From the NCBI GenBank assembly GCA_017627275.1, contig JAGAHC010000056.1:16204-80203 (forward strand): a stretch of 64,000 nucleotides of DNA, given 5' to 3'. This stretch comes from Lachnospiraceae bacterium (GTDB lineage: Bacteria > Bacillota > Clostridia > Lachnospirales > Lachnospiraceae). The notes under the pieces are model-generated. The model worked only from the letters and a program-made list of their open reading frames with translations, did no database searches and had not been told where the DNA came from. Below, piece by piece: positions 1 to 64,000 of this stretch (position 1 is its first letter; the number at the start of each line of letters is the position of its first letter). Position numbers and translations under genes: made by a program.

Positions 1-61
1 GCGGTGCGGTGTTTGTGAGACAGCATGGGAGTGAGGTGGAAGTGAAAACATTTTTTGGGAC

Positions 62-90
62 TTGCGTTCGGGAACGCGGTTTGCTATACT
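62..90 (+). promoter_or_regulatory. Sigma-A-type promoter of recA
   Basis: The -35 box TTGCGT (62-67) and -10 box TATACT (85-90) are separated by exactly 17 bases, ahead of recA and just upstream of a LexA-type operator. Bases 1-61 show no recognisable gene. One frame stays open from the window edge to a TAA at about 90-92, so it could be the tail of an upstream gene, but I do not recognise it. Confidence 0.75.
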
Positions 91-96
91 AATACA

Positions 97-108
97 GAAC
101 AAATGTTC
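97..108. promoter_or_regulatory. LexA (SOS) operator of recA
   Basis: GAACAAATGTTC is a perfect GAAC-N4-GTTC palindrome, the core of the Gram-positive LexA/DinR box. It begins six bases after the -10 box, so it covers the expected transcription start, and bound LexA should block initiation. This is the expected arrangement for DNA-damage induction of recA. Confidence 0.85.
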
Positions 109-158
109 GGTATACATTTGTGAATCGATTTGAGCAGTAAATATAAGGGAGAAAAACT

Positions 159-1250
159 ATGGCAATGGATCAGGATCAGAAATTAAAGGCACTGGATGCA
201 GCCCTCTCACAGATAGAGAAGCAGTACGGCAAGGGCGCCGTGATGAAACTGGGTGACCCCGGGCGTCCGATGGAAGTGGAGACGATTCCGACAGGTTCCC
301 TGTCCCTGGATATCGCACTGGGCCTCGGCGGGATCCCGAAGGGCAGAGTGATCGAGATCTACGGACCGGAGTCTTCGGGTAAGACGACCGTGACGCTTCA
401 TATGATCGCGGAGGTGCAAAGACGCGGCGGCATCGCCGGCTTCATCGACGCGGAGCACGCCCTGGATCCGGTCTACGCGAAGAACATCGGCGTGGACATC
501 GACAATCTGTATATTTCCCAGCCGGACAGCGGGGAACAGGCGCTGGAGATCACGGAGACGATGGTACGGTCCGGCGCGATCGACATCGTGGTCGTGGACT
601 CCGTGGCGGCCCTTGTGCCGAAGGCCGAGATCGACGGCGATATGGGCGACTCCCATGTGGGTCTGCAGGCTCGTTTGATGTCGCAGGCGCTGAGGAAGCT
701 TACGGCCGTCATCAGCAAATCCAACTGTGCCGTGGTCTTTATCAACCAGCTGCGTGAGAAGGTCGGCATCATGTTCGGTAATCCCGAGACGACGACCGGC
801 GGCCGGGCACTGAAATTCTATTCCTCCGTGCGTATGGATGTGCGCCGCATCGAGTCCATCAAGCAGAACGGAGAGGTCATCGGCAACCGTACGCGCGTGA
901 AGGTGGTCAAGAACAAGATCGCTCCGCCGTTCAGGGAAGCAGAATTTGACATTATGTTCGGCAAGGGCATCTCCTATGTCGGCGACGTGCTCGACCTGGC
1001 GGCGAATGCCGATATCATCAATAAGAGCGGCGCCTGATACAACTACGGCAACAACAAGATCGGACAGGGCAGAGAGAATACCAAGCTCTACCTGGAAGAG
1101 AATCCGGCGCTGTTGTACGAGATCGACAGGAAGGTGCGCGAGCACTTCGGCCTGGATCCGGAGGGCGCAAGACAGCTGGCAACGAAGGCTGCTGACGATG
1201 CCGACAAGACGGAAGCAAAGGCCGGGAAAGAGAAAAAGACGGAAGAATAA
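159..1250 (+). pseudogene. recA: recA, interrupted by an in-frame TGA at codon 293
   Basis: RecA is the recombinase that forms the nucleoprotein filament for strand exchange and stimulates LexA self-cleavage. The Walker A motif GPESSGKT and the conserved [10 protein letters not shown] segment are present. Translation from ATG 159 (upstream AAGGGAGAAAA as ribosome site) reaches TGA at 1035-1037, giving a 292-residue product. The same frame continues to TAA at 1248-1250 with typical RecA C-terminal sequence, including IGQGRENTK, so the intact gene would be 363 codons. The stop replaces the Trp corresponding to E. coli RecA Trp290, a single TGG-to-TGA change. TGA ends many genes here and TGG encodes Trp elsewhere, so a general Trp recoding is unlikely. 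It may be a sequence error, a true nonsense mutation or an unexplained readthrough site. The truncated form would lack the C-terminal DNA-binding domain. Confidence 0.9.
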
Positions 1251-1261
1251 GGAACCCCCTC

Positions 1262-1891
1262 GTGTTTGTAGAATCCATTACGGCAATCAATCGCAATAAA
1301 CGCAGGGTCTGCCTCTCTCAGGCGGCAGACCCTGCGTTTTCTTCCTTCCCCTTACGGAACGCGGATATTCTCGCGTTTTCGCTGCGGGAAGGAGGAGAGG
1401 TATCACCGGAGATATGGGAAGAGATCTGTCTTACGCTTCGTAAGGACTGCCTTTCCAAAAGCGCCGACCTGTTAAAGTCGCAGGATTATACCGTGGCGCG
1501 TCTGAAAAAGAAGCTGCGGGAGGCATCTTTCCCTGCGCCCGTCATCGACGAAGCCGTGGCGGAGATGGAAGAGGCAGGGTATCTCGATGACAGAAGATAT
1601 GCGGAGAGTTTTTTGAGGGCCCATATGGGAGACAGAAGTTTCCTGAAACTGCGGCAGGACTTAAAGGACAGGGGCGTATCGGGCGCCGTCATTGAGGAAG
1701 CCTTTGCCGGGGCAGAGGACGAAGGGATCCTCTCAAATCAGGAGGAAGAACAGATCCGGAAGATCCTTTCGAAGAAGGGGTTTGATAAAGAGACGGCGGA
1801 TTGGGAGGAGAAGCAGAAGATGATGGCCGCTCTCTACCGGCGCGGCTTTTCCTCCGAAACCATTCGCAGGGTCCTCGGAGAGACAGAGTGA
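1262..1891 (+). CDS. recX: Regulatory protein RecX
   Basis: RecX is a small helical-repeat protein that modulates RecA filaments, and it commonly follows recA as it does here (11 bases after the full recA frame). The three-helix repeats are visible, for example the segment with YTVARLKKKL followed by AGYLDDRRYAES, the most conserved RecX stretch. The predicted product is 209 residues, a usual length. I chose GTG 1262 because AAGGA lies about eight bases upstream and because the N-terminus (ITAINRNKRRV, then SLREGGEVSPE) resembles other Clostridia RecX N-termini. A strong terminator-like hairpin lies inside codons 13-26, which probably lowers recX expression relative to recA. A later start would avoid the hairpin but lose conserved N-terminal sequence. 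Confidence 0.85.
   Translation: MFVESITAINRNKRRVCLSQAADPAFSSFPLRNADILAFSLREGGEVSPEIWEEICLTLRKDCLSKSADLLKSQDYTVARLKKKLREASFPAPVIDEAVAEMEEAGYLDDRRYAESFLRAHMGDRSFLKLRQDLKDRGVSGAVIEEAFAGAEDEGILSNQEEEQIRKILSKKGFDKETADWEEKQKMMAALYRRGFSSETIRRVLGETE
1299..1346 (+). terminator. Terminator-like hairpin inside the recX coding region
   Basis: The arms 1299-1313 (AACGCAGGGTCTGCC) and 1324-1338 are perfectly complementary over 15 bp with a 10-base loop, followed by TTTTCTTCCTT. It has the form of an intrinsic terminator and would limit read-through from recA into recX. It is translated as part of recX if GTG 1262 is the start, so ribosome movement over the arms could affect folding. Confidence 0.75.
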
Positions 1892-1991
1892 CCGGTTTGT
1901 AAGATTGACAGCCTTGTCAGATTTATATAAAATAGTTCTGTTGTGATTTTACATTTTGTACAATGAAAATTTAATAAGGAGGACTCCTGTA

Positions 1992-3539
1992 ATGCTCTAT
2001 ACCATTATTGGAGTGATTCTGGCGCTTGCCGTTTCGATCCCCGCAACCTTCGTCATGACGTCCAACTATCGCAAGAAACAGATGGACTTAAAGATCGGAA
2101 ATGCGGAAGAAAAGGCAAGAGCAATCATTGATGAGGCGCTGACCGTCGCGGAAGCCAAAAAGCGGGAAGCCCTGCTGGAAGTCAAGGAAGAATCGATCAA
2201 GACCAGGAACGACCTGGAAAAGGAGATTCGTGACAGAAGAAACGAGGTGCAGCGCAACGAGCGCCGCGTGCAGCAGAAGGAAGAAGCCATCGACCGCAAG
2301 ACCGATGCTTTGGAACGCAAGGAACAGAGCCTTTCATCAAAGGAAGAATCACTTCGTAAACAGAAAGAAGAAGTGACACGGTTAACAGCAGAGCGCATAC
2401 AGGAACTGGAACGAATTTCCGGATTGACCTCTGAACAGGCAAAAGAATACCTGTTAAAGACCCTGGAAGAAGATGTAAGACATGATTCGGCGGTGATGAT
2501 CAAGGAGATCGAAGCCCAGGCCAAAGAAGAGGCGGACAAGAAAGCCAGAGAATACGTCATCGGCGCAATCCAGCGCTGCGCTGCAGAACATGTGGCGGAA
2601 TCGACGATCTCGGTGGTCCAGCTTCCCAGTGACGATATGAAAGGTCGTATCATCGGCCGCGAAGGACGCAATATCCGTACACTGGAGACGATGACCGGCG
2701 TGGATCTCATCATCGACGACACACCGGAGGCGGTGGTAATCTCCGGTTTTGATCCGGTCCGCAGAGAGGTTGCGCGCATCGCGCTTGAAAAACTCATTGT
2801 GGACGGCCGTATCCATCCGGCCCGGATCGAGGAAATGGTCGAAAAGGCACAGAAGGAAGTAGATGCCAAGATCAAAGAGGAAGGCGAAGCGGCCACCCTG
2901 GAAGTGGGCGTGCACGGGATCCATCCCGAGCTGGTCAGACTTCTTGGCAGAATGCGGTATCGCACCAGCTACGGACAGAATGTCCTGAAGCACTCCATCG
3001 AGGTCGCCCTTTTATCGGGGATCCTCGCCGGAGAACTCGGACTCGATGTCCGGATGGCCAAACGTGCGGGCCTTCTGCATGACATCGGCAAGGCCGTCGA
3101 CCACGACATGGAAGGATCTCACGTACAGCTCGGTGCGGAACTTTGCAGAAAATACAAAGAATCGCCGATCGTCATCAACGCGGTCGAATCGCACCACGGC
3201 GACGTGGAACCCACCAACCTCATTTCCTGCATCGTGCAGGCAGCGGATACCATCTCCGCAGCCAGACCCGGTGCGAGACGTGAGACGCTTGAGACCTATA
3301 CCACCAGGCTCAATCAATTGGAAGAAATCACAAACAGCTTTAAAGGGGTCAGTAATTCTTATGCTATTCAGGCGGGCAGAGAAGTTCGTGTTATGGTAGT
3401 TCCTGAACAGATTACCGATGCGGATATGGTACTGTTAGCCAGGGATATCTCCAAGAAGATCGAAGGAGAAATGGAATATCCCGGACAGATCAAAGTCAGC
3501 GTAATCAGAGAGTCGAGAGTGACCGATTACGCAAAGTAA
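1992..3539 (+). CDS. rny: Ribonuclease Y
   Basis: RNase Y is the membrane-anchored endoribonuclease that starts mRNA decay in Firmicutes. The 515-residue protein has the standard layout: one N-terminal transmembrane helix (about residues 2-22), a long charged coiled coil (about 25-200), a KH RNA-binding domain containing [12 protein letters not shown], then the HD domain with LLHDIGKA and VESHHGD. The start is ATG 1992 behind AAGGAGG, and an in-frame ATG at 1956 lacks a ribosome site. It is followed by an intrinsic terminator. Its place behind recA and recX is common in Clostridia. Confidence 0.96.
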
Positions 3540-3550
3540 GGATTCAAAGA

Positions 3551-3586
3551 AAGCCACCGTGCAATTGTTTTGTACGGTGGCTTTTT
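3551..3586 (+). terminator. Intrinsic terminator after rny
   Basis: AAGCCACCGT (3551-3560) pairs perfectly with ACGGTGGCTT (3574-3583), followed by a run of T, 12 bases after the rny stop. Confidence 0.88.
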
Positions 3587-3590
3587 CGTG

Positions 3591-3664
3591 GAAGGAACCA
3601 CTATCCCTGAGGAAACTGGTCCCTGTACTGCGGGACCAGTTTCCTCAGGGATAGTGGTTCCTTC
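3591..3664. repeat. Perfect 33-bp inverted repeat with 8-base loop
   Basis: Arms 3591-3623 and 3632-3664 are exact reverse complements, starting GAAGGAACCACTATCCC, around the loop TGTACTGC. It follows the rny terminator and precedes the recombinase gene. There is no T-run at either end, so it is not simply a terminator. The outer sequence GGAACCACT recurs in the hairpin at 17375-17405, which suggests a dispersed family of palindromic elements. Confidence 0.85.
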
Positions 3665-3672
3665 ATTTGTGG

Positions 3673-3678
3673 TAGAAT
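3673..3678 (+). promoter_or_regulatory. Possible -10 element of the recombinase gene
   Basis: TAGAAT preceded by TGG resembles an extended -10 box. Transcription would start about six bases downstream, essentially at ATG 3685, and no Shine-Dalgarno sequence precedes that ATG. A clear -35 box is absent because the inverted repeat occupies that region. Confidence 0.4.
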
Positions 3679-3684
3679 AGAAAA

Positions 3685-4551
3685 ATGCAGACAGATACCG
3701 GGTGGATCGAGGCGTTCCTTTCGGCGCCGGAAAAAAGCATGCATACCAAAAAGGCCTATCAGAAGGAACTGAGGGACTTATATTCGTATGCGAAAAAACG
3801 GGAAGTGCAAAGTGCGCAGGACATGCGCGCTTCTTTTTTTGAAAAGCTTTCCGAGGACCTCCCGACGATCAGGGCCTCCCGAAGCGCCGCAGCGCGGTTC
3901 GTCAGTGCCGTGCACAGTTACTTCTCTTTTCTGCAGGAAACGGGCAGGATTCCGACCAATGCGGCGGACTTCCTTTCGATCCCTTCCGTCTACCCGAAAC
4001 CAAAAACTCCCGAGATCCTAACAAAAGCAGAGATCGAGTCGCTCCTTACGGCGCCGCAGGGTGACTCCATGACGGCACGGCGCGACAGGGCGATCCTTAC
4101 GCTGTTATATGCGGCGGGGCTTCGCGCGTCGGAAGTCATTTCGACGCGCGTGGAGGACGCAGATCTGCAGGCCGGCATGATACAGGTAAAAGGCCGCCTC
4201 ATTCCGTTTGACCGGGAGACGAGAAAAGCGCTCGTAGCTTGGCTCCTTACAAGAAAAGAGTTGACTGCCGATCCGGAAGGGCCCTTGTTCCTAAGCCGGG
4301 CGGGAAAGCCCCTGTCGCGGCAGAGCGTCTGGAATATCATCCGGAAATATGCAAAAGAAGCAGGCCTTACGGATAAGGGGAATGCCCGCACGCTGCGCAG
4401 GAGCCTGACCTTTCATCTGATGAGGCAGGGAGCAGAAGAGGAGACGGTCAAAGAGCTCCTCGGCCTGAAAAGCACTGCCGCATATGCCGGCTATCGCAAC
4501 CGCGAAAAGGAGCGGATGCGCAAAGCACAAAAAAAGGCGCGAAAGGCCTGA
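3685..4551 (+). CDS. XerC/XerD-like tyrosine recombinase with degenerate active site
   Basis: The 288-residue protein has the two-domain layout of Xer recombinases: an N-terminal SAM-like core-binding domain (about 5-95) and a C-terminal catalytic domain. Visible catalytic residues are Arg147 (GLRASEV), Lys169 (VKGR), Arg238 and nucleophile Tyr270. The two histidines of the R-K-H-R-H-Y set are replaced: the HxxR box reads R235-T-L-R238, and the position usually His or Trp after the conserved Gly is Leu261. Tyr spacing from Gly260 is normal, so this alignment is firm. Family knowledge says these His assist catalysis, so activity may be reduced or altered. No integrase-type cargo lies nearby and the next gene is glgA. 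It could be a chromosomal Xer paralogue or a decaying integrase. Confidence 0.82.
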   Translation: MQTDTGWIEAFLSAPEKSMHTKKAYQKELRDLYSYAKKREVQSAQDMRASFFEKLSEDLPTIRASRSAAARFVSAVHSYFSFLQETGRIPTNAADFLSIPSVYPKPKTPEILTKAEIESLLTAPQGDSMTARRDRAILTLLYAAGLRASEVISTRVEDADLQAGMIQVKGRLIPFDRETRKALVAWLLTRKELTADPEGPLFLSRAGKPLSRQSVWNIIRKYAKEAGLTDKGNARTLRRSLTFHLMRQGAEEETVKELLGLKSTAAYAGYRNREKERMRKAQKKARKA

Positions 4552-4574
4552 CACAGGCCTTCCTATGGTATAAT
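4548..4574 (+). promoter_or_regulatory. Possible promoter of glgA
   Basis: CTGACA (4548-4553), overlapping the preceding stop codon, and a consensus TATAAT (4569-4574) are 15 bases apart, slightly short. The perfect -10 and its position 42 bases before glgA support a promoter. Confidence 0.45.
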
Positions 4575-4615
4575 AATAGGAACTGTCATACTGAAGAAAA
4601 AGAAGGGATACGGAA

Positions 4616-6064
4616 TTGAAAAAAATACTCTTTGCAGCCTCTGAAGCGGTCCCCTTTATCAAGTCGGGCGGACTGGCGGATGTCGTAGGCTCTCTTCCGA
4701 AAGCGCTGGACAGCCAGTACTATGATGTGCGCGTCATTCTCCCCAAATATGCCTGCATGAAGCAGGAGATCAAGGACAAGATGGAGTTTGTCCTGAATTT
4801 CTATATGGATTTTGACTGGCAGCAGATGTATGTCGGGGTCCTGAAGGCAGAAGACCGCGGGATCACATACTATTTCATCGACAATGAATCGCTGTTTTCA
4901 ACGGAAACCATCTATACCGGCGATGCTCTGTTTGAGATCAAACGGTTCGCGTTCTTCTCCAAGGCGGTGCTGAGCGCGCTGCCGCTCATCGACTTCCAGC
5001 CGGATATCATCCACTGTCATGACTGGCAGACCGGACTGATCCCGGTGTACCTGAAAGAGCGCTTTCAGGGCGATCTGTTCTTCCATGACGTGAAGACGGT
5101 CATGACCATCCACAACCTGAAGTTCCAGGGAAGATGGAACGTGCAGGAAGTGGAAGACATTACCGGCCTTTCCGGATACTTCTTCACGCCGGACAAACTG
5201 GAATTCAACAAGGACGCCAACCTCTTAAAGGGCGGCCTCGTCTATGCCGATGCCATCACCACGGTTTCGCCGACGTATGCCGAAGAGATCAAGACCTCCT
5301 TCTACGGGGAAGGGCTCGAAGGCCTGATGAACGCAAGAAGCGGAGATCTCCGCGGGATCCTGAACGGCATCGACTACGAAGAATTCGATCCGGCAAACGA
5401 TCCGCTCATCGCCTATCCCTACAGCATTCAGAATTTCCGTAAGGTGAAGGTAAAGAACAAACTGGCCCTGCAGAAAAAGCTGGGGCTCGTGGAAGACGAA
5501 AAGTGCTTCCTGGTGGGGATCGTATCCCGCCTGACAGACCAGAAGGGCTTTGATCTGATCGCGCACGTGCTGGAAGAGATCCTTTCGACCGACGCCATCC
5601 AGGTGGTGGTCCTCGGCACGGGGGAAGAGCGCTACGAAAACATGTTCCGCTATTTTGACTGGAAGTATCATGAAAAGCTTTCGGCCAACATCACCTATGA
5701 CAACACGCTTTCCCACATGATCTATGCCGGCGCGGACGCCTTCCTTATGCCGTCCCTTTTCGAACCATGCGGGCTGGCGCAGCTCATGAGCCTGCGCTAC
5801 GGGACCCTGCCGATCGTCCGGGAGACCGGCGGCTTAAAAGACACGGTCAAACCGTATAACAAGTTCGAAGGAACCGGCACGGGATTCTCCTTTGCCAACT
5901 ACAATGCCCACGAGATGATGCGGACCATCCGTTACGCGGAGCAGATCTATTACGATAAAAAACGGGAGTGGAACAAGATCGTCGAGCATGCGATGAGCGA
6001 AAACTTCTCCTGGGATGTGTCTGCAAAGCAGTATCAACTCATGTATGACTGGCTCATCGGATAG
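4616..6064 (+). CDS. glgA: Glycogen synthase (ADP-glucose type)
   Basis: GlgA adds glucose from ADP-glucose to the non-reducing end of alpha-1,4-glucan. The 482-residue product has the usual length of this GT5, GT-B-fold enzyme. The N-terminal KSGGLADVVGSLPKAL motif binds ADP-glucose and the C-terminal PSLFEPCGLAQ segment holds the conserved catalytic-site Glu. The start is a TTG behind AAGAAGGG, and the usual GlgA N-terminus (KKILFAASEAVPF) begins right there. No other glycogen genes are adjacent. The downstream flippase gene overlaps its 3' end by about 20 bases, which suggests translational coupling. Confidence 0.95.
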   Translation: MKKILFAASEAVPFIKSGGLADVVGSLPKALDSQYYDVRVILPKYACMKQEIKDKMEFVLNFYMDFDWQQMYVGVLKAEDRGITYYFIDNESLFSTETIYTGDALFEIKRFAFFSKAVLSALPLIDFQPDIIHCHDWQTGLIPVYLKERFQGDLFFHDVKTVMTIHNLKFQGRWNVQEVEDITGLSGYFFTPDKLEFNKDANLLKGGLVYADAITTVSPTYAEEIKTSFYGEGLEGLMNARSGDLRGILNGIDYEEFDPANDPLIAYPYSIQNFRKVKVKNKLALQKKLGLVEDEKCFLVGIVSRLTDQKGFDLIAHVLEEILSTDAIQVVVLGTGEERYENMFRYFDWKYHEKLSANITYDNTLSHMIYAGADAFLMPSLFEPCGLAQLMSLRYGTLPIVRETGGLKDTVKPYNKFEGTGTGFSFANYNAHEMMRTIRYAEQIYYDKKREWNKIVEHAMSENFSWDVSAKQYQLMYDWLIG

Positions 6065-7706
6065 CAGAAAAGGACTTATATACCAGGCCGGCATTCTGGC
6101 AGGCGCGAGCATCCTTGTCAGGGTGATCGGCCTGCTTTATCGCGCGCCGCTGACCGCCATCATCGGAGATGAGGGGAACGGCTATTACAACATGGCCTAT
6201 AACATCTATACGATCGTTCTTCTGATCTCTTCCTACTCTGTCCCTTCCGCCATCTCCAAGGTCATGGCTTCCAAACTGGCACTCGGAGAAGTAAGAAACG
6301 CGCAGCGCGTTTTTCACTGCGCACTGCTGTATGCACTGGCAGCCGGCATCATCGCCAGTTTGTTTTTGTTTTTCGGAGCGGGGGCGCTGGTTTCTCCCGG
6401 CGCCGTGAGCGTCCTGCGTATCTTTGCACCGACGGTCTTTATCTTCGGGATCCTCGGCGTCTTGCGGGGATACTTTCAGGCGCACGGCTCCATGGTCCAG
6501 ACATCCGTCTCCCAGATCCTGGAACAGCTGATGAACGCCGTGATGTCCATCGTGGCGGCCTACGGTCTGATCTACGTGGCATCCGGAAAAGACCCTACGA
6601 CGCAGGCGAGGTTCGGTGCCATGGGAAGCGCACTGGGAACCGGAAGCGGTGTCGTCATTGCGCTTTTGTACACCGGCTGGTGCTATTACAACGCACAGGG
6701 CGCCCTGCGAAAGGACCTTGCCCGCGACAGGAGCCTGCCGGAACCGTTTTCTTCTACGATGAAGGAAACGATCCTTTCCATCACGCCGTTTATCTTAAGC
6801 AGTTTTATTCTGAATCTCACGACCTCCCTGAACCAGACGATCTATGTAAAGACACTGATCGAGGGAAGGAGCCTGCCGGAAGTCGACATCACGACGCAGT
6901 ACGGGATCTTTTCCACCAAGGCCGTCGTCATTACGAACATCCCCATTTCGATCGCGACGGCGGTCTCGGCAGCCATCATTCCGAGCATCGCCGCTTCCTT
7001 TGCCAGACGCGACATGGCGCTGACAAGAAGCAGAGCGTCGTCGGTACTGAGGATGACGACCCTCATTGCCATGCCCTGCATGGCGGGACTGATCGCCCTC
7101 GCGTGGCCGATCACATTGCTGCTGTTCCCGCAGCAGGCCTCTCTGGACATGGCCTCGATCCTCCTTGCGCTGCTGTCCATTACCGTGCTGTTTTATTCGG
7201 TCTCCACCGTCACGAATGCCATCCTTCAGTCCGTCGGAAAAATTCAGATGCCGCTCATCAGCGCTTCGATCGCGCTCGTGATCCAGACGATCCTTCTGAT
7301 CGTTCTGCTGCGCGGCACCGATATGGGCGTCTACGCGCTGGTACTGGTCAGCGTGTTGTACTCCGTGCTGATCTTTGTCATGAACGAGTGGTTTTTGCAT
7401 CGCTACATTTCGCTGAGGACCAATGTGCTGGATATGTATATCAAACCCTTTGTGGGCTCCGGCCTCATGGGCTTCTGCACGACCGCCCTCTATGCGCTGT
7501 TGTATACGCTTTTGCGGATCGGCGGCATGGAGAGCATGTACAGACGCAACCTCATTGCCATCGGCCCCTCCATCTTGTTTGCGGTCGTGTTTTACCTGTT
7601 CATCATGATCCGCATGGGCGCCGTCACGGATGACGACGTGCTTGCCGTTCCCGGCGGGGGAAGGATTTTGCGGCTGTTGTACAGGCTTCGGTTTTTTAAA
7701 AGATAA
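6045..7706 (+). CDS. MurJ/SpoVB-like polysaccharide or lipid-linked oligosaccharide flippase
   Basis: A polytopic membrane protein of about 553 residues with roughly 14 hydrophobic segments, of the MOP/MATE flippase superfamily. The N-terminal region (GILAGASILVRVIGLLYRAP, then GDEGNGYYNMAYNIY) is typical of the SpoVB/YtgP group, which moves lipid-linked cell-wall or polysaccharide precursors across the membrane. I chose ATG 6045, inside the glgA end; ATG 6015 would only extend the overlap. The next gene begins 15 bases after its stop. Substrate cannot be read from sequence. It may supply the MurJ function, since no other MurJ is in the window. Confidence 0.85.
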   Translation: MTGSSDSRKGLIYQAGILAGASILVRVIGLLYRAPLTAIIGDEGNGYYNMAYNIYTIVLLISSYSVPSAISKVMASKLALGEVRNAQRVFHCALLYALAAGIIASLFLFFGAGALVSPGAVSVLRIFAPTVFIFGILGVLRGYFQAHGSMVQTSVSQILEQLMNAVMSIVAAYGLIYVASGKDPTTQARFGAMGSALGTGSGVVIALLYTGWCYYNAQGALRKDLARDRSLPEPFSSTMKETILSITPFILSSFILNLTTSLNQTIYVKTLIEGRSLPEVDITTQYGIFSTKAVVITNIPISIATAVSAAIIPSIAASFARRDMALTRSRASSVLRMTTLIAMPCMAGLIALAWPITLLLFPQQASLDMASILLALLSITVLFYSVSTVTNAILQSVGKIQMPLISASIALVIQTILLIVLLRGTDMGVYALVLVSVLYSVLIFVMNEWFLHRYISLRTNVLDMYIKPFVGSGLMGFCTTALYALLYTLLRIGGMESMYRRNLIAIGPSILFAVVFYLFIMIRMGAVTDDDVLAVPGGGRILRLLYRLRFFKR

Positions 7707-7720
7707 GGACGAAAAGGCGG

Positions 7721-9469
7721 ATGTTTGACGGCGTAACAATCGCAGCGCTTGCAAGAGAACTCCATACTTTGCTGCAGGAAGGGCGTATCCAGAAGATCGC
7801 GCAGACGGAAAAGGACGAACTGATCCTGACGGTGCGTAATGCGGAGAACGGTATGCACCGCGTCTATCTGTCGGCCAATGCCTCGCTCCCTCTTTGCTAC
7901 CTGACAGAAAAAAACAAACCGGCACCGCCTACGGCGCCGGCCTTTTGCATGCTTTTGCGCAAGCACCTGCAGAATGGAAGGATCACGGCGGTGGACACGC
8001 CGGGGCTCGAGCGCATCCTTCGCTTTCATGTCGAGCACCGGAACGAGATGGGAGATCTCGTGACACACATACTTGTTATCGAGCTGATGGGGAAGCATTC
8101 CAATATCATCCTGCTGGAAGGCGATCAGATCGTGGATGCGATCAAGCGGGTCTCTTCCATGACGAGTTCCGTGCGGGAGGTCCTGCCGGGCAGGGATTAT
8201 TTTGTTCCGGAGACGCAGGGGAAAGAAGATCCGCTTTCTGAATCGGGAGAATCTTTTTTGCAGAAACTGTCCGCTTCGGAAGCGGCGCCGGCAGGATTCC
8301 TGCAGGCATCGTACCGCGGGATCTCTTCGGAGATCGCAGAGGAGATCTGCGCACGCGCGAAAGTCACTGAAGAAAGTGTAAAGGAGCTGTCCGAAGAAAA
8401 GAGAGAGGCTCTGCAAGGCGCTTTCTTCGGATTGATGGAAGACATCCGGGAGGGACGCTTTGCACCGGCGATCTATTATGATCCGGAGCCTGCCCATTAC
8501 AGCGCGGTTCCGATGCAGGTGTTTGCGGAACTGAAGAAAAAGGAGTTTCCTTCGATCAGCCGGCTTCTGGAATCCTACTATGAGGAGAAGAGCGCTTCCA
8601 CTAGGATCCGGCAGAAGTCCCAGGATCTGCGAAAGGTCGTACAGACCATCCTCGAGAGAAATGTCCACAAATATGATCTGCAGGCAAAGCAGCTTTCGGA
8701 TACCGATAAGAAGGAACGCTTCCGCAAATACGGAGAACTCTTAAAGGCGTATGCCTACAGCATCCCGCAGGGGGCAAAGGAAGCGGAAGTAGAAGATTAT
8801 GAGACCGGTGAAACGATCCGGATCGCGTTGGATGAGACGCTTTCTCCCATGGAGAATGCCAACCGCTTTTTTGACCGCTATACCAAACTCAAACGCACGA
8901 AAGAGGCGCTCATCCCGCTGATGGAAGAGGGCGGAAGAAAGATCGAACAGCTTCGCGGCATTCAGATGGCGTTGTCGATCGCAGAGACGGAAGGAGATCT
9001 TGCGGAGATCAGAGAGGAACTCTATGAAGGCGGCTTTGTCAAAAAGAATCCGCTGAAAGCAGGCACCAAGGTTCGAAAAGAAAAGGGCACCCCCTTGCAC
9101 TTTGTGACGACGGACGGGTACGATGTGTACGTAGGCAAAAACAATACGCAGAACGACCACCTGACTTTTCACTTCGCGATGCCGGACGATATCTGGTTCC
9201 ACGCCAACGATATGCCGGGATCGCATGTCATCTTAAGGGCAAACGGAAAACCCATGGAAGAGATCCCCGACCGGGTTTTCGAAGAGGCTGCGTCGCTTGC
9301 CGCCTACTACTCGAGCGGAAAGAGCGACGGAAAGGTGGAGATCGACTACGCTTACCGGAAAGAGATCAAAAAGCCCCCCGGCGCAGCGCCCGGGTATGTG
9401 ATCTACCACACCAATTATTCACTGCTTGCGAAGGCTTCCTTAAACGGCCTGCAGCCGGCAGAATCATAA
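7721..9469 (+). CDS. rqcH: RqcH, ribosome-associated quality-control NFACT protein
   Basis: RqcH (once annotated as a fibronectin-binding protein) binds obstructed 50S subunits and recruits tRNA-Ala to add C-terminal alanine tails that mark stalled peptides for decay. The 582-residue product has the NFACT-N domain (MFDGVTIAALARELH, then FCMLLRKHLQNG), a central helical coiled-coil part, and a C-terminal NFACT-R domain with the hallmark WFHANDMPGSHVIL. It sits in a co-directional run with yicC and gmk, 19 bases before yicC. Confidence 0.93.
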   Translation: MFDGVTIAALARELHTLLQEGRIQKIAQTEKDELILTVRNAENGMHRVYLSANASLPLCYLTEKNKPAPPTAPAFCMLLRKHLQNGRITAVDTPGLERILRFHVEHRNEMGDLVTHILVIELMGKHSNIILLEGDQIVDAIKRVSSMTSSVREVLPGRDYFVPETQGKEDPLSESGESFLQKLSASEAAPAGFLQASYRGISSEIAEEICARAKVTEESVKELSEEKREALQGAFFGLMEDIREGRFAPAIYYDPEPAHYSAVPMQVFAELKKKEFPSISRLLESYYEEKSASTRIRQKSQDLRKVVQTILERNVHKYDLQAKQLSDTDKKERFRKYGELLKAYAYSIPQGAKEAEVEDYETGETIRIALDETLSPMENANRFFDRYTKLKRTKEALIPLMEEGGRKIEQLRGIQMALSIAETEGDLAEIREELYEGGFVKKNPLKAGTKVRKEKGTPLHFVTTDGYDVYVGKNNTQNDHLTFHFAMPDDIWFHANDMPGSHVILRANGKPMEEIPDRVFEEAASLAAYYSSGKSDGKVEIDYAYRKEIKKPPGAAPGYVIYHTNYSLLAKASLNGLQPAES

Positions 9470-9487
9470 ACAGGACAGGAGAGAACA

Positions 9488-10366
9488 ATGATCAGAAGTA
9501 TGACCGGCTACGGGATGGCCGAAGCGGCAAGAGAGAACTGCAAGATGACGGTGGAAATGAAGGCGGTCAACAACCGGTATCTGGATTTCAATATCCGTCT
9601 GCCGCGCGTTTTGAATCCGTTTGAAGCAAGGATCCGCTCGCTGTTAAAGCAGTACATGCAGCGCGGTAAGGTGGATGTCTATGTGAGCTACGAAGACCTT
9701 TCGGAGTCTTCAGCCAGCGTCCTTTACCACAGGGAAGTGGCGGAACAGTATTATCGCCATCTGCATCAGATCGCCGAAGACTTCGGGCTGGAGAGCAAGA
9801 TTTCCGTCACAACGCTGGCATCCTATCCGGACGTGTTAAAGATCGAGGAAGAGGAAAGAGACATCGAAGTGCTGTGGGAGCCGCTGCAGGAAGCGCTGTC
9901 GGCAGCAGCCGCGCAGTTCCTTGCGGCAAGAGAAAAAGAAGGAGAGTTTTTAAAGGACGACATCCTGAAAAAACTGACCGCGATGGAAGGAGACGTCGCT
10001 TTTATCGAAGAAAAAGCGCCGGAGATGGTGGAACGGTTCCGCGCCGGATTAAAGGAGAAGGTATCGGAACTCTTGCAGGAAAAGACGATGGACGAAGGCC
10101 GCATCATTCAGGAGGTCACCATCTATGCCGACAAGGTAAGCATTGACGAAGAGCTGGTCCGTCTAAAGAGTCATATCAAAGCCATGCGGGACATCCTGGG
10201 GGGAGATGAGAACGTCGGGCGCAAGATGGATTTTCTGGCACAGGAGATGAACCGGGAATCCAATACCATTCTCTCCAAATCGGATGACTTAAGCGTTTCG
10301 GACCATGCCATCGAATTAAAGACCAATGTCGAAAAGATCAGGGAACAGGTGCAGAATATCGAGTGA
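9488..10366 (+). CDS. yicC: YicC family endoribonuclease
   Basis: A 292-residue YicC-family protein, recognised by the N-terminal signature MIRSMTGYG and the C-terminal DUF1732 region (VRLKSHIKAMRD and KMDFLAQEMNRE). E. coli YicC is an RNase involved in small-RNA turnover; the Firmicutes members are less studied. The start is ATG 9488 behind AGGAGAG. Here gmk follows directly, overlapping its end. Many Clostridia have remA (DUF370) between yicC and gmk, and no such frame is present here. Confidence 0.92.
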   Translation: MIRSMTGYGMAEAARENCKMTVEMKAVNNRYLDFNIRLPRVLNPFEARIRSLLKQYMQRGKVDVYVSYEDLSESSASVLYHREVAEQYYRHLHQIAEDFGLESKISVTTLASYPDVLKIEEEERDIEVLWEPLQEALSAAAAQFLAAREKEGEFLKDDILKKLTAMEGDVAFIEEKAPEMVERFRAGLKEKVSELLQEKTMDEGRIIQEVTIYADKVSIDEELVRLKSHIKAMRDILGGDENVGRKMDFLAQEMNRESNTILSKSDDLSVSDHAIELKTNVEKIREQVQNIE

Positions 10367-10383
10367 TTCGAACGGGGGTGACC

Positions 10384-11040
10384 ATGGGAAGAGGAAAACT
10401 GATCGTTGTATCCGGCTTTTCCGGAGCCGGCAAGGGCAGCATCATGCGGGAGCTTTTGAAAAACCATGACAATTATGTGTTGTCGATCTCTATGACGACC
10501 AGAGCACCCAGAGAGGGAGAAGTACACGGCAGAGAGTATTTCTTCGTAGAGAGGGCCGCCTTCGAAGAAGCGATCGCACAGAACGGCCTGCTGGAACATG
10601 CCGAGTACATCGGGCATCTCTACGGAACTCCCCGCGCCTATGTGGAGGAACAGCTGAGAGAAGGAAAAAACGTGATGCTGGAGATCGATGTGCAGGGCGG
10701 CATGCAGATCCGGGAGAAGTTTCCGGATTCGATGCTCCTCTTCGTGGTCCCTCCTTCGGCAAAAGTCCTGAAGGAAAGGCTTCTTGGACGCAACACGGAG
10801 AACATCGAGCAGGTAAAACGACGTCTTCTGCGGGCGCTTGACGAGGCGCCGTATATGGAAGCCTATGATTATATTGTCGTCAATGACGATTTAGAAGCCT
10901 GTGTGGAAGAAGTGCATGCCGTGATCAGCGGGGAAAAAGCAATCCCGGAAAAGGATCCGGCCTTTATCGAAAGATTTCGCGATGACCTTCAAAAGATGCT
11001 TCAAAAAGAGGGGCTCCTCCATTTGCCAACGGAGGAATAA
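10384..11040 (+). CDS. gmk: Guanylate kinase
   Basis: Guanylate kinase converts GMP and ATP to GDP and ADP, and links to (p)ppGpp metabolism in Firmicutes. The P-loop GFSGAGKGS, the GMP-binding TTRAPREGE and HGREYFF segments and the IDVQGG motif are all present. The product is about 218 residues. I chose ATG 10384 (MGRGKLIVV) behind GGGGGTG; a start at 10363 is possible and would overlap yicC by four bases. It is followed by rpoZ as in many Firmicutes. Confidence 0.95.
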   Translation: MGRGKLIVVSGFSGAGKGSIMRELLKNHDNYVLSISMTTRAPREGEVHGREYFFVERAAFEEAIAQNGLLEHAEYIGHLYGTPRAYVEEQLREGKNVMLEIDVQGGMQIREKFPDSMLLFVVPPSAKVLKERLLGRNTENIEQVKRRLLRALDEAPYMEAYDYIVVNDDLEACVEEVHAVISGEKAIPEKDPAFIERFRDDLQKMLQKEGLLHLPTEE

Positions 11041-11051
11041 CCTGTTACAAT
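11023..11051 (+). promoter_or_regulatory. Promoter of rpoZ with extended -10
   Basis: TTGCCA (11023-11028) and TACAAT (11046-11051) are 17 bases apart and a TG lies one base before the -10 (extended -10). It overlaps the last codons of gmk and would add separate transcription of rpoZ and downstream genes. Confidence 0.65.
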
Positions 11052-11088
11052 AAATCGCTTGGTAAATCAAAAAAAGGAGATTGATATC

Positions 11089-11451
11089 ATGATTCATCCT
11101 TCTTATGTAGATCTGATGAAGGTCGTAAACAAAGATGTGGAAGAGGGAGAAGCGCCCGTGATCAACAGCCGCTACTCCATCGTAATGGCGACGGCAAAGA
11201 GAGCGCGCCAGATCGTGGACGGCGATGAACCGCTCGTAGACAGTACGGAGAGCGAGAAGCCCTTATCTATCGCTGTGGACGAACTGAACGAAGGCAAGAT
11301 CCGGATCCTTACGGAAGAAGAGCGCATTGCCGACGAAGAAAGAGTCAGAGCCGAGATCGAGGCGATGGAGGCTGAACGTGCGGCAGAAGCGCTGGCAAGA
11401 GCTGCCAAGGCACAGGATGAAGTACCGGGAGATGAAGACGACGAAGAGTAA
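11089..11451 (+). CDS. rpoZ: RNA polymerase omega subunit
   Basis: Omega is the small subunit that helps beta-prime fold and assemble into RNA polymerase. MIHPSYVDLMKVV, NSRYSIVMATAKRARQI and KPLSIAVDELNEGKI are the conserved omega segments. The 120-residue protein has a highly acidic, Ala/Glu-rich C-terminal tail (about 80-120). The start is ATG 11089 behind AAAGGAG; an upstream in-frame start at 11059 has no ribosome site. The 3' end overlaps rimO. Confidence 0.93.
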   Translation: MIHPSYVDLMKVVNKDVEEGEAPVINSRYSIVMATAKRARQIVDGDEPLVDSTESEKPLSIAVDELNEGKIRILTEEERIADEERVRAEIEAMEAERAAEALARAAKAQDEVPGDEDDEE

Positions 11452-12808
11452 GAAGACGAAGGTTCTGTTCGTTTCCCTGGGATGCGATAAGAATCTCATC
11501 GATTCGGAAGAAATGCTGGGGGCACTCTCGGACAGTGCATACCTTGCGACAAATGAAGAAGAAGAGGCTAAAGCAGCAGTGGTGAATACCTGCTGCTTTA
11601 TTGATGATGCCAAGAAGGAAAGCATCGACGCGATCCTTACGCTGGCGGAAAAGAAACGGAGCGGATCGTTAAAGGCGATCGTCGTTGCCGGCTGCCTTGC
11701 ACAGCGCTACCGGGAGGAGATCCTGACGGAGATTCCGGAGGTGGATGCGGTGGTCGGAACGGCGGCAAAGGACATGATCGTAAAAGCCCTGGACGAAGCG
11801 CTGTCCCGCAGAAAAAAGAAGACGCAGGTCTTCCTGCAGGCGGGAGAGGAGGGAACAAGACGCCTCAAACGGGCGCAGACGGGAAGTACGCATTCCGCGT
11901 ATCTTAAGATCGCGGAAGGATGCGATAAACACTGCACGTATTGCGTGATCCCGTCCGTGCGCGGACCATATACGAGCGTTCCCATGGAACGCGTGATGGA
12001 AGAGGCGCGAGAACTGGTCAGACAGGGGGCAAAAGAACTGATCCTCATTGCGCAGGAAGTAACGCGCTACGGAACGGACCTCTACGGTGAAAAAAAGCTG
12101 CCGGAACTTCTGAACATGCTTTCCCTGATAAAAGACCTGAAGTGGATCCGGCTTTTGTACTGCTATCCGGAAGAGATCACGCAGGAACTCATCGACACCA
12201 TGCGTGATAACAAAAAGGTCCTGCACTACATCGACATGCCGATCCAGCACTCCGAGGACCGGATTCTGAAACTGATGGGAAGACGGACAAGCGGCAAAGA
12301 CATCGAAAGGATCGTCAGACGCCTGCGCAAAGAGATCCCGGACATCTGCATCCGGACGACCCTGATCGCGGGCTTCCCGACAGAGACAGAGGAAGAGCAC
12401 GAAAGAGAGCTTCTCTTTATCCGCAAAATGAAGTTTGACCGGCTGGGCGTCTTTGCCTATTCTAGAGAAGACGGAACACCGGCCGCGAGATTAAAACCGC
12501 AGATCCCGTCCCGCACCAAAAAGAAACGACGGGACGAACTGATGGAGGCGCAGCAGGAGATCGCCTTCCGGAAGGCAAAGAAAAGACGCGGCACCGTTTT
12601 GAGCGCCATGGTGGAAGGAGCGATCCCGGAAGAGGACGTATACGTCTGCCGAACCTACCTGGATGCGCCGGAGGTGGACGGCCTTCTGTTTTTAAGCACG
12701 GAGAAATCATTGGAGAGCGGCGACTTCCTGGATGTCAGGATCACGGGAGCGCACGGCTATGACCTGATCGGAGAAGAAGATGTTAAGAAAAATGAATCTG
12801 CCCAATAA
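11432..12808 (+). CDS. rimO: Ribosomal protein S12 methylthiotransferase RimO
   Basis: RimO is a radical-SAM enzyme with two Fe-S clusters that methylthiolates an aspartate of ribosomal protein S12. The N-terminal UPF0004 domain begins VLFVSLGCDKNLIDSE, the radical-SAM cluster motif is CDKHCTYC (C-x3-C-x2-C), and a C-terminal TRAM-like domain follows. CDKN at the N-terminus favours RimO over MiaB. I chose ATG 11432 inside the rpoZ end; ATG 11417 is an alternative with a slightly better upstream purine tract. It overlaps the pgsA-cinA gene by 29 bases. Confidence 0.92.
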   Translation: MKTTKSKKTKVLFVSLGCDKNLIDSEEMLGALSDSAYLATNEEEEAKAAVVNTCCFIDDAKKESIDAILTLAEKKRSGSLKAIVVAGCLAQRYREEILTEIPEVDAVVGTAAKDMIVKALDEALSRRKKKTQVFLQAGEEGTRRLKRAQTGSTHSAYLKIAEGCDKHCTYCVIPSVRGPYTSVPMERVMEEARELVRQGAKELILIAQEVTRYGTDLYGEKKLPELLNMLSLIKDLKWIRLLYCYPEEITQELIDTMRDNKKVLHYIDMPIQHSEDRILKLMGRRTSGKDIERIVRRLRKEIPDICIRTTLIAGFPTETEEEHERELLFIRKMKFDRLGVFAYSREDGTPAARLKPQIPSRTKKKRRDELMEAQQEIAFRKAKKRRGTVLSAMVEGAIPEEDVYVCRTYLDAPEVDGLLFLSTEKSLESGDFLDVRITGAHGYDLIGEEDVKKNESAQ

Positions 12809-13817
12809 ACTGACCCTTGTTCGCATCGCGCTGATCACTGTCTTTGTGATCCTGATGTACCTTCCCTACCGGCAGGACATCATGAAGTGGCTGGCGCTTG
12901 CCGTCTATCTGATCGCCTGCCTGACCGATATGGCAGACGGCATGATCGCGAGGAAGTTCCATCTCATCACCAACTTCGGGAAATTCATGGACCCGCTCGC
13001 GGACAAGCTCCTCGTGACGGCGGCCATGATCTGCCTGGTTGACTTAAAGCGGCTTCCCGTCTGGGCGGTCATCATCATCGTCGCCAGAGAATTCATCATC
13101 AGCGGCGTGAGACTGGTCGCGGCGGACAACGGGATCGTGATCGCCGCGAGCTTCTGGGGGAAACTCAAAACCGTTGCCCAGATGGCGATGACCATCCTGA
13201 TGATCGCAAACCTCGAGAGACTGCAGAAGGTTACGACAATCATCATGTGGATTGCCGTGATTCTGACGGTGCTGTCCCTGGTCGATTACCTGTATAAAAA
13301 CAAAGCAGTGCTCCTCGAGGGTTCGCCCCACAAGTCGGAGCGGGAGAAGCTGTATGAGACACTGCTTGCGAGAAAAGAAACCATGACGACGGCGGAATCC
13401 TGCACGGGCGGGATGCTCGGTGAAGAACTGACGAAGCAGTCGGGGATCTCCGAGGTCTACACCGGCGGCTTCATCACCTATACCAACCGTCAGAAAGAGG
13501 AAATGCTCTCCGTCCCCGCGGAGATGCTTGCGACAGAAGGCGCCATCAGCAGAAACGTAGCGGAGGCGATGGCGAAGGGCGCGGCGGAAAGAACGGGAGC
13601 GGACTTAAGCCTTTCCGTTACCGGGAATGCAGGCCCCAAAGCGCAGGAGAAAAAGAAACTGGGCCTCGTTTACATCGGCTGCACCTATCACGGGGAAACG
13701 GTATCGGAAGAGCATCATCTGAAAGGGGCAAGAGAGGCGGTCAGAGCGCAGGCAGTGGAAAAGGCGCTGCTCCTTGCCAACCGCATGGTAATGAGAGAGG
13801 AAAACACACAGGCATGA
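12780..13817 (+). CDS. pgsA: PgsA phosphatidylglycerophosphate synthase fused to CinA C-terminal domain
   Basis: One uninterrupted 345-residue frame encodes two enzymes usually made by separate neighbouring genes. Residues 1-178 are a CDP-alcohol phosphatidyltransferase with the complete D-G-x2-A-R-x8-G-x3-D-x3-D motif (DGMIARKF to MDPLADKL) and several membrane helices; PgsA makes phosphatidylglycerophosphate from CDP-diacylglycerol and glycerol 3-phosphate. Residues about 185-345 are the CinA C-terminal or PncC-type NMN amidase domain, with TAESCTGG, GGFITYTN and SVTGNAGP. The junction falls right after the last PgsA helix (DYLYKNKAVLLEG) with almost no linker, placing the CinA part in the cytoplasm. 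The start is ATG 12780 behind GGAGAAGAAG. Confidence 0.9.
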   Translation: MLRKMNLPNKLTLVRIALITVFVILMYLPYRQDIMKWLALAVYLIACLTDMADGMIARKFHLITNFGKFMDPLADKLLVTAAMICLVDLKRLPVWAVIIIVAREFIISGVRLVAADNGIVIAASFWGKLKTVAQMAMTILMIANLERLQKVTTIIMWIAVILTVLSLVDYLYKNKAVLLEGSPHKSEREKLYETLLARKETMTTAESCTGGMLGEELTKQSGISEVYTGGFITYTNRQKEEMLSVPAEMLATEGAISRNVAEAMAKGAAERTGADLSLSVTGNAGPKAQEKKKLGLVYIGCTYHGETVSEEHHLKGAREAVRAQAVEKALLLANRMVMREENTQA

Positions 13818-14278
13818 AGAAACTGCTGGACCAGATCGCCAAGTTCGGGATCGTAGGCATCATCTGCTTCATCATTGATTACGTTCTGTACTGGATCCTG
13901 TGCAGGGTGTTTACGGCTGTCGGCTTTGCGGACAGGAATCCGAACTATTATCTGTATGCCCAGGCGATCAGCTTCATTGTATCCATGATCAGCAACTATC
14001 TGCTCAGCATGAAGTATGTCTTTGTACGCAGGGACGACATGAGCAGAGGAAAAGAATTTGTGATCTTTGCCGTCTTAAGTACCATCGGCCTCGTCATCAA
14101 CGAGATCTGCCTCTATATCGGATTCGGTCTGATTTACAGGAACTGGCCGTGGTTAAATAAGATCATGAGCGAGATGTTTGCGGAGACGTTCTTTAAGTTC
14201 GGCGCCACAGCGGTCGTGATGGTCTATAACTTTATCTCACGCAAGATCTTCTTGGAAAAGAAGGAGGAGAAGGCATGA
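13814..14278 (+). CDS. GtrA family membrane protein
   Basis: A 154-residue protein with four hydrophobic segments (about 9-30, 45-65, 80-105, 120-145) matching the GtrA family, thought to flip polyprenyl-phosphate sugars or assist transfer to cell-surface polymers. Conserved features are the N-terminal KFGIVGIICFIIDY and central SNYLLSMKYVF segments. It overlaps the gene before by four bases and the glycosyltransferase after by four bases (ATGA), so the pair is probably co-translated. It is the usual partner of a GtrB-like enzyme. Confidence 0.88.
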   Translation: MKKLLDQIAKFGIVGIICFIIDYVLYWILCRVFTAVGFADRNPNYYLYAQAISFIVSMISNYLLSMKYVFVRRDDMSRGKEFVIFAVLSTIGLVINEICLYIGFGLIYRNWPWLNKIMSEMFAETFFKFGATAVVMVYNFISRKIFLEKKEEKA

Positions 14279-15255
14279 GCGCTCCCGTAGTATACTTTGT
14301 CATTCCCTGTTACAACGAGGAAGAGGTCATTCTGCAGACGGCTGCAAGGCTGAAGGAAAAAACGAGAGCCCTGATCGACGCGCAGGAAGCGGATGCAAAG
14401 AGCCGGATCGTGTTTGTGAACGACGGGTCATCCGACAGCACCTGGGAGAAGATCCGGAGTCTCCATCAGGAGGACGCTGTTTTTTCCGGCATCTGCCTTT
14501 CCCGCAACAGGGGACATCAGAATGCGCTGCTTGCGGGACTTCTGACAGTCTGCCCCTTTGCCGATGTGACGATCTCGATGGATGCGGATCTTCAGGACGA
14601 CGTCGATGCCGTCGATGCGATGCTTGCAAAATACAAAGAGGGAAAGGACATCGTGTACGGGGTCCGCTCCGACAGAAGCACGGATACCTTTTTTAAGAGA
14701 ACCAGCGCCGGCCTCTTTTACAGCATCATGCGCCTGATGGGAACGGAGACCATCGATAATCACGCGGACTTCCGTCTGATGAGCGCCCGTGCCGTAGAGG
14801 CTCTGTCGGACTACAAGGAAGTGAACCTCTTTCTGCGAGGGATGATCCCGCTTCTCGGATTCGAGAGCGATGTGGTGTATTACGAGCGCGCGCCGCGGCT
14901 TGCCGGCGAGAGCAAGTATCCGTTATCCAAGATGATCCATTTTGCGATGCAGGGTGTGACGTCCCTTACGACGAGACCGATCCAGTTCATCACCAGGCTC
15001 GGGCTTGTCATCTTCCTGATGAGCATCGTGATGCTGATCTACTCCCTGGTGCGCCACTTTACCGGCGCGACCATCACGGGCTGGTCCTCGCTCATGGTCT
15101 CACTCTGGGCGATCGGCGGCCTGATCCTTTTATCGCTCGGGATCATCGGGGAATACATCGGAAAGATCTATCTGGAGACGAAGGAGCGTCCGCGCTTTCT
15201 GGTCGCGGAGTTTCTGGATGAGGAGCACGGATTCGTATACGGACAGAAGCCGTGA
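14275..15255 (+). CDS. GtrB/DPM1-like family 2 glycosyltransferase
   Basis: A 326-residue membrane glycosyltransferase. The GT2 catalytic domain (1-230) has FVIPCYNEEE, FVNDGSSDST and the metal-binding SMDADLQDD. Two transmembrane helices follow (about 243-262 and 275-297), then a short tail. Relatives transfer glucose or other sugars to undecaprenyl phosphate on the cytoplasmic face, and the overlapping gtrA partner would move the product across. Target polymer unknown. It is the last gene of the run that starts at glgA; a convergent gene lies 9 bases beyond. Confidence 0.9.
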   Translation: MSAPVVYFVIPCYNEEEVILQTAARLKEKTRALIDAQEADAKSRIVFVNDGSSDSTWEKIRSLHQEDAVFSGICLSRNRGHQNALLAGLLTVCPFADVTISMDADLQDDVDAVDAMLAKYKEGKDIVYGVRSDRSTDTFFKRTSAGLFYSIMRLMGTETIDNHADFRLMSARAVEALSDYKEVNLFLRGMIPLLGFESDVVYYERAPRLAGESKYPLSKMIHFAMQGVTSLTTRPIQFITRLGLVIFLMSIVMLIYSLVRHFTGATITGWSSLMVSLWAIGGLILLSLGIIGEYIGKIYLETKERPRFLVAEFLDEEHGFVYGQKP

Positions 15256-15264
15256 CGTTTTCCG

Positions 15265-15891
15265 TCACAATTTGGAAGGATCAAGAGCGGTGACCTCTAA
15301 GAGGCCGCCGTTTTCTTTTAGCCACCTGTCCCGTTCGCGGTAGTCCGGAAGGACCTTTTCGACTTCTTTCCAGAAGTCGCGCGAGTGATTCATGTGAAGA
15401 AGATGAGAAAGCTCGTGGACGATCACATAATCGATGATCCGCGGCGGAGAGAGCATGAGACGCCAGTTGAAGGAAAGATTCTTCTCCGCGGAACAGCTCC
15501 CCCATTGGGAGCGCTGGGAACGGATGAACACCTTCCCGTAAGACAGACCCATTTTTTCCGCGAAGAAGGCGACCCGCTTCGGGATGTAATCTTTTGCGGC
15601 CTGCCGGTAACGCTTTTCCAGTTTTGTCTTTTCCGTATCGACGAGCTCTGTCTGATGGGCGAGCGCTTCAATCTCTTCCTGCTTGAGGATGTGTTTCAGA
15701 AGCCAGTCCGCCTTTTCCTGAAGAAAAGCTTCAATGTCTGACTGCGGGAATCCGTAGGGAGCACGGACTTTCACAAGGCCCCCTTTTTCCACGGTGACCC
15801 CAAGGCTCCGCCTTCCCGAGAAGGCAAGCCGGTAAGAAAGAATCGAGGGATTTCCTGTCTTGTCATATAGTATAATAGATTCGTTCGACAT
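15265..15891 (-). CDS. YgjP/SprT-like zinc metallopeptidase (DUF45 family)
   Basis: A 208-residue protein on the minus strand. The zinc motif VHELSHLLHMNHS (HExxH with a third His further on) and the upstream QRSQWGSCS block are signatures of the YgjP-like metallopeptidase family. The start is the ATG at 15889-15891 in CAT orientation; a longer frame to 16026 would run into thiN. It is divergent from thiN with about 50 bases between. The cellular role of this family is poorly known. Confidence 0.88.
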   Translation of the reverse strand: MSNESIILYDKTGNPSILSYRLAFSGRRSLGVTVEKGGLVKVRAPYGFPQSDIEAFLQEKADWLLKHILKQEEIEALAHQTELVDTEKTKLEKRYRQAAKDYIPKRVAFFAEKMGLSYGKVFIRSQRSQWGSCSAEKNLSFNWRLMLSPPRIIDYVIVHELSHLLHMNHSRDFWKEVEKVLPDYRERDRWLKENGGLLEVTALDPSKL

Positions 15892-15940
15892 ACCTGTATT
15901 GTAACAAACCGGAGACGGAAAAACGAAAAGAGGGAAGAAG

Positions 15941-16597
15941 ATGGCGTCAGGACCCAAGTGTATCCTGGTCTGTGCCGGCGATTTTACACCGGTCGATCTG
16001 GAAAAAGAAGCGGGCGACCTCCTCATTGCAGTGGACGGCGGCCTGAAATACCTGGAACAGATGGGAGTTTTGCCGGATCATATCCTGGGGGATTTCGATT
16101 CTCTGGAAAGCAAGTACAGACGCATCATCGATGCGTTTGAAAAAGAGCATCCCGAAAGCGTCACCAGACTTCCCGTCAGAAAGGATGACACCGATTCGCA
16201 GGCGGCCGCGGAGTACGGACTCTCCAGAGGATATAAGCGCTTTTATATTTACGGCGGCCTCGGCGGACGGCTGGATCTGACGCTTGCCAATATCCAGACG
16301 CTCAAGTTTATCAAGGAACACGGCGGGAAGGGATACCTTCTGGGCGACCGGGAGATGGTGATGGTGCTGCAGGAAGAGACCATCCATTTCCATGAGAGCT
16401 ATGAGGGGAGGTTTTCCATCTTCGCCATGGATGAAAAAGTGGAGGGTGTGACCATCGAAGGCATGTCCTATGAACTGCAGGATGCCGTGATTGACAACTC
16501 GTATCCGATCGGCGTCAGCAATGCGAAAAAAAGCGGGAAGCGCGCAACCATCACCGTGGGTAAGGGAAGCGCTCTGGTGGTCGCCTCCTGGCAGTGA
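15941..16597 (+). CDS. thiN: Thiamine pyrophosphokinase
   Basis: ThiN converts thiamine to thiamine diphosphate using ATP. The 218-residue product has the N-terminal catalytic features VDGGLKYL, HILGDFDS and the metal-binding RKDDTDSQAA, then GGLGGRLDLTLAN and a C-terminal thiamine-binding beta domain. The start is ATG 15941 behind GAGGGAAGAAG. A TATAAT at 15871-15876 could be its -10 box but has no clear -35. In many Firmicutes thiN follows rsgA and rpe; here it stands apart, and rsgA (55826) is followed by other genes. Confidence 0.93.
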   Translation: MASGPKCILVCAGDFTPVDLEKEAGDLLIAVDGGLKYLEQMGVLPDHILGDFDSLESKYRRIIDAFEKEHPESVTRLPVRKDDTDSQAAAEYGLSRGYKRFYIYGGLGGRLDLTLANIQTLKFIKEHGGKGYLLGDREMVMVLQEETIHFHESYEGRFSIFAMDEKVEGVTIEGMSYELQDAVIDNSYPIGVSNAKKSGKRATITVGKGSALVVASWQ

Positions 16598-16624
16598 ACG
16601 GAATCAACCGGAAAGGAGAAAGAT

Positions 16625-17368
16625 ATGAAACTGGTATTGTTAAGACACGGAGAAAGCGAATGGAACAAGTTGAACCTCTTCACGGGGTGGACGGATGTCG
16701 ATCTGTCCGAAAAGGGAGTCGAGGAAGCAAAACTTGCCGGCAAGACATTGCTGGAAAACGGGTTCGACTTTGACATCTGCTACACCTCCTACCTGAAGAG
16801 GGCCATTCACACCTTAAACTATACACTGGCCGGCATGGACAGAGAGTGGCTTCCCGTCATCAAGTCGTGGAAACTCAACGAGCGTCACTACGGCGCGCTG
16901 CAGGGTCTCAACAAGGCGGAGACGGCGGAAAAGTACGGCGAGGACCAGGTGAAGATCTGGCGCAGATCCTTTGACATCACCCCGCCGCCGCTCGAAGAAG
17001 GGGATGAACGCAATCCCGCAAAGCAGGAGATGTACCGGAACGAAGACAAAAACCTGCTCCCGCTGACAGAGAGCCTCAAGACGACCATCGCGCGCACGGT
17101 CCCCTATTTCGAAGAGGAGATCCTTCCGAAGATGAAGGAAGGAAAGCGCGTCATCATCGCCGCCCACGGCAACAGCCTCCGCGCGCTGGTGAAATACTTT
17201 GAGGATCTTTCCGAAGAGGAGATCATCGAGGTGAACATCCCGACCGGCGTACCGCTCGTCTACACCTTTGACGACAACGGCAAGTTTGTTTCCAAGGAAT
17301 ACCTGGGCGACCAGGAGGCGATCGCAGCCAAGATGCAGGCGGTAGCCAACCAGGGCAAGAAACAATAG
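16625..17368 (+). CDS. gpmA: 2,3-bisphosphoglycerate-dependent phosphoglycerate mutase
   Basis: GpmA interconverts 3- and 2-phosphoglycerate in glycolysis through a phosphohistidine. The 247-residue product has the active-site RHGESEWN near the N-terminus, the substrate segments ERHYGALQG and [10 protein letters not shown], and the second histidine in [10 protein letters not shown]. The start is ATG 16625 behind AAAGGAG. It is followed by two hairpin repeats rather than a clean T-rich terminator. Confidence 0.96.
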
Positions 17369-17374
17369 AAGGTA

Positions 17375-17405
17375 GGAACCACTTTCTTCAGAAGAAGGTG
17401 GTTCC
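17375..17405. repeat. Near-perfect 15-bp hairpin repeat after gpmA
   Basis: GGAACCACTTTCTTC (17375-17389) pairs with 17391-17405, with one G-T pair and a single unpaired centre base. It starts six bases after the gpmA stop. It shares the GGAACCACT outer sequence with the larger inverted repeat at 3591-3664. It may help end gpmA mRNA, but no strong T-run follows. Confidence 0.75.
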
Positions 17406-17413
17406 TTCCACCA

Positions 17414-17448
17414 AGTGTGTCAAAGAGAACCGTCCCCTCTGACACACT
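17414..17448. repeat. REP-like hairpin with AGAACCGTCCCC core
   Basis: AGTGTGTCA (17414-17422) pairs perfectly with TGACACACT (17440-17448) around a 17-base loop containing AGAACCGTCCCC. From memory, very similar elements occur scattered in many Firmicutes genomes, some near IS200-like/RAYT transposases. None lies nearby here. It sits 14 bases upstream of the promoter of the GntR operon. Confidence 0.65.
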
Positions 17449-17461
17449 CTCAAAAAATTGG

Positions 17462-17490
17462 TTGACAGACCGATACGGGAACGATATATT
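17462..17490 (+). promoter_or_regulatory. Promoter of the eight-gene YtrA-type operon
   Basis: A consensus TTGACA (17462-17467) and TATATT (17485-17490) are 17 bases apart, making this one of the strongest promoter matches in the window. A palindromic operator begins at the next base. Confidence 0.85.
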
Positions 17491-17517
17491 AAGTGTACTA
17501 GGATTACTAGTACACTT
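17491..17517. promoter_or_regulatory. Palindromic operator, probably for the adjacent GntR/YtrA regulator
   Basis: AAGTGTACTAG and its exact reverse complement CTAGTACACTT flank GATTA, forming an 11-5-11 palindrome right after the -10 box. Its position covers the transcription start, so a bound dimer would block the operon. The first gene encodes a GntR-family repressor of the YtrA subgroup, whose known members autoregulate through such palindromes. Confidence 0.78.
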
Positions 17518-17595
17518 AATTTTTTTGTGGAAGATTTTGTAACTGCACGACAAAGAACCCCCACATATGGAAAACACAGGGGGCAGGGAGAAAAG

Positions 17596-17988
17596 ATGTT
17601 TATTGACTATCAGGACGCGAGACCGATCTATGAACAGATCGTCGAGCAGTACAAAAAGCTCATCCTGATGGGCGCGCTTACACCGGACGAGCAGATGCCG
17701 AGCGTCCGGTCGCTTGCGGTGGAGCTGTCCACGAATCCCAATACGGTGCAGAAAGCGTATTCGGAATTGGAGCGGCAGGGCTTCATCTACACCGTCAAGG
17801 GAAGGGGCGCCTTCGTCCAGAAGAATGAGCGGCTGGTGGAGAGCAAGAAGGAAGAGCTGATCGAGACGATCCTGGCGCTTGCGAGTGAGGCGGAGGAACT
17901 CGGCATGACCAAAGAGGAGATCAGACAGGCGCTTCGTGCACGGGAAGAGAAGACAGACAAGGTAGAAGTGCCGGGAGGTGCATCATGA
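17596..17988 (+). CDS. GntR family (YtrA subfamily) transcriptional regulator
   Basis: A short 130-residue regulator: a GntR winged helix (about 8-78) with PIYEQIVEQYKKLI, PSVRSLAVELSTNPNTVQKAY and KGRGAFVQ, and a short C-terminal helical dimerisation tail as in the YtrA subgroup. YtrA-type repressors usually control the ABC transporter encoded with them. The start is ATG 17596 behind AGGGAGAAAAG; the frame extends upstream to 17458 but that covers the promoter and operator. It overlaps the ATPase gene by four bases. The leader between operator and start is about 78 bases. Confidence 0.9.
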   Translation: MFIDYQDARPIYEQIVEQYKKLILMGALTPDEQMPSVRSLAVELSTNPNTVQKAYSELERQGFIYTVKGRGAFVQKNERLVESKKEELIETILALASEAEELGMTKEEIRQALRAREEKTDKVEVPGGAS

Positions 17989-18890
17989 TAGAGACGATCG
18001 GTTTATCGAAACGCTTCGGCGATGTCCGGGCGGTGGAGAACGTATCCCTGCAGATCAGAGAGCAGGAGGTATTCGGTCTGGTCGGCACAAACGGTGCCGG
18101 AAAGAGTACGCTGCTCAGGATCATCACCGGAATTCTGAAACAGGATGCCGGAACAGTCCTGGTGGACAGCGAAGTCGTTTTTGACAATGTTGAGACCAAG
18201 AAGAAGTTTTTCTTCATTCCGGACGACCCGTACTTCTTTGTAAACGGGACGGCGGAAGATATGAAGAAATACTATGCGGAGATCTATCCGGGGTTTGATA
18301 CGGCGCGGTTCGAAAGACTGTTAAAGGATTTCGGACTGGACGGCCGCAGAAAGATCGCGGGTTATTCCAAGGGGATGAAGAAACAGCTCTCCATTCTCCT
18401 GGGGCTTTGCGCGGGCACAAAGTATCTGATCTGTGATGAGACATTTGACGGCCTGGACCCCGTGATGCGGCAGGGCATCAAGAGCCTGTTCGCCAAGGAC
18501 ATGGAAGACAGGGGACTGACCCCGGTCCTGACCAGTCACAACCTGCGCGAGCTGGAAGACATCTGTGATCATATGGGACTGCTTCATCAGGGAGGCATTC
18601 TCTTATCGGAGGACATTTCCTCCATGAAGCTTTCGATCCAGAAGGTCCAGTGCGTTTTCGCGGCAGGGATCGAAGCGGACAGCGCGATGAAGGATCTGGA
18701 CGTGCTGTCGCATAACGTGCGGGGAAGACTGCACACGATCACGGCAAGAGGCACGAGAGAAGAGATCACGGCGCACTTTGGTTCGTATCCCACGATCTTC
18801 TTTGAGATCCTGTCGCCGTCCCTGGAAGAGATCTTTATTACGGAAACGGAGGTGGTCGGTTATGACATCAAAAAACTCATCCTCGACTGA
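17985..18890 (+). CDS. ABC transporter ATP-binding protein (YtrB-like)
   Basis: A 301-residue ABC ATPase: Walker A GTNGAGKS, signature YSKGMKKQLS (a variant of LSGGQ), Walker B YLICDETFDGLD and an H-loop in LTSHNLRELED. The C-terminal 80 residues form an accessory domain as in drug and bacitracin-type exporters. It overlaps the regulator by four bases and the permease by about 29 bases, so the three are tightly coupled. It is the only ATPase encoded in this operon, which matters because importer-type permeases follow. Confidence 0.93.
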   Translation: MIETIGLSKRFGDVRAVENVSLQIREQEVFGLVGTNGAGKSTLLRIITGILKQDAGTVLVDSEVVFDNVETKKKFFFIPDDPYFFVNGTAEDMKKYYAEIYPGFDTARFERLLKDFGLDGRRKIAGYSKGMKKQLSILLGLCAGTKYLICDETFDGLDPVMRQGIKSLFAKDMEDRGLTPVLTSHNLRELEDICDHMGLLHQGGILLSEDISSMKLSIQKVQCVFAAGIEADSAMKDLDVLSHNVRGRLHTITARGTREEITAHFGSYPTIFFEILSPSLEEIFITETEVVGYDIKKLILD

Positions 18891-21072
18891 GAAGACCATG
18901 ACGTTTATACAGAAGCAGAAAAGCATCAGCAGAAGAAGACTGGTCCTCTGGGTACTGTCCTGCCTGTACTTCTTTACGGCACACATTCTCGGGACCCTGA
19001 TGATTCTTGTGGCAAACAGACCCGGCACCAACCCGGAGAGAATGCGCAAAAGCATGCTGGATGCATTCTCCACCTATCTCGGGACAAGGTATCCGATCTG
19101 GTTCTTTGTGATCATCATTGCGGCGGTGCTCGGGATCCAGGGCTTTGCCTATCTGTATGATCAGCGGAAGGTGGATTTCTACGAGAACCAGCCGATCGCC
19201 AGAAAAGACCGCTTCTTTACGATCTATATCAACGGGATCCTGATCTATGTGCTTCCGTGTCTGGTTTCCCTGGCACTGGCAATCATCATCCTGATGGTCA
19301 ACGGGTTCTTTAACATGGCGCTCCTTGCGGACATCCTGTACGGCGCGATCCGTGTCTTCATCCTGTTTCTGGGGATCTACCATGTGTCGATGATCGCGTC
19401 CTTCTTAACGGGAAACGTGGTAATGGCCGGGATGATGACGGCCTTCCTCCTGCTGGTCGAGCCGGTCACGAGACTCCTGCTGGAGGCGCTTCGGTCGACC
19501 TTTTTCAAAACATATTTTGCGGACACCTTTGCCTTTGATATTATGCTCAACCCGGTCTACAACTATATCATCCCCGGCCAGTGGGGAAGCAGCTTTTTCT
19601 CAAGGGTGATCTACGAAAACAGACCGGGAGAGCTGCTTGCGCACGTGGCGTCCATGAGAATGGGAAGAGACATCGTGGCGCTTGTCGTCATCGCTGCAAC
19701 GCTTTTTATCGCCTACCTCCTGTATCAGAAACGACGGAATGAAATGTCTTCGGTCGCCATCGCGTTCGAAGGGATCAAACCGGTTCTGAAACTTGTGGTC
19801 GGCGTGCTGGGAGCGCTTTGCTGCGGGATGATCATTCGCAGCCTCTTCGGATTCACAGGCGGCGGCGCCACGTGGTTCACGGTCCTGATCATTATTCTGG
19901 CGGGCATTGTCATCTGCTGCTTTGCGGAAGTCATTTATGATATGAACATTCACGCGATGTTCCGGCATGCCTGGCATATCCCGGTCGTGGTCGGACTGTC
20001 GCTCTTCCTTTTCTTTGTGTTCCGGCTGGACCTTTTCGGTTACGACAGAAAGGTGCCGGACGCATCGGACATCCAGAGCGGCGCGCTGGTTTTGCATAAT
20101 ATCAACAACAACGTTTATGATGAAAATCTGGACTACATAGAGCCGATCGACTTCGCGCAGAAATACATGTTCCTGGAGGATGCGGAAGCGATCGCCGAGA
20201 TCGGCGCCATCGGACAGGAGCAGTATGTCAATACCATGAACGGCCAGACCGAGGGCAATTACCGGTCGAACGGCTGGCAGGGGCTGCTCACATACCGCCT
20301 GAAAGGGGGCTGGGTGATCACAAGAAGGATCGAGATTCCCTACGATGTGGACGAAGCGCTGTTGAACCGGCTGATGGGGACCGAAGAATACAAAGAAGGC
20401 ACCATGATGGTCTATCAGGACGAGGCGATCCGTGCGCTGGAGGGCAGTGAAACAGGCATCGTAAAACTGGTCTACACGGACGGGATCCTCGAAAGAGGGA
20501 TCCAGGCCGGAAGAACAGAAGAATTGTACAGCCGTTTTGCGGAATGCTACAGGAAAGACCTGGAACAGTTTGATTTTTCGCTCCTCAGGAAGGGATCGCC
20601 CGTCGGCGTCGCGCGTATCGATGTGACGGAGATGAGTACGGATCCGTACGGCGGAGGACAATATGTCTGGCTGCAGTTTCCGGTCTACCGGGAATACACC
20701 CATACGCTTAACTTCCTGAAAACGATCGGCGTGGAGCTTCCGACCGACAATGCGCTTCGCGCGGAAGAAGTTATGGACGCGCGCGTCGAGTGGCATGAGG
20801 AGATCGCAGATGAAGACGGAAACGTAAACTATGCATACCGTGTCGTCAGCTATTCCGATAAAGAAATGATAGAGCAATTCCTGGAAAAGGTCAGACCGCA
20901 CGACCTGTTAGATGCCTGGTCGGGCGAGGAATCGGCGGACGAATACAGTGTGAGCTTTACGATCAATACGGCGCCGGAGGGCTACAGCGGAGAACGCAGC
21001 GGCTCTATCCGCAGAGAAGATCTGCCGGCGGGAGTGTTAAAGGATCTGGAGAATGCCGTACCGATGCAGTAA
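18862..21072 (+). CDS. Large ABC transporter permease with extracytoplasmic C-terminal domain
   Basis: A protein of about 736 residues. The first 400 residues carry some 10-12 hydrophobic segments; the remaining 330 or so are soluble with a mixed alpha/beta look and probably lie outside the membrane. From memory it resembles permeases annotated with DUF6449 that accompany YtrA-type regulators, but I cannot confirm the family here. I chose ATG 18862 behind GGAGGTGG, overlapping the ATPase gene; ATG 18898 (MTFIQKQKSISRR) is an alternative just after its stop. With the ATPase it should form an exporter or sensing complex. Confidence 0.75.
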   Translation: MTSKNSSSTEKTMTFIQKQKSISRRRLVLWVLSCLYFFTAHILGTLMILVANRPGTNPERMRKSMLDAFSTYLGTRYPIWFFVIIIAAVLGIQGFAYLYDQRKVDFYENQPIARKDRFFTIYINGILIYVLPCLVSLALAIIILMVNGFFNMALLADILYGAIRVFILFLGIYHVSMIASFLTGNVVMAGMMTAFLLLVEPVTRLLLEALRSTFFKTYFADTFAFDIMLNPVYNYIIPGQWGSSFFSRVIYENRPGELLAHVASMRMGRDIVALVVIAATLFIAYLLYQKRRNEMSSVAIAFEGIKPVLKLVVGVLGALCCGMIIRSLFGFTGGGATWFTVLIIILAGIVICCFAEVIYDMNIHAMFRHAWHIPVVVGLSLFLFFVFRLDLFGYDRKVPDASDIQSGALVLHNINNNVYDENLDYIEPIDFAQKYMFLEDAEAIAEIGAIGQEQYVNTMNGQTEGNYRSNGWQGLLTYRLKGGWVITRRIEIPYDVDEALLNRLMGTEEYKEGTMMVYQDEAIRALEGSETGIVKLVYTDGILERGIQAGRTEELYSRFAECYRKDLEQFDFSLLRKGSPVGVARIDVTEMSTDPYGGGQYVWLQFPVYREYTHTLNFLKTIGVELPTDNALRAEEVMDARVEWHEEIADEDGNVNYAYRVVSYSDKEMIEQFLEKVRPHDLLDAWSGEESADEYSVSFTINTAPEGYSGERSGSIRREDLPAGVLKDLENAVPMQ

Positions 21073-21114
21073 CGACGGGATCCGGCAGATGAGATTCAAC
21101 AAACGGAGGACAAC

Positions 21115-23622
21115 ATGAAAACAAACGGAAAAAGATGGATAGCGCTCTTTCTTGCCCTTGTCATGATCGTGGGCATGACGGCCTGCGGAAAGAAGGAGAA
21201 AGAGAATCAGGAAAACGCTTCCGCGCCCGGCGGGCAGGATGCCGCCGCGAATGCGGAGGAGATGAAGCAGTACGTTTACAAGGAGGAAAAGCTTTCACTG
21301 CCGGAGGACGTCAATCCGGAAACCATCAGTGAAATGCATAAGGTGGGAGACAGCATCTACGTTTCCGGCATGAGCTACGGCGAACGTCCTCTCTATGCGG
21401 TCTACCGTCTGGCAGAAGACGGACAGCTGCAGGACAGCAGCGAGATCGCGTTAAAGGAGAACGAAGACATCGGCCGTGTCTGCTTTGACGAAGACGGAAA
21501 CCTCTATGGGATCAGGACCCGCTATGCGTGGGAAGTGATGGACGAAGAAGTCATCGGCGAGGAAGAAATGGGAGACGAGGCGGAATCCATGGAACAGGCA
21601 GTTCCGGTGGAAACGCCGCAAGAAGCGGACCCCGATACAGTGACGGAAGAAGAACCGGAGACGGAAGAAGCAGAAACGGAAGAAACAGAAGCATCGGCGG
21701 AAGAACTCATCGCGGATGAAGAGATGGGATTCAGCTCGGATGAGGCCTTCCTCGTGAAATACACGCCGGACGGAACGGAACAGTACGCGGTCAAATTAAA
21801 CGGCGATGAAAACGGCGCAGAAGGCGGTTCCTACTGGTATGCCAACGGCATCCATTACACACCGGACGGTATCGTCGTCTCTTCCTATGAAGATATTCGG
21901 ATCTATGATCCGGAGACGGGAGAAGAAAAGAACAAGGTCACGATGCCGGACAATCTCACGGCGGACTATGTCATTCAGACCAAGGACGGGAAGATCGTGA
22001 TCGGCGGCTATAACTACAACCAGGCGGCCGAGACCGGAAACTTTGTTTTCAAGGAACTGGATACGACGACCGGAAAACTGGACAAGGACATTACGCTGAC
22101 AAGCGGAATGGCCTGGCGTTACAATTTCTTCCCGGGCGCAAACAAGGATCTGATCATGACGGATGATTCCGGAATCTATGAAGCCGATCTCGGCGGGGAA
22201 CCGGTAAAACTGATGGACTTTGTGGCATCTGACGTTCTGGCGGACGGATTCATGTCGCTGGTCCCTGTCGGAGAAGGAAAGTTCCTTACGATGGGATCGA
22301 ACCCGGAGACGGGAGAAAGACAGTTGTTTACCTACACCAAGGTGGATCCTTCGACCATCAAGGATAAGATCCCGCTCACCATGGCGTGCTATTATCTGGG
22401 GTGGCGTACCAAGAACATGGTCGTCGACTTCAATAAATCAAATGACACCTACCGCATCAATATCGTCGATTACTCGATCTATGATTCGGAGGCCGATTAT
22501 AATGCCGGCATGACGCGTTTCAATGCGGACATTGCTTCCGGCAATATCCCGGACCTGCTGGAACTGAGCACCAACATGCCGGTCGACTCGTATATGTCGA
22601 AAGGCCTGTTCGAGGACCTTGCCCCCTATATGGAAAAGGACGCGGAGCTCTCCGGAAACAAGTACCTGACGAATGTATTTGATGCCTTTAACCCGGAGGG
22701 CAAGATGTACCAGATCATTCCTTCCTTCTCGGTCACGACCCTGGTCGGCAAGAGCTCGATCTTCGGAAAGGAACCCGGCATCACCGTGGCAGAGCTGGAG
22801 AAACTCAGATCGGAATTCAACATCGATTACAAGTATCTGATGGGTCCTTCCAACAGGGAGATGGCGTTCTATCTGCTGCTGGTTTACGGAAACAACAGCT
22901 TCGTCGACTGGAAGAGCGGAAAGTGCGACTTTGACAACGAAGAGTTCATCAACCTCCTTGACTTCATCGGCCGCTTCCCGAAGGAACTGAACGAGAGCGA
23001 CTGGGAAGAAGATACGCAGAGCTTCTACAGAAACGGCAGATCGCTGGTCGAGAATGCCTACTTCTCCGGTTATCAGGATTACACGATGGACCGTTACGGA
23101 ACCTTCGGCGAGGAGATCACCTTCGTGGGCTACCCCAACGGCGGGAAGGAAGACTACAGCGGATCGCTCATCAACAGCTACCGCCGCTTCGCGATGGGCT
23201 CCACGTCAGCCAACAAGGAAGGCGCATGGGAGTTCCTCCGCACCTATCTGACAAAGGACTACCAGGACAAGGTGGCGGAGCAGGAAGGTAACTTCCCCGT
23301 GCTGGAGTCCGCCCTGGAGGAACTGGAAAAGAAGGCGCAGGAAAAACCGTATTATACGGATGAAGACGGCAAGAAAGTGGAATATGATAACACCTGGTGG
23401 GTCGACGGACAGGAGATCAAGATCGAACCCTTAAGCAAAGAAGAAGCCGCCGCCTTTACGGGCTACCTGAAGAGCCTTACGCATGCGATGTCCTTTGACG
23501 AAAACATCATGAACATCATCCAGGAGGAAATGGGACCGGTACTGGAGGGACAGAAACCCGCATCAGAAGCGGCAAGGATCATCCAGTCCAGGGTCAGCAT
23601 CTATATCAACGAGAATTCATGA
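21115..23622 (+). CDS. Solute-binding lipoprotein with N-terminal beta-propeller-like region
   Basis: An 835-residue lipoprotein, about twice the usual size of a family 1 solute-binding protein. A signal peptide ends in GMTAC with Cys as the lipid site. Residues about 50-410 contain short repeats of the type GDSIYVSG, FDEDGNLYGI, YTPDGIVVSS, TKDGKIVIGG, suggesting a beta-propeller, interrupted by a very acidic low-complexity insert (about 138-205). From about residue 415 the sequence turns into a typical carbohydrate-binding fold (MACYYLGWRTKNMVVDFN, FNADIASGNIPDLLEL, MGSTSANKEGAWEFLRTYL). It starts 42 bases after the permease gene and its stop overlaps the next permease start. Ligand unknown. 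Confidence 0.85.
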   Translation: MKTNGKRWIALFLALVMIVGMTACGKKEKENQENASAPGGQDAAANAEEMKQYVYKEEKLSLPEDVNPETISEMHKVGDSIYVSGMSYGERPLYAVYRLAEDGQLQDSSEIALKENEDIGRVCFDEDGNLYGIRTRYAWEVMDEEVIGEEEMGDEAESMEQAVPVETPQEADPDTVTEEEPETEEAETEETEASAEELIADEEMGFSSDEAFLVKYTPDGTEQYAVKLNGDENGAEGGSYWYANGIHYTPDGIVVSSYEDIRIYDPETGEEKNKVTMPDNLTADYVIQTKDGKIVIGGYNYNQAAETGNFVFKELDTTTGKLDKDITLTSGMAWRYNFFPGANKDLIMTDDSGIYEADLGGEPVKLMDFVASDVLADGFMSLVPVGEGKFLTMGSNPETGERQLFTYTKVDPSTIKDKIPLTMACYYLGWRTKNMVVDFNKSNDTYRINIVDYSIYDSEADYNAGMTRFNADIASGNIPDLLELSTNMPVDSYMSKGLFEDLAPYMEKDAELSGNKYLTNVFDAFNPEGKMYQIIPSFSVTTLVGKSSIFGKEPGITVAELEKLRSEFNIDYKYLMGPSNREMAFYLLLVYGNNSFVDWKSGKCDFDNEEFINLLDFIGRFPKELNESDWEEDTQSFYRNGRSLVENAYFSGYQDYTMDRYGTFGEEITFVGYPNGGKEDYSGSLINSYRRFAMGSTSANKEGAWEFLRTYLTKDYQDKVAEQEGNFPVLESALEELEKKAQEKPYYTDEDGKKVEYDNTWWVDGQEIKIEPLSKEEAAAFTGYLKSLTHAMSFDENIMNIIQEEMGPVLEGQKPASEAARIIQSRVSIYINENS

Positions 23623-24545
23623 AGCAGCTTGTGATTCCGTTTCGGAAGACGGAAAAACAAAATAAACCGCATCATGCGGACAAACGGACCGGAAAACAGC
23701 GGGCCATCAGCTGGGGGTTTTTAGCCCCCAGCGTGGCCGGTGTTTTTCTGTTTTTTGTTGCTCCGTTTTTTGTCGTCATCTATTATTCTCTGATCAACAA
23801 TGTGGTCCGGCGGGAGTTCGTCGGGCTTTCCAACTTTATCAGGACCATCGAGAACAATGCCTTTAAGCTGGCGGCCGTGAACACGATGAAGTTTTCGCTG
23901 ATCGCGGTGCCGCTTGCGGTCGTGCTATCCCTTCTTCTTGCCATCGTCCTGATGAGCCGGATCCCCATGAAGAGTACCTTCCGGAGTTTCTTCCTGTCGC
24001 CTTTGATGGTGCCGGTCGCTTCGGTCGTTCTCATCTGGCAGATCCTGTTCAACTACAACGGGTTAGTGAATGACATCGTCGCAGTGTTCGGCGTGGATAA
24101 GATCGACTGGTTAAAGAGTCCGCACGCGCAGGTGGCGATCATCCTGCTGTTCTTGTGGAAAAACCTGGGATACAACATGATCCTCTTTATGGCGGCGCTC
24201 GCGAGCGTTCCGCAGGATCTGATCGAGGTGGCGAAACTGGAAGGTGCAAACGACTTCCAGATCTTTTATATCGTAAAGCTGCGGTTCATCTCGTCGACGA
24301 TCCTGTTCGTGACGATTATGTCCCTCATCAACTCCTTCAAGGTGTTCCGGGAGATCTATCTGATGACGGGAGATTATCCGTATGATTCGCTGTACATGCT
24401 GCAGCACTTTATGAACAATACCTTCCAGGCGCTCGATTACCAGCGTCTTTCGGCGGCAGCCATTCTCATGGCGCTGGTGATGATCGTGATCATCGCCGTG
24501 CTGATGAAGACGGAAGACAAGTTTGAGAAAGACATTGAGGAGTAG
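23619..24545 (+). CDS. Sugar-type ABC importer permease (MalF/UgpA-like)
   Basis: A 308-residue permease with about six transmembrane helices and the importer EAA loop (EVAKLEGANDFQIFYIVKLR), where the G is typical of carbohydrate permeases contacting a MalK-type ATPase. It overlaps the binding-protein gene by four bases. The N-terminus has a basic cytoplasmic stretch. A MalK-type ATPase is not encoded in the operon, so it must use a shared ATPase from elsewhere or the YtrB-like one upstream. Confidence 0.9.
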   Translation: MKQLVIPFRKTEKQNKPHHADKRTGKQRAISWGFLAPSVAGVFLFFVAPFFVVIYYSLINNVVRREFVGLSNFIRTIENNAFKLAAVNTMKFSLIAVPLAVVLSLLLAIVLMSRIPMKSTFRSFFLSPLMVPVASVVLIWQILFNYNGLVNDIVAVFGVDKIDWLKSPHAQVAIILLFLWKNLGYNMILFMAALASVPQDLIEVAKLEGANDFQIFYIVKLRFISSTILFVTIMSLINSFKVFREIYLMTGDYPYDSLYMLQHFMNNTFQALDYQRLSAAAILMALVMIVIIAVLMKTEDKFEKDIEE

Positions 24546-24551
24546 TGCTCT

Positions 24552-25454
24552 TTGAAAAAGAGTTTCAGAAAGTGGTGTAAAGAGAATATCGTTCTGATCC
24601 TGGGGACGGCCATTGCCCTCTTTTTTGCGGTCCTCTTTCTTCTGCCGATCGTTCTGACCTTCACCAATTCGCTGATGTCCTCTTCGGAGATCGCGGCCAA
24701 CTACGGCGCGGTCTTTGCGACCACGGACACCGGCGGGAAGGTGTTCGTGTCCCGGACGGTGACGCTGAAGTTTATCCCGGACATGGTCTCGTTTTCCCAG
24801 TACTTCACGGTCCTCTTAAAGAGCCCGGAGTACCTTTTCAAGTTCTGGAATTCCGTTATCTATGTGGTGCCGATCGTGGTGTTCCAGCTGACGGTGGCTA
24901 CGCTTGCGGCCTACGGCTTTTCCCGGTTTACGGGACGCGTCAAGGAGATCATTTTCTTTGCCTACATCATCCTGATGCTGATGCCCTACCAGGTGACGCT
25001 CGTTCCGAACTTCCTGGTGTCCCGCTTTTTGCACATCGTCGACACGAGATGGGCCATCTGGCTTCCGGGGATCTTTTCGCCGTTTGCAGTGTACCTTCTG
25101 ACGAAGTTTATGCGAAGGATCCCGAGCAGCGTGATCGAAGCGGCCCAGATCGACGGCGCGAATGAATGGATGATCTTTTCGAGGATCTGTCTGCCGCTTT
25201 GCAGGGGCGCGATCGGCTCCATCGCGATCCTCGTGTTCATCGATTACTGGAACATGGTGGAACAGCCCCTCATCCTGTTAGCGGATGAGGAGATGCATCC
25301 GCTGTCGGTGTTCTTATCGAAGATCAATGCCGGCGAGATATCGCTCGCGTTTGCGGTCGCCGTCATCTATATGATCCCGCCGCTTCTGATCTTCCTGTAC
25401 GGGGAAGACAATCTGGTGGAAGGCATTTCCTTCCAGGGCGGCGTTAAGAGTTAA
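24552..25454 (+). CDS. Sugar-type ABC importer permease (MalG/UgpE-like)
   Basis: A 300-residue permease with six predicted helices and the EAA loop EAAQIDGANEWMIFSRICLP. The start is TTG 24552 with GAGGAG about nine bases upstream. It pairs with the preceding MalF-like protein. An unusual extracytoplasmic loop of about 50 residues lies between the first and second helices (about 45-95), longer than in most MalG proteins, and could contact the large lipoprotein or the adaptor encoded downstream. Confidence 0.9.
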   Translation: MKKSFRKWCKENIVLILGTAIALFFAVLFLLPIVLTFTNSLMSSSEIAANYGAVFATTDTGGKVFVSRTVTLKFIPDMVSFSQYFTVLLKSPEYLFKFWNSVIYVVPIVVFQLTVATLAAYGFSRFTGRVKEIIFFAYIILMLMPYQVTLVPNFLVSRFLHIVDTRWAIWLPGIFSPFAVYLLTKFMRRIPSSVIEAAQIDGANEWMIFSRICLPLCRGAIGSIAILVFIDYWNMVEQPLILLADEEMHPLSVFLSKINAGEISLAFAVAVIYMIPPLLIFLYGEDNLVEGISFQGGVKS

Positions 25455-25470
25455 GGAAAGGGAGAGAGTT

Positions 25471-27006
25471 ATGACACAGAGAAGAAAAGACAGGATCAAA
25501 AACATCGCCATTATTTTTCTGGCCGTGCTTCTTGTTTTAACCCTGTTTTCACAGACCTTCATGAATTACACCCTGCCGGAAGTGGCCACGCAGGCCGTGC
25601 AGCCCGGGCAGATTTCTCCGAAGGTCAGGGGGACCGGAACGGTAGAGGCGGACGATCCGTACAACATCATGGTGGAGGAAACAAGAAAGATCTCCTCTGT
25701 TGCCGTGAAGGTCGGAGACAAGGTGAAGAAGGATGCTGTCATCTATTATCTGGAGGACAAGCAGTCCAAAGAACTGGAGGATGCGGAAAAGACGCTGGAC
25801 GAAATGGAGACCGCCTATGAGAAGGGCCTCTTCTCCGGGACGCTTTCGGACAGCGTGATCACAAGACTCCGCAACGGCATGAATGACACGGCGGACGGCT
25901 ACCAGTACCGGCTTCGTCTTCTGCAGGAGCAGTATAAGGCGGCGGAAGACGCGGTCCTGAATCTGCAGATCGCGGACGCGGCGCTCGCGCTCCAGCAGCA
26001 GGTGCTCACGTCTAATCAGGCCTGGACCGACGCGGAAAGACAGTATGACTCTCTGACCCCCAATTATTCGATCGCGGATCTCGAGAAGGAACTGGCCAAT
26101 CCCGATACCAGCTCCGACAGAAAAGCGGAGATCCAGAGCATGATCGCAAACTACAATCAGGACATCAGTCAGTGGAATAACGAGACCGCACAGGTCGACC
26201 AGCACTTTGCGGCAGAGCAGGCGGGGATCGCCTATCAGCAGGCCTTCGCCGACTACCAGCAGGCGCTGGCGGGTTTCCAGCTGACGACGGCGGAAAAGGA
26301 GAAGGCGGACAAACTCGCGGAACTTCTTCTGGAGATCGACCTGGTCTCCCAGCAGGAGCAGATGGCGAAGCAGCGGCAGAAGATCGAAGACTTAAAGAAA
26401 AAGGCGGTCGGCGCGACGGTCATTTCCCCTGTGGAAGGAACCGTTACCTCGCTTGCCTTAACGGCCGGAGAGGAGACGGATCCGGAGAGCCCCGCCGCGG
26501 TCATTCAGGTGGACGGGAAACCCATGTCGACCCACTTCTCCGTGACGACCGAACAGGCGAAGAACCTGAAGGTGGGGGACGCGGCAGAGGCACAGAATGC
26601 CTGGTTCTACACCGACTTCAAGGCGACGCTTTCCGCCATCAAGCCCGATTCGTCGGATCCCGCGGGACACAAGCAGCTTTACTTTACCATCCAGTCTCCC
26701 GAGGTCCAGGCAGGCCAGTCCGTTTCCCTGCAGATCGGGGAAGCCGCAAAGCAATATGAGATGACGGTGCCTAATTCCGCCATCCGGGAAGATAACAACG
26801 GGAAGTTCGTTCTGCTTCTGCAGAGCAAGTCGTCTCCCCTCGGCAACCGATATAAAGCACAGCGCGCAGACGTTCAGGTCATTGCGCAGGACGATAAGAT
26901 CACGGCCATCAGCGGCGCCTTTGACAGCTGGTCCTATGTGATCACCACCACGACCGCACCCGTCAAGGCGGGAGATCAGGTGAGACTGTCGAACGAGAAC
27001 ACGTAA
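25471..27006 (+). CDS. HlyD/MacA-like membrane fusion (adaptor) protein
   Basis: A 511-residue protein with one N-terminal transmembrane segment (about 10-28) and then an adaptor layout: a lipoyl/barrel-sandwich half (VRGTGTVEADDPYNI, VAVKVGDKVKKDAVIYYLED), a long coiled-coil hairpin rich in Q, A and E (about 90-300), the second lipoyl half (GATVISPVEGTVTSLALTAG), then beta-barrel and membrane-proximal domains. Firmicutes homologues such as YknX work with MacB-type transporters. Here the partner is the MacB-like protein encoded six bases downstream. Its presence in an operon with importer permeases is odd. Confidence 0.88.
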   Translation: MTQRRKDRIKNIAIIFLAVLLVLTLFSQTFMNYTLPEVATQAVQPGQISPKVRGTGTVEADDPYNIMVEETRKISSVAVKVGDKVKKDAVIYYLEDKQSKELEDAEKTLDEMETAYEKGLFSGTLSDSVITRLRNGMNDTADGYQYRLRLLQEQYKAAEDAVLNLQIADAALALQQQVLTSNQAWTDAERQYDSLTPNYSIADLEKELANPDTSSDRKAEIQSMIANYNQDISQWNNETAQVDQHFAAEQAGIAYQQAFADYQQALAGFQLTTAEKEKADKLAELLLEIDLVSQQEQMAKQRQKIEDLKKKAVGATVISPVEGTVTSLALTAGEETDPESPAAVIQVDGKPMSTHFSVTTEQAKNLKVGDAAEAQNAWFYTDFKATLSAIKPDSSDPAGHKQLYFTIQSPEVQAGQSVSLQIGEAAKQYEMTVPNSAIREDNNGKFVLLLQSKSSPLGNRYKAQRADVQVIAQDDKITAISGAFDSWSYVITTTTAPVKAGDQVRLSNENT

Positions 27007-27012
27007 GGCTCT

Positions 27013-28344
27013 ATGAGATTTGTTACCGGTTTTTTCAACAGAGTAAAACTTCATAGAAAGCAGCTTGTGCTTGCCGGTATTCTTCTGCTCATTTTTCTTC
27101 TGGCGGAAGGCTATACCCGTCATGCCGTGAAGAATCTTCCGGACCAGAACGAGGCAGTGCGGTGGTCGGAAGACGGAGACGCGGCACAGATCAGCGTCTT
27201 TCTGACGCAGGATGAGAGCTTTACGACAGAGTCGGTCAGACAGGTGCGCTACAACATCGACAACGCACTGCGGGATGCCTCGGTCACCAGAGATCTGTCG
27301 AAACCTTCCAGCAGACTGTACGCAGACTGTTACAGTGCGCTCGGCGTCATGACGGTGAATACGGACACCAAGAGCGTGAAGACGACGACCATCGGTGTCG
27401 GCGGAGACTTCTTCCTGTTTCATCCGCTGACGCTCGTGGAGGGAAGCTACTTTTCCGGATCCGATCTGATGCAGGACCTCGTTATCGTGGATGAGGATCT
27501 GGCATGGCAGCTTTTCGGCAGCAATAACATCGTCGGAAAAACCGTGACCCTGGGAGACGTGCCGCATACCATCGTCGGCGTAGCGAAGAAGGAGAAGGGA
27601 AAACTCCTCGAGGCCTCCGGGGGGACGGGAAGCATCCTGTATACTTCCTTTGATTCGCTGGTGCAGTACGGGACGGTGACGGGCGCCGGCGTCTTTGGCG
27701 GAACGAGCGCCGTCGGCAAGTACGAGAATGCCGGAGAAGGCACCGGGAGCTATGCGGACGTCGGCTGGGCTTCCAGCGTCAGCGGCAAGACGCCGATGAG
27801 CGGCATCAACTGTTATGAGATCGTGATGCCGAACATCGTCCGGCACTTTGCGCTGAATCTCGTGAAGGAAAAGGCGGGCTTCCAGGAAGAGAGATCCGAA
27901 TTTATCGAGAACTCCGCACGGTTTTCTCCGGAGTCGCTGTTCCGGATCCTGACCGGCTCCTACAAACGCAGCATGCGGTTAAATGCCATTCACTATCCCT
28001 ACTGGGAGAATGAAGCAAGAGGCTGGGAAGACATCCTTGCGCGGGTGTTTCTGATCCGCGTCCTTTGTCTGCTTTTGCTCGTCTTGCTTGTCGTCTTCGT
28101 CATCGTGCAGGCATACCGCCACAAGAAGTGGACGGCGGGAAGCATCGCACGGACACTGGCCGATAAGAAGTACGACTGGGAAGTAAAGAGACGTGAAAAG
28201 CGTGTGGAGAAGGTGCGCGAAGCGCGGGCGGACAAACGATCGAGAGTACAGGCAGACCTGCTTAGAAAAAGAAAAAAGGCGCAGACTGATACGCAGGATG
28301 CTTCGACCGTAACGGACGGCATCCGGATCGTGGAATGGGAATGA
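27013..28344 (+). CDS. MacB-like extracytoplasmic domain protein without FtsX membrane core
   Basis: A 443-residue protein with one transmembrane helix near the N-terminus (about 17-35), a large outside domain (about 40-335) resembling the MacB periplasmic core domain (GVGGDFFLFHPLTLVEG, QLFGSNNIVGKTVTLGD), and one helix near 342-365. A strongly basic, probably helical cytoplasmic tail (about 370-430) follows. True MacB/FtsX permeases have three helices after the core domain and a fused or partner ATPase; neither is here. It may be a scaffold or sensor for the adaptor encoded before it. It is the last gene, and a terminator overlaps its stop codon. Confidence 0.72.
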   Translation: MRFVTGFFNRVKLHRKQLVLAGILLLIFLLAEGYTRHAVKNLPDQNEAVRWSEDGDAAQISVFLTQDESFTTESVRQVRYNIDNALRDASVTRDLSKPSSRLYADCYSALGVMTVNTDTKSVKTTTIGVGGDFFLFHPLTLVEGSYFSGSDLMQDLVIVDEDLAWQLFGSNNIVGKTVTLGDVPHTIVGVAKKEKGKLLEASGGTGSILYTSFDSLVQYGTVTGAGVFGGTSAVGKYENAGEGTGSYADVGWASSVSGKTPMSGINCYEIVMPNIVRHFALNLVKEKAGFQEERSEFIENSARFSPESLFRILTGSYKRSMRLNAIHYPYWENEARGWEDILARVFLIRVLCLLLLVLLVVFVIVQAYRHKKWTAGSIARTLADKKYDWEVKRREKRVEKVREARADKRSRVQADLLRKRKKAQTDTQDASTVTDGIRIVEWE

Positions 28345-28370
28345 CGCCCCCTTTCTCCGGGCGTCTTTTT
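28343..28370 (+). terminator. Intrinsic terminator of the YtrA-type operon
   Basis: GACGCCC (28343-28349) pairs with GGGCGTC (28359-28365), followed by TTTTT. It overlaps the last stop codon and closes the eight-gene operon. Confidence 0.88.
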
Positions 28371-28371
28371 C

Positions 28372-28400
28372 TTGACTGTTAGCTGGTGGAAAGATATCGT
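28372..28400 (+). promoter_or_regulatory. Promoter of lepA
   Basis: TTGACT (28372-28377) and TATCGT (28395-28400) are 17 bases apart, directly after the terminator. The predicted start of transcription is at about 28406-28407, coincident with the lepA ATG at 28407, which has no well-placed Shine-Dalgarno. Confidence 0.6.
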
Positions 28401-28406
28401 AGTAAC

Positions 28407-30233
28407 ATGACACAAAACAATGACTTTCAAAGCCACATCCGCAATTTTTGCATTGTGGCACATATCGACCACGGAAAATCGACGCTCGCAGACCGCCTGA
28501 TCGAAAAGACAGGACTTCTGACGGAGCGCGAAATGCAGTCCCAGGTCCTCGACAACATGGATCTGGAGAGGGAGCGCGGCATCACCATCAAGTCCCAGGC
28601 CGTGCGTCTGATCTATCATGCAAAAGACGGACAGGAATACATGTTCAACCTGATCGACACTCCCGGACACGTTGACTTCAACTACGAAGTGAGCCGGTCG
28701 TTAGCCGCCTGTGACGGCGCGATCCTGGTGGTGGACGCGACACAGGGGATCCAGGCGCAGACCCTGGCAAATGTCTACCTCGCGCTGGAACATGACCTGG
28801 ACGTATTCCCTGTTATCAATAAGATCGACCTACAGAGCGCAAGACCCGAAGAAGTCAAGACAGAGATCGAGGACGTCATCGGGATCGAAGCGGCGGATGC
28901 GCCGCTGATCTCTGCAAAGAACGGCCTCGGCATCGAAGACGTCCTGGAAGAGATCGTCACCAAGATCCCGGCGCCAAAAGGAGATGCGAAGGCACCGCTC
29001 AAGGCCCTGATCTTTGATTCGCTCTATGACTCCTACAAAGGCGTCATCGTATTCTGCCGCCTCTTTGACGGCACCATCCGGCGCGGCAGCAAAGTCACCA
29101 TGATGGCTTCCGGCGCGCAGGCCGAAGTCGTGGAAGTCGGGTACTTCGGGCCGGGCCAGTTTCTTCCCTGTGATGAACTGACCGCCGGAATGGTCGGCTA
29201 TTTTACGGCCTCCATCAAAAACATTCAAGACGCGCGGGTGGGCGATACCGTTACGGAAACGGAACGACCCTGTGCGGAAGCGCTCCCCGGCTATAAGAAG
29301 GCGCAGCCCATGGTCTACTGCGGCATCTACCCCGCGGATACGCAGAAGTATCCGGACCTAAAGGACGCGCTGGAAAAACTGCAGTTAAATGACGCGTCTC
29401 TGTTTTATGAGCCGGAGACGTCGCTGGCGCTGGGCTTCGGGTTCCGCTGCGGGTTCCTCGGCCTCTTGCATATGGAAGTGATCCTGGAGCGCCTGGAGAG
29501 AGAGTATGACCTCGATCTGATTGCGACGGCGCCGGGCGTTATCTATAAGGTCTACAAGACGGACGGAACGATGATCGAGCTGACCAATCCGTCCAACCTT
29601 CCCGATGTCTCGCAGATCGAGCATATGGAGGAACCGATCGTCAACGCGGAGATCATGGTGACGACGGAATACATCGGCGGCATCATGCAGCTGTGTCAGG
29701 AGAGACGCGGCAGATATCTCGGAACGGACTACATCGAGCAGACCAGGGCGGTGTTAAAGTACGAGCTGCCCTTAAACGAGATCATCTACGATTTCTTTGA
29801 CGCCCTGAAAAGCAGATCCCGCGGATACGCGTCCTTCGATTACGATCTGAAAGGGTACGAGACGTCGAAGCTCGTGCGCATGGACATCCTCGTCAACAAG
29901 GAAGCGGTCGACGCCCTGTCCTTTATCGTGCATGCGGATGGCGCCTATGACCGCGGAAGACGGATGTGCGAGAAGCTCAAGGACGAGATCCCGAGACAGC
30001 TCTTTGAGGTGCCGATCCAGGCGGCGGTCGGCGGCCGGGTCATCGCCCGGGAAACGGTGCGGGCCGTGCGCAAGGACGTGCTTGCCAAGTGCTACGGCGG
30101 AGACATCTCGCGAAAGAAGAAACTTCTCGAGAAGCAGAAGGAAGGCAAGAAGCGGATGCAGATGGTCGGCAACGTCGAGATCCCCAAGGAAGCCTTCATG
30201 AATGTCTTAAAGCTCGACAGCGGAGACAACTGA
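28407..30233 (+). CDS. lepA: Elongation factor 4 (LepA)
   Basis: LepA is a ribosome-binding translational GTPase acting in initiation or back-translocation. The 608-residue protein has G1 [10 protein letters not shown]3 DTPGHVDF and G4 NKID, an EF-G-like domain arrangement and the LepA-specific C-terminal domain (ending near [14 protein letters not shown]). I chose ATG 28407 ([10 protein letters not shown]) as matching family length; an upstream in-frame GTG at 28386 lies within the promoter. The gene may be read from a leaderless transcript. Its stop overlaps the hemW start (TGATG). Confidence 0.95.
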
Positions 30234-31393
30234 TGCGACCGCTTTCCCTGTACCTGCATCTTCCGTTTTGTGTTCGGAAGTGCAGGTACTGTGATTTTTT
30301 ATCCCACCCCGCACCGGAGGAAGAGATCAGAGCCTATGTCAGGACGCTCTGTGCCGAGGCGGAACAGCAGGGGATGAAGTACGGGGGCAGAACCGTCGAC
30401 ACCGTATTCTTCGGCGGCGGAACGCCGTCCCTTCTTTCCGGGGAACTTTTCGGAGAGATTATGCAGAGGATCTTCCGGTGCTTTAAGGTCGAACCCGGTG
30501 CGGAGATCACGATGGAATGCAACCCCGGGACGCTTACCTATGAGAACATCACGCGCTGCAGACAGGAAGGCGTAAACCGCCTTTCGATCGGGGCGCAGTC
30601 ATTTCTGGATAAAGAACTCTTACTCCTCGGACGGATCCACAGAGCGATCGACATCGAGGAGAGCTTTGCGCTGGCAAGGAGCGTCGGCTTTCGGAACATC
30701 AGCCTGGACCTCATGAGCGCGCTGCCGGGGCAGACGACCGAAGACTTTCTGTACTCTGTCAGAAAGGCCATCGATCTTTCGCCGGAACACCTTTCGGTGT
30801 ACAGCCTGATCACGGAAGAGGGGACGGAACTGGGCGATGCCTATCTGGACGGTTCGTATGTGGAGAAGGGGTGGTCTGCGCTTCCGGACGAAGACACCGA
30901 ACGCGCGATGGTACATGAGACAGCAAGGTGCCTGAAAGAAGCAGGCTACGAACAATACGAGATTTCCAATTATGCAAAGCCCGGGTTTTCTTCCCGGCAC
31001 AACACGGGATACTGGACGGGACACGACTACCTGGGACTGGGGATCGGCGCCGCTTCCAAGATAGGGAATACAAGGTTTTCCAATCCGTCGGACACAGCGA
31101 CCTATCAGAGAATGATTGTAGGGCAGCAGGCGGAAGAAGCGCGGGATGTGCAGCTTCTTTCGAAGAAAGAAGAGATGGAGGAATTCTGCTTCCTGGGACT
31201 GCGCATGACCGAAGGAATCTCCACGGCCGTCTTTGAGAGGACCTTCGGCGCACCCTTTGAGGAGGTCTACGGAGAAGTGCTTGCAAAGCATCTGCAGACA
31301 GGCCTCCTTGCGAAAGAAGGAGACAACGTGTTTCTGACAGAGCGGGGTCTGGACCTGGCCAACCGGGTCATGGCGGACTTCCTGCTGGACTAG
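30233..31393 (+). CDS. hemW: HemW, radical-SAM heme chaperone
   Basis: A 386-residue radical-SAM protein with cluster motif CVRKCRYC, FFGGGTPS and GAQSF segments, and the HNTGYW motif (HNxxYW) that marks HemW. HemW delivers heme to target proteins and is not an active coproporphyrinogen oxidase; older annotations call it HemN-like. The lepA-hemW pair with a one-base overlap is common in Firmicutes. The start ATG 30233 is fixed by the usual N-terminus (LSLYLHLPFCVRKC). Confidence 0.93.
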   Translation: MRPLSLYLHLPFCVRKCRYCDFLSHPAPEEEIRAYVRTLCAEAEQQGMKYGGRTVDTVFFGGGTPSLLSGELFGEIMQRIFRCFKVEPGAEITMECNPGTLTYENITRCRQEGVNRLSIGAQSFLDKELLLLGRIHRAIDIEESFALARSVGFRNISLDLMSALPGQTTEDFLYSVRKAIDLSPEHLSVYSLITEEGTELGDAYLDGSYVEKGWSALPDEDTERAMVHETARCLKEAGYEQYEISNYAKPGFSSRHNTGYWTGHDYLGLGIGAASKIGNTRFSNPSDTATYQRMIVGQQAEEARDVQLLSKKEEMEEFCFLGLRMTEGISTAVFERTFGAPFEEVYGEVLAKHLQTGLLAKEGDNVFLTERGLDLANRVMADFLLD

Positions 31394-31421
31394 GGTCTTA
31401 ACCCTTTTGAAAGGAGAGAGC

Positions 31422-31826
31422 ATGGAAACGGGAATCAAGGGAATGCAGACGATCGTGGTGACAGAAGCGCTCACGGCGGAGGCGATGGGGAGCGGCGCGG
31501 AGCCGGTCTTTGCCACGCCGCAGATGATTGCGCTCATGGAGAATACCTGCCTCGAGAGTGTTCAGCCGCTGCTGGAAGAAGGCTTTTCCACGGTCGGGAC
31601 CATGGTAAATGTGACACATGTGTCAGCAACTCCGGTCGGGATGCGCGTCACCTGTGAAACGGAACTGATCGAGGTGGATGATCGAAAACTGACCTTTGCC
31701 GTAAAAGCCTATGACGAGGCAGGACTCATCGGAGAGGGGACGCACGGCCGCGCCATCATTCACAAGAAACGGTTCCGGGCGCGCGCCAAGGCAAAGCTGA
31801 CAGAAGCAGCCGCCGATCATTCTTGA
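31422..31826 (+). CDS. Hotdog-fold thioesterase (FlK-like family)
   Basis: A 134-residue single-domain hotdog protein. Features are the N-terminal TPQMIALMENTCLESVQPLL helix with the family glutamate, then GTMVNVTHVSATPVG, and GEGTHGRAII near the end, resembling fluoroacetyl-CoA thioesterase-like proteins common in Clostridia. The natural substrate is probably an acyl-CoA, but which one is unknown. The start is ATG 31422 behind AAAGGAGAG; ATG 31407 is in the same frame but overlaps that ribosome site. Confidence 0.85.
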   Translation: METGIKGMQTIVVTEALTAEAMGSGAEPVFATPQMIALMENTCLESVQPLLEEGFSTVGTMVNVTHVSATPVGMRVTCETELIEVDDRKLTFAVKAYDEAGLIGEGTHGRAIIHKKRFRARAKAKLTEAAADHS

Positions 31827-31850
31827 CGAAGGCGGCAGGATACTTATAAT
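31823..31850 (+). promoter_or_regulatory. Promoter of pilT
   Basis: TTGACG (31823-31828) overlaps the thioesterase stop and a consensus TATAAT (31845-31850) lies 16 bases on. The leader to the GTG start of pilT is about 52 bases. Confidence 0.7.
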
Positions 31851-31909
31851 AAAAACAGTCGGCTTGCAAAAGCCCTGAAGTGACTGTTGAATCCGGATGA
31901 GGTTGATCT

Positions 31910-32980
31910 GTGGAACAAATCGTTATCGATCTGCTTTCGATCGCAAAGGAAAAAGAAGCGTCCGACCTGCATTTTACGGTCGGGATCCCGCCCAAGATGC
32001 GTGTGAACGGCGAGCTGATGCTCGTCGGTGAGCAGTATGCGCGCATGATGCCCGATGATACGAAGCGTATCGCGGAGGGGATCTTAAACGAAAAGCAGTT
32101 AAAGACGCTGGAAGAGCGTGGGGCGGTGGACCTTTCCTTTTCCGTGCCTTCCATGGGACGGTTCCGTTTGAATGTGTTCAAACAGCGCGGTTCCTATGCC
32201 CTGGCGATCCGTCTAGTCGCGACGGAGGTCCCGTCTCCGCAGGAGCTGGGGATCCCGGATGCCGTGATGCAGCTGACGGAGAAGAAGCACGGTCTCATCC
32301 TGGTGACCGGGCCCACCGGCTGCGGCAAGACGACGACGCTGGCTTCCCTCATTGACACCATCAACAAAACCAGGGAGGCGCACGTCATTACGCTGGAAGA
32401 TCCGATCGAGTATCTGCATCGTCATGACAAGTCCATCGTCAACCAGCGGGAGATCGGCCTGGACGCCACATCCTATGCCGACGCGCTGCGCTCGACGCTG
32501 CGTGAGGATCCCGATGTGATCCTGGTCGGCGAGATGCGCGACTACGATACCATTTCGATCGCAGTCAGGGCGGCGGAGACCGGACACCTGGTGCTCTCGA
32601 CCCTGCATACCATCGGCGCGGCAAGCACCGTGGACCGCATCATCGAGATCTTTCCGCCGTATCAGCAGCAGCAGATCCGCGTGCAGGTGGCGAATGTTTT
32701 AGAGGCGGTCATTTCCCAGCAGCTGATTCCCACGGCAGACGGACAGGACCGGGCGGCGGCCTTCGAAGTGATGCTCTCCAACAGCGCCGTGCGCAATCTG
32801 ATCCGCGAGAGCAAATCCTATCAACTGGGTTCCGTCATCGAGACGAACCGCGCTTCCGGCATGATCACCATGGATGAAGCCATTTTGGATCTGGTACGGA
32901 GCGGCCGGATCACCAAGGAAATGGCGCTGCAGTTCTCGCAGAATCCGGAGCAATTCGAAAACCGGCTGAAGTCGGTCTGA
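31910..32980 (+). CDS. pilT: PilT-type twitching/retraction ATPase
   Basis: A 356-residue secretion-type hexameric ATPase: N-terminal PAS-like domain with SDLHFTVG, Walker A GPTGCGKTT, Asp box TLEDPIEY, Walker B DPDVILVGEMRD, His box TGHLVLSTLHT and a C-terminal stretch similar to the retraction-specific region. PilT depolymerises type IV pili. The start is GTG 31910 behind GATGAGG. No pilin, PilB, PilC or prepilin peptidase gene is within the window, so it is isolated here, although comM and dprA (DNA uptake and processing) follow. Confidence 0.9.
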   Translation: MEQIVIDLLSIAKEKEASDLHFTVGIPPKMRVNGELMLVGEQYARMMPDDTKRIAEGILNEKQLKTLEERGAVDLSFSVPSMGRFRLNVFKQRGSYALAIRLVATEVPSPQELGIPDAVMQLTEKKHGLILVTGPTGCGKTTTLASLIDTINKTREAHVITLEDPIEYLHRHDKSIVNQREIGLDATSYADALRSTLREDPDVILVGEMRDYDTISIAVRAAETGHLVLSTLHTIGAASTVDRIIEIFPPYQQQQIRVQVANVLEAVISQQLIPTADGQDRAAAFEVMLSNSAVRNLIRESKSYQLGSVIETNRASGMITMDEAILDLVRSGRITKEMALQFSQNPEQFENRLKSV

Positions 32981-33112
32981 TTTATTTTTCCATTCTTATC
33001 TGACCTGGTGGAAAGGTGCGGCAGGAGCATGCACGTTGTTTTCGTGTACTCTTTTGTGCGTTTTCTCAGACACATCGAACAGACCATATCGTAAAAACAG
33101 AAAGGAATCCTC

Positions 33113-34675
33113 ATGTACAGTCGAGTCTTTTCCGGCGCCGTGTACGGCGTCCGTGAGTTTATTATTGCCATTGAAACAGACATATCTCCCGGCCTTCCCA
33201 CGTTTTCCATGGTGGGCTTTGTCGGGAGCGAGATCAAGGAAGCGTCAGACCGTGTGCGCGTGGCGCTCAGGGCCAGGGGAACGACGCTGCCGCCCTCGCG
33301 TGTGACGGTCAATTTTTCTCCCGCCAACATCCCCAAGCGCGGGGTGGTGCTGGACCTTCCCATCGCCATCGGCATCCTGTGCTGCCTGGGGGAGATCGAA
33401 GAAAAGAGTCTCCGGGATGTCGTCATTGCGGGAGAACTGGGACTGGACGGGGAGGTCCGTCCGGTGAAGGGAGTCCTGCCGCTTGTCAAAAAGGCAAAGG
33501 AGGAAGGGTTTACGACCTGCATCCTCCCGAAGGAAAACGTCAGAGAAGGCGCCGTCATCCGGGGCATCAAGGTCGTGGGTGCGGGGACGCTCTCCGACGT
33601 CGTCACCTATTTGCAGATGGAAGAAGGGCGGGACGAGTTCCTGCCTCCCGCCTGCTGTGATGTCGAAGAACTGTTTCGAAAGGGACAGGGCGAAGGCAGG
33701 GCGGACTTCCAAAACGTGCACGGACAGAAAAGAGCCAGGCGCGTGATGGAGATCGCGGCAGCAGGCTATCACAACACGCTGCTGATCGGCGCACCCGGCG
33801 CAGGGAAGAGCATGCTGGCATCCTGCCTGCCGTCCATTCTGCCGCCGCTCACCATAGACGAAGCCATGGAAGTCTCCTCGATCTACAGCATCAGCGGCCT
33901 GCTGGACGAACAACGCCCCTTTATCACGGAGCGGCAGCTTCTGTCGCCGCACCACACGATTACGCCGTCCGCGCTGACGGGAGGCGGCGTCATCCCGAAA
34001 CCCGGCCTCATTTCGTTTGCGCATCGCGGTGTCCTGTTCATGGATGAGTTTCCGGAATTCGGAGCGCACATCTTAAATCTCCTCAGACAGCCGATGGAAG
34101 AGCACAGCATCAGGATCACGAGACTGGGCGCCACCTTTGTCTATCCTGCACGCTTCCAGCTCATCGCGGCGATGAATCCCTGCCCCTGCGGGTTCTTCCC
34201 CGATCTGAACCGCTGTTCCTGCACACAGGTGCAGATCGCGAAGTATCTGAAGCGTATCTCCGGTCCCGTGCTCGACCGCATCGATCTGTGCATCGAGGTG
34301 CCGAAGATCGAGTACGAGCAGCTGCAGAATGCGCCGAAGGAGGAGGGGAGCGGCGCGATCAGAGAGCGCGTGATGCGCGCCGTGAAGCGCCAGGAGGATC
34401 GCTTTGCGGGGACATCGTATGTCTTCAACGCGGACATGGATGTGCAGGCGGTGGAAAAATACTGCGAACTGGGAGTGCGGGAAACGCGGCTTGCCAGACA
34501 GATCTTTGAAACGCTCGATCTAAGTGCGAGAGGATATCACCGCCTGTTAAAGACGGCACGGACCATTGCGGACCTCGCGGAGGAAGACAGGATCCTGGAA
34601 GAACACCTGGCGGAGGCGGCAGCCTACCGCATGGGAGAGGGGATCCTACGGAGCGGAAAGGAGGGAGAACTGTGA
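33113..34675 (+). CDS. comM: ComM/YifB family Mg-chelatase-like AAA+ ATPase
   Basis: A 520-residue protein. The N-terminal domain (1-170) is Lon-protease-like (SRVFSGAVYGV, PGLPTFSMVGF, VNFSPANIPKRG), followed by an AAA+ core with Walker A GAPGAGKS, FMDEFPEF and the zinc-binding cysteines around CPCGFFPD and CSCT, and a C-terminal helical region. In Gram-negatives ComM is a branch-migration helicase in natural transformation. Here it overlaps dprA by four bases, matching the widespread comM-dprA pair. The start is ATG 33113 behind AAAGGAA. The 130 bases upstream hold no clear promoter or RNA. Confidence 0.93.
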   Translation: MYSRVFSGAVYGVREFIIAIETDISPGLPTFSMVGFVGSEIKEASDRVRVALRARGTTLPPSRVTVNFSPANIPKRGVVLDLPIAIGILCCLGEIEEKSLRDVVIAGELGLDGEVRPVKGVLPLVKKAKEEGFTTCILPKENVREGAVIRGIKVVGAGTLSDVVTYLQMEEGRDEFLPPACCDVEELFRKGQGEGRADFQNVHGQKRARRVMEIAAAGYHNTLLIGAPGAGKSMLASCLPSILPPLTIDEAMEVSSIYSISGLLDEQRPFITERQLLSPHHTITPSALTGGGVIPKPGLISFAHRGVLFMDEFPEFGAHILNLLRQPMEEHSIRITRLGATFVYPARFQLIAAMNPCPCGFFPDLNRCSCTQVQIAKYLKRISGPVLDRIDLCIEVPKIEYEQLQNAPKEEGSGAIRERVMRAVKRQEDRFAGTSYVFNADMDVQAVEKYCELGVRETRLARQIFETLDLSARGYHRLLKTARTIADLAEEDRILEEHLAEAAAYRMGEGILRSGKEGEL

Positions 34676-35814
34676 GTGAAGCTTTATACAGGCTCCTTTC
34701 GATGGAGGGGCTGGGAAGCAGGAGCCTCATGGGACTGCTTACGGGCGAAGATGCGTTGCCCGCGGAAGAAGTCCTCGCACTGACGGACAGGGAACTTAAA
34801 AAGTATTGCGTGGAACGGCTGGGAGAGAGTGCCCGCGCTTTGCGCGCAGCGCACCTGATTACAGCCTGCAGAAAGAATCCCGCAGGCGATTCCTTACAGA
34901 GGCTGCAGGAAAAGGAGATCTCTCTTGTCACATGGAATGACAAAGACTACCCCGAACGACTGCGGGACATCCCCGACCCGCCCTTTGCGCTGTATTACAG
35001 GGGAGCGCTTCCTTCGGACAGGAGGCCGTCCGTTGCCATCGTCGGTTCCCGCATGCCGTCCCCCTACGGCAGAAGCGAAGCGGTCCGCTTTGCGAAGGGA
35101 CTTGCCGATATGGGGTTCCAGATCATCTCCGGTATGGCCAGGGGGATCGACGGGATCGCCGGGATGGAAGCGGCCATGACGGGGAAGAATGCTTCCTTTG
35201 CGGTGCTGGGGAGCGGCGTGGATGTCTGCTACCCCAAAGAAAACAGGGCGCTCTATGACCGGCTGATCAGGGAGGGAGGCGTCCTTTCCGAATATATACC
35301 GGGGACGCAGCCGAAAGCATCGCTCTTTCCGCCGCGCAACCGGATTATCAGCGCGCTCTCCGATGCGCTGTTGGTGGTGGAAGCCAAACAGAAGAGCGGG
35401 ACCATGATCACCGTCGATATGTCGCTCGAACAGGGCAGAGATGTCTTTGCGGTACCTGGCAGAAACAATGACGCAACCAGTGCGGGATGCAACAGTCTGA
35501 TCGCGCAGGGGGCTCAGATCGCGATCTCTCCGATACAGTTTCTGGAACTGTACGGGAGTGTCCGCCCAAAGAAAAAGGAGGAAGACACAGCCGGGACGCA
35601 GGAAGAGATGCGGCTTTTGGCCGACCCTCTGGAGGATGCGCTGTATGCGCTTCTTTCTTCACAGGAGGTGACGGAAACGGAAGCGCTGCGGGAAGAAGCA
35701 CAAAAGCGTCTGCACAAAGAGGTGGGCGCCGGTGAAATGTCCGCGGCGCTCTTAAGCCTGCAGTTAAAGCACCTTGTAAAGGAAGAGGGAGTGGGGTATT
35801 ACCGCAGAGAATAG
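34672..35814 (+). CDS. dprA: DNA-processing protein DprA
   Basis: DprA loads RecA on incoming single-stranded DNA in transformation. The 380-residue product has a short N-terminal helical (SAM-like) domain, the Rossmann core with VAIVGSRMPSPYGR, ISGMARGIDG, LGSGVDVCYP and FPPRNRIISALSD, and a C-terminal winged-helix region (about 315-380). The start is a GTG overlapping the comM stop. Loss of RecA function, if the recA stop is real, would leave DprA without its partner. Confidence 0.95.
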   Translation: MSEALYRLLSMEGLGSRSLMGLLTGEDALPAEEVLALTDRELKKYCVERLGESARALRAAHLITACRKNPAGDSLQRLQEKEISLVTWNDKDYPERLRDIPDPPFALYYRGALPSDRRPSVAIVGSRMPSPYGRSEAVRFAKGLADMGFQIISGMARGIDGIAGMEAAMTGKNASFAVLGSGVDVCYPKENRALYDRLIREGGVLSEYIPGTQPKASLFPPRNRIISALSDALLVVEAKQKSGTMITVDMSLEQGRDVFAVPGRNNDATSAGCNSLIAQGAQIAISPIQFLELYGSVRPKKKEEDTAGTQEEMRLLADPLEDALYALLSSQEVTETEALREEAQKRLHKEVGAGEMSAALLSLQLKHLVKEEGVGYYRRE

Positions 35815-35816
35815 AA

Positions 35817-35845
35817 TTGCATATTTTATCAAACGTGACTAGAAT
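35817..35845 (+). promoter_or_regulatory. Promoter of hisS-aspS
   Basis: TTGCAT (35817-35822) and TAGAAT (35840-35845) are 17 bases apart, with a leader of about 42 bases before hisS. The leader is too short for a T-box. The pair TAGAATAA (35840-35847) and TTATTCTA (near 35867) could form a weak stem. Confidence 0.6.
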
Positions 35846-35893
35846 AAGACAATCAGCAAATATCATTTATTCTAAAGAAGGACGAGGAATACT

Positions 35894-37144
35894 ATGGGCT
35901 TAAAAAAGACACCCGCCAACGGTATGCGGGATATTCTGCCGCGCGAAATGGAGATCAGGGATTATCTGATCTCTCTGATCAAAAAGACGTATTCGGAATT
36001 CGGCTTTTTGTCCATCGAAACACCCTGCATTGAAAACATCGAGAACCTTACCAGCAAACAGGGCGGAGAGAACGAAAAACTGATCTTTAAGATCTTAAAA
36101 CGCGGCGAGAAGTTAAATCTTGCGGACGCGAAGAACGAAAGCGACTTGACGGACTTAGGACTGCGCTATGACCTGACCGTTCCGATGGTGCGTTACTATG
36201 CCAACCACGAGAACGAACTGCCGACCCCGTTCAAGGTCCTGCAGATGGGCAATGTCTGGCGTGCGGACAGACCGCAGAAGGGCCGCTATCGTCAGTTTAT
36301 GCAGTGCGATATCGACATCATCGGCGAGGGGACAAACCTTGCGGAGATTGAACTGATCCTTGCGACGACGACGGCGCTTGACCGCATGGGATTCAAAAAC
36401 TTCCAGATCCGTATCAATGAACGCCGCCTCTTAAAAGGCATGGCTGCCTACTGCGGATTTACGGAAGAAGAATACGACGGTGTGTTTATTAACCTTGATA
36501 AGCTGGATAAGATCGGGATCGACGGCGTCCGCGCCGAACTGACCGAAGAAGGGTATGACGCCGAAAAGATCGACCGCTACATTGCTCTGTTCGAAGGCAT
36601 GGAAAAGGCGGAGGATAAACTGCAGTATCTGAAGAATACGATCTCCGGTTCCATGGAAGAGGATGTCATCCCGAATCTCCAGGAGACCATCCGGATGGTG
36701 GATGAAGTCAAGACGGCGAAGTTTGAAATGGTCTTTGACCCCTCCATCGTACGCGGGATGAGCTACTATACCGGAACGATCTTTGAGATCGCCATGCCGG
36801 AACTGGGGATCAGCTGCGGCGGCGGCGGAAGATATGACAAGATGGTCGGACGTTTTATCGACAAGGACCTTCCGGCCTGCGGCCTTTCCATCGGCTTCGA
36901 AAGGATCCTGCTGATCCTGATGGAACAGGGATTCGAGATCCCCGGGAAACCGGAAAAGGTGGCCTACCTTCTTGACAAGGGCGTGACCGGAGACAAGCTC
37001 ACGGAAGTCTTTGCAAAGGCGAAGGCGGAGCGGGAAGACGGGACAAACGTCCAGATTCTCAGCATGATGAAGAACAAGAAATTCCAGAAGCAGCAGTTGT
37101 CCGCGCAGGGCTACGAGCGCTTTGAGGAATTCTACGCAGACTAA
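35894..37144 (+). CDS. hisS: Histidyl-tRNA synthetase
   Basis: HisS charges tRNA-His. The 416-residue class II enzyme has motif 1 around FLSIETPCIENIE, motif 2 with MGNVWRADRPQKGRYRQF, the histidine motif YYTGTIFEIA and motif 3 LSIGFERIL. The C-terminal anticodon-binding domain is short. The start is ATG 35894 behind GAAGGACGAGG. It is followed 29 bases later by aspS, a common synthetase pair in Clostridia. Confidence 0.95.
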   Translation: MGLKKTPANGMRDILPREMEIRDYLISLIKKTYSEFGFLSIETPCIENIENLTSKQGGENEKLIFKILKRGEKLNLADAKNESDLTDLGLRYDLTVPMVRYYANHENELPTPFKVLQMGNVWRADRPQKGRYRQFMQCDIDIIGEGTNLAEIELILATTTALDRMGFKNFQIRINERRLLKGMAAYCGFTEEEYDGVFINLDKLDKIGIDGVRAELTEEGYDAEKIDRYIALFEGMEKAEDKLQYLKNTISGSMEEDVIPNLQETIRMVDEVKTAKFEMVFDPSIVRGMSYYTGTIFEIAMPELGISCGGGGRYDKMVGRFIDKDLPACGLSIGFERILLILMEQGFEIPGKPEKVAYLLDKGVTGDKLTEVFAKAKAEREDGTNVQILSMMKNKKFQKQQLSAQGYERFEEFYAD

Positions 37145-37173
37145 ACAGAACATACACAGAAGGAGACAGATAC

Positions 37174-38988
37174 ATGATGCAGGGAAGGACACATACCTGT
37201 GGCGCTTTGCGGATCGGGGATGTCGGAGAAAAAGTCACTCTTTCCGGATGGCTTGAAAACATGCGGATCGTGTCGGCGGGACTGGCATTTATCGTCATTC
37301 GCGATTTTTACGGCACAACACAGATTGTTGCGGAGGACGAGGAGACCGTCGGCCGCTTCAAGGAGATCGTAAAGGAGTCGACCATTCAGGTCACGGGTGT
37401 GGTGCGCGAGCGCTCCAGCAAAAACCCTAACCTGGAGACCGGAGACATCGAGGTCGTGCCGGAGAGCGTTACGGTCCTGGGCGCCTGCAGATACAGCGAA
37501 CTGCCTTTTGAGATCAGACACAGCAGAGAGGCGGACGAGCAGGCAAGGCTCAAATACCGGTATCTGGACCTTCGGAATCCGGATGTGAAAAAGAACATCG
37601 TCCTGCGGCATGAGGTGATCCATGCCCTGCGGGAAGCCATGATCGCGCACGACTTTCTGGAGATCACGACGCCGATCTTAACGGCTTCTTCTCCGGAGGG
37701 CGCCAGAGACTACCTGGTGCCGGCCAGAAAACATCCCGGAAAGTTTTACGCGCTGCCCCAGGCGCCGCAGCAGTTCAAGCAGCTTCTGATGGTGTCGGGG
37801 ATCGACCGCTATTTCCAGATCGCGCCCTGCTTTCGCGACGAGGACGCCAGAGGCGACCGCTCGCCCGGCGAGTTTTATCAGCTCGATATGGAAATGAGTT
37901 TTGCGACGAAGGAAGATGTCTTCTCTGTGATTGAAGACGTGTTCCCGCCGGTCTTTGAGAAATTCGGCACCTATGACAGGGCAAGCAAGGCGCCCTTCCT
38001 GCGCATTCCCTATCTGCAGGCGATGCAGGAATACGGAACGGACAAACCGGACCTCCGCATCGATTTGAAGGTGCAGGATGCGACAGGTGTTTTGACAGAC
38101 TGTGGGTTCGGTCCGTTTGCTTCAAAGGCGGAAGACGGGACAGAGACGAAGGTCGCCATCAAGGCGGTCGTCGTTTCCGACTTCACTGGAACGAGAAAGC
38201 AGATCGACCAGATGCTTGCCGACATCGAGGTGCAGGCGGGCGTAAAGCCCTACTGGTTCCGCGTGGACGAAAACGGCGAGATCGTCGGCGGGATTGCCAA
38301 ATTCGTGCAGCCTGTTGCTGACAAGGTAAAGGAAGCGCTGTCTGTGAAAAACGGTGACTTTGTAGTGGTCACCGTCGGTAAGGAACTCGCCGCCTTAAAG
38401 ACGGCAGGGGTTGCCATCAAACTGATCGGGGCATCTGTCCCCGGTCATATGGATAAAGAGCAGTATGCCTTCTGCTGGATCGTCGACTTCCCGATGTATG
38501 AGATCGGAGAGGAATCCGGTGAGATGGAATTCTGCCACAATCCGTTCTCGATGCCGAGCGGCGGACTGGACATCCTTCTGAAGGCGGAGCGGGGAGAAAT
38601 CGATCCGCTGACCATCATGGCTGATCAGTACGACCTCGTTGTCAACGGGATCGAACTGTCTTCCGGAGCAGTCAGAAATCATGACCCGGAGATCATGGTG
38701 AAGGCGTTTGAGATGGTGGGGCTTGGCGAAGAAGACGTCAAAGCCAAGTTCCCGGCAATGTATAACGCATTCTGCTACGGGGCGCCGCCCCACGCCGGCA
38801 TTGCGCCCGGGATCGACAGGATCATGATGCTGCTTGCGGCGGAGGAGACCATCCGGGAGATCATTCCTTTCCCGATGAACAAAAACGCGCAGGATGTGAT
38901 GATGGGAGCACCCGGCGAAGTAACTGACAAACAGCTGGAAGAATTGAACATCATGGTGACTCTGAAAGAAAAAGATGAGAACCTATGA
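37174..38988 (+). CDS. aspS: Aspartyl-tRNA synthetase
   Basis: AspS charges tRNA-Asp (or also tRNA-Asn if non-discriminating). The 604-residue bacterial-type enzyme has an N-terminal OB fold (1-105), motif 1 near FLEITTPILT, motif 2 CFRDEDARGDRSP, the bacterial GAD insertion (about 290-420) and motif 3 GIAPGIDRIMML. The start is ATG 37174 behind AAGGAGAC. Its stop overlaps the ECF S-component start (ATGA). Confidence 0.95.
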   Translation: MMQGRTHTCGALRIGDVGEKVTLSGWLENMRIVSAGLAFIVIRDFYGTTQIVAEDEETVGRFKEIVKESTIQVTGVVRERSSKNPNLETGDIEVVPESVTVLGACRYSELPFEIRHSREADEQARLKYRYLDLRNPDVKKNIVLRHEVIHALREAMIAHDFLEITTPILTASSPEGARDYLVPARKHPGKFYALPQAPQQFKQLLMVSGIDRYFQIAPCFRDEDARGDRSPGEFYQLDMEMSFATKEDVFSVIEDVFPPVFEKFGTYDRASKAPFLRIPYLQAMQEYGTDKPDLRIDLKVQDATGVLTDCGFGPFASKAEDGTETKVAIKAVVVSDFTGTRKQIDQMLADIEVQAGVKPYWFRVDENGEIVGGIAKFVQPVADKVKEALSVKNGDFVVVTVGKELAALKTAGVAIKLIGASVPGHMDKEQYAFCWIVDFPMYEIGEESGEMEFCHNPFSMPSGGLDILLKAERGEIDPLTIMADQYDLVVNGIELSSGAVRNHDPEIMVKAFEMVGLGEEDVKAKFPAMYNAFCYGAPPHAGIAPGIDRIMMLLAAEETIREIIPFPMNKNAQDVMMGAPGEVTDKQLEELNIMVTLKEKDENL

Positions 38989-39524
38989 GTAAAAATGAAA
39001 TCAAAAAAATGATCCTTGCGGCGCTCTTTGTCGCCATCGGACTGGTCCTTCCGTTTTTTACGGGACAGATCCCGCAGATCGGGAAGATGCTCTCTCCGAT
39101 GCACATTCCGGTATTTTTGAGCGGCTTCGTCTGCGGCTGGCAGTACGGCCTCCTGGTCGGATTTATCACACCGCTGCTGCGCTCGGTCCTGTTCGGCATG
39201 CCGGTCCTTTTTCCTTCGGCCATCGGCATGGCTTTTGAGCTGGCCACCTACGGGCTGGTAACCGGCCTCCTGTACAGACTTCTTCCGCAGAAGAAGGCGT
39301 CTTCGGTCTATCTCACACTGATCGTTGCCATGCTCCTCGGACGCGTGGTCTGGGGCATCGCCAGCATCATCCTGTACGGGATCCAGGGAAAAGCGTTTAC
39401 GCTGGAACTGTTCGTCGCCGGCGGCTTTATCAATGCCATCCCCGGCATCATTCTGCACCTGATCCTCGTGCCGGCGATCGTCTTTGCCCTCGAAAAAGCA
39501 GGCGTCATGCCTGACCGCAGCTAA
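38985..39524 (+). CDS. ECF transporter S component
   Basis: A 179-residue membrane protein with about six helices, fitting the size and shape of energy-coupling-factor substrate-binding subunits. The segments LSPMHIPVFLSGFVCGWQYGL (shown in part) and VGFITPLLRSVLFGMP place it near the S-component group often tied to pantothenate or similar vitamins. The substrate cannot be decided. ECF ATPase and T subunits are not in the window, so it would share a common module. It overlaps aspS by four bases. Confidence 0.82.
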   Translation: MSKNEIKKMILAALFVAIGLVLPFFTGQIPQIGKMLSPMHIPVFLSGFVCGWQYGLLVGFITPLLRSVLFGMPVLFPSAIGMAFELATYGLVTGLLYRLLPQKKASSVYLTLIVAMLLGRVVWGIASIILYGIQGKAFTLELFVAGGFINAIPGIILHLILVPAIVFALEKAGVMPDRS

Positions 39525-39546
39525 CAGGAATAAAAAGGTCTGTCTC

Positions 39547-40176
39547 TCAGGGAAGTAAAGGAACGACTCGAAGGATAAGGTCCTGCGGAAGAGAGGCTGC
39601 GCAGACGGCGCACGTAAAGTGCTCACCGCAGAGAGAAGGTTCCGTGAATACGGCGGTGTCCGTCCTGAAGACGGCGTCGCCTTCTTTGACGGAAAGAGAG
39701 GAAGAAAGCGTGCTTCTGACAAGACCCTGTGAGAGCAGGACCTCGGAACAAAAGCCCTGCTTCATGCCAAGCCCCGTCCATTTGGCATAGGCTTCCTTTA
39801 CGGCCCACAGCCGAAAGAAAAGCCTCTCTTTTTCCGCTTCGTCCCGCGCCTTTGCAAGCAGTTCCTTTTCACTTTCGGAAAAAAAACGTGCGGCAATCGC
39901 AGAAGGCGTCTTCTTCAGCGGGCGGATCTCCTGAAGGTCGAATCCGACCGGCGCGGAGAAAGAAAGCGCCATACCGAGAAGATCTCCGGAGTGGGACAGA
40001 CTGAAAAACACTTCTCCGTCCGGAAAATAAGGCTTTCCGTTTTCCGTGCGCGGAAGCGATGCATACTCTGCGGGAGAGGAAAGGACCTCCGCGAGGATTC
40101 CCGAAGCTGCTTTCCGGATCCGCTCCCGTTTTTCTTCATGACAGGGACACTGCCCCTTTTCCTTCGATTTCTCCAT
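39547..40176 (-). CDS. Sfp-type 4'-phosphopantetheinyl transferase
   Basis: This enzyme transfers phosphopantetheine from CoA to acyl or peptidyl carrier proteins. The 209-residue minus-strand product has the core motifs GKPYF, FSLSHSGD, the metal-binding VGFDLQEIR and the WAVKEAYAKWTG helix. It is slightly shorter than most Sfp proteins, mainly at the N-terminus, and no strong ribosome site precedes ATG 40176. No carrier protein or synthetase cluster is nearby. It is convergent with the ECF gene and divergent from secDF. Confidence 0.88.
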   Translation of the reverse strand: MEKSKEKGQCPCHEEKRERIRKAASGILAEVLSSPAEYASLPRTENGKPYFPDGEVFFSLSHSGDLLGMALSFSAPVGFDLQEIRPLKKTPSAIAARFFSESEKELLAKARDEAEKERLFFRLWAVKEAYAKWTGLGMKQGFCSEVLLSQGLVRSTLSSSLSVKEGDAVFRTDTAVFTEPSLCGEHFTCAVCAASLPQDLILRVVPLLP

Positions 40177-40186
40177 GTTGATCTGC

Positions 40187-40258
40187 TTTTAAAGCCACTT
40201 TGCCCTGAGGCGGCACGCATTGCAATACCCCATAATAATAGGAAATCAGGCTTTAAAA
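40187..40258. repeat. Widely spaced 10-bp inverted repeat between divergent genes
   Basis: TTTTAAAGCC (40187-40196) and GGCTTTAAAA (40249-40258) are exact reverse complements 52 bases apart in the divergent region. The right arm touches the likely -35 of secDF. It could be a paired operator site or chance. Confidence 0.4.
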
Positions 40259-40279
40259 CACAACCACTTGTGCTATAAT
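40252..40279 (+). promoter_or_regulatory. Extended -10 promoter of secDF
   Basis: TGCTATAAT (40271-40279) is a perfect extended -10; the -35 (TTTAAA, 40252-40257) is weak at 16 bases. It lies 44 bases before the secDF ATG. Confidence 0.6.
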
Positions 40280-40322
40280 GAGAGTTTGTGAAAACAGTTT
40301 TTCTGAAAGGATCTTGGAAGGA

Positions 40323-42725
40323 ATGAAAAAAACAACAGCCATTATCGCACTGATCGCCATGCTGGTCTGCCTGGGACTGGTAGACGGCTACGCAGGCAAC
40401 CTGATCTATCAGGATATCACGAATGACGCGAGAAACGTCAAACTGGGCCTGGATCTCGCAGGCGGCGTCAGCGTGACCTATCAGGTGGCGGGGGAGCAGA
40501 CCCCGACCGAAGAAGACCTTGCTGACACGCAGGAAAAGCTCCAGATGCGTGCGGAGAGTTTCTCCACGGAGGCACAGGTCTACAGAGAAGGAAATGACAG
40601 AATCACCGTGGAGATCCCGGGTGAGACCGACGCGGATGCCGTGCTGGCCAACCTCGGAAGCCCCGGTTCTTTGTACTTTATCAGAGAAAAAGACAACAAC
40701 GGCAATGACAACTATTCCCAGCAGGTCATCACGAATCCGGACGGTTCTTCCACCGTCGGGATGAACATCACACGGACCATCCAGGAAATGGTCATGGACG
40801 GAAGCGTTGTCTTAAACGGCTCCGATGTGGCAAACGCATCCGGCGCCTATCAGCAGGACCAGGTGACGGGCTCCAATACACCGGTCGTAGAGCTGAGCTT
40901 TACGGACGAGGGCACCAAGAAGTTTGCGGAAGCAACGACCGCGGCATATCAGGCCGGAGAGACCATCGGCATTTACTATGACGGACGGATCATTTCCTAT
41001 CCGACTGTCAACGAACCCATCACCGGCGGCAAGGCCGTCATCCAGGGAATGGGTACCATCCAGGCGGCACAGCAGCTGGCTTCCATGATCCGTATCGGCG
41101 GTCTGAAGGTGGAACTGGAAGAACTGCGTTCCAACGTCGTCGGCGCGCAGCTCGGACAAAACGCCATCAGCACCAGCTTAAAGGCCGGCGCGCTCGGCCT
41201 GATTCTGGTCATGATCTTTATGATCGTGATGTACCTTTGCATGGGTGTTGCGGCAGACCTTGCGCTGCTTCTGTATACGGGACTGATCATTCTGATTCTG
41301 TCCGGCTTCTCGATTACCCTGACGCTGCCCGGCATTGCCGGTATCCTGCTGTCCATCGGTATGGCGGTGGATGCCAACGTCATCATCTTTGCCCGAATCA
41401 GAGAAGAACTCCGGAACGGCGTTGTCGTCAGACAGGCCATTAAGAAGGGATACAGCAAGGCGCTGTCCTCCATCATTGACGGAAACGTGACGACCCTGAT
41501 CGCGGCGGCGGTTCTTGCGGTATTGGGCTCCGGCTCCATCCGCGGATTTGCCATCACGCTTGCCATCGGTATCGTCCTGTCCATGATCACGGCGCTCTTT
41601 GTTACCCGGTTCATTATGTTCATCATGTACTCCCTGGGACTGCAGGATCCGAAATACTACGGGCTCGGGAAGGAACCGAAGACCATCGACTTTATCGGCA
41701 AACGCAAGATCTTTTTTGCGCTTTCGCTGTGCATCATCCTGGCAGGTTTTGCCGCGATGGGAATGAATAAGGCAAACATCGGAAGAAGCCTCAACTTCAG
41801 CCTGGACTTTGTCGGCGGAACCTCTACCGATGTGACGTTTGCGGAAAAATACACATTAGAAGAACTCAATGACAAGGTGGTGCCGGTCTTTTCGGAGATC
41901 ACCGGAGATTCTGACGTACAGGTGCAGCAGGTCAAGGACTCGACCGGTGATGTAACGGGAGAGGTCATCTTCAAGACCAGGATGCTGACCCAGGAAGAAA
42001 GAGACGCTTTAAGTGATGCGCTGGAAGAACAGTTTGGTGTCGACCAGAATTCGCTCCTTACGGAAACCATCAGCTCGACCATCAGTTCCGAGATGCGCAG
42101 AGATGCCGTCATCGCGGTGGTCGTTGCACTCATCGCCATGCTGCTTTACATCTGGTTCCGCTTTAAGGATATCCGGTTCGGTGCTTCTTCGGTTCTCGCG
42201 CTGGCGCACGACGTGCTTGTAGTGCTTGCCTGCTATGCGTTCCTGAGGATCTCCGTGGGATCGACCTTTATCGCCTGCATGCTGACCATTGTCGGTTACT
42301 CCATCAACGCGACCATCGTTATCTTTGACAGAATGCGGGAGAACCTGCGGGGCAACCGCAAGGCGGATCTGAAGGATCTGGTCAACACCTCCGTTTCGCA
42401 GACTCTTACCAGAAGCCTGTTCACGTCCTTGACGACCTTCTTTGTCGTGCTGGCGCTCTTTATCTTCGGCGTGGCAAGCATCCGTGACTTTGCGCTGCCC
42501 ATCATGGTCGGCATCGTCAGCGGCGCTTACTCCTCTGTCTGCCTGGCGGGTCCCGTCTGGTACGTGCTGCGGAACCGCATCGGCGGAAACAGCGAAAACA
42601 TCCTGGGCGGAAAACTCGAACAGGAGGAAGAGGAGATCGATACTTCCGCGATGACCAAAGAAGAAGTGAAGGCTTTAAAGAAAAAGAAGATCAAAGACAA
42701 AAACCGCGCCAAGATCTCGGTTTGA
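40323..42725 (+). CDS. secDF: SecDF fusion protein, protein translocation accessory subunit
   Basis: SecDF uses the proton motive force to complete export of proteins through SecYEG. SecD and SecF are fused in one 800-residue chain, as in Bacillus. SecD half: N-terminal helix, LGLDLAGGVS, the large P1 region (about 40-275), then five helices with AVDANVIIFARIREE. SecF half: from about residue 470 with NFSLDFVGGTS and a second helix bundle containing NATIVIFDRMRENL. The start is ATG 40323 behind TGGAAGGA; the frame extends to 40278 but lacks a ribosome site there. Confidence 0.95.
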   Translation: MKKTTAIIALIAMLVCLGLVDGYAGNLIYQDITNDARNVKLGLDLAGGVSVTYQVAGEQTPTEEDLADTQEKLQMRAESFSTEAQVYREGNDRITVEIPGETDADAVLANLGSPGSLYFIREKDNNGNDNYSQQVITNPDGSSTVGMNITRTIQEMVMDGSVVLNGSDVANASGAYQQDQVTGSNTPVVELSFTDEGTKKFAEATTAAYQAGETIGIYYDGRIISYPTVNEPITGGKAVIQGMGTIQAAQQLASMIRIGGLKVELEELRSNVVGAQLGQNAISTSLKAGALGLILVMIFMIVMYLCMGVAADLALLLYTGLIILILSGFSITLTLPGIAGILLSIGMAVDANVIIFARIREELRNGVVVRQAIKKGYSKALSSIIDGNVTTLIAAAVLAVLGSGSIRGFAITLAIGIVLSMITALFVTRFIMFIMYSLGLQDPKYYGLGKEPKTIDFIGKRKIFFALSLCIILAGFAAMGMNKANIGRSLNFSLDFVGGTSTDVTFAEKYTLEELNDKVVPVFSEITGDSDVQVQQVKDSTGDVTGEVIFKTRMLTQEERDALSDALEEQFGVDQNSLLTETISSTISSEMRRDAVIAVVVALIAMLLYIWFRFKDIRFGASSVLALAHDVLVVLACYAFLRISVGSTFIACMLTIVGYSINATIVIFDRMRENLRGNRKADLKDLVNTSVSQTLTRSLFTSLTTFFVVLALFIFGVASIRDFALPIMVGIVSGAYSSVCLAGPVWYVLRNRIGGNSENILGGKLEQEEEEIDTSAMTKEEVKALKKKKIKDKNRAKISV

Positions 42726-42728
42726 TCG

Positions 42729-44510
42729 ATGTCAAAATGGATGGTTTCCGCCAAAAAGGCGGACTTTGAGAAAATAGCAGAAACCTTTCAGATTTCCCCC
42801 GTCCTGGCCAGGCTCCTCGTAAACAGAGGACTGACCACGGAGAGGGAAATCTCCTATTATCTGGAAGGGAAGATGGCGGATCTCCATGCGCCCGCCCTGC
42901 TTCCGGATGCCGAAAAGGCAGCCGGGATCTTAAGGGACAAGATCCATGCCGGAAAGAAGATCTGCATCATCGGCGACTATGACGTGGACGGGATCTGCGC
43001 GTCGCATATTCTCTCCCATGTCCTGCAGCGTCTGGGGGCCGATGTGGAGACGATGCTGCCGGACCGGATCACGGACGGCTACGGCATGAACCAGCGCATG
43101 GTGACGGAAGCCTGCACAAGAGGGGTGGATACGATCCTGACCTGCGACAACGGGATTGCAGCCTCGGTCCCCATCAAGGTCGCAAAGCAGCTGAAGCTGA
43201 CTGTGATCGTGACCGACCATCACGAAGTTCCCTTTGAGATTACACAGGACGGCGAAAGGAAACAGATCCTGCCGCCCGCCGATGCCATCGTCAATCCCAA
43301 GGTCATATCGGAAGAGGGCGTCTATCCGTTCCCGGAGATCTGCGGCGCTCTCGTCGCCTATAAGCTGATGGATCTGTTGATGAAGCAGATGCTCGTAGGA
43401 GACCGGGAAGACATCCTGCGTTCCCTTTCTCCGTTTGCCGCCATGGCAACGATCTGTGATGTGATGCCGCTTGTCAGTGAAAACCGGATCATCGTAAAGG
43501 AAGGTCTGCGGGAGATGCCAAAGACCGACAACGCCGGACTGCAGGCGCTGCTTGAGGTGACGGAGTTAAACGGCAAAGAGATCTCTGCCTATCATACCGG
43601 CTTTATCCTCGGCCCCTGCCTCAATGCATCCGGCCGCCTGGACAATGCCATCCGGGCCTTTTCGTTATTTCATACTAAGACAAGAGAAGAAGCACTCAAG
43701 GCGGCGCAGGAATTAAAGGACTTAAACGACAGCCGCAAGAGCATGACGTTAAAGGGCGTGGAGCTTGCGGAAAAGAGCATCGAAGCGGGACACCTTCTGG
43801 AAAACAACGTCCTGGTCGTCTACCTTCCTTCGACGCACGAATCCCTGGCGGGGATCATCGCGGGGAGGCTCAAGGAAAAGTATTCCTGCCCGGTCTTTGT
43901 TCTGACTGATGCCGAAGACGGCCTGATCAAGGGGAGCGGCCGTTCCATCGAAAGCTATGACATGTACGCGGAACTCTCGGCCGTCAGCGACCTCTTCGTG
44001 CGCTTCGGCGGACACAAGATGGCGGCGGGACTGACGCTGGAAAAAAAGAACATGGCGCAGTTCATCAAACGGATCAATGAGAACTGTACCCTGACGCCGG
44101 CGGACATGGAGGCGGTCATCCATATCGATATGGAACTGCCGCCCGGACTCTTTACCATTGAGACGGTGAAGGAGTTTGCGAAGCTGGAACCCTGCGGGAA
44201 AGAAAACGAACGCCCCGTATTTGCGACAAGAGATCTGCTGATCAGAGAGATCCGCATCATGGGGAAGACGAGGAATGTCGCGAAACTCCTGTGCAGGGAT
44301 CAGACGGGGAAAAACGTGGAGTGCATGTATTTTTCCGATCCTTCCGGTCTGGAGTTCACACTGGACAACGCATTCGGAGAGGGAACGTTTGAGAGACTTC
44401 TCTTAGGAAGCGGGACACAGGTCAGGGTGAAGATGGCGTTTTATCCGGGTATTAACGAGTGGCGGGGAGAGGAGAACCTGCAGTTTGTGATCGTCGATCT
44501 GCAGCCATAG
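42729..44510 (+). CDS. recJ: Single-stranded-DNA exonuclease RecJ
   Basis: RecJ degrades single-stranded DNA 5' to 3' in recombination and repair. The 593-residue product carries the DHH family motifs: IGDYDVDGICAS, TCDNGIA, VTDHHEVP and the DHHA1 GGHKMAAGLTL, plus a C-terminal OB region. It starts three bases after secDF and ends in an intrinsic terminator, so secDF-recJ form one unit. Confidence 0.94.
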   Translation: MSKWMVSAKKADFEKIAETFQISPVLARLLVNRGLTTEREISYYLEGKMADLHAPALLPDAEKAAGILRDKIHAGKKICIIGDYDVDGICASHILSHVLQRLGADVETMLPDRITDGYGMNQRMVTEACTRGVDTILTCDNGIAASVPIKVAKQLKLTVIVTDHHEVPFEITQDGERKQILPPADAIVNPKVISEEGVYPFPEICGALVAYKLMDLLMKQMLVGDREDILRSLSPFAAMATICDVMPLVSENRIIVKEGLREMPKTDNAGLQALLEVTELNGKEISAYHTGFILGPCLNASGRLDNAIRAFSLFHTKTREEALKAAQELKDLNDSRKSMTLKGVELAEKSIEAGHLLENNVLVVYLPSTHESLAGIIAGRLKEKYSCPVFVLTDAEDGLIKGSGRSIESYDMYAELSAVSDLFVRFGGHKMAAGLTLEKKNMAQFIKRINENCTLTPADMEAVIHIDMELPPGLFTIETVKEFAKLEPCGKENERPVFATRDLLIREIRIMGKTRNVAKLLCRDQTGKNVECMYFSDPSGLEFTLDNAFGEGTFERLLLGSGTQVRVKMAFYPGINEWRGEENLQFVIVDLQP

Positions 44511-44511
44511 C

Positions 44512-44547
44512 AGAAACGGGAACAGCTGCCTGTTCCCGTTTCTTTTT
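44512..44547 (+). terminator. Intrinsic terminator of secDF-recJ
   Basis: AGAAACGGGAACAG (44512-44525) pairs perfectly over 14 bp with 44530-44543 around a four-base loop, followed by TTTTT. The remaining 150 bases before murE contain AT-rich sequence with TATACT-like elements but no promoter I can place with confidence. Confidence 0.92.
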
Positions 44548-44698
44548 CATTCTTATGAGGGGGGAGATAGTGAATGTTGTTCTCTACCTGTACTATACTA
44601 TAGGATGTAAATGTGTGTAGAATATGTACGCAGCCTTAGGTTTTTCTTAACTTTCTTAAATAAAAATAAACTGATTTTACGGGAGAAGAAGACAGCTT

Positions 44699-46240
44699 AT
44701 GAAACTCAGTACGCTATTGGAAGGAATCGAATATTCCCTGTACAGGGGAGACGGGACGCGCCTGGAAGAAGGCGGGAAGGCATGGAAGGAAGCGCTTGCG
44801 ACCGATGTTTCCTCGATCGCGAATGACTCCCGCGAGATTAAAGAAGGCGGCCTCTTCTTCTGCATCGTCGGCGCCAACCGGGACGGTCACGAGTTTGCGA
44901 AGGAGGCGCTGCAGAAAAAAGCGGCGGTCCTGATTGTGGAACGCACGGATCTGTTTTCCGAAGAGGACGAGGGGAGGGAAGACCTGCTCCTTGTCAAAAC
45001 GGAGGATTCCAGGTATGCGATGGCCTTTGTCGCAGCGCACTTTTACGGCGATCCCGCCAGGCGTCTTCGCGTCATCGGCGTGACCGGGACAAAGGGGAAG
45101 ACGACCACGACGTATATGATCCGCTCCATGTTAAACAGCGCCGGAATCAAAACGGGACTCATCGGGACGATCGAGATCACCTACGGAGAAACGCATATCC
45201 CCGCCGGCAATACCACGCCGGAATCCGTTACGCTCCAGAAGACCTTCCGCGACATGGTGGAAGACGGCGTCGAGGCAGTCGTCATGGAAGTTTCCTCGCA
45301 GGCGCTGATGCTGCATCGGACGCAAGGGTTCCTCTTTGACATCGGCGTATTCACGAACCTGACGCCCGATCACATCGGTCCGAACGAACACGGAAGCTTT
45401 GAGGAGTATCTTGCCTGCAAGAGCAGACTCTTTTCACAGTGCAGAGTGGGGATCGTGAACGGCGACGATCCGCATGTCGAAGAGATCCTGAAGGGAAGCA
45501 CCTGTCAGGTCGAAAGCTTCGGCATGGAGAAGGAAAGAGACCTGTATGCCACGATGCTGACGCTGATCAAAAAGCCGGGAGAGCTGGGCATCATGTTTAC
45601 GACGGGCTGCAGGGACACACAGGATCCGCTGCATGATGTGAACGGATGGGAAGCGAGACTTCCCGGCGCCTATAACGTGTACAATTCTCTCTGCGCCATC
45701 GCGGTCTGCAGACACTTTATCAAAGATGTCGACATGATGAAGAAGGCGCTGACCGGCACAAGCGTCAAGGGACGCATCGAGATCGTGCCGGTGCCGGGCG
45801 AGTATACCCTGCTTATCGACTACGCTCACAACTCCCTTGCGCTGGAGAGCGTGCTGCGCACACTCAGGGAATACCGGCCGAACCGTATCCTCTGTCTCTT
45901 TGGCTGCGGCGGAAACCGCTCCAAGATCAGACGCTATGAGATGGGCGAGACGAGCGGGCGCCTGGCGGACCTTACCATCATCACTTCCGACAATCCGCGG
46001 TTTGAAGAACCGCTTGCCATCATGGCGGACATCAAGGAAGGCGTCCTGAAAACGGACGGGGAGTTTGTGGAGATCCCGGACCGGAAGGAAGCCATCCGCT
46101 ATGCCATGCACCATGCGGAAAAGAAGGACATCGTTCTTTTAGCCGGCAAAGGACATGAGGACTACCAGGAGATCAAGGGGGTGAAGTACCCGATGGACGA
46201 GCGCGTCCTGATCCGCGAGATCCTGGAGGAGGATGCGTAA
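44699..46240 (+). CDS. murE: UDP-MurNAc-tripeptide synthetase (meso-DAP adding)
   Basis: MurE adds the third amino acid to UDP-MurNAc-L-Ala-D-Glu in peptidoglycan synthesis. The 513-residue Mur ligase has ATP-binding GVTGTKGKTTT, the NTTPES segment, the carbamylated-lysine region CKSRLF and the C-terminal SDNPRFEEP. DNPR is the motif of meso-diaminopimelate enzymes (lysine enzymes differ), so the wall is inferred to contain DAP. The start is ATG 44699. No other mur genes are adjacent; priA overlaps its end. Confidence 0.93.
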   Translation: MKLSTLLEGIEYSLYRGDGTRLEEGGKAWKEALATDVSSIANDSREIKEGGLFFCIVGANRDGHEFAKEALQKKAAVLIVERTDLFSEEDEGREDLLLVKTEDSRYAMAFVAAHFYGDPARRLRVIGVTGTKGKTTTTYMIRSMLNSAGIKTGLIGTIEITYGETHIPAGNTTPESVTLQKTFRDMVEDGVEAVVMEVSSQALMLHRTQGFLFDIGVFTNLTPDHIGPNEHGSFEEYLACKSRLFSQCRVGIVNGDDPHVEEILKGSTCQVESFGMEKERDLYATMLTLIKKPGELGIMFTTGCRDTQDPLHDVNGWEARLPGAYNVYNSLCAIAVCRHFIKDVDMMKKALTGTSVKGRIEIVPVPGEYTLLIDYAHNSLALESVLRTLREYRPNRILCLFGCGGNRSKIRRYEMGETSGRLADLTIITSDNPRFEEPLAIMADIKEGVLKTDGEFVEIPDRKEAIRYAMHHAEKKDIVLLAGKGHEDYQEIKGVKYPMDERVLIREILEEDA

Positions 46241-48497
46241 GGTGCAGCTTTTTGCACAGGTCATCATTGATATTTCCCATCAGAGGATCGATCATCCCTT
46301 CACCTACCGGATCCCCGAAACGCTGCGGGAGAAGGTCCGGATCGGCGATGTCGTGCAGGTGCCCTTCGGAAAGGGCAACAGCCTGCGGCGCGCCTATGTG
46401 CTCCATATCACCGACAATGCGGACGTCTCTTCCGATAAGATCAAGGAGATCCATTCGGTGCTTTCCGTCCGGGAATCAGATACTGCCTCCGTCGTAACGG
46501 GCAGACAGATCGCGCTTGCCGCCTGGATGCAGGAACAGTACGGATCCACCATGGCAAGCGCCTTAAAGTGCGTGGTGACGGGGGAACGCCGCGGAAAGGG
46601 AAAAGAAGAAAAGGAGATCGTGCTGTTACTGTCTGAAGAAGAGGCTAAGGAGGCGCTTTCCCTGTACGAAAAGAAACACCAGGTCGCAAGAGCAAGGCTC
46701 ATCAGGGAACTGATCGAAGCGCCGAGACAGCCTTATTCCATCATTACGTCAAAGCTTCACATCCCACCCGCCACACTGCGGGCCTTGAAAGAGCAGGGAG
46801 TCATAGAGGTCCGGTCTTTTTCCAGACTCAGAGACCCCGTTTCCTTTACGGGCGCTTCCTACGCGCTGAAGACCTTAAGTGCTGCGCAGCAGTCGATCGT
46901 CGATCACGTGATCGCTGATTTCGATGCCGGCATTTCCTCCACTTCCCTGATTCACGGCATCACCGGAAGCGGAAAAACGGAAGTCTATATCTCCATCATC
47001 GGAAAGATCGTCGAACGAAAAAAGAGCGCCATCATGCTGATCCCGGAGATTGCGCTGACCTACCAGACGCTGCTCCGGTTTTATGCCCGTTTCGGAAACC
47101 GGGTGTCGGTCGTCAATTCTTCTTTGTCGGAAGCGGAAAAGCGCGACCAGTTTGAGCGCGCGCTGAAAAGGGAGATCGATGTCATCATCGGTCCGAGATC
47201 CGCACTGTTTACACCCTTTCCGAACATCGGCGCCATCCTGATCGACGAGGAACACGAAACCAGTTATAAAAACGAGCAAATGCCGAAGTACCACGCCAGA
47301 GAAGTGACCATGCAGCTGGCAAAGATGCACGGCGCCGTGGTGGTGCTCGGGTCCGCCACGCCCTCCGTCACGAGCTTTGACCGGGCAAGAAGCGGAGAAT
47401 ACAAACTGTACACACTGCAGGAAAGACCGACCGGCGGAAGCCTTGCGAAGGTAAGGATCGCCGACATGCGCAGGGAACTGCAGGACGGAAACAGAGCCAT
47501 TCTTTCCCGTGCGCTGTCAGAAAGAATCGCGGATCGTCTTGCCAAAAAGGAACAGGTGATGCTTTTTTTAAACCGCAGGGGATACGCGGCCTTCGTCTCC
47601 TGCAGAGAGTGCGGCTATGTTGCGAAATGTCCGCACTGTGAAGTGGCGCTTTCGCATCACAGAAAGAAAGGCAAAGATGTGCTGCGCTGCCATTACTGCG
47701 GGTACGAGACGGCCATGATGAAGATCTGTCCGGACTGCGGTTCAAAGTATATCGCCGGATTCCGCGCGGGGACCGAACAGATCGAGACCTTCCTGCGGGA
47801 AGCCTATCCGTCCGCGAAGATTCTTCGCATGGACGCGGACACCACCGCCAAAAAAGGAGAATACGAACGGATCCTGTCGTCCTTTGCCGCGGAGGAAGCG
47901 GACATTCTGGTGGGAACGCAGATGATCGTAAAGGGCCATGACTTTCCGAAGGTCACGCTGGTAGGGGTGCTGCTTGCCGATCTTTCCCTGTATGCGGGAG
48001 ACTATACCGGTGCGGAAAAGACCTTTGATCTGCTGACGCAGGCAGCCGGCAGGGCCGGCCGCGGCGGGCAGGAAGGAGAGGTCATCATTCAGACATATCA
48101 GCCGGAAAACTATGCCATCGTCCATGCGGCCGAACAGGACTATGAAGGCTTTTACGAAGAAGAGATCGAGTATAGAAGACTCCTGCTTTATCCGCCGGCG
48201 TCTCATATGCTTTCCGTGCAGTTCTTTTCCCGCTCCGAGGATGCCTGCCTTACAAGGGCGGGAGAGGTCAGACAGATTTTGGAGGAGGAAAAGACTTTTT
48301 CCGACCTCATCCTGATCGGCCCGGCAGCCGCCGGAATCGTGAAGATCAAGGATACCTACCGGTACGCGCTCTACTTGAAAGATGCAAAATATGATACACT
48401 GGTGCAGTGCAGAAAGTTGATCGAAGAAAAGCTGCCGCCCGCTTCCGGAAAGGAAGTGCTGATGCAGTACGACTTCGATCCTGTGTATGCATTTTAA
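46233..48497 (+). CDS. priA: Primosomal helicase PriA
   Basis: PriA restarts stalled replication forks by loading the replisome. The 754-residue product has the N-terminal 3'BD domain, a superfamily 2 helicase core (Walker A GSGKTEVY, IDEEHETSYK, GSATPS, GTQMIVKGHDF) and the zinc-binding cysteines CRECGY, CPHCE, CHYCGY and CPDCGS. ATG 46233 lies only three bases after GGAGG; GTG 46242, nine bases after GGAGGAGG and matching the usual start VQLFAQVIID, may be the true start. Confidence 0.94.
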   Translation: MRKVQLFAQVIIDISHQRIDHPFTYRIPETLREKVRIGDVVQVPFGKGNSLRRAYVLHITDNADVSSDKIKEIHSVLSVRESDTASVVTGRQIALAAWMQEQYGSTMASALKCVVTGERRGKGKEEKEIVLLLSEEEAKEALSLYEKKHQVARARLIRELIEAPRQPYSIITSKLHIPPATLRALKEQGVIEVRSFSRLRDPVSFTGASYALKTLSAAQQSIVDHVIADFDAGISSTSLIHGITGSGKTEVYISIIGKIVERKKSAIMLIPEIALTYQTLLRFYARFGNRVSVVNSSLSEAEKRDQFERALKREIDVIIGPRSALFTPFPNIGAILIDEEHETSYKNEQMPKYHAREVTMQLAKMHGAVVVLGSATPSVTSFDRARSGEYKLYTLQERPTGGSLAKVRIADMRRELQDGNRAILSRALSERIADRLAKKEQVMLFLNRRGYAAFVSCRECGYVAKCPHCEVALSHHRKKGKDVLRCHYCGYETAMMKICPDCGSKYIAGFRAGTEQIETFLREAYPSAKILRMDADTTAKKGEYERILSSFAAEEADILVGTQMIVKGHDFPKVTLVGVLLADLSLYAGDYTGAEKTFDLLTQAAGRAGRGGQEGEVIIQTYQPENYAIVHAAEQDYEGFYEEEIEYRRLLLYPPASHMLSVQFFSRSEDACLTRAGEVRQILEEEKTFSDLILIGPAAAGIVKIKDTYRYALYLKDAKYDTLVQCRKLIEEKLPPASGKEVLMQYDFDPVYAF

Positions 48498-48512
48498 TAG
48501 AAAGGAAGACAG

Positions 48513-49019
48513 ATGGCATTACGTAATATCCGCGAGATCGGCGAAGACATCCTGGAAAAGAAAGCAAAGGAAGTGACCGACTTCTCGGAAAGAATAAAGG
48601 AACTGACAAAGGATATGCTGGAGACGATGTACGAATCCGGCGGCGTGGGTCTTGCCGCGCCGCAGATCGGCGTTTTAAAGAGAGTCATTGTCATCGATAC
48701 GACAGAGGACGGCTCCGACCCGCATATCCTGATCAATCCGAAGATCCTCGAGGAAACGGGAGAGCAGTTCGGATGGGAAGGGTGCCTCTCGGTCCCCGGC
48801 AAATCCGGAAGAGTCAGACGGCCGCAGTATGTCCGCGTGGAAGCCTGTGACGCGGACGGCAACCGGATCGAACTCGAGGGAACGGACCTTTTGGCCCGTG
48901 CGCTCTGCCACGAGATCGATCATCTGGAAGGCAGGCTCTATGTGGACCGGGTGGAAGGCGAGCTGATCGACAGCGATAAGATCGAAGAATACGAAGCGGC
49001 GGAAGAAGAAGGAGCCTGA
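48513..49019 (+). CDS. def: Peptide deformylase
   Basis: Def removes the N-formyl group from new proteins. The 168-residue product has all three metal-site motifs: GGVGLAAPQIG, EGCLSVPG and HEIDHLEG. The start is ATG 48513 behind AAAGGAAG. Together with fmt three bases downstream it forms the usual formylation-deformylation pair; fmt is frameshifted. Confidence 0.95.
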   Translation: MALRNIREIGEDILEKKAKEVTDFSERIKELTKDMLETMYESGGVGLAAPQIGVLKRVIVIDTTEDGSDPHILINPKILEETGEQFGWEGCLSVPGKSGRVRRPQYVRVEACDADGNRIELEGTDLLARALCHEIDHLEGRLYVDRVEGELIDSDKIEEYEAAEEEGA

Positions 49020-49022
49020 GGC

Positions 49023-49960
49023 ATGAAGATCGTCTTTATGGGAACGCCTGATTTTGCGGTCCCGGTGTTGTCGGCACTCCTTCATTCTTCTCATACGGTC
49101 TCCCTCGTCGTCACCCAGCCGGACAGGGAAAAGGACGCGGTAAAAAAACGGCCTTTTCACCGGTCAAGGAAGTGGCGCTGGAGCACGGGATCCCGGTCTT
49201 TCAGCCGGAAAAGATCAAAGATGAAGAAGCCTGCGCAAGGCTTTTGCAGGAACAGGCAGATGTGTTCGTGGTCGTGGCATACGGCCAGCTTCTCTCAGAG
49301 AGACTTCTCACCATGCCGGCCTTCGGCTGTGTGAATGTGCATGCGTCTCTCCTCCCGAAGTACCGGGGCGCTTCCCCCATCCAGTGGGCGATCGCACAGG
49401 GAGAGGAAAAAAGCGGCGTGACCATCATGCAGATGGATGCCGGGATGGATACGGGAGACATCCTTTTACAGGAAGAGGTGGCGCTTTCTCCGGAGGAAAC
49501 GGGAGAGAGCCTTTTTGAAAAACTGTCGCTCCTTGGCGGAGACCTTCTCCTGCAGGCCCTTACGAAGATGGAGGAGGGGAGCCTTAAGCCGGTCGCACAG
49601 GAAGAGGAAAACGCTTCCTATGCCCCGCTCCTTCGCAAGGAGATGGGAGAGATCGACTGGACAGAAGAAGCTTCTGCCATCCGGCGGAAGGTGTACGCGT
49701 TTCATCCCTGGCCGGGGACGTATACGACCTATCGGGACAAGCTTCTGAAGATCGTGAAGGCGGAAGCCGTTGAAAGTGACGACCGGCAGGAAGAGACACC
49801 GGGCACGGTCCTTGCTGCTTCGGAGAAGGGGATCGATGTCTTATGCGGAAAGGGGATCCTTCGGATCACGCAGATCCAGCTTTCCGGCAAAAAGAGAATG
49901 GATACGGCAGCCTTTTTAAGGGGATTTACGATAGAACCGCTGACCAAGATGGGGGAATAA
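49023..49960 (+). pseudogene. fmt: fmt, methionyl-tRNA formyltransferase, broken by a one-base deletion
   Basis: Fmt formylates initiator Met-tRNA. The first frame from ATG 49023 gives [16 protein letters not shown] and VVTQPDREK, then turns to nonsense. In the next frame the sequence resumes with [19 protein letters not shown] and continues with VHASLLPKYRGASPIQ to a normal end at 49960. The switch falls at about 49131-49135 (AAAAGGACG), where one extra G would restore the frame, so a G is missing from what should be GGG. The restored protein would be about 312 residues. A sequencing or assembly slip in a short G run is the simplest reading; a real mutation is possible but harmful while def remains. 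Confidence 0.88.
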
Positions 49961-49963
49961 GAC

Positions 49964-50656
49964 ATGTTTTACTATGATATAACGTATTTTCTGGTACTTC
50001 TGGGCGTCATCCTGACCATGCTGGCATCAAGCCATGTGCAGTCGACCTACGCCAAATACGCCAGGGTAATGAGCGCAAGCGGCCTGACCGGTGCGGAGGT
50101 CGCAAGAAGGATCCTGCAGTTATCCGGGGTGAATGATGTCACCATCGAACATGTGGCGGGATCGCTGACGGACCACTATGATCCTTCCAAAAAAGTGGTG
50201 AAGCTTTCGGATGCGACCTACGGATCGTCTTCGGTCGCGGCGGTCGGTGTCGCGGCGCACGAATGCGGCCATGTCCTGCAGCACCACACAGGGTACTTCC
50301 CGCTGCAGCTTCGGACGGCGCTGGTGCCGGTGGCCAGCATCGGCTCCAACATCGGACTTCCGCTCATCATTTTCAGCGTGATGCTGGGACTCTCGGATAC
50401 GCTGACACGTGTCGGGATCTTCCTGTTTGCGTTCGGCGTGCTGTTTCAGATCGTGACGTTGCCGGTCGAACTGGATGCTTCCCACAGGGCGCTTGCGATG
50501 CTGAGCGACTACGGAATGCTGGCAGACGGAGAGGTAAAGCAGAGCAGGAAGGTCTTAAACGCGGCGGCGATGACGTATGTGGCTTCCGCGGCGGCAGCCG
50601 TCCTTCAATTACTGCGTCTTGTCCTGCTTTTCGGCGGAAGAAGAAACAGACGGTAA
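49964..50656 (+). CDS. YugP-type zinc metallopeptidase
   Basis: A 230-residue membrane protein of the YugP family (Zn_peptidase_2). One N-terminal helix (about 6-24), a soluble region, the zinc motif VAAHECGHVLQHH, then three or four hydrophobic segments to the end. Substrate unknown; it frequently sits among fmt, rsmB and rlmN in Clostridia, as here. It starts four bases after the fmt stop. Confidence 0.9.
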   Translation: MFYYDITYFLVLLGVILTMLASSHVQSTYAKYARVMSASGLTGAEVARRILQLSGVNDVTIEHVAGSLTDHYDPSKKVVKLSDATYGSSSVAAVGVAAHECGHVLQHHTGYFPLQLRTALVPVASIGSNIGLPLIIFSVMLGLSDTLTRVGIFLFAFGVLFQIVTLPVELDASHRALAMLSDYGMLADGEVKQSRKVLNAAAMTYVASAAAAVLQLLRLVLLFGGRRNRR

Positions 50657-50681
50657 CGCATTGACAAGGCAAACCGTTCCG

Positions 50682-52019
50682 ATGAGTGAGCGCGAGGCTG
50701 TTTACGAAGCGCTTCTTGCATATCGAAAAAACCCGGAGACCATCGGCGCATCCGATGCGATCCTGAACCGCTTTGCGTCGGAAGAGCACGCAAAGCGGTC
50801 TTTTGTGAAGAAACTCTATACCGGCGTCGTGGAGGAGGAGATCCTCTTAGACGCGGTGCTCGATCATTTCCTGAAAAAGCCGATCCGAAAATCAGATACG
50901 AGGGCACGGATCCTGCTCGAGATGGGCGCCTTCCAGATGCTTTCCATGGCGGTGCCGGATGCCGCGGCCTGCGACGAGTGCGTAAAGCTTGCCCGCAGGA
51001 AGGGGCTCTCCGGCCTTTCCGGTTTCCTGAACGGTGTGCTCAGAGCCCTTGCCAGGGCAAAGGAGAGCGGTGAGGTCGAGAAGCTGATTGCTTCGTTCCC
51101 GATCGAGGTGCAGGCGTCGATCCCGCAGTGGATCGCCGATCTGTGGAGAAAGGCATACGGAGAGGAAACCGCGAAGGCGCTGATCCTTGCACAGAAAGAG
51201 GAAGCGCCGGTCACCTTACGTCTGATGCCGAATGTCACAAAGGAAGAACGGGACACCGTTATCCGGTCGGTACAGGAAAAGGGCGGAGAAGTAACGGAAG
51301 GCGTACTCTTTCCGGAAGTCTTAAGGATTCGGCACGCAGGTGATCTGCGTGAGATCTATGGATATGAAGAAGGCCTGTTTGCAGTGCAGGACGAAGGCGC
51401 CGTCCTGGTCACCAGGGCCATGGGTTTACAGGGACAGGAAACCGTACTCGACGTCTGTGCCGCACCCGGCGGCAAGACCCTGCATGCGGCGGCCCTCCTC
51501 CCGAAGGGACGCGTCATCGCCTGCGATGTGAGTTCCAAAAAAACGGACCGCATCCGGGAGAATGCGAAGCGCCTTGGCATTCGCAACGTGGAGATCCTCG
51601 AGAGGGATGCCACAAAGGATGATCCTGCGCTGCATGAGATCGCCGATGTTCTTCTCTGCGATCTTCCCTGCTCGGGACTCGGCGTCCTGACGAAGAAAAG
51701 GGATCGCAAGATGCGGGTCCGGGAAGAAGACCTTTCCTCCCTGGTATCCCTGCAGAAGAAGATCCTGCAGAATGTGATCCGTTATCTGAAACCGGGCGGG
51801 ATCCTTGTTTACAGTACCTGTACCCTGAACCCGTCCGAGAACGAAGAGATGGCGGAGTTTTGCGAAAACACACTTTCCCTGAAACCGGATGCCTTTCCGG
51901 AAGAGGAGCCTTTCCGTACGCTTTGCAAAGAAAGCGGGAAGGATCACTTCCTGCAGTTGTTTCCCCATCGCCATCATACCGACGGATTCTTTGCAGCCCG
52001 TTTCCGAAAGGAGGGTTAA
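50682..52019 (+). CDS. rsmB: 16S rRNA m5C967 methyltransferase RsmB
   Basis: RsmB methylates C967 of 16S rRNA. The 445-residue product has an N-terminal NusB-like helical domain (about 1-140), SAM-binding VCAAPGGKT, the DLPCSGLG motif with its catalytic-cycle cysteine, and the second cysteine in YSTCTLNPSENEEM. I chose ATG 50682; TTG 50661 and longer frames into yugP are possible and the ribosome site is not decisive. rlmN begins three bases after its stop. Confidence 0.9.
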   Translation: MSEREAVYEALLAYRKNPETIGASDAILNRFASEEHAKRSFVKKLYTGVVEEEILLDAVLDHFLKKPIRKSDTRARILLEMGAFQMLSMAVPDAAACDECVKLARRKGLSGLSGFLNGVLRALARAKESGEVEKLIASFPIEVQASIPQWIADLWRKAYGEETAKALILAQKEEAPVTLRLMPNVTKEERDTVIRSVQEKGGEVTEGVLFPEVLRIRHAGDLREIYGYEEGLFAVQDEGAVLVTRAMGLQGQETVLDVCAAPGGKTLHAAALLPKGRVIACDVSSKKTDRIRENAKRLGIRNVEILERDATKDDPALHEIADVLLCDLPCSGLGVLTKKRDRKMRVREEDLSSLVSLQKKILQNVIRYLKPGGILVYSTCTLNPSENEEMAEFCENTLSLKPDAFPEEEPFRTLCKESGKDHFLQLFPHRHHTDGFFAARFRKEG

Positions 52020-52022
52020 CGG

Positions 52023-53060
52023 ATGGACCTGCGATCCCTGACGCTTCCCGAACTGGAGAAAATCTGCACAGATACCCTGCAGATCCCGAAATACCGGGCA
52101 AAGCAGATCTTTACCTGGCTGCACGTGCATCTGGCGGAATCGATCGACGAGATGACCAATCTCCCGTTATCGCTGCGGCAGGACCTTCGCGAGCGTTTTT
52201 CCCTTTCCACGATCACGACGGTCACCAGGCAGGTCTCTGCCATCGACGGAACAGAGAAATACCTGTTTTCCATGCATGACGGAGAACAGATCGAGAGCGT
52301 GCTGATGCGGTACCGCTACGGCTTGAGTCTCTGCATTTCTTCGCAGGCCGGCTGCCGGATGGGATGCACGTTCTGCGCGTCTACGCTGGGTGGTCTTTCC
52401 AGGAACCTGACGGCCGGAGAGATGCTCCTGCAGGTCTATGCCGTGCAGAAAGCGGCGGGAGAGAGGATCTCCCACCTGGTGCTGATGGGCACGGGGGAGC
52501 CGCTCGACAATCTGGACGAGGTCCTGCGCTTTATCACCCTGCTGACGGACGAGAACGGACAGGCGCTCGGCCGGCGCAACATCACGCTGTCGACCTGCGG
52601 GCTGGTCCCCGGGATCGACCGTCTGGCACAGGAAAAACTGCCGATCACGCTGGCGCTGTCCCTTCATGCGCCGACGGATGAGAAGAGAAGACGCATCATG
52701 CCGGTCGCAAAGACCTACTCCATTGAGGATCTGATGCAAGCCTGCGAGCGGTATTTTGAGACCACGGGGCGGCGCATCACCTTTGAATACAGCCTGATCC
52801 GGGGAGAAAACGATACGGAAAAAGACGCGGAGGATCTGTCGGCCCTTGCCAGGCGCGTACATGCGCATGTCAACCTGATCCCGGTCAATCCCGTGCGGGA
52901 AAACAGCTACCGGGAAAGCACGGCGGAAAATGTCAGACAATTTGCGGCCCGACTTGAAAAAAACAAGGTAAATGTTAGTATTAGAAGGGTATTGGGCAGG
53001 GACATAGACGGTGCCTGCGGTCAACTGCGCCATAAATTCATGAAGGACAGGAACGAATGA
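52023..53060 (+). CDS. rlmN: 23S rRNA m2A2503 / tRNA m2A37 methyltransferase RlmN
   Basis: RlmN is a radical-SAM methyltransferase acting on A2503 of 23S rRNA. The 345-residue product has the cluster motif CRMGCTFC, GTGEPLDN and ALSLHAPTD segments, and the C-terminal cysteine in DGACGQLR that takes part in methyl transfer. The start is ATG 52023. Its end overlaps stp by four bases, joining a modification block to the stp-prkC-rsgA group. Confidence 0.95.
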   Translation: MDLRSLTLPELEKICTDTLQIPKYRAKQIFTWLHVHLAESIDEMTNLPLSLRQDLRERFSLSTITTVTRQVSAIDGTEKYLFSMHDGEQIESVLMRYRYGLSLCISSQAGCRMGCTFCASTLGGLSRNLTAGEMLLQVYAVQKAAGERISHLVLMGTGEPLDNLDEVLRFITLLTDENGQALGRRNITLSTCGLVPGIDRLAQEKLPITLALSLHAPTDEKRRRIMPVAKTYSIEDLMQACERYFETTGRRITFEYSLIRGENDTEKDAEDLSALARRVHAHVNLIPVNPVRENSYRESTAENVRQFAARLEKNKVNVSIRRVLGRDIDGACGQLRHKFMKDRNE

Positions 53061-53800
53061 TTTCTTCTTTTGCCCTGACAGACATCGGGGTAAGACGAAA
53101 ACTGAATGAAGACTACGTTTTTGCCTGCGACGGAAAGGTCGGAAATCTGCCGAATCTTTACATCGTTGCCGACGGTATGGGCGGACACAAGGCGGGCGAC
53201 TATGCCTCCCGGTTCACCGTAGAGCATCTCGTGGAGGAGATCCGCGCCTGCGGAGAGAAAAAACCGCGCGATATCATGGAATCCGTGCTGTTATCCGTCA
53301 ACCGGGAACTGTTCGACGTGGCGGAATCCGACGCGGAGCGCCACGGAATGGGAACGACCCTGGTCATGGCGACCATCGTGGGGAATACCCTTCTTGTCGC
53401 CAATGTCGGAGACAGCAGGCTGTACATTCTGGAGGAGAGGCTCAGACAGGTCACGATCGACCATTCGCTGGTGGAGGAGATGATCCTCTCCGGAGACCTG
53501 GATGAGAAAAAGGCAAGAAACCATCCGGATAAAAACGTAATCACGCGTGCAGTCGGCGTGGACAGAGCGCTGGTGGTGGACTTTTTCCTGGAGGATCTGT
53601 CCAGGACGAAGGCCATTCTTATGTGCACGGACGGCCTGACCAATATGATAGAAGATGAAGAAATCGAACGAATTCTGCAGCTCGACCTGGATGCGCAGCT
53701 CAAGGCGGAATTACTGATCGAAGATGCCAATCGCTTCGGCGGAAAGGACAACATCAGTGTCCTGCTGATCGATCCGGGTTCGGAGGAAGAAGATGATTAA
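53057..53800 (+). CDS. stp: PP2C-type serine/threonine phosphatase Stp (PrpC)
   Basis: Stp removes phosphates placed by the PASTA kinase PrkC. The 247-residue PPM phosphatase has DIGVRRKLNEDY, VADGMGGHKAGD, NVGDSRLYIL, CTDGLTNMI and GGKDNISVLL, all metal-site motifs. It overlaps prkC by eight bases, consistent with balanced synthesis of the pair. Confidence 0.95.
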   Translation: MISSFALTDIGVRRKLNEDYVFACDGKVGNLPNLYIVADGMGGHKAGDYASRFTVEHLVEEIRACGEKKPRDIMESVLLSVNRELFDVAESDAERHGMGTTLVMATIVGNTLLVANVGDSRLYILEERLRQVTIDHSLVEEMILSGDLDEKKARNHPDKNVITRAVGVDRALVVDFFLEDLSRTKAILMCTDGLTNMIEDEEIERILQLDLDAQLKAELLIEDANRFGGKDNISVLLIDPGSEEEDD

Positions 53801-55829
53801 TATCGGGACACTGGTGGCGGATCGATACGAGATCCTGGATAAGATCGGAACCGGCGGCATGTCCGATGTCTATAAGGCAAAGGACCATAAACTGAACCGG
53901 CTGGTTGCCGTAAAGATGCTGAAGACGGAGCTCTCCGAGAATGCGGACTTCGTTTCCAAATTTCGTGTGGAAGCGCAGGCGGCAGCAGGACTCATGCACC
54001 CCAATGTCGTGAATGTCTATGACGTCGGCGAGGAAAAAGGCGTCAATTACATCGTCATGGAACTGGTCGACGGCATCACCTTAAAGAAATACATCGAAAA
54101 GAAGGCCAGACTTTCCGTCAAGGAAGCCATCAGTATTGCCATTCAGGTATCGATGGGCCTGGAGGCCGCACACAAAAACCATATCATTCACAGGGACATC
54201 AAACCCCAGAACATCATTATTTCCAAGGAAGGGAAGGTCAAGGTTACCGACTTCGGCATCGCAAAGGCGGCGACCAGCAACACCATTACCTCCAATGTCA
54301 TGGGATCGGTCCACTATACCTCTCCGGAACAGGCGCGCGGCGGCTATTCGGATGAGAAGTCGGACATCTATTCTCTGGGCGTTACCATTTTCGAAATGCT
54401 GACCGGCCGTGTGCCGTTTACGGGAGAAACGACGGTGGCGATCGCCATCAAGCATATCCAGTCCGAGATGCCTTCTCCCTGCGAATACGTGCCGGAGATC
54501 CCGGTCAGCGTGGAACAGATCGTCATGAAGTGCTGCGAGAAGTCTCCGGACCGGCGCTATCAGAATATGAGCGATCTGATCGCGGACTTAAAACAGTCGC
54601 TCCTCCATCCGGATGACGACTTCGTCAAGGTCATCCGTGAAGAGGAGATCTCGCCGACCATGCCGATCGAAGATCTGCACGCCAGAGAAGAGTATCCGCA
54701 GGAACCTTATGACGAACCTGCGCCTTACGAAGAGGAACCGTACGAGGAAGACCGATACGGAAGGGATTACTACGAACAGGAAGAGTACCCGGAGGACTAT
54801 GAAGAGGTTCCCGAAGAACCTGTCAGAAAGAGAAAGGTCGTCCGGAAAAAGAAAGAGACCGTAAGCAAACCGCGCCGGAAGAAAGTGGTGCGGAAGGTGT
54901 ACGAGGATGAGTATGAAAGCCCCGGCATCGACAGCAAATGGATCAGCCTCGTCATCATTCTGGGAGCGGTCCTGATCGGAATGCTTGTCATCTTCTTTGC
55001 GGCAAGAAGGCTCGGCCTCATCGGCGGAGAGAATGACCCTGCTCCGGCATCGAGTGCGCCGCCAATCATCATCGAGCAGGAAGCCAGCGAGAACGTACCC
55101 GCAGAAACCGGTACGCCCGCCAGCACGGAAGAAACACAGGCGGCAGAGGACGATGTTGTCGTCCCCAATGTCGTCGATCAGAAAAAGGATATTGCCAGAG
55201 GACGTCTGGAGTACCAGGGATTCAAGGTCAACGTCATGGAAAAGCCGGATGACGAGATCGAGAAAGACTATGTCATCTCGCAGGATCCGGCGGGGCAGTC
55301 CACCGCCAAGGAAGGGAGTGTGATCACCCTGACCGTGAGCACCGGCCCGGATACGGAAGGAAAGGTCCGTGTTCCCAATCTTCTGTACCGTACGGAAGAG
55401 GAAGTCCGGCAGATCCTGGAAGACAATGAACTGACGCTGGGTGAGATCACCTACGTAGATGCGGAAGAAGCCGCTCATAAGGGACGCGTGATCACGCAAA
55501 GCGTTCCGGACGGAGAATATATTGAAAAAGAGGAGCCGATCGACCTGACCATCGGGAAGAAGTCTTACATGTACGCTTCCGATATTACGGCGCCGACGGC
55601 AGCAGAAGACCCGCAATACGCGGCGGGGACACCGGTCTATGTCGTCATCTGGACGGCATCCGGCGAAAAGAAGTTTGACCAGGTTCTCTCGACGCTTCCT
55701 TATCCGGTGCAGTTCAAGGGCATGTCGGACGATCACGGAAGACTGGAGATGGCCTATACCAATATCCTGCCGGACGGAACCGCACAGCAGCAGCACATCG
55801 TGCGGGAACTGACCTTTACGGCAGAATGA
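53793..55829 (+). CDS. prkC: PASTA-domain serine/threonine kinase PrkC
   Basis: PrkC senses cell-wall fragments and phosphorylates division, wall and translation targets. In the 678-residue protein the kinase domain is 10-270 (GTGGMSDVY, VAVKML, HRDIKPQNI, DFGIA). Residues about 297-340 are extremely Tyr/Glu/Pro-rich, followed by a strongly basic stretch (341-365), then one transmembrane helix (about 385-407). Outside are two PASTA domains (about 450-590), fewer than the three or four often seen, then a C-terminal beta-rich domain of about 85 residues. It overlaps rsgA by four bases. Confidence 0.95.
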   Translation: MINIGTLVADRYEILDKIGTGGMSDVYKAKDHKLNRLVAVKMLKTELSENADFVSKFRVEAQAAAGLMHPNVVNVYDVGEEKGVNYIVMELVDGITLKKYIEKKARLSVKEAISIAIQVSMGLEAAHKNHIIHRDIKPQNIIISKEGKVKVTDFGIAKAATSNTITSNVMGSVHYTSPEQARGGYSDEKSDIYSLGVTIFEMLTGRVPFTGETTVAIAIKHIQSEMPSPCEYVPEIPVSVEQIVMKCCEKSPDRRYQNMSDLIADLKQSLLHPDDDFVKVIREEEISPTMPIEDLHAREEYPQEPYDEPAPYEEEPYEEDRYGRDYYEQEEYPEDYEEVPEEPVRKRKVVRKKKETVSKPRRKKVVRKVYEDEYESPGIDSKWISLVIILGAVLIGMLVIFFAARRLGLIGGENDPAPASSAPPIIIEQEASENVPAETGTPASTEETQAAEDDVVVPNVVDQKKDIARGRLEYQGFKVNVMEKPDDEIEKDYVISQDPAGQSTAKEGSVITLTVSTGPDTEGKVRVPNLLYRTEEEVRQILEDNELTLGEITYVDAEEAAHKGRVITQSVPDGEYIEKEEPIDLTIGKKSYMYASDITAPTAAEDPQYAAGTPVYVVIWTASGEKKFDQVLSTLPYPVQFKGMSDDHGRLEMAYTNILPDGTAQQQHIVRELTFTAE

Positions 55830-56740
55830 GGAAAGGCAAGATCATCAAATCCGTCGCCGGCTTCTATGAAGTCCATGACGGGAGTACGATCTACAGGTGC
55901 CGCGCCAAGGGCGTGTTCCGGGCGTTGAAACAGAAACCGCTGGTCGGAGATGATGTGGAATTCGACATCACCGATACCGTGAGCATTCCTCCGGAGGGCA
56001 ACGTAACCAGGATACTGCCCCGCAGATACAGCCTGATCCGGCCGAATGTGGCGAATGTCGACCAGGCACTTCTTTTATTTGCAATCACGCATCCTTCGCC
56101 CAGCTTCAATATGCTGGATCGCTTTCTGATCACGATGTCGAGCAAGAATCTTCCGGCCATCCTGTGTTTCAACAAAGAGGATCTGGCGGAAGAAGACGAG
56201 AAGAGAGAACTGCTGTTGTCCTATGCGGACTGCGGATGTCAGGTGCTCTTTATCAGCACATTTGAAAAAGAATCTCTGCTTCCCCTGCAGGAGATCCTTG
56301 CCGGGAAGACAACGGTCCTGACCGGACCGTCCGGTGCGGGGAAGAGTACCCTGATCAATACGCTCTGCGGGGAAGAGCGGATGCAGACGGGGGAACTGTC
56401 CAGAAAGATCTCCCGCGGGAAGAATACCACCAGGCACGTGGAACTCTTAACGGCAGGATCGGACACCTATCTGGTGGATACACCGGGATTCACATCCCTC
56501 TTTCTGATGGGGATGGAACCGGAGGAGCTGAGCGCTCATTACCCGGAATTCGAGCAGTATGCGGGTGATTGCAGATTTGATACCTGCAGACATTTTAAGG
56601 AACCGGACTGTGCGGTAAAAGAAGCTGTTGCACAGGGCAAGATCAGCAGGATCCGGTACAGGAACTATACGGAACTGTACGAAGATCTGCTGGATCAGAA
56701 AAAGAAAAACCCCGGAAAGGGAAGAAGAGGCGATCTTTGA
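55826..56740 (+). CDS. rsgA: Ribosome small-subunit GTPase RsgA
   Basis: RsgA is a circularly permuted GTPase that checks late 30S maturation. The 304-residue product has an N-terminal OB fold, G4 FNKEDL, G1 GPSGAGKST, G3 DTPGF and a C-terminal zinc site in CRFDTCRHFKEPDC. The rlmN-stp-prkC-rsgA order is typical of Firmicutes, where rpe and thiN usually come next; here the transporter-like gene follows with a four-base overlap. Confidence 0.95.
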   Translation: MRKGKIIKSVAGFYEVHDGSTIYRCRAKGVFRALKQKPLVGDDVEFDITDTVSIPPEGNVTRILPRRYSLIRPNVANVDQALLLFAITHPSPSFNMLDRFLITMSSKNLPAILCFNKEDLAEEDEKRELLLSYADCGCQVLFISTFEKESLLPLQEILAGKTTVLTGPSGAGKSTLINTLCGEERMQTGELSRKISRGKNTTRHVELLTAGSDTYLVDTPGFTSLFLMGMEPEELSAHYPEFEQYAGDCRFDTCRHFKEPDCAVKEAVAQGKISRIRYRNYTELYEDLLDQKKKNPGKGRRGDL

Positions 56741-58347
56741 GAATCGATCCCTATCATCAATCTTTTCCGCTCACCGGAAAAGCCATCGACGTGTTTTCCC
56801 TTCAGATTGACAAGGCACTGACCGATATCGAGATGGAGCGGGAGAATCGTCTGCGCATCCGCCTTTCCATGGAAGAGGCGCTTTTACGGATGCGGGACCG
56901 CTTCGGAGATGATCAGGAAGTCGAAGCGTCCATTGAAAAGCACTTCGGACGTCTGGCGATCCAGGTGAAGCTGGAAGGCGAAGTCTACAACCCCCTCAGC
57001 GAAGAAGAGACCGATCTGGAGGATATGTGCAGCGCGCTTTTGACGACGCTCGGAATCAGCCCGCAGTACATCTATGACGGAAGGATCAATATCCTGAGAG
57101 TCCAGATCCCGCTGCCCGGGATGCGCCCGCTCTTTAAGATCGTTGTCTCCATTCTGGGAGGCGTCATCCTCGGACTCCTTTTCAAGGCGCTGCCGGACGG
57201 AGGGGTCGTTTCCTATGTCGAACGCGAGATCCTCAGTCCTTTCTATGACCTGTGGGGCAGGATCCTGAATCTGGTCTGCGGACCGATCATTTTCCTCATT
57301 ATTATTACCGCGACACTGAACGGTCAGAAGATCTCCGACTACGGAGGAGACAATAGACGGATCCTCGCAAGATACTTTTTTTTATCCATGCTGATCACAG
57401 GCATTGCCATGATCCTAACTCTTTTCATCTATCCGACGCCGGCCATGATCTGGTCTGCGGAGCACAGTTCGGACGGCCTTTTCCGGTTCATCATGGAAAT
57501 GATCCCGGATGATTTTGTTTCCCCGTTTCTGGAATCCAACACGCCGCAGCTGTTTCTGATGGCGGTCGTGATCGGCGGCGCCATAAACGCCATGGATACC
57601 CATGTAAAGAATCTGACACGCATCATCAGACAGGCTAACGACGTGGGCCTGCGTGTGGCGGAATGGGTCAGCCGGTTTTCTCCTTTTGCGATCAGCATCC
57701 TGCTGGGATATGAGATCCTGATGGGAAGGACCTTTATCCTCTTTGGTCTCTGGAGCTGCATCCTGATCGCCTTGCTCCTTTCCGTCATGTTTATGGGAGT
57801 CCGTCTCCTTCTTCTTGCCAAAGCACAGAACGTTTCGCCGAGACTCCTTTTAAAGAAGGTCTGGAAACCGTTTGCCATTGCGGTATCGACCGGGTCGTTA
57901 GATGCTTCCTACGGCCAGCTGGAGAGGAGCTGTATCAGAGAACTGGGATTACAGAAAAATTTCACAAAGATTTCACTTCCGAACGGTATGATTATCTATA
58001 TGCCGGTCTCGGAAATCGGAACGGTGGCTTTCATGGTATTTGTCGCAACGCGGTATAATGTGGTTACGACACCGAGCTGGTTTTTGATTGCAGCGGTATT
58101 GTCAGTCATGCTGTTTGTCGCTACACCGCCGGTGCCCGGGGCGAACCTGATCGCGTTTATTGCCTTGTTCCATCAGCTTCAGATCCCGCAGGAGGCACTG
58201 ATCGATGCCATGATCTTTGACATTATCTTTGGATTGTTTGCGAATGCTGCGAACCAAATGATGTTACAATTAGAGATGGTATCGATAGCGGACCGGATGG
58301 GACTGTTGGATAAAAAACTGCTTGCCGGGGAAATGAAGTCAACATGA
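56737..58347 (+). CDS. Dicarboxylate-symporter-like membrane protein with degenerate GHKL-like N-terminal domain
   Basis: A 536-residue protein with two parts. Residues about 130-525 are polytopic and resemble the DAACS (glutamate/dicarboxylate:cation symporter) family, with an HP2-like TPPVPGANLIAFIALFHQ and ANAANQMM in the last helix. The usual NMDGTA motif (here IIYMPVSEIG), the serine-rich HP1 motif (AVSTGSLDASYG) and the Asp/Arg ligand residues of the last helix are missing, so normal dicarboxylate transport is doubtful. Residues about 15-115 resemble an RsbW-type ATPase fold: MEEALLRMRDRFG in place of EExxxN, and LEGEVYNPL in place of DxGxPFDP, with no G2 box; ATP binding is probably lost. 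The start is TTG 56737 behind GAAGAAGAGG, overlapping rsgA. It adjoins STAS and GHKL genes, so I infer that partner-switch proteins control it. Confidence 0.75.
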   Translation: MRIDPYHQSFPLTGKAIDVFSLQIDKALTDIEMERENRLRIRLSMEEALLRMRDRFGDDQEVEASIEKHFGRLAIQVKLEGEVYNPLSEEETDLEDMCSALLTTLGISPQYIYDGRINILRVQIPLPGMRPLFKIVVSILGGVILGLLFKALPDGGVVSYVEREILSPFYDLWGRILNLVCGPIIFLIIITATLNGQKISDYGGDNRRILARYFFLSMLITGIAMILTLFIYPTPAMIWSAEHSSDGLFRFIMEMIPDDFVSPFLESNTPQLFLMAVVIGGAINAMDTHVKNLTRIIRQANDVGLRVAEWVSRFSPFAISILLGYEILMGRTFILFGLWSCILIALLLSVMFMGVRLLLLAKAQNVSPRLLLKKVWKPFAIAVSTGSLDASYGQLERSCIRELGLQKNFTKISLPNGMIIYMPVSEIGTVAFMVFVATRYNVVTTPSWFLIAAVLSVMLFVATPPVPGANLIAFIALFHQLQIPQEALIDAMIFDIIFGLFANAANQMMLQLEMVSIADRMGLLDKKLLAGEMKST

Positions 58348-58394
58348 CGCATGCGGCACAGATGTAGTCATTGAGAAGAAAGGAGTTATGACAC

Positions 58395-58694
58395 ATGTTA
58401 AACATCACAAAGAACCTTGACGCCGGTGCTTTGAATGTGGCGCTGGAAGGAAGACTGGACACGACAACGGCGCCGGAGCTGGAAGAGTCCTTGAAGGAGT
58501 CTTTCGAGGGCGTACAGGATCTGACGATCGACCTGGAGAAACTGGAATACATTTCCTCCGCAGGCCTGCGTGTGCTTCTGTTTGCGCAGAAGACGATGAA
58601 TAAGCAGGGCACGATGAAGGTCGTCAAGGCAAGTGATACCATCATGGAGATCTTCGAAGTCACCGGCTTTTCGGATATCCTGACGATCGAATAA
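58395..58694 (+). CDS. STAS domain protein (anti-sigma-factor-antagonist type)
   Basis: A 99-residue single STAS domain, like SpoIIAA or RsbV. The central YISSAGLRVLL contains the serine pair (Ser54/Ser55) where RsbW-type kinases phosphorylate such proteins. Known relatives bind a GHKL kinase when unphosphorylated and are reset by a SpoIIE-type phosphatase; both kinds of partner are encoded downstream. The start is ATG 58395 behind AAAGGAG. The sequence is closely similar to the N-terminal domain of the next gene, with the same YISSAGLRVLL motif. Confidence 0.93.
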   Translation: MLNITKNLDAGALNVALEGRLDTTTAPELEESLKESFEGVQDLTIDLEKLEYISSAGLRVLLFAQKTMNKQGTMKVVKASDTIMEIFEVTGFSDILTIE

Positions 58695-58737
58695 CGTTTT
58701 CGATCTGCCGGCTTTTTGAAAGAAAGAAGGTGGAATC

Positions 58738-60330
58738 ATGTATAAAGTGGAAGGGAAAAAGACGGATAACGGATTGGAATGCAAGTTATCCGGAAGGGTC
58801 GACTCTACCAATGCTCCGCAGGTGGAAGAGGAACTCAACGCGCTGATCGGAGGAGAAGAAGGACAGGCAGTCACCGTCAACATGGAGGACCTGGAATACA
58901 TTTCCAGTGCCGGACTGCGGGTGCTTTTGCATTTGAAAAAAACCTGCCCGGATCTTAAGATCACCGACGTGAATTCCGAAGTCTATGAGATCCTGGACAT
59001 GACGGGCTTCACGCAGATCATGACCGTCGAGAAGGGATACCGCGTCGTATCCGTGGAAGGCTGTGAAGAGATCGGAAGAGGCGCCAACGGCACCATCTAC
59101 CGCATCGACCAGGACAATGTCGTGAAGGTCTACAACAATGCGGATGCCTTAAAAGACATCCAGCATGAAAGAGAAGTCGCACGCACGGCGCTGGTGCTCG
59201 GCGTGCCGACAGCGATCTCCTATGACGTCGTAAAGGTCGGCGACAGTTACGGTTCGGTGTTTGAGCTTTTGAATGCCAGATCGTTTTCGAAGATCCTTGC
59301 GGATGAACCGGAGAAGATGGACTGGTGCGTGAATGAATTCGTAAAGATGTTAAAGATCATTCATGCCACTCTCGTTCCGGAAGGAAAACTTCCCGACATG
59401 TACGATACCGTGTACGGCTGGGTGACATTTATGCGGGACTATCTTCCGCAGGAAGCATCCGACAAGCTCATCGCGCTCATCGACGCGGTGCCCCGTGACA
59501 ACCACATGATCCACGGTGACTATCATATAAAGAATCTGGAACTGCAGGGAGATGAAGTCCTCCTGATCGATATGGATACGCTGGCGGTGGGCTACCCGAT
59601 ATTTGAACTGGGATCCATGTATAACGCCCTGATCGGCTTTTCCGAATATGATCACGAGAACATCAAGAGCTTCCTGGGGATCGATTTCGAGACCGGGAAG
59701 ACCTTCTGGCACAAGACGCTTGCCGCCTATCTCGGAACGGTGAACGAAGAAAAGATCAGGGAAGTCGAAGACAAGGCCAGGATCATCGGCTATACGAGAA
59801 TGATCCGCCGCTCCATCAGAAGAAAGGGACTGGAGTCGGAGAGGGGCAAAGCCGAGATCGAACTGTGGACAAAGGAACTGGTGGAACTTTTAAAGGAGAC
59901 GGATACCTTGTTGTTCTCACGAAACGAACTGGAGATTGAAGCGGAAGTTAAGAATTGGGACAGAGTGCTTGCCTTTATCAATGAGCATCTGGAAGAAGCT
60001 AACTGCCCGCCGAAAGCGGAAGCGCAGATCGCGCTGGCCGCGGAAGAGATCTTTGTTAATATCGCTAATTACGCGTATCGTCCGGAGGTCGGCAATGCTA
60101 CGGTCCGTGTGGAAGTGATGGACAACCCGGTTGCCGTGGAACTTACCTTCATGGACCAGGGCAAACCGTACGATCCGTTAAAGAGAGACGACCCGGATAT
60201 TACGCTGCCCGCAGAAGAAAGAGAGATCGGCGGACTCGGGATCTTTCTTGTGAAACAGACAATGGACGATGTGTCCTATGAATACAAGGACGGACGCAAT
60301 ATTCTGCGCCTGAAGAAGAATCTGGAGTAA
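58738..60330 (+). CDS. STAS + phosphotransferase-like kinase + GHKL ATPase fusion
   Basis: A 530-residue three-domain signalling protein. Residues 1-97 are a STAS domain with serines 56/57 in YISSAGLRVLL. Residues about 105-375 are an aminoglycoside-phosphotransferase/choline-kinase-like fold: a glycine-rich GRGANGTIY loop, VVKVY lysine, catalytic HGDYHIKN (H259, D261, N266) and metal-binding D278-M-D280; from memory it resembles TIGR02172 proteins. Residues about 385-530 are an RsbW-type GHKL ATPase with intact N-box (E436-E437, N441), G1 (D473-Q-G475-K-P-Y-D-P) and G2 (GGLGIFLVK). Antagonist and anti-sigma-type kinase are thus joined in one chain with a second kinase. No sigma factor is near. 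The substrate of the middle domain is unknown. Confidence 0.88.
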   Translation: MYKVEGKKTDNGLECKLSGRVDSTNAPQVEEELNALIGGEEGQAVTVNMEDLEYISSAGLRVLLHLKKTCPDLKITDVNSEVYEILDMTGFTQIMTVEKGYRVVSVEGCEEIGRGANGTIYRIDQDNVVKVYNNADALKDIQHEREVARTALVLGVPTAISYDVVKVGDSYGSVFELLNARSFSKILADEPEKMDWCVNEFVKMLKIIHATLVPEGKLPDMYDTVYGWVTFMRDYLPQEASDKLIALIDAVPRDNHMIHGDYHIKNLELQGDEVLLIDMDTLAVGYPIFELGSMYNALIGFSEYDHENIKSFLGIDFETGKTFWHKTLAAYLGTVNEEKIREVEDKARIIGYTRMIRRSIRRKGLESERGKAEIELWTKELVELLKETDTLLFSRNELEIEAEVKNWDRVLAFINEHLEEANCPPKAEAQIALAAEEIFVNIANYAYRPEVGNATVRVEVMDNPVAVELTFMDQGKPYDPLKRDDPDITLPAEEREIGGLGIFLVKQTMDDVSYEYKDGRNILRLKKNLE

Positions 60331-60331
60331 G

Positions 60332-60790
60332 ATGGATATTTCTTCGAGATACAAGTACATGCGCATCCAGGGACAGGAGCTGGCAGAGAACACCATGCAC
60401 GGAAAAGGCATTTTCAGCATGTGCTGGCAGCTGGTCCAGAGCGATGTGATGGATGAGGAGGATGTCGGTCTTTTCAAGGAGATCGACGACTGGTTCGCCT
60501 ATACGCTTCCCTGGCCTCCGCCGTGCCAGAGGCAGGAGAAGGTAATCTGTTTCTTTAAAACAGAGAACTACGATGAAATGATGAAGATGATAAGACCGGC
60601 GCTCTGGCTGCTCGATCGTTATCATCACCCATACTATCTGGTCTATACGAACACGCCCGGGGAGATCGTATACGAGGATCAGTACCAGGTGTGCGTCAAG
60701 GTCTCGGGAGAACTGCAGATTGACAAGATGCAGGAGTCCTGGAGTCCGGAAGATCTGGATGAGGAGACCGGTCTTCCAAAACGTGAGTGA
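60332..60790 (+). CDS. Uncharacterised 152-residue protein in the partner-switch cluster
   Basis: I do not recognise the family. The protein is soluble, rich in aromatic residues, Met and acidic residues, without signal peptide or membrane helix. Notable short segments are WFAYTLPWPPPCQRQEKV, WLLDRYHHPYYLVYTN and a charged C-terminus. It starts one base after the triple-fusion stop and overlaps the next small gene by eight bases, so it is clearly part of this unit. A role as an adaptor or sensor for the switch is only an inference from position. Confidence 0.72.
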   Translation: MDISSRYKYMRIQGQELAENTMHGKGIFSMCWQLVQSDVMDEEDVGLFKEIDDWFAYTLPWPPPCQRQEKVICFFKTENYDEMMKMIRPALWLLDRYHHPYYLVYTNTPGEIVYEDQYQVCVKVSGELQIDKMQESWSPEDLDEETGLPKRE

Positions 60791-61025
60791 CTTTCAAACA
60801 GAGAAAAACTATGGCCTCTGTAGCATTCTCGTATCACTGACGATTCTAATCGCGGATCTTTTGTTGAAAGGGCCTGTCGGCCTCGTTTTATCCTTCGTGC
60901 TGCTTGCCGCGATCCTTCTCGGAGCGCCGATCGGCATCGGGCCCCTTCTATGTACCTTACTGGCGGGCTTTTTATTTCAAATGGTTTGCGGGGCCTTTCG
61001 CTTTGACCCCAAAAGCGTCAACTGA
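60783..61025 (+). CDS. Small two-helix membrane protein
   Basis: An 80-residue protein, if GTG 60783 is the start (overlapping the preceding stop). It has two hydrophobic segments (about 13-40 and 42-64) joined by GAPIGIGPLL, and ends in AFRFDPKSVN. This resembles the last part of YczE/YitT-type membrane proteins, which are normally about 200 residues, so it may be a truncated remnant or a genuine short relative. The start codon and ribosome site are weak. Confidence 0.5.
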   Translation: MSDFQTEKNYGLCSILVSLTILIADLLLKGPVGLVLSFVLLAAILLGAPIGIGPLLCTLLAGFLFQMVCGAFRFDPKSVN

Positions 61026-61073
61026 GTGAAATGACAGTTTGAGGAAACGGAGTTTTCAATAGGGAGAGGAAAA

Positions 61074-62147
61074 ATGAAAAAGAAGATGACACGTGTTCTG
61101 GCAATCCTGATGACGGCGGTCTTTCTGACAGCCTGTGCAGGGCAGAGTGCGCCTGCTGCAGAGCCCGCGGAGGAGCCGGCGGAAGAAGTGACCGAAGAAT
61201 CAGCGGAAGAGACTACGGAGGAAGCGGCAGCAGAATCCGCAGAAGAGGCGGCGGAAGAAACGACAGAAGAAGCCGCGGCGGAAGAAGAGACTACGGAAGA
61301 AGCTGCATCGGAGGAAGCACCGGAAGAGGAAACAGCCTACGCGGACTATGTGTATCCGGGAGATGATGCGGTTCTGAAGGCTGCTTACGAATACATGGCA
61401 AAGGAGATCGGAAGCCAGTATATGGAGGGACAGCTTTCCATTCCTTCGGTCCGTCTGGTTCACATCGACGATACGGAAAAAGACGCGCCGAAGGTCTTTG
61501 CGGATTTCTGGGCTTACCAGTACGATGTCGATGGCGATACGTTAAAGACGGTCTCCGGCGGTTCCCATCCCGGCTGCATGCAGTTGAAAGCGGAAGGGGA
61601 CGGATATGTCGTGGAAGCGTTCGAAGTGGCTGCGGACGGATCGGAGTTTACGGAAAGCGCCAAAAAGATCTTCGGGGACTACTATGAAGACTTTTCGGAA
61701 ATGTTCAGTGACGACGTGCAAAGAGAAGAGCAGCGTCTTCAGGACATCGCGGACTTTGTGACAGCCAACGGCCTGGAAGTGACGAAGGTCGAAGACTACG
61801 GCTGGGATCCGGTGGAGATCCCGCTTGTCACGCAAGAACCGATGAGCATCGGCGGCATGACGGGCGGCTGGGAGATCGCAGAGGGAGAAGACACAGCGAT
61901 CCCTGCGGAAGTGGAAGAAGCATTTGCCAAGGCAACGGAAGGACTTCTCGGGAATGATCTTACACCGATCGCCTACCTCGGCTCGCAGGTCGTCAGCGGC
62001 AAGAACTATGCGCTGCTCTGCAAGAGCACCAAGGTGACGGCGAATCCGGTCACCGGATTGCAGGTCGTCATCGTCTATGTCAACACCAAGGGTGAGGCTG
62101 AGATCAAGAGCATCGAGGACTTTAAGATCGAAGATTATAACAACTGA
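61074..62147 (+). CDS. Lipoprotein with acidic repeat linker and cystatin-like C-terminal domain
   Basis: A 357-residue lipoprotein. The signal peptide ends in FLTAC, followed by a very acidic Ala/Glu/Thr linker (about 28-88). Residues about 90-255 form an unrecognised domain. The last 95 residues resemble a cystatin fold: GGW near the start, a helix (EEAFAKATEGLLGNDLTPIA), then the loop Q305-V-V-S-G309, which matches the cystatin QxVxG protease-binding loop, and beta strands ending EAEIKSIEDFKI. It could inhibit cysteine proteases outside the cell or be a structural relative. It starts behind AGGGAGAGG within the partner-switch group. Confidence 0.78.
   Translation: MKKKMTRVLAILMTAVFLTACAGQSAPAAEPAEEPAEEVTEESAEETTEEAAAESAEEAAEETTEEAAAEEETTEEAASEEAPEEETAYADYVYPGDDAVLKAAYEYMAKEIGSQYMEGQLSIPSVRLVHIDDTEKDAPKVFADFWAYQYDVDGDTLKTVSGGSHPGCMQLKAEGDGYVVEAFEVAADGSEFTESAKKIFGDYYEDFSEMFSDDVQREEQRLQDIADFVTANGLEVTKVEDYGWDPVEIPLVTQEPMSIGGMTGGWEIAEGEDTAIPAEVEEAFAKATEGLLGNDLTPIAYLGSQVVSGKNYALLCKSTKVTANPVTGLQVVIVYVNTKGEAEIKSIEDFKIEDYNN
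61161..61341 (+). repeat. Degenerate acidic coding repeat in the lipoprotein linker
   Basis: Repeated GAAGAA, GCGGAAGAA and ACGGAAGAA units encode short EE-A/S/T-A-EE blocks. It is a low-complexity linker lifting the folded part away from the membrane, and its repeats make it prone to length change. Confidence 0.7.
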
Positions 62148-62185
62148 TATCGAACAGACCGGGGAAGAAGGAAAAGAAAGAGACG

Positions 62186-63661
62186 ATGAGCTTTACATTA
62201 TCTGGCGTCAACATGATCAATGTGTTCTTTATAGCGGCCGGTGTCGGCGTCTGCGGACTGTCAATCATGCAGATCAGGTCGTCCACCCATCTGGAAAAGA
62301 ATGTCCGCTGGTACTTTCAGGTCTTTTTTCTTCTGGTTGAAATCTATATCCTGACGCATCTGGCCAGACTGCTTATGGAAGGGATGCCAGGCAGCGGGAT
62401 CCGTACAGCCTTGTATGCCGTTACCCTGGTGGAGATGATCTCCGCCGGGGTCACGGCATTTATGATGTCAGTCGTGATTCTGATGGGATCCAGGACCGGA
62501 AAGCATGAGCGGAAACTGCAGATTGTGCTCCTGATTCTTTTGGGGGTCCATGTTCTTTTTCTGGTCGTTTCCCAGTTTTCAGGAGCAATCTTTTACTTTG
62601 ACGAGGCCAATCTGTATCATCGGGGGCCGCTGTATCTGCTTTCCAATCTGAACCCCCTCATCATGCTTTTGCTCGATGCCTGGCTGCTCGTCCGCTACAG
62701 GGAGAACATGTCCAAACGGGCCAGGATTGCTTTCTGGGTCTACATTATCGCACCGGTGGTCGCGATCGTGATCCAGAGTTTCAGCTATGGCATTCAGTAC
62801 ATTATCTTTGCGACCGTCGCCGCGGCAGTTTTTATGTTCTTTGCTGTCCTGCAGGATCTGAATGAACAGTACAGGCAGCAGCAGGAGTCTGCCGCCCGCA
62901 TCAGCACGGAACTGGATATGGCGACGGGGATCCAGGCCAGCCAGATGCCGCACCTGTTCCCGGCATTTCCGAACCGCAAGGAGTTTGAAGTGTATGCGGG
63001 AATGACGCCGGCCAAAGAAGTGGGAGGAGACTTTTACGATTTCTTCCTGATAGACGAGGATCATATTTGTCTGGTAATGGCGGATGTATCCGGCAAAGGA
63101 GTACCGGCGGCGCTTTTCATGATGGTCGCACGCGTCCTGATCAAAGCGCATCTTCAGAACGGCGAATCGCCGGGAGAAGCGCTCAAGAATGTGAACGAGC
63201 AACTGTGCGAAGGAAATGAGGCGGCGCTCTTTGTGACGGTGTGGCTGGCAGTGCTGGAGATCTCTACGGGGAAGGGCGTTGCGGCGAATGCGGGACATGA
63301 GCACCCCGCCCTGCGCAGGGCAGACGGAGAGTATGAACTGATCGTCTATCCGCACGCGCCGGCGCTTGCCGTGATGGAAGGGATCCCTTTTAAGGAGCAT
63401 TCTTTTGATATGCATCCGGGTGACACGCTGTTCGTGTATACGGACGGGGTGCCGGAGGCGACCAACGCGGAAAATGAACTGCTCGGAACGGAGAGGATGC
63501 TGCAGGCGCTGAACAGGGAGCCGGACGCATTTCCCGAAACCGTGTTAAAGAATGTCATGGACGGGATCCAGGACTTCGTGCAGGGCGCGGAGCAGTTTGA
63601 TGATATTACCATGCTGTGCATTCGGTATAACGGGATGCAACAATTCGAGGAAGGCAAATGA
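62186..63661 (+). CDS. Seven-TM SpoIIE/RsbU-type PP2C phosphatase
   Basis: A 491-residue membrane phosphatase. Seven hydrophobic segments fill about residues 8-225, followed by a short helical linker (QEQSA-type, about 226-255) and the SpoIIE domain: EVGGDFYDF (D282), ADVSGKGVPAALFM (D300), NAGHEHPALR, VYTDGVPEATN (D420) and DDITML (D472/D473). Such enzymes dephosphorylate STAS antagonists in response to a signal; the membrane part is the probable sensor. The likely substrates are the STAS protein at 58395 and the STAS domain of the triple fusion. The start ATG 62186 follows AGAAAGAGACG. Its end overlaps the amidase gene by four bases. Confidence 0.92.
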   Translation: MSFTLSGVNMINVFFIAAGVGVCGLSIMQIRSSTHLEKNVRWYFQVFFLLVEIYILTHLARLLMEGMPGSGIRTALYAVTLVEMISAGVTAFMMSVVILMGSRTGKHERKLQIVLLILLGVHVLFLVVSQFSGAIFYFDEANLYHRGPLYLLSNLNPLIMLLLDAWLLVRYRENMSKRARIAFWVYIIAPVVAIVIQSFSYGIQYIIFATVAAAVFMFFAVLQDLNEQYRQQQESAARISTELDMATGIQASQMPHLFPAFPNRKEFEVYAGMTPAKEVGGDFYDFFLIDEDHICLVMADVSGKGVPAALFMMVARVLIKAHLQNGESPGEALKNVNEQLCEGNEAALFVTVWLAVLEISTGKGVAANAGHEHPALRRADGEYELIVYPHAPALAVMEGIPFKEHSFDMHPGDTLFVYTDGVPEATNAENELLGTERMLQALNREPDAFPETVLKNVMDGIQDFVQGAEQFDDITMLCIRYNGMQQFEEGK

Positions 63662-64000
63662 AGGTTGCACTGTTGCAGATGAAGGTGACTGCCAATAAAG
63701 AGGAGAACATCCGCCACGCGGGCGAGCTGCTTGCAAAGGCGGCACAGGCGGACTGCGATATAGCGGTCCTTCCGGAGATGTTCAGCTGTCCGTATTCCAC
63801 GAAGTATTTTCGGGAATACGGAGAGGAGCAAAACGGCCCGGTACAGGAGGCGCTCTCGTGCTTCGCAAAGCAGAACGGGATCTATCTGATCGGCGGAAGC
63901 ATTCCGGAATTGGAGGGGGACAAAGTCTACAATACGTCCTATGTCTATGACCGGGAGGGAAGGCAGATTGCAAAGCACCGCAAGGCGCATCTTTTTGATA
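63658..64000 (+). CDS. Carbon-nitrogen hydrolase (nitrilase family), cut by the window end
   Basis: The first 114 residues of a nitrilase-superfamily amidase. The catalytic Glu is in AVLPEMFSCPY (E40) and the catalytic Lys lies in KHRKAHLFD just before the cut; the Cys would be beyond the window. The sequence is closest in feel to omega-amidase/Nit2-type enzymes (LFD after the Lys). The ATG overlaps the phosphatase stop (ATGA), so it is probably co-translated, though a functional link is unproven. Confidence 0.88.
   Translation, partial: MKVALLQMKVTANKEENIRHAGELLAKAAQADCDIAVLPEMFSCPYSTKYFREYGEEQNGPVQEALSCFAKQNGIYLIGGSIPELEGDKVYNTSYVYDREGRQIAKHRKAHLFD

Follow-up and report, generated by a model that had tools for sequence, protein, structure and literature searches.

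Gene cluster downstream of rsgA

The window (the whole stretch of 64,000 nucleotides analysed, whose end is also the end of the contig) had been described in a sequence-only reading as carrying a co-directional run of partner-switching genes headed by a transporter-like gene. All parts of this run were found in place on the + strand, with no more than 48 bases between neighbouring genes (Table 1). The TTG start codon of the transporter-like (SDF) gene overlaps the stop codon of rsgA, and the SpoIIE gene is followed, with an overlap of 4 nt, by a CN_hydrolase gene. Upstream, a PrkC-type kinase and a PP2C, set aside as candidate parts of the system, are encoded in one run with rlmN and rsgA, which is the usual arrangement.

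Table 1. Features of the cluster, with positions in the window
Feature	Position	Strand	Basis
dGHKL·SDF transporter-like protein, 536 aa	56737..58347	+	Pfam SDF 141.7 bits (cut-off 27.9), residues 133-507
N-terminal degenerate GHKL (RsbW/SpoIIAB-like) domain, residues 1-132	56737..57132	+	hhalign, AF2 model, PDB matches
SDF transporter core, canonical motifs lost	57133..58344	+	comparison with class A homologues
Single-domain STAS protein, 99 aa	58395..58694	+	Pfam STAS 57.4 bits; TIGR00377 75.6 bits, above cut-off; SSAGLR motif
STAS·APH·GHKL fusion, 530 aa	58738..60330	+	Pfam STAS 49.4, APH 46.0, HATPase_c_2 84.1 bits
STAS domain of fusion	58738..59034	+	49.4 bits; SSAGLR motif
APH-type phosphotransferase domain of fusion	59038..59892	+	Pfam APH 46 bits (cut-off 23.2); HGDYHIKN, IDMD motifs
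GHKL kinase domain of fusion	59914..60327	+	HATPase_c_2 84.1 bits; ATP-site motifs intact
Uncharacterised protein, 152 aa	60332..60790	+	no family above cut-off (Pfam, NCBIfam)
Small hydrophobic protein	60783..61025	+	probable GTG start at 60783
Lipoprotein, Glu/Ala-rich linker	61074..62147	+	signal-like start with LTACAG; no family above cut-off
7-TM SpoIIE (PP2C-type) phosphatase	62186..63661	+	Pfam SpoIIE 166.8 bits; seven hydrophobic peaks

Motifs and family scores bore out each component of the proposed STAS, GHKL kinase and SpoIIE-type phosphatase module. The phospho-acceptor serine motif, present in both STAS domains of the window, is kept in 68 of the 69 STAS proteins encoded in related loci. 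The fusion's GHKL domain has its N, G1 and G2 boxes (EEIFVN, MDQGKPYDP and GGLGI), and the phosphatase domain, which is preceded by the hydrophobic peaks of the SpoIIE protein, contains the catalytic motifs GGDFYD, DVSGKG, TDG and DDIT. SpoIIE proteins occur at a density of approximately 2.2 per genome in 150 genomes (sum over 138/139 non-zero values).

The APH domain of the fusion was modelled with AF2 at a pLDDT of 94.0, and most of the 50 Foldseek matches listed for this model (E 2.5e-9 to 2.9e-8) were to aminoglycoside phosphotransferases. The score for the APH-like family TIGR02172 (101.6 bits) stayed below the NCBIfam cut-off of 228.2. Among 150 genomes of the family one full STAS·APH·GHKL fusion was found (G109, 70% identity); in named genomes relatives were found at 12 loci, 11 of which matched over all three domains. 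It is scarcely probable that the APH kinase is the output of the system, in which case the phosphorylation state of STAS would decide whether a small molecule or a protein is phosphorylated, and the SDF protein would do no more than tether the complex. Of the 37 APH-type proteins encoded in the loci read, 34 also have a STAS domain and 33 keep the HGD.....N motif, and the model supports the APH fold; against this, the kinase has no known substrate, and the strongest comparative link found connects GHKL-type domains to transporters.

Relatives of the 152-aa protein, 63-80% identical, were detected in 17 of the 61 other genomes of the genus. The protein was thus present in 18/62 genomes with the window's own included, and its candidacy as a core part was not supported; among the loci checked it lay near a fusion gene in L144 only, at a distance of 5.6 kb.

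The transporter-like protein and its N-terminal domain

Hydrophobic peaks of the SDF protein begin at residue 131. When the segment preceding them was aligned with a GHKL profile by hhalign, it scored 98%, compared to 0.7% for the reversed control. HATPase_c_2 matches (E up to 1) were obtained for 15 of 25 homologous N-termini and not for the window's own. The AF2 model of the domain (pLDDT 88.5) matched RsbW/SpoIIAB in the PDB, with the structure of SiaB also among the matches. As judged from this model, the N-terminus has an RsbW-like GHKL fold. Its ATP site is lost: the N-box Asn is replaced by Arg and the G1 Asp by Leu, and the G2 glycines are absent. The N-box Asn is kept in only 3 of the 54 homologues of this architecture (dGHKL·SDF). 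The GHKL-like domain proposed earlier for the transporter is thus present as an RsbW-like domain, but in degenerate form and without the residues of the ATP site.

The serine-rich, NMDG and N..GD motifs of SDF proteins serve substrate and Na+ binding. These canonical motifs were absent from the window protein and its clade, whereas class A homologues have them; in the window GSLDASYGQ, IIYMP and AANQMML replace the class A motifs SSS/N, NMD and N..GD. The loss suits a receptor better than a pump. In that case the SDF protein would be a solute-binding sensor that holds or frees STAS through its degenerate domain, the signal passing from the membrane through STAS to STAS·APH or some other target, and the two STAS domains together with the motif-intact APH kinase could be the output. 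We consider this unlikely, though it deserves weight: the 7-TM SpoIIE protein already supplies an input, and the occurrence of the same domain type on canonical-looking SDF and on MATE proteins points more readily to control of transport.

Recurrence in other genomes and sigma factors

One other genus has all of the parts together, and subsets were found in further genera, also outside the family. The sequence-only reading had named a lack of conserved gene order in relatives among the findings that would refute it. The order was not conserved. In L149 a gene on the opposite strand lies between SDF and STAS, and L172 has its SpoIIE gene on the other strand. Because order varied while the parts recurred, gene-order conservation was dropped as a test. 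GHKL domains of this type are also carried by MATE transporters encoded in clusters of a like kind. The N-box Asn is present in 6 of 19 MATE tails; some tails are therefore not degenerate and may be kinases rather than clients.

For 44 of the 54 dGHKL·SDF genes no partner-switching gene was found up to 8 kb away or in whatever shorter stretch was available, and where 5 kb or more was available on each side, 5/35 loci had one. The 10/54 loci with such a neighbour, one of which (L192) counts solely through a MATE·GHKL gene, compare with 0/21 for plain SDF genes, a weak contrast (p 0.053); for directly adjacent genes (8/54) p was 0.097. Proteins without a switch-gene neighbour made up 22/25 of class A and 22/29 of class B. 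Partner-switching neighbours were absent from the first 11 dGHKL·SDF loci, which came from the sample of the family; the linked loci came from a genus search (L149, L162, L165 and L172) and then from a wider profile search. Of the matches of the latter a part was read as loci, G353:C1, G290:C8, G313:C6, G215:C12 and G280:C20 being examples of matches outside the set. Two of the four loci outside the family were without an SDF-switch link.

Such figures could be expected if the dGHKL·SDF gene merely happened to adjoin an unrelated partner-switching cluster after rsgA, the last gene of a housekeeping run that the SDF start overlaps; the 44 unlinked genes and the variable order fit this explanation. 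A chance neighbourhood is nevertheless very improbable. In 8/54 cases a partner-switching or MATE·GHKL gene is encoded in the same direction within 300 bp (p 7e-8 with an assumed chance of 1% per gene, 1e-5 with 2%), and the set or its subsets recur in several genera and other families. On the tree the linkage label required 9 changes, at least 7 of them forced by starred branches, gain and loss being indistinguishable. Relatives of any fusion part (E 1e-10 or better) were detected in 10/10 genomes with dGHKL·SDF and in 33/140 others (p 1.6e-6), a comparison that is not main evidence, as the E cut was set with the data already in view, kinship is ignored, G128 barely passes, and an identical set of 150 genomes is assumed for both searches. 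Among the matches listed, G120 and G128 had dGHKL·SDF and no GHKL relative.

The absence of a sigma factor gene from the window, noted earlier, was confirmed: phmmer searches (E up to 0.1), with RpoD and the SigH-like and ECF-like proteins of the same genome as queries, detected nothing sigma-like among ORFs of at least 60 aa in the window, which extends as far as the contig end. The host genome (1.74 Mb, 98.8% complete) gave three Sigma70_r2 matches, RpoD (668 aa), a SigH-like (209 aa) and an ECF-like protein (191 aa), the latter two labelled by length and neighbours rather than by family search; RpoN-type factors were outside the search. With the queries used, a sigma-like gene was found in 4 of 114 annotated loci, all four being matches of the ECF query. 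In two related clusters an ECF-type gene is in or beside the cluster, between STAS genes in L100 and just upstream of the SDF gene in L201; in L141 it is on the opposite strand, and in L172 approximately 1.7 kb from SpoIIE. These four loci, and the two sigma-like genes that the genome has besides RpoD, would suit a switch that controls a SigH-like or ECF-like factor encoded elsewhere, or a transcription repressor, with the SDF gene a mere neighbour. Such a target is improbable given the window free of sigma-like ORFs, the low count in the annotated loci and the fusion of an RsbW-like domain to the transporter itself.

Proposed cycle and comparison with known systems

The earlier suggestion that the switch acts on a membrane protein and not on a sigma factor is favoured by the RsbW-like domain of the transporter, the recurring parts and the MATE parallels; the unconserved gene order, the many dGHKL·SDF genes without a switch neighbour and the ECF-type genes at L100 and L201 weigh against it. 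We place the probability that the cluster is a sigma-less partner switch with the SDF-type protein as its membrane partner at roughly 0.5. Sequence or model shows the parts with their motifs, an N-terminus folded like RsbW, its missing ATP site and the recurrence elsewhere; STAS phosphorylation, docking on the degenerate domain and an effect on the SDF core are inferred. In the cycle, the fusion's GHKL domain would phosphorylate the STAS serine, and the 7-TM SpoIIE phosphatase would remove the phosphate in response to a signal from outside or from the membrane. Unphosphorylated STAS, released from the active GHKL domain, would then dock on the GHKL domain of the SDF protein that lacks an ATP site, and docking would set the transport or gating state of that protein. 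The cycle as proposed does not account for the APH domain.

More tentatively, and with somewhat less confidence than in the sigma-less switch itself, the cluster may represent a class of Bacillota partner switches acting on transport and not on transcription, in which the activity of several unrelated, RsbW-tagged transporters would be set by STAS, GHKL and SpoIIE proteins. Its members would be SDF and MATE proteins and perhaps a third, small membrane protein, and the RsbW-like domain of each transporter, active or worn down, would be the docking site of STAS. The domain common to the SDF and MATE proteins offers a marker for finding further systems in genomes.

Partner switching is known mainly for freeing sigma factors, as in the SpoIIAA/SpoIIAB/SpoIIE and RsbV/RsbW/RsbU circuits. 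Like these, the window encodes STAS, GHKL kinase and SpoIIE-type phosphatase proteins with the expected motifs; unlike them, it has no adjacent sigma factor gene, its GHKL kinase is fused to STAS·APH, and its transporter homologue bears a second, degenerate GHKL domain. CbrA-type symporter·histidine-kinase fusions also join a transporter core to a GHKL-fold domain, but theirs is an active kinase working in two-component phosphotransfer, whereas the window domain resembles RsbW and no longer has an ATP site. SiaA, SiaB and SiaC work in a partner-switch manner. In the SiaABCD system of Pseudomonas aeruginosa, SiaC binds and activates the diguanylate cyclase SiaD (PMC8457831); its target is thus a cyclase, bound at the stalk, and not a GHKL-bearing transporter. 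CapK and CapS, an anti-sigma-like kinase and its STAS-like substrate without a sigma factor, differ in that CapS is a DNA-binding repressor (PMC13373217).

Action of a STAS domain on a transporter has parallels. In MlaFB the STAS domain binds the ABC ATPase (PMC7367683), and in SLC26/SulP transporters it is part of the transporter (PMC8256260), in both cases unlike the window proposal; the portions available of these papers mention neither a GHKL/SpoIIE phospho-switch nor a transporter-borne GHKL-like domain. Among the matches listed from titles and abstract openings of open-licence PMC articles, no STAS/GHKL/SpoIIE switch on an SDF or MATE transporter was described. If the proposal is true, bacteria would have a phospho-switch that works directly on transport. 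A published account of the non-canonical STAS proteins SypA, BtrV, RbaV and HmpV leaves their targets unidentified, with or without sigma factors among them, and in the section on these systems describes no transporter with a GHKL-like domain (PMC8256260). Transporters tagged with an RsbW-like domain name a concrete and testable candidate target.

Organization of the cluster and search for a sigma factor

The genome of this Lachnospiraceae bacterium (1.74 Mb, 98.8% complete) contains the window as bases 16204-80203 of contig C49, and the two end together. As the sequence-only reading had described, a STAS protein, a GHKL kinase fused to STAS and another kinase, a SpoIIE phosphatase and a transporter-like protein are co-directional, all on the plus strand between 56737 and 63661 (Table). 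Pattern scans of 55700-64000 indicated no boundary (promoter-like sites, 6 versus 5.5 in shuffles; terminator-like sites, 11 versus 7.0). Of the 61 other genomes in the genus, 17 carry relatives of the 152-aa protein at 63-80% identity. The lipoprotein has a signal sequence followed by a long Glu/Ala-rich linker (61160-61340).

Table. Genes of the cluster and of two related loci
Feature	Locus	Position	Strand	Remark
rlmN, PP2C phosphatase, PASTA kinase, rsgA	window			upstream run, in this order
SDF-type transporter homologue	window	56737-58347	+	follows rsgA
STAS protein	window	58395-58694	+	
STAS·APH·GHKL fusion	window	58738-60330	+	
152-aa protein	window	60332-60790	+	no family match over cut-off
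Small hydrophobic ORF	window		+	between 152-aa protein and lipoprotein
Lipoprotein	window		+	between hydrophobic ORF and SpoIIE gene
SpoIIE phosphatase	window	62186-63661	+	seven hydrophobic peaks
CN_hydrolase	window		+	follows SpoIIE gene
ECF-type sigma	L100	13937-14413		between STAS genes, inside partner-switching cluster
ECF-type sigma	L201	15036-15533		just ahead of SDF gene

No sigma-like ORF was found in the window with the RpoD, SigH-like and ECF-like proteins of the same genome as queries, confirming the earlier statement that none is encoded there. These three are our own reading, made without a family search, of the genome's three Sigma70_r2 matches; the SigH-like gene adjoins an RNA methyltransferase-like gene. 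Counting against the proposed switch, ECF-type genes lie in or near 4 of 114 annotated loci (L100, L201 and, at greater distance, L141 and L172).

Domains of the transporter and the switch proteins

Residues 1-132 of the SDF protein, the stretch ahead of the first hydrophobic peak, did not match HATPase_c_2 at E up to 1, but such a match was obtained with 15 of the 25 homologous N-termini (best 7.6e-6). A profile of this domain matched 17 true GHKLs at 98% (E 1.9e-13), against 0.7% for the control with reversed columns. The best structural matches of its AF2 model (pLDDT 88.5) were the anti-sigma kinases RsbW (14.2), SpoIIAB (13.8) and UsfX (13.5), followed by SiaB (10.7), LvrC (10.2) and other kinases (8.4 and below); Foldseek agreed. 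The ATP site of the domain is lost: the N-box Asn is present in 3 of 54 such degenerate domains (dGHKL) versus 43 of 43 true GHKLs, and the G1 Asp is absent among the eight commonest residues, which account for 49 of the 54.

The cores of 25 aligned SDF homologues form two classes, A with the usual SDF motifs and B, including the window's protein, without them; a simple motif rule assigned 25 and 29, respectively, of 54 proteins excluding the window's. Since the motifs are lost in the window's clade, there is room for a receptor role of the SDF protein.

The other parts of the switch retain motifs known to be functional in STAS, GHKL and SpoIIE proteins: SSAGLR in both STAS domains, the N, G1 and G2 boxes in the fusion's GHKL and the metal-site motifs in SpoIIE. 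The genome has three STAS_2, three SpoIIE and six HATPase_c_2 matches, three of the latter over the cut-off and the fusion's GHKL the strongest. The fusion's APH domain keeps HGDYHIKN and IDMD, and its confident model (pLDDT 94.0) resembles mostly aminoglycoside-type phosphotransferases.

Apart from the window's, one full fusion was found in 150 family genomes (G109, 70%); in the rest of that sample STAS·APH and GHKL matched in separate frames. The genus has two more full-length fusions (67-69%) and a third running off its contig. A GTDB genome scan gave 12 loci, whose titles read Clostridiales, Clostridia, Bacillota, Lachnospiraceae or Ruminococcus; seven of the 12 also name goat or cattle omasum or rumen. 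In two loci an HD-domain gene adjoins STAS·APH (L083, HD_4 by Pfam; L084, a similar-looking ORF).

Neighbours of GHKL-tagged transporter genes

Surroundings were read for 54 dGHKL·SDF genes, the window excluded. A partner-switching gene, or one for a MATE transporter with a C-terminal GHKL-type domain (MATE·GHKL), lay within 8 kb of ten (L149, L162, L165, L172, L182, L187, L192, L194, L201, L206; L192 through MATE·GHKL only), compared with 0 of 21 plain SDF genes, a weak contrast (Fisher p 0.053). A same-strand neighbour within 300 bp was found for 8 of 54 (p 0.097). Flanks were often short; among the 35 loci with at least 5 kb on both sides, five had such a neighbour. In the window's starred clade, ten members chosen after inspection of the tree, 4 of 9 were linked with the window omitted (versus 0/21, p 0.0046). 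The neighbour label is scattered on the tree, because the 9 changes required are close to the number in shuffles (78 of 500 needed 9 or fewer), and gains and losses are not distinguishable. That most dGHKL·SDF genes lack such neighbours in the stretches read argues against a transporter switch. In two of these loci a similar-looking set of three unknown genes (163-177, 388-402 and 176-177 aa) adjoins the SDF gene (L164, 5488-7713; L166, 6912-9172).

Conservation of gene order in relatives was not borne out, another point against such a switch. Of the 54 SDF proteins, the one closest to the window's by identity (47%), from another genus, lies in a single run STAS–SpoIIE·GHKL–dGHKL·SDF–STAS·APH (L182), in which every domain type found in the window's switch is present, though arranged differently and with GHKL joined to SpoIIE instead. 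Other arrangements among the strongest loci are STAS–GHKL–SDF–SpoIIE (L187), STAS–SDF–SpoIIE–SpoIIE (L206), SDF–STAS–MATE·dGHKL–gap–SpoIIE–GHKL (L201) and, in the window's genus, SpoIIE–SDF (L162), STAS·APH–SDF (L165) and SDF, an opposite-strand gene, STAS, GHKL and STAS·APH (L149). Outside the family the link was present in two of four loci read (STAS–SpoIIE·GHKL–SDF, L269; STAS–SDF, L272) and missing in L270 and L271. The N-domain profile, which also picks up true GHKLs, matched 16 of 398 genomes of a phylum-wide sample, including this genome and others of the family.

The same profile found C-terminal domains of MATE proteins, 10 of 13 with partner-switching neighbours. Nineteen MATE tails matched true GHKLs at 99%, and 3 of 5 proteins checked passed the Pfam HATPase_c_2 cut-off; the tails vary between intact and degenerate (N-box Asn in 6 of 19). 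Partner-switching genes lay within 8 kb in 16 of 20 MATE·GHKL loci, several of which had been fetched because of these genes. Contig C31 of the window's own genome carries SpoIIE and MATE·GHKL. Contig C4, which shares an end overlap of 141 identical bases with C31, encodes a membrane protein of 302 aa bearing a dGHKL tail; this second cluster (L220, 591-1496, minus strand; L230, 788-4988, plus strand) also encodes a TPR·GGDEF protein. Four STAS…MATE…SpoIIE–GHKL clusters (L089, L091, L092, L093; Pfam run on the first three) also carry GH3, sugar-transfer ATP-grasp, formyltransferase or LPG_synthase_C genes and look like biosynthesis clusters with their own exporter.

Proposed mechanism and known systems

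Because the SDF transporter carries an RsbW-like domain without an ATP site and is encoded next to an intact STAS/GHKL/SpoIIE set, its N-domain is best interpreted as the place where the STAS protein would dock. STAS would be phosphorylated by the intact GHKL and restored by SpoIIE, and free STAS would bind the RsbW-like domain, which may open, close or read the SDF core.

SiaA, SiaB and SiaC work like a partner switch. Among the literature matches listed, none described a partner switch involving an SDF or MATE transporter tagged with GHKL. The partner-switch-like CapK/CapS (PMC13373217) and SiaABCD (PMC8457831) act on something other than a sigma factor, the targets of the partner-switch-like SypA and BtrV are still unclear (PMC8256260), and STAS domains act on transporters in MlaFB (PMC7367683) and SulP (PMC8256260). 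Non-sigma targets of partner-switch-like systems and the action of STAS on transporters are already known.
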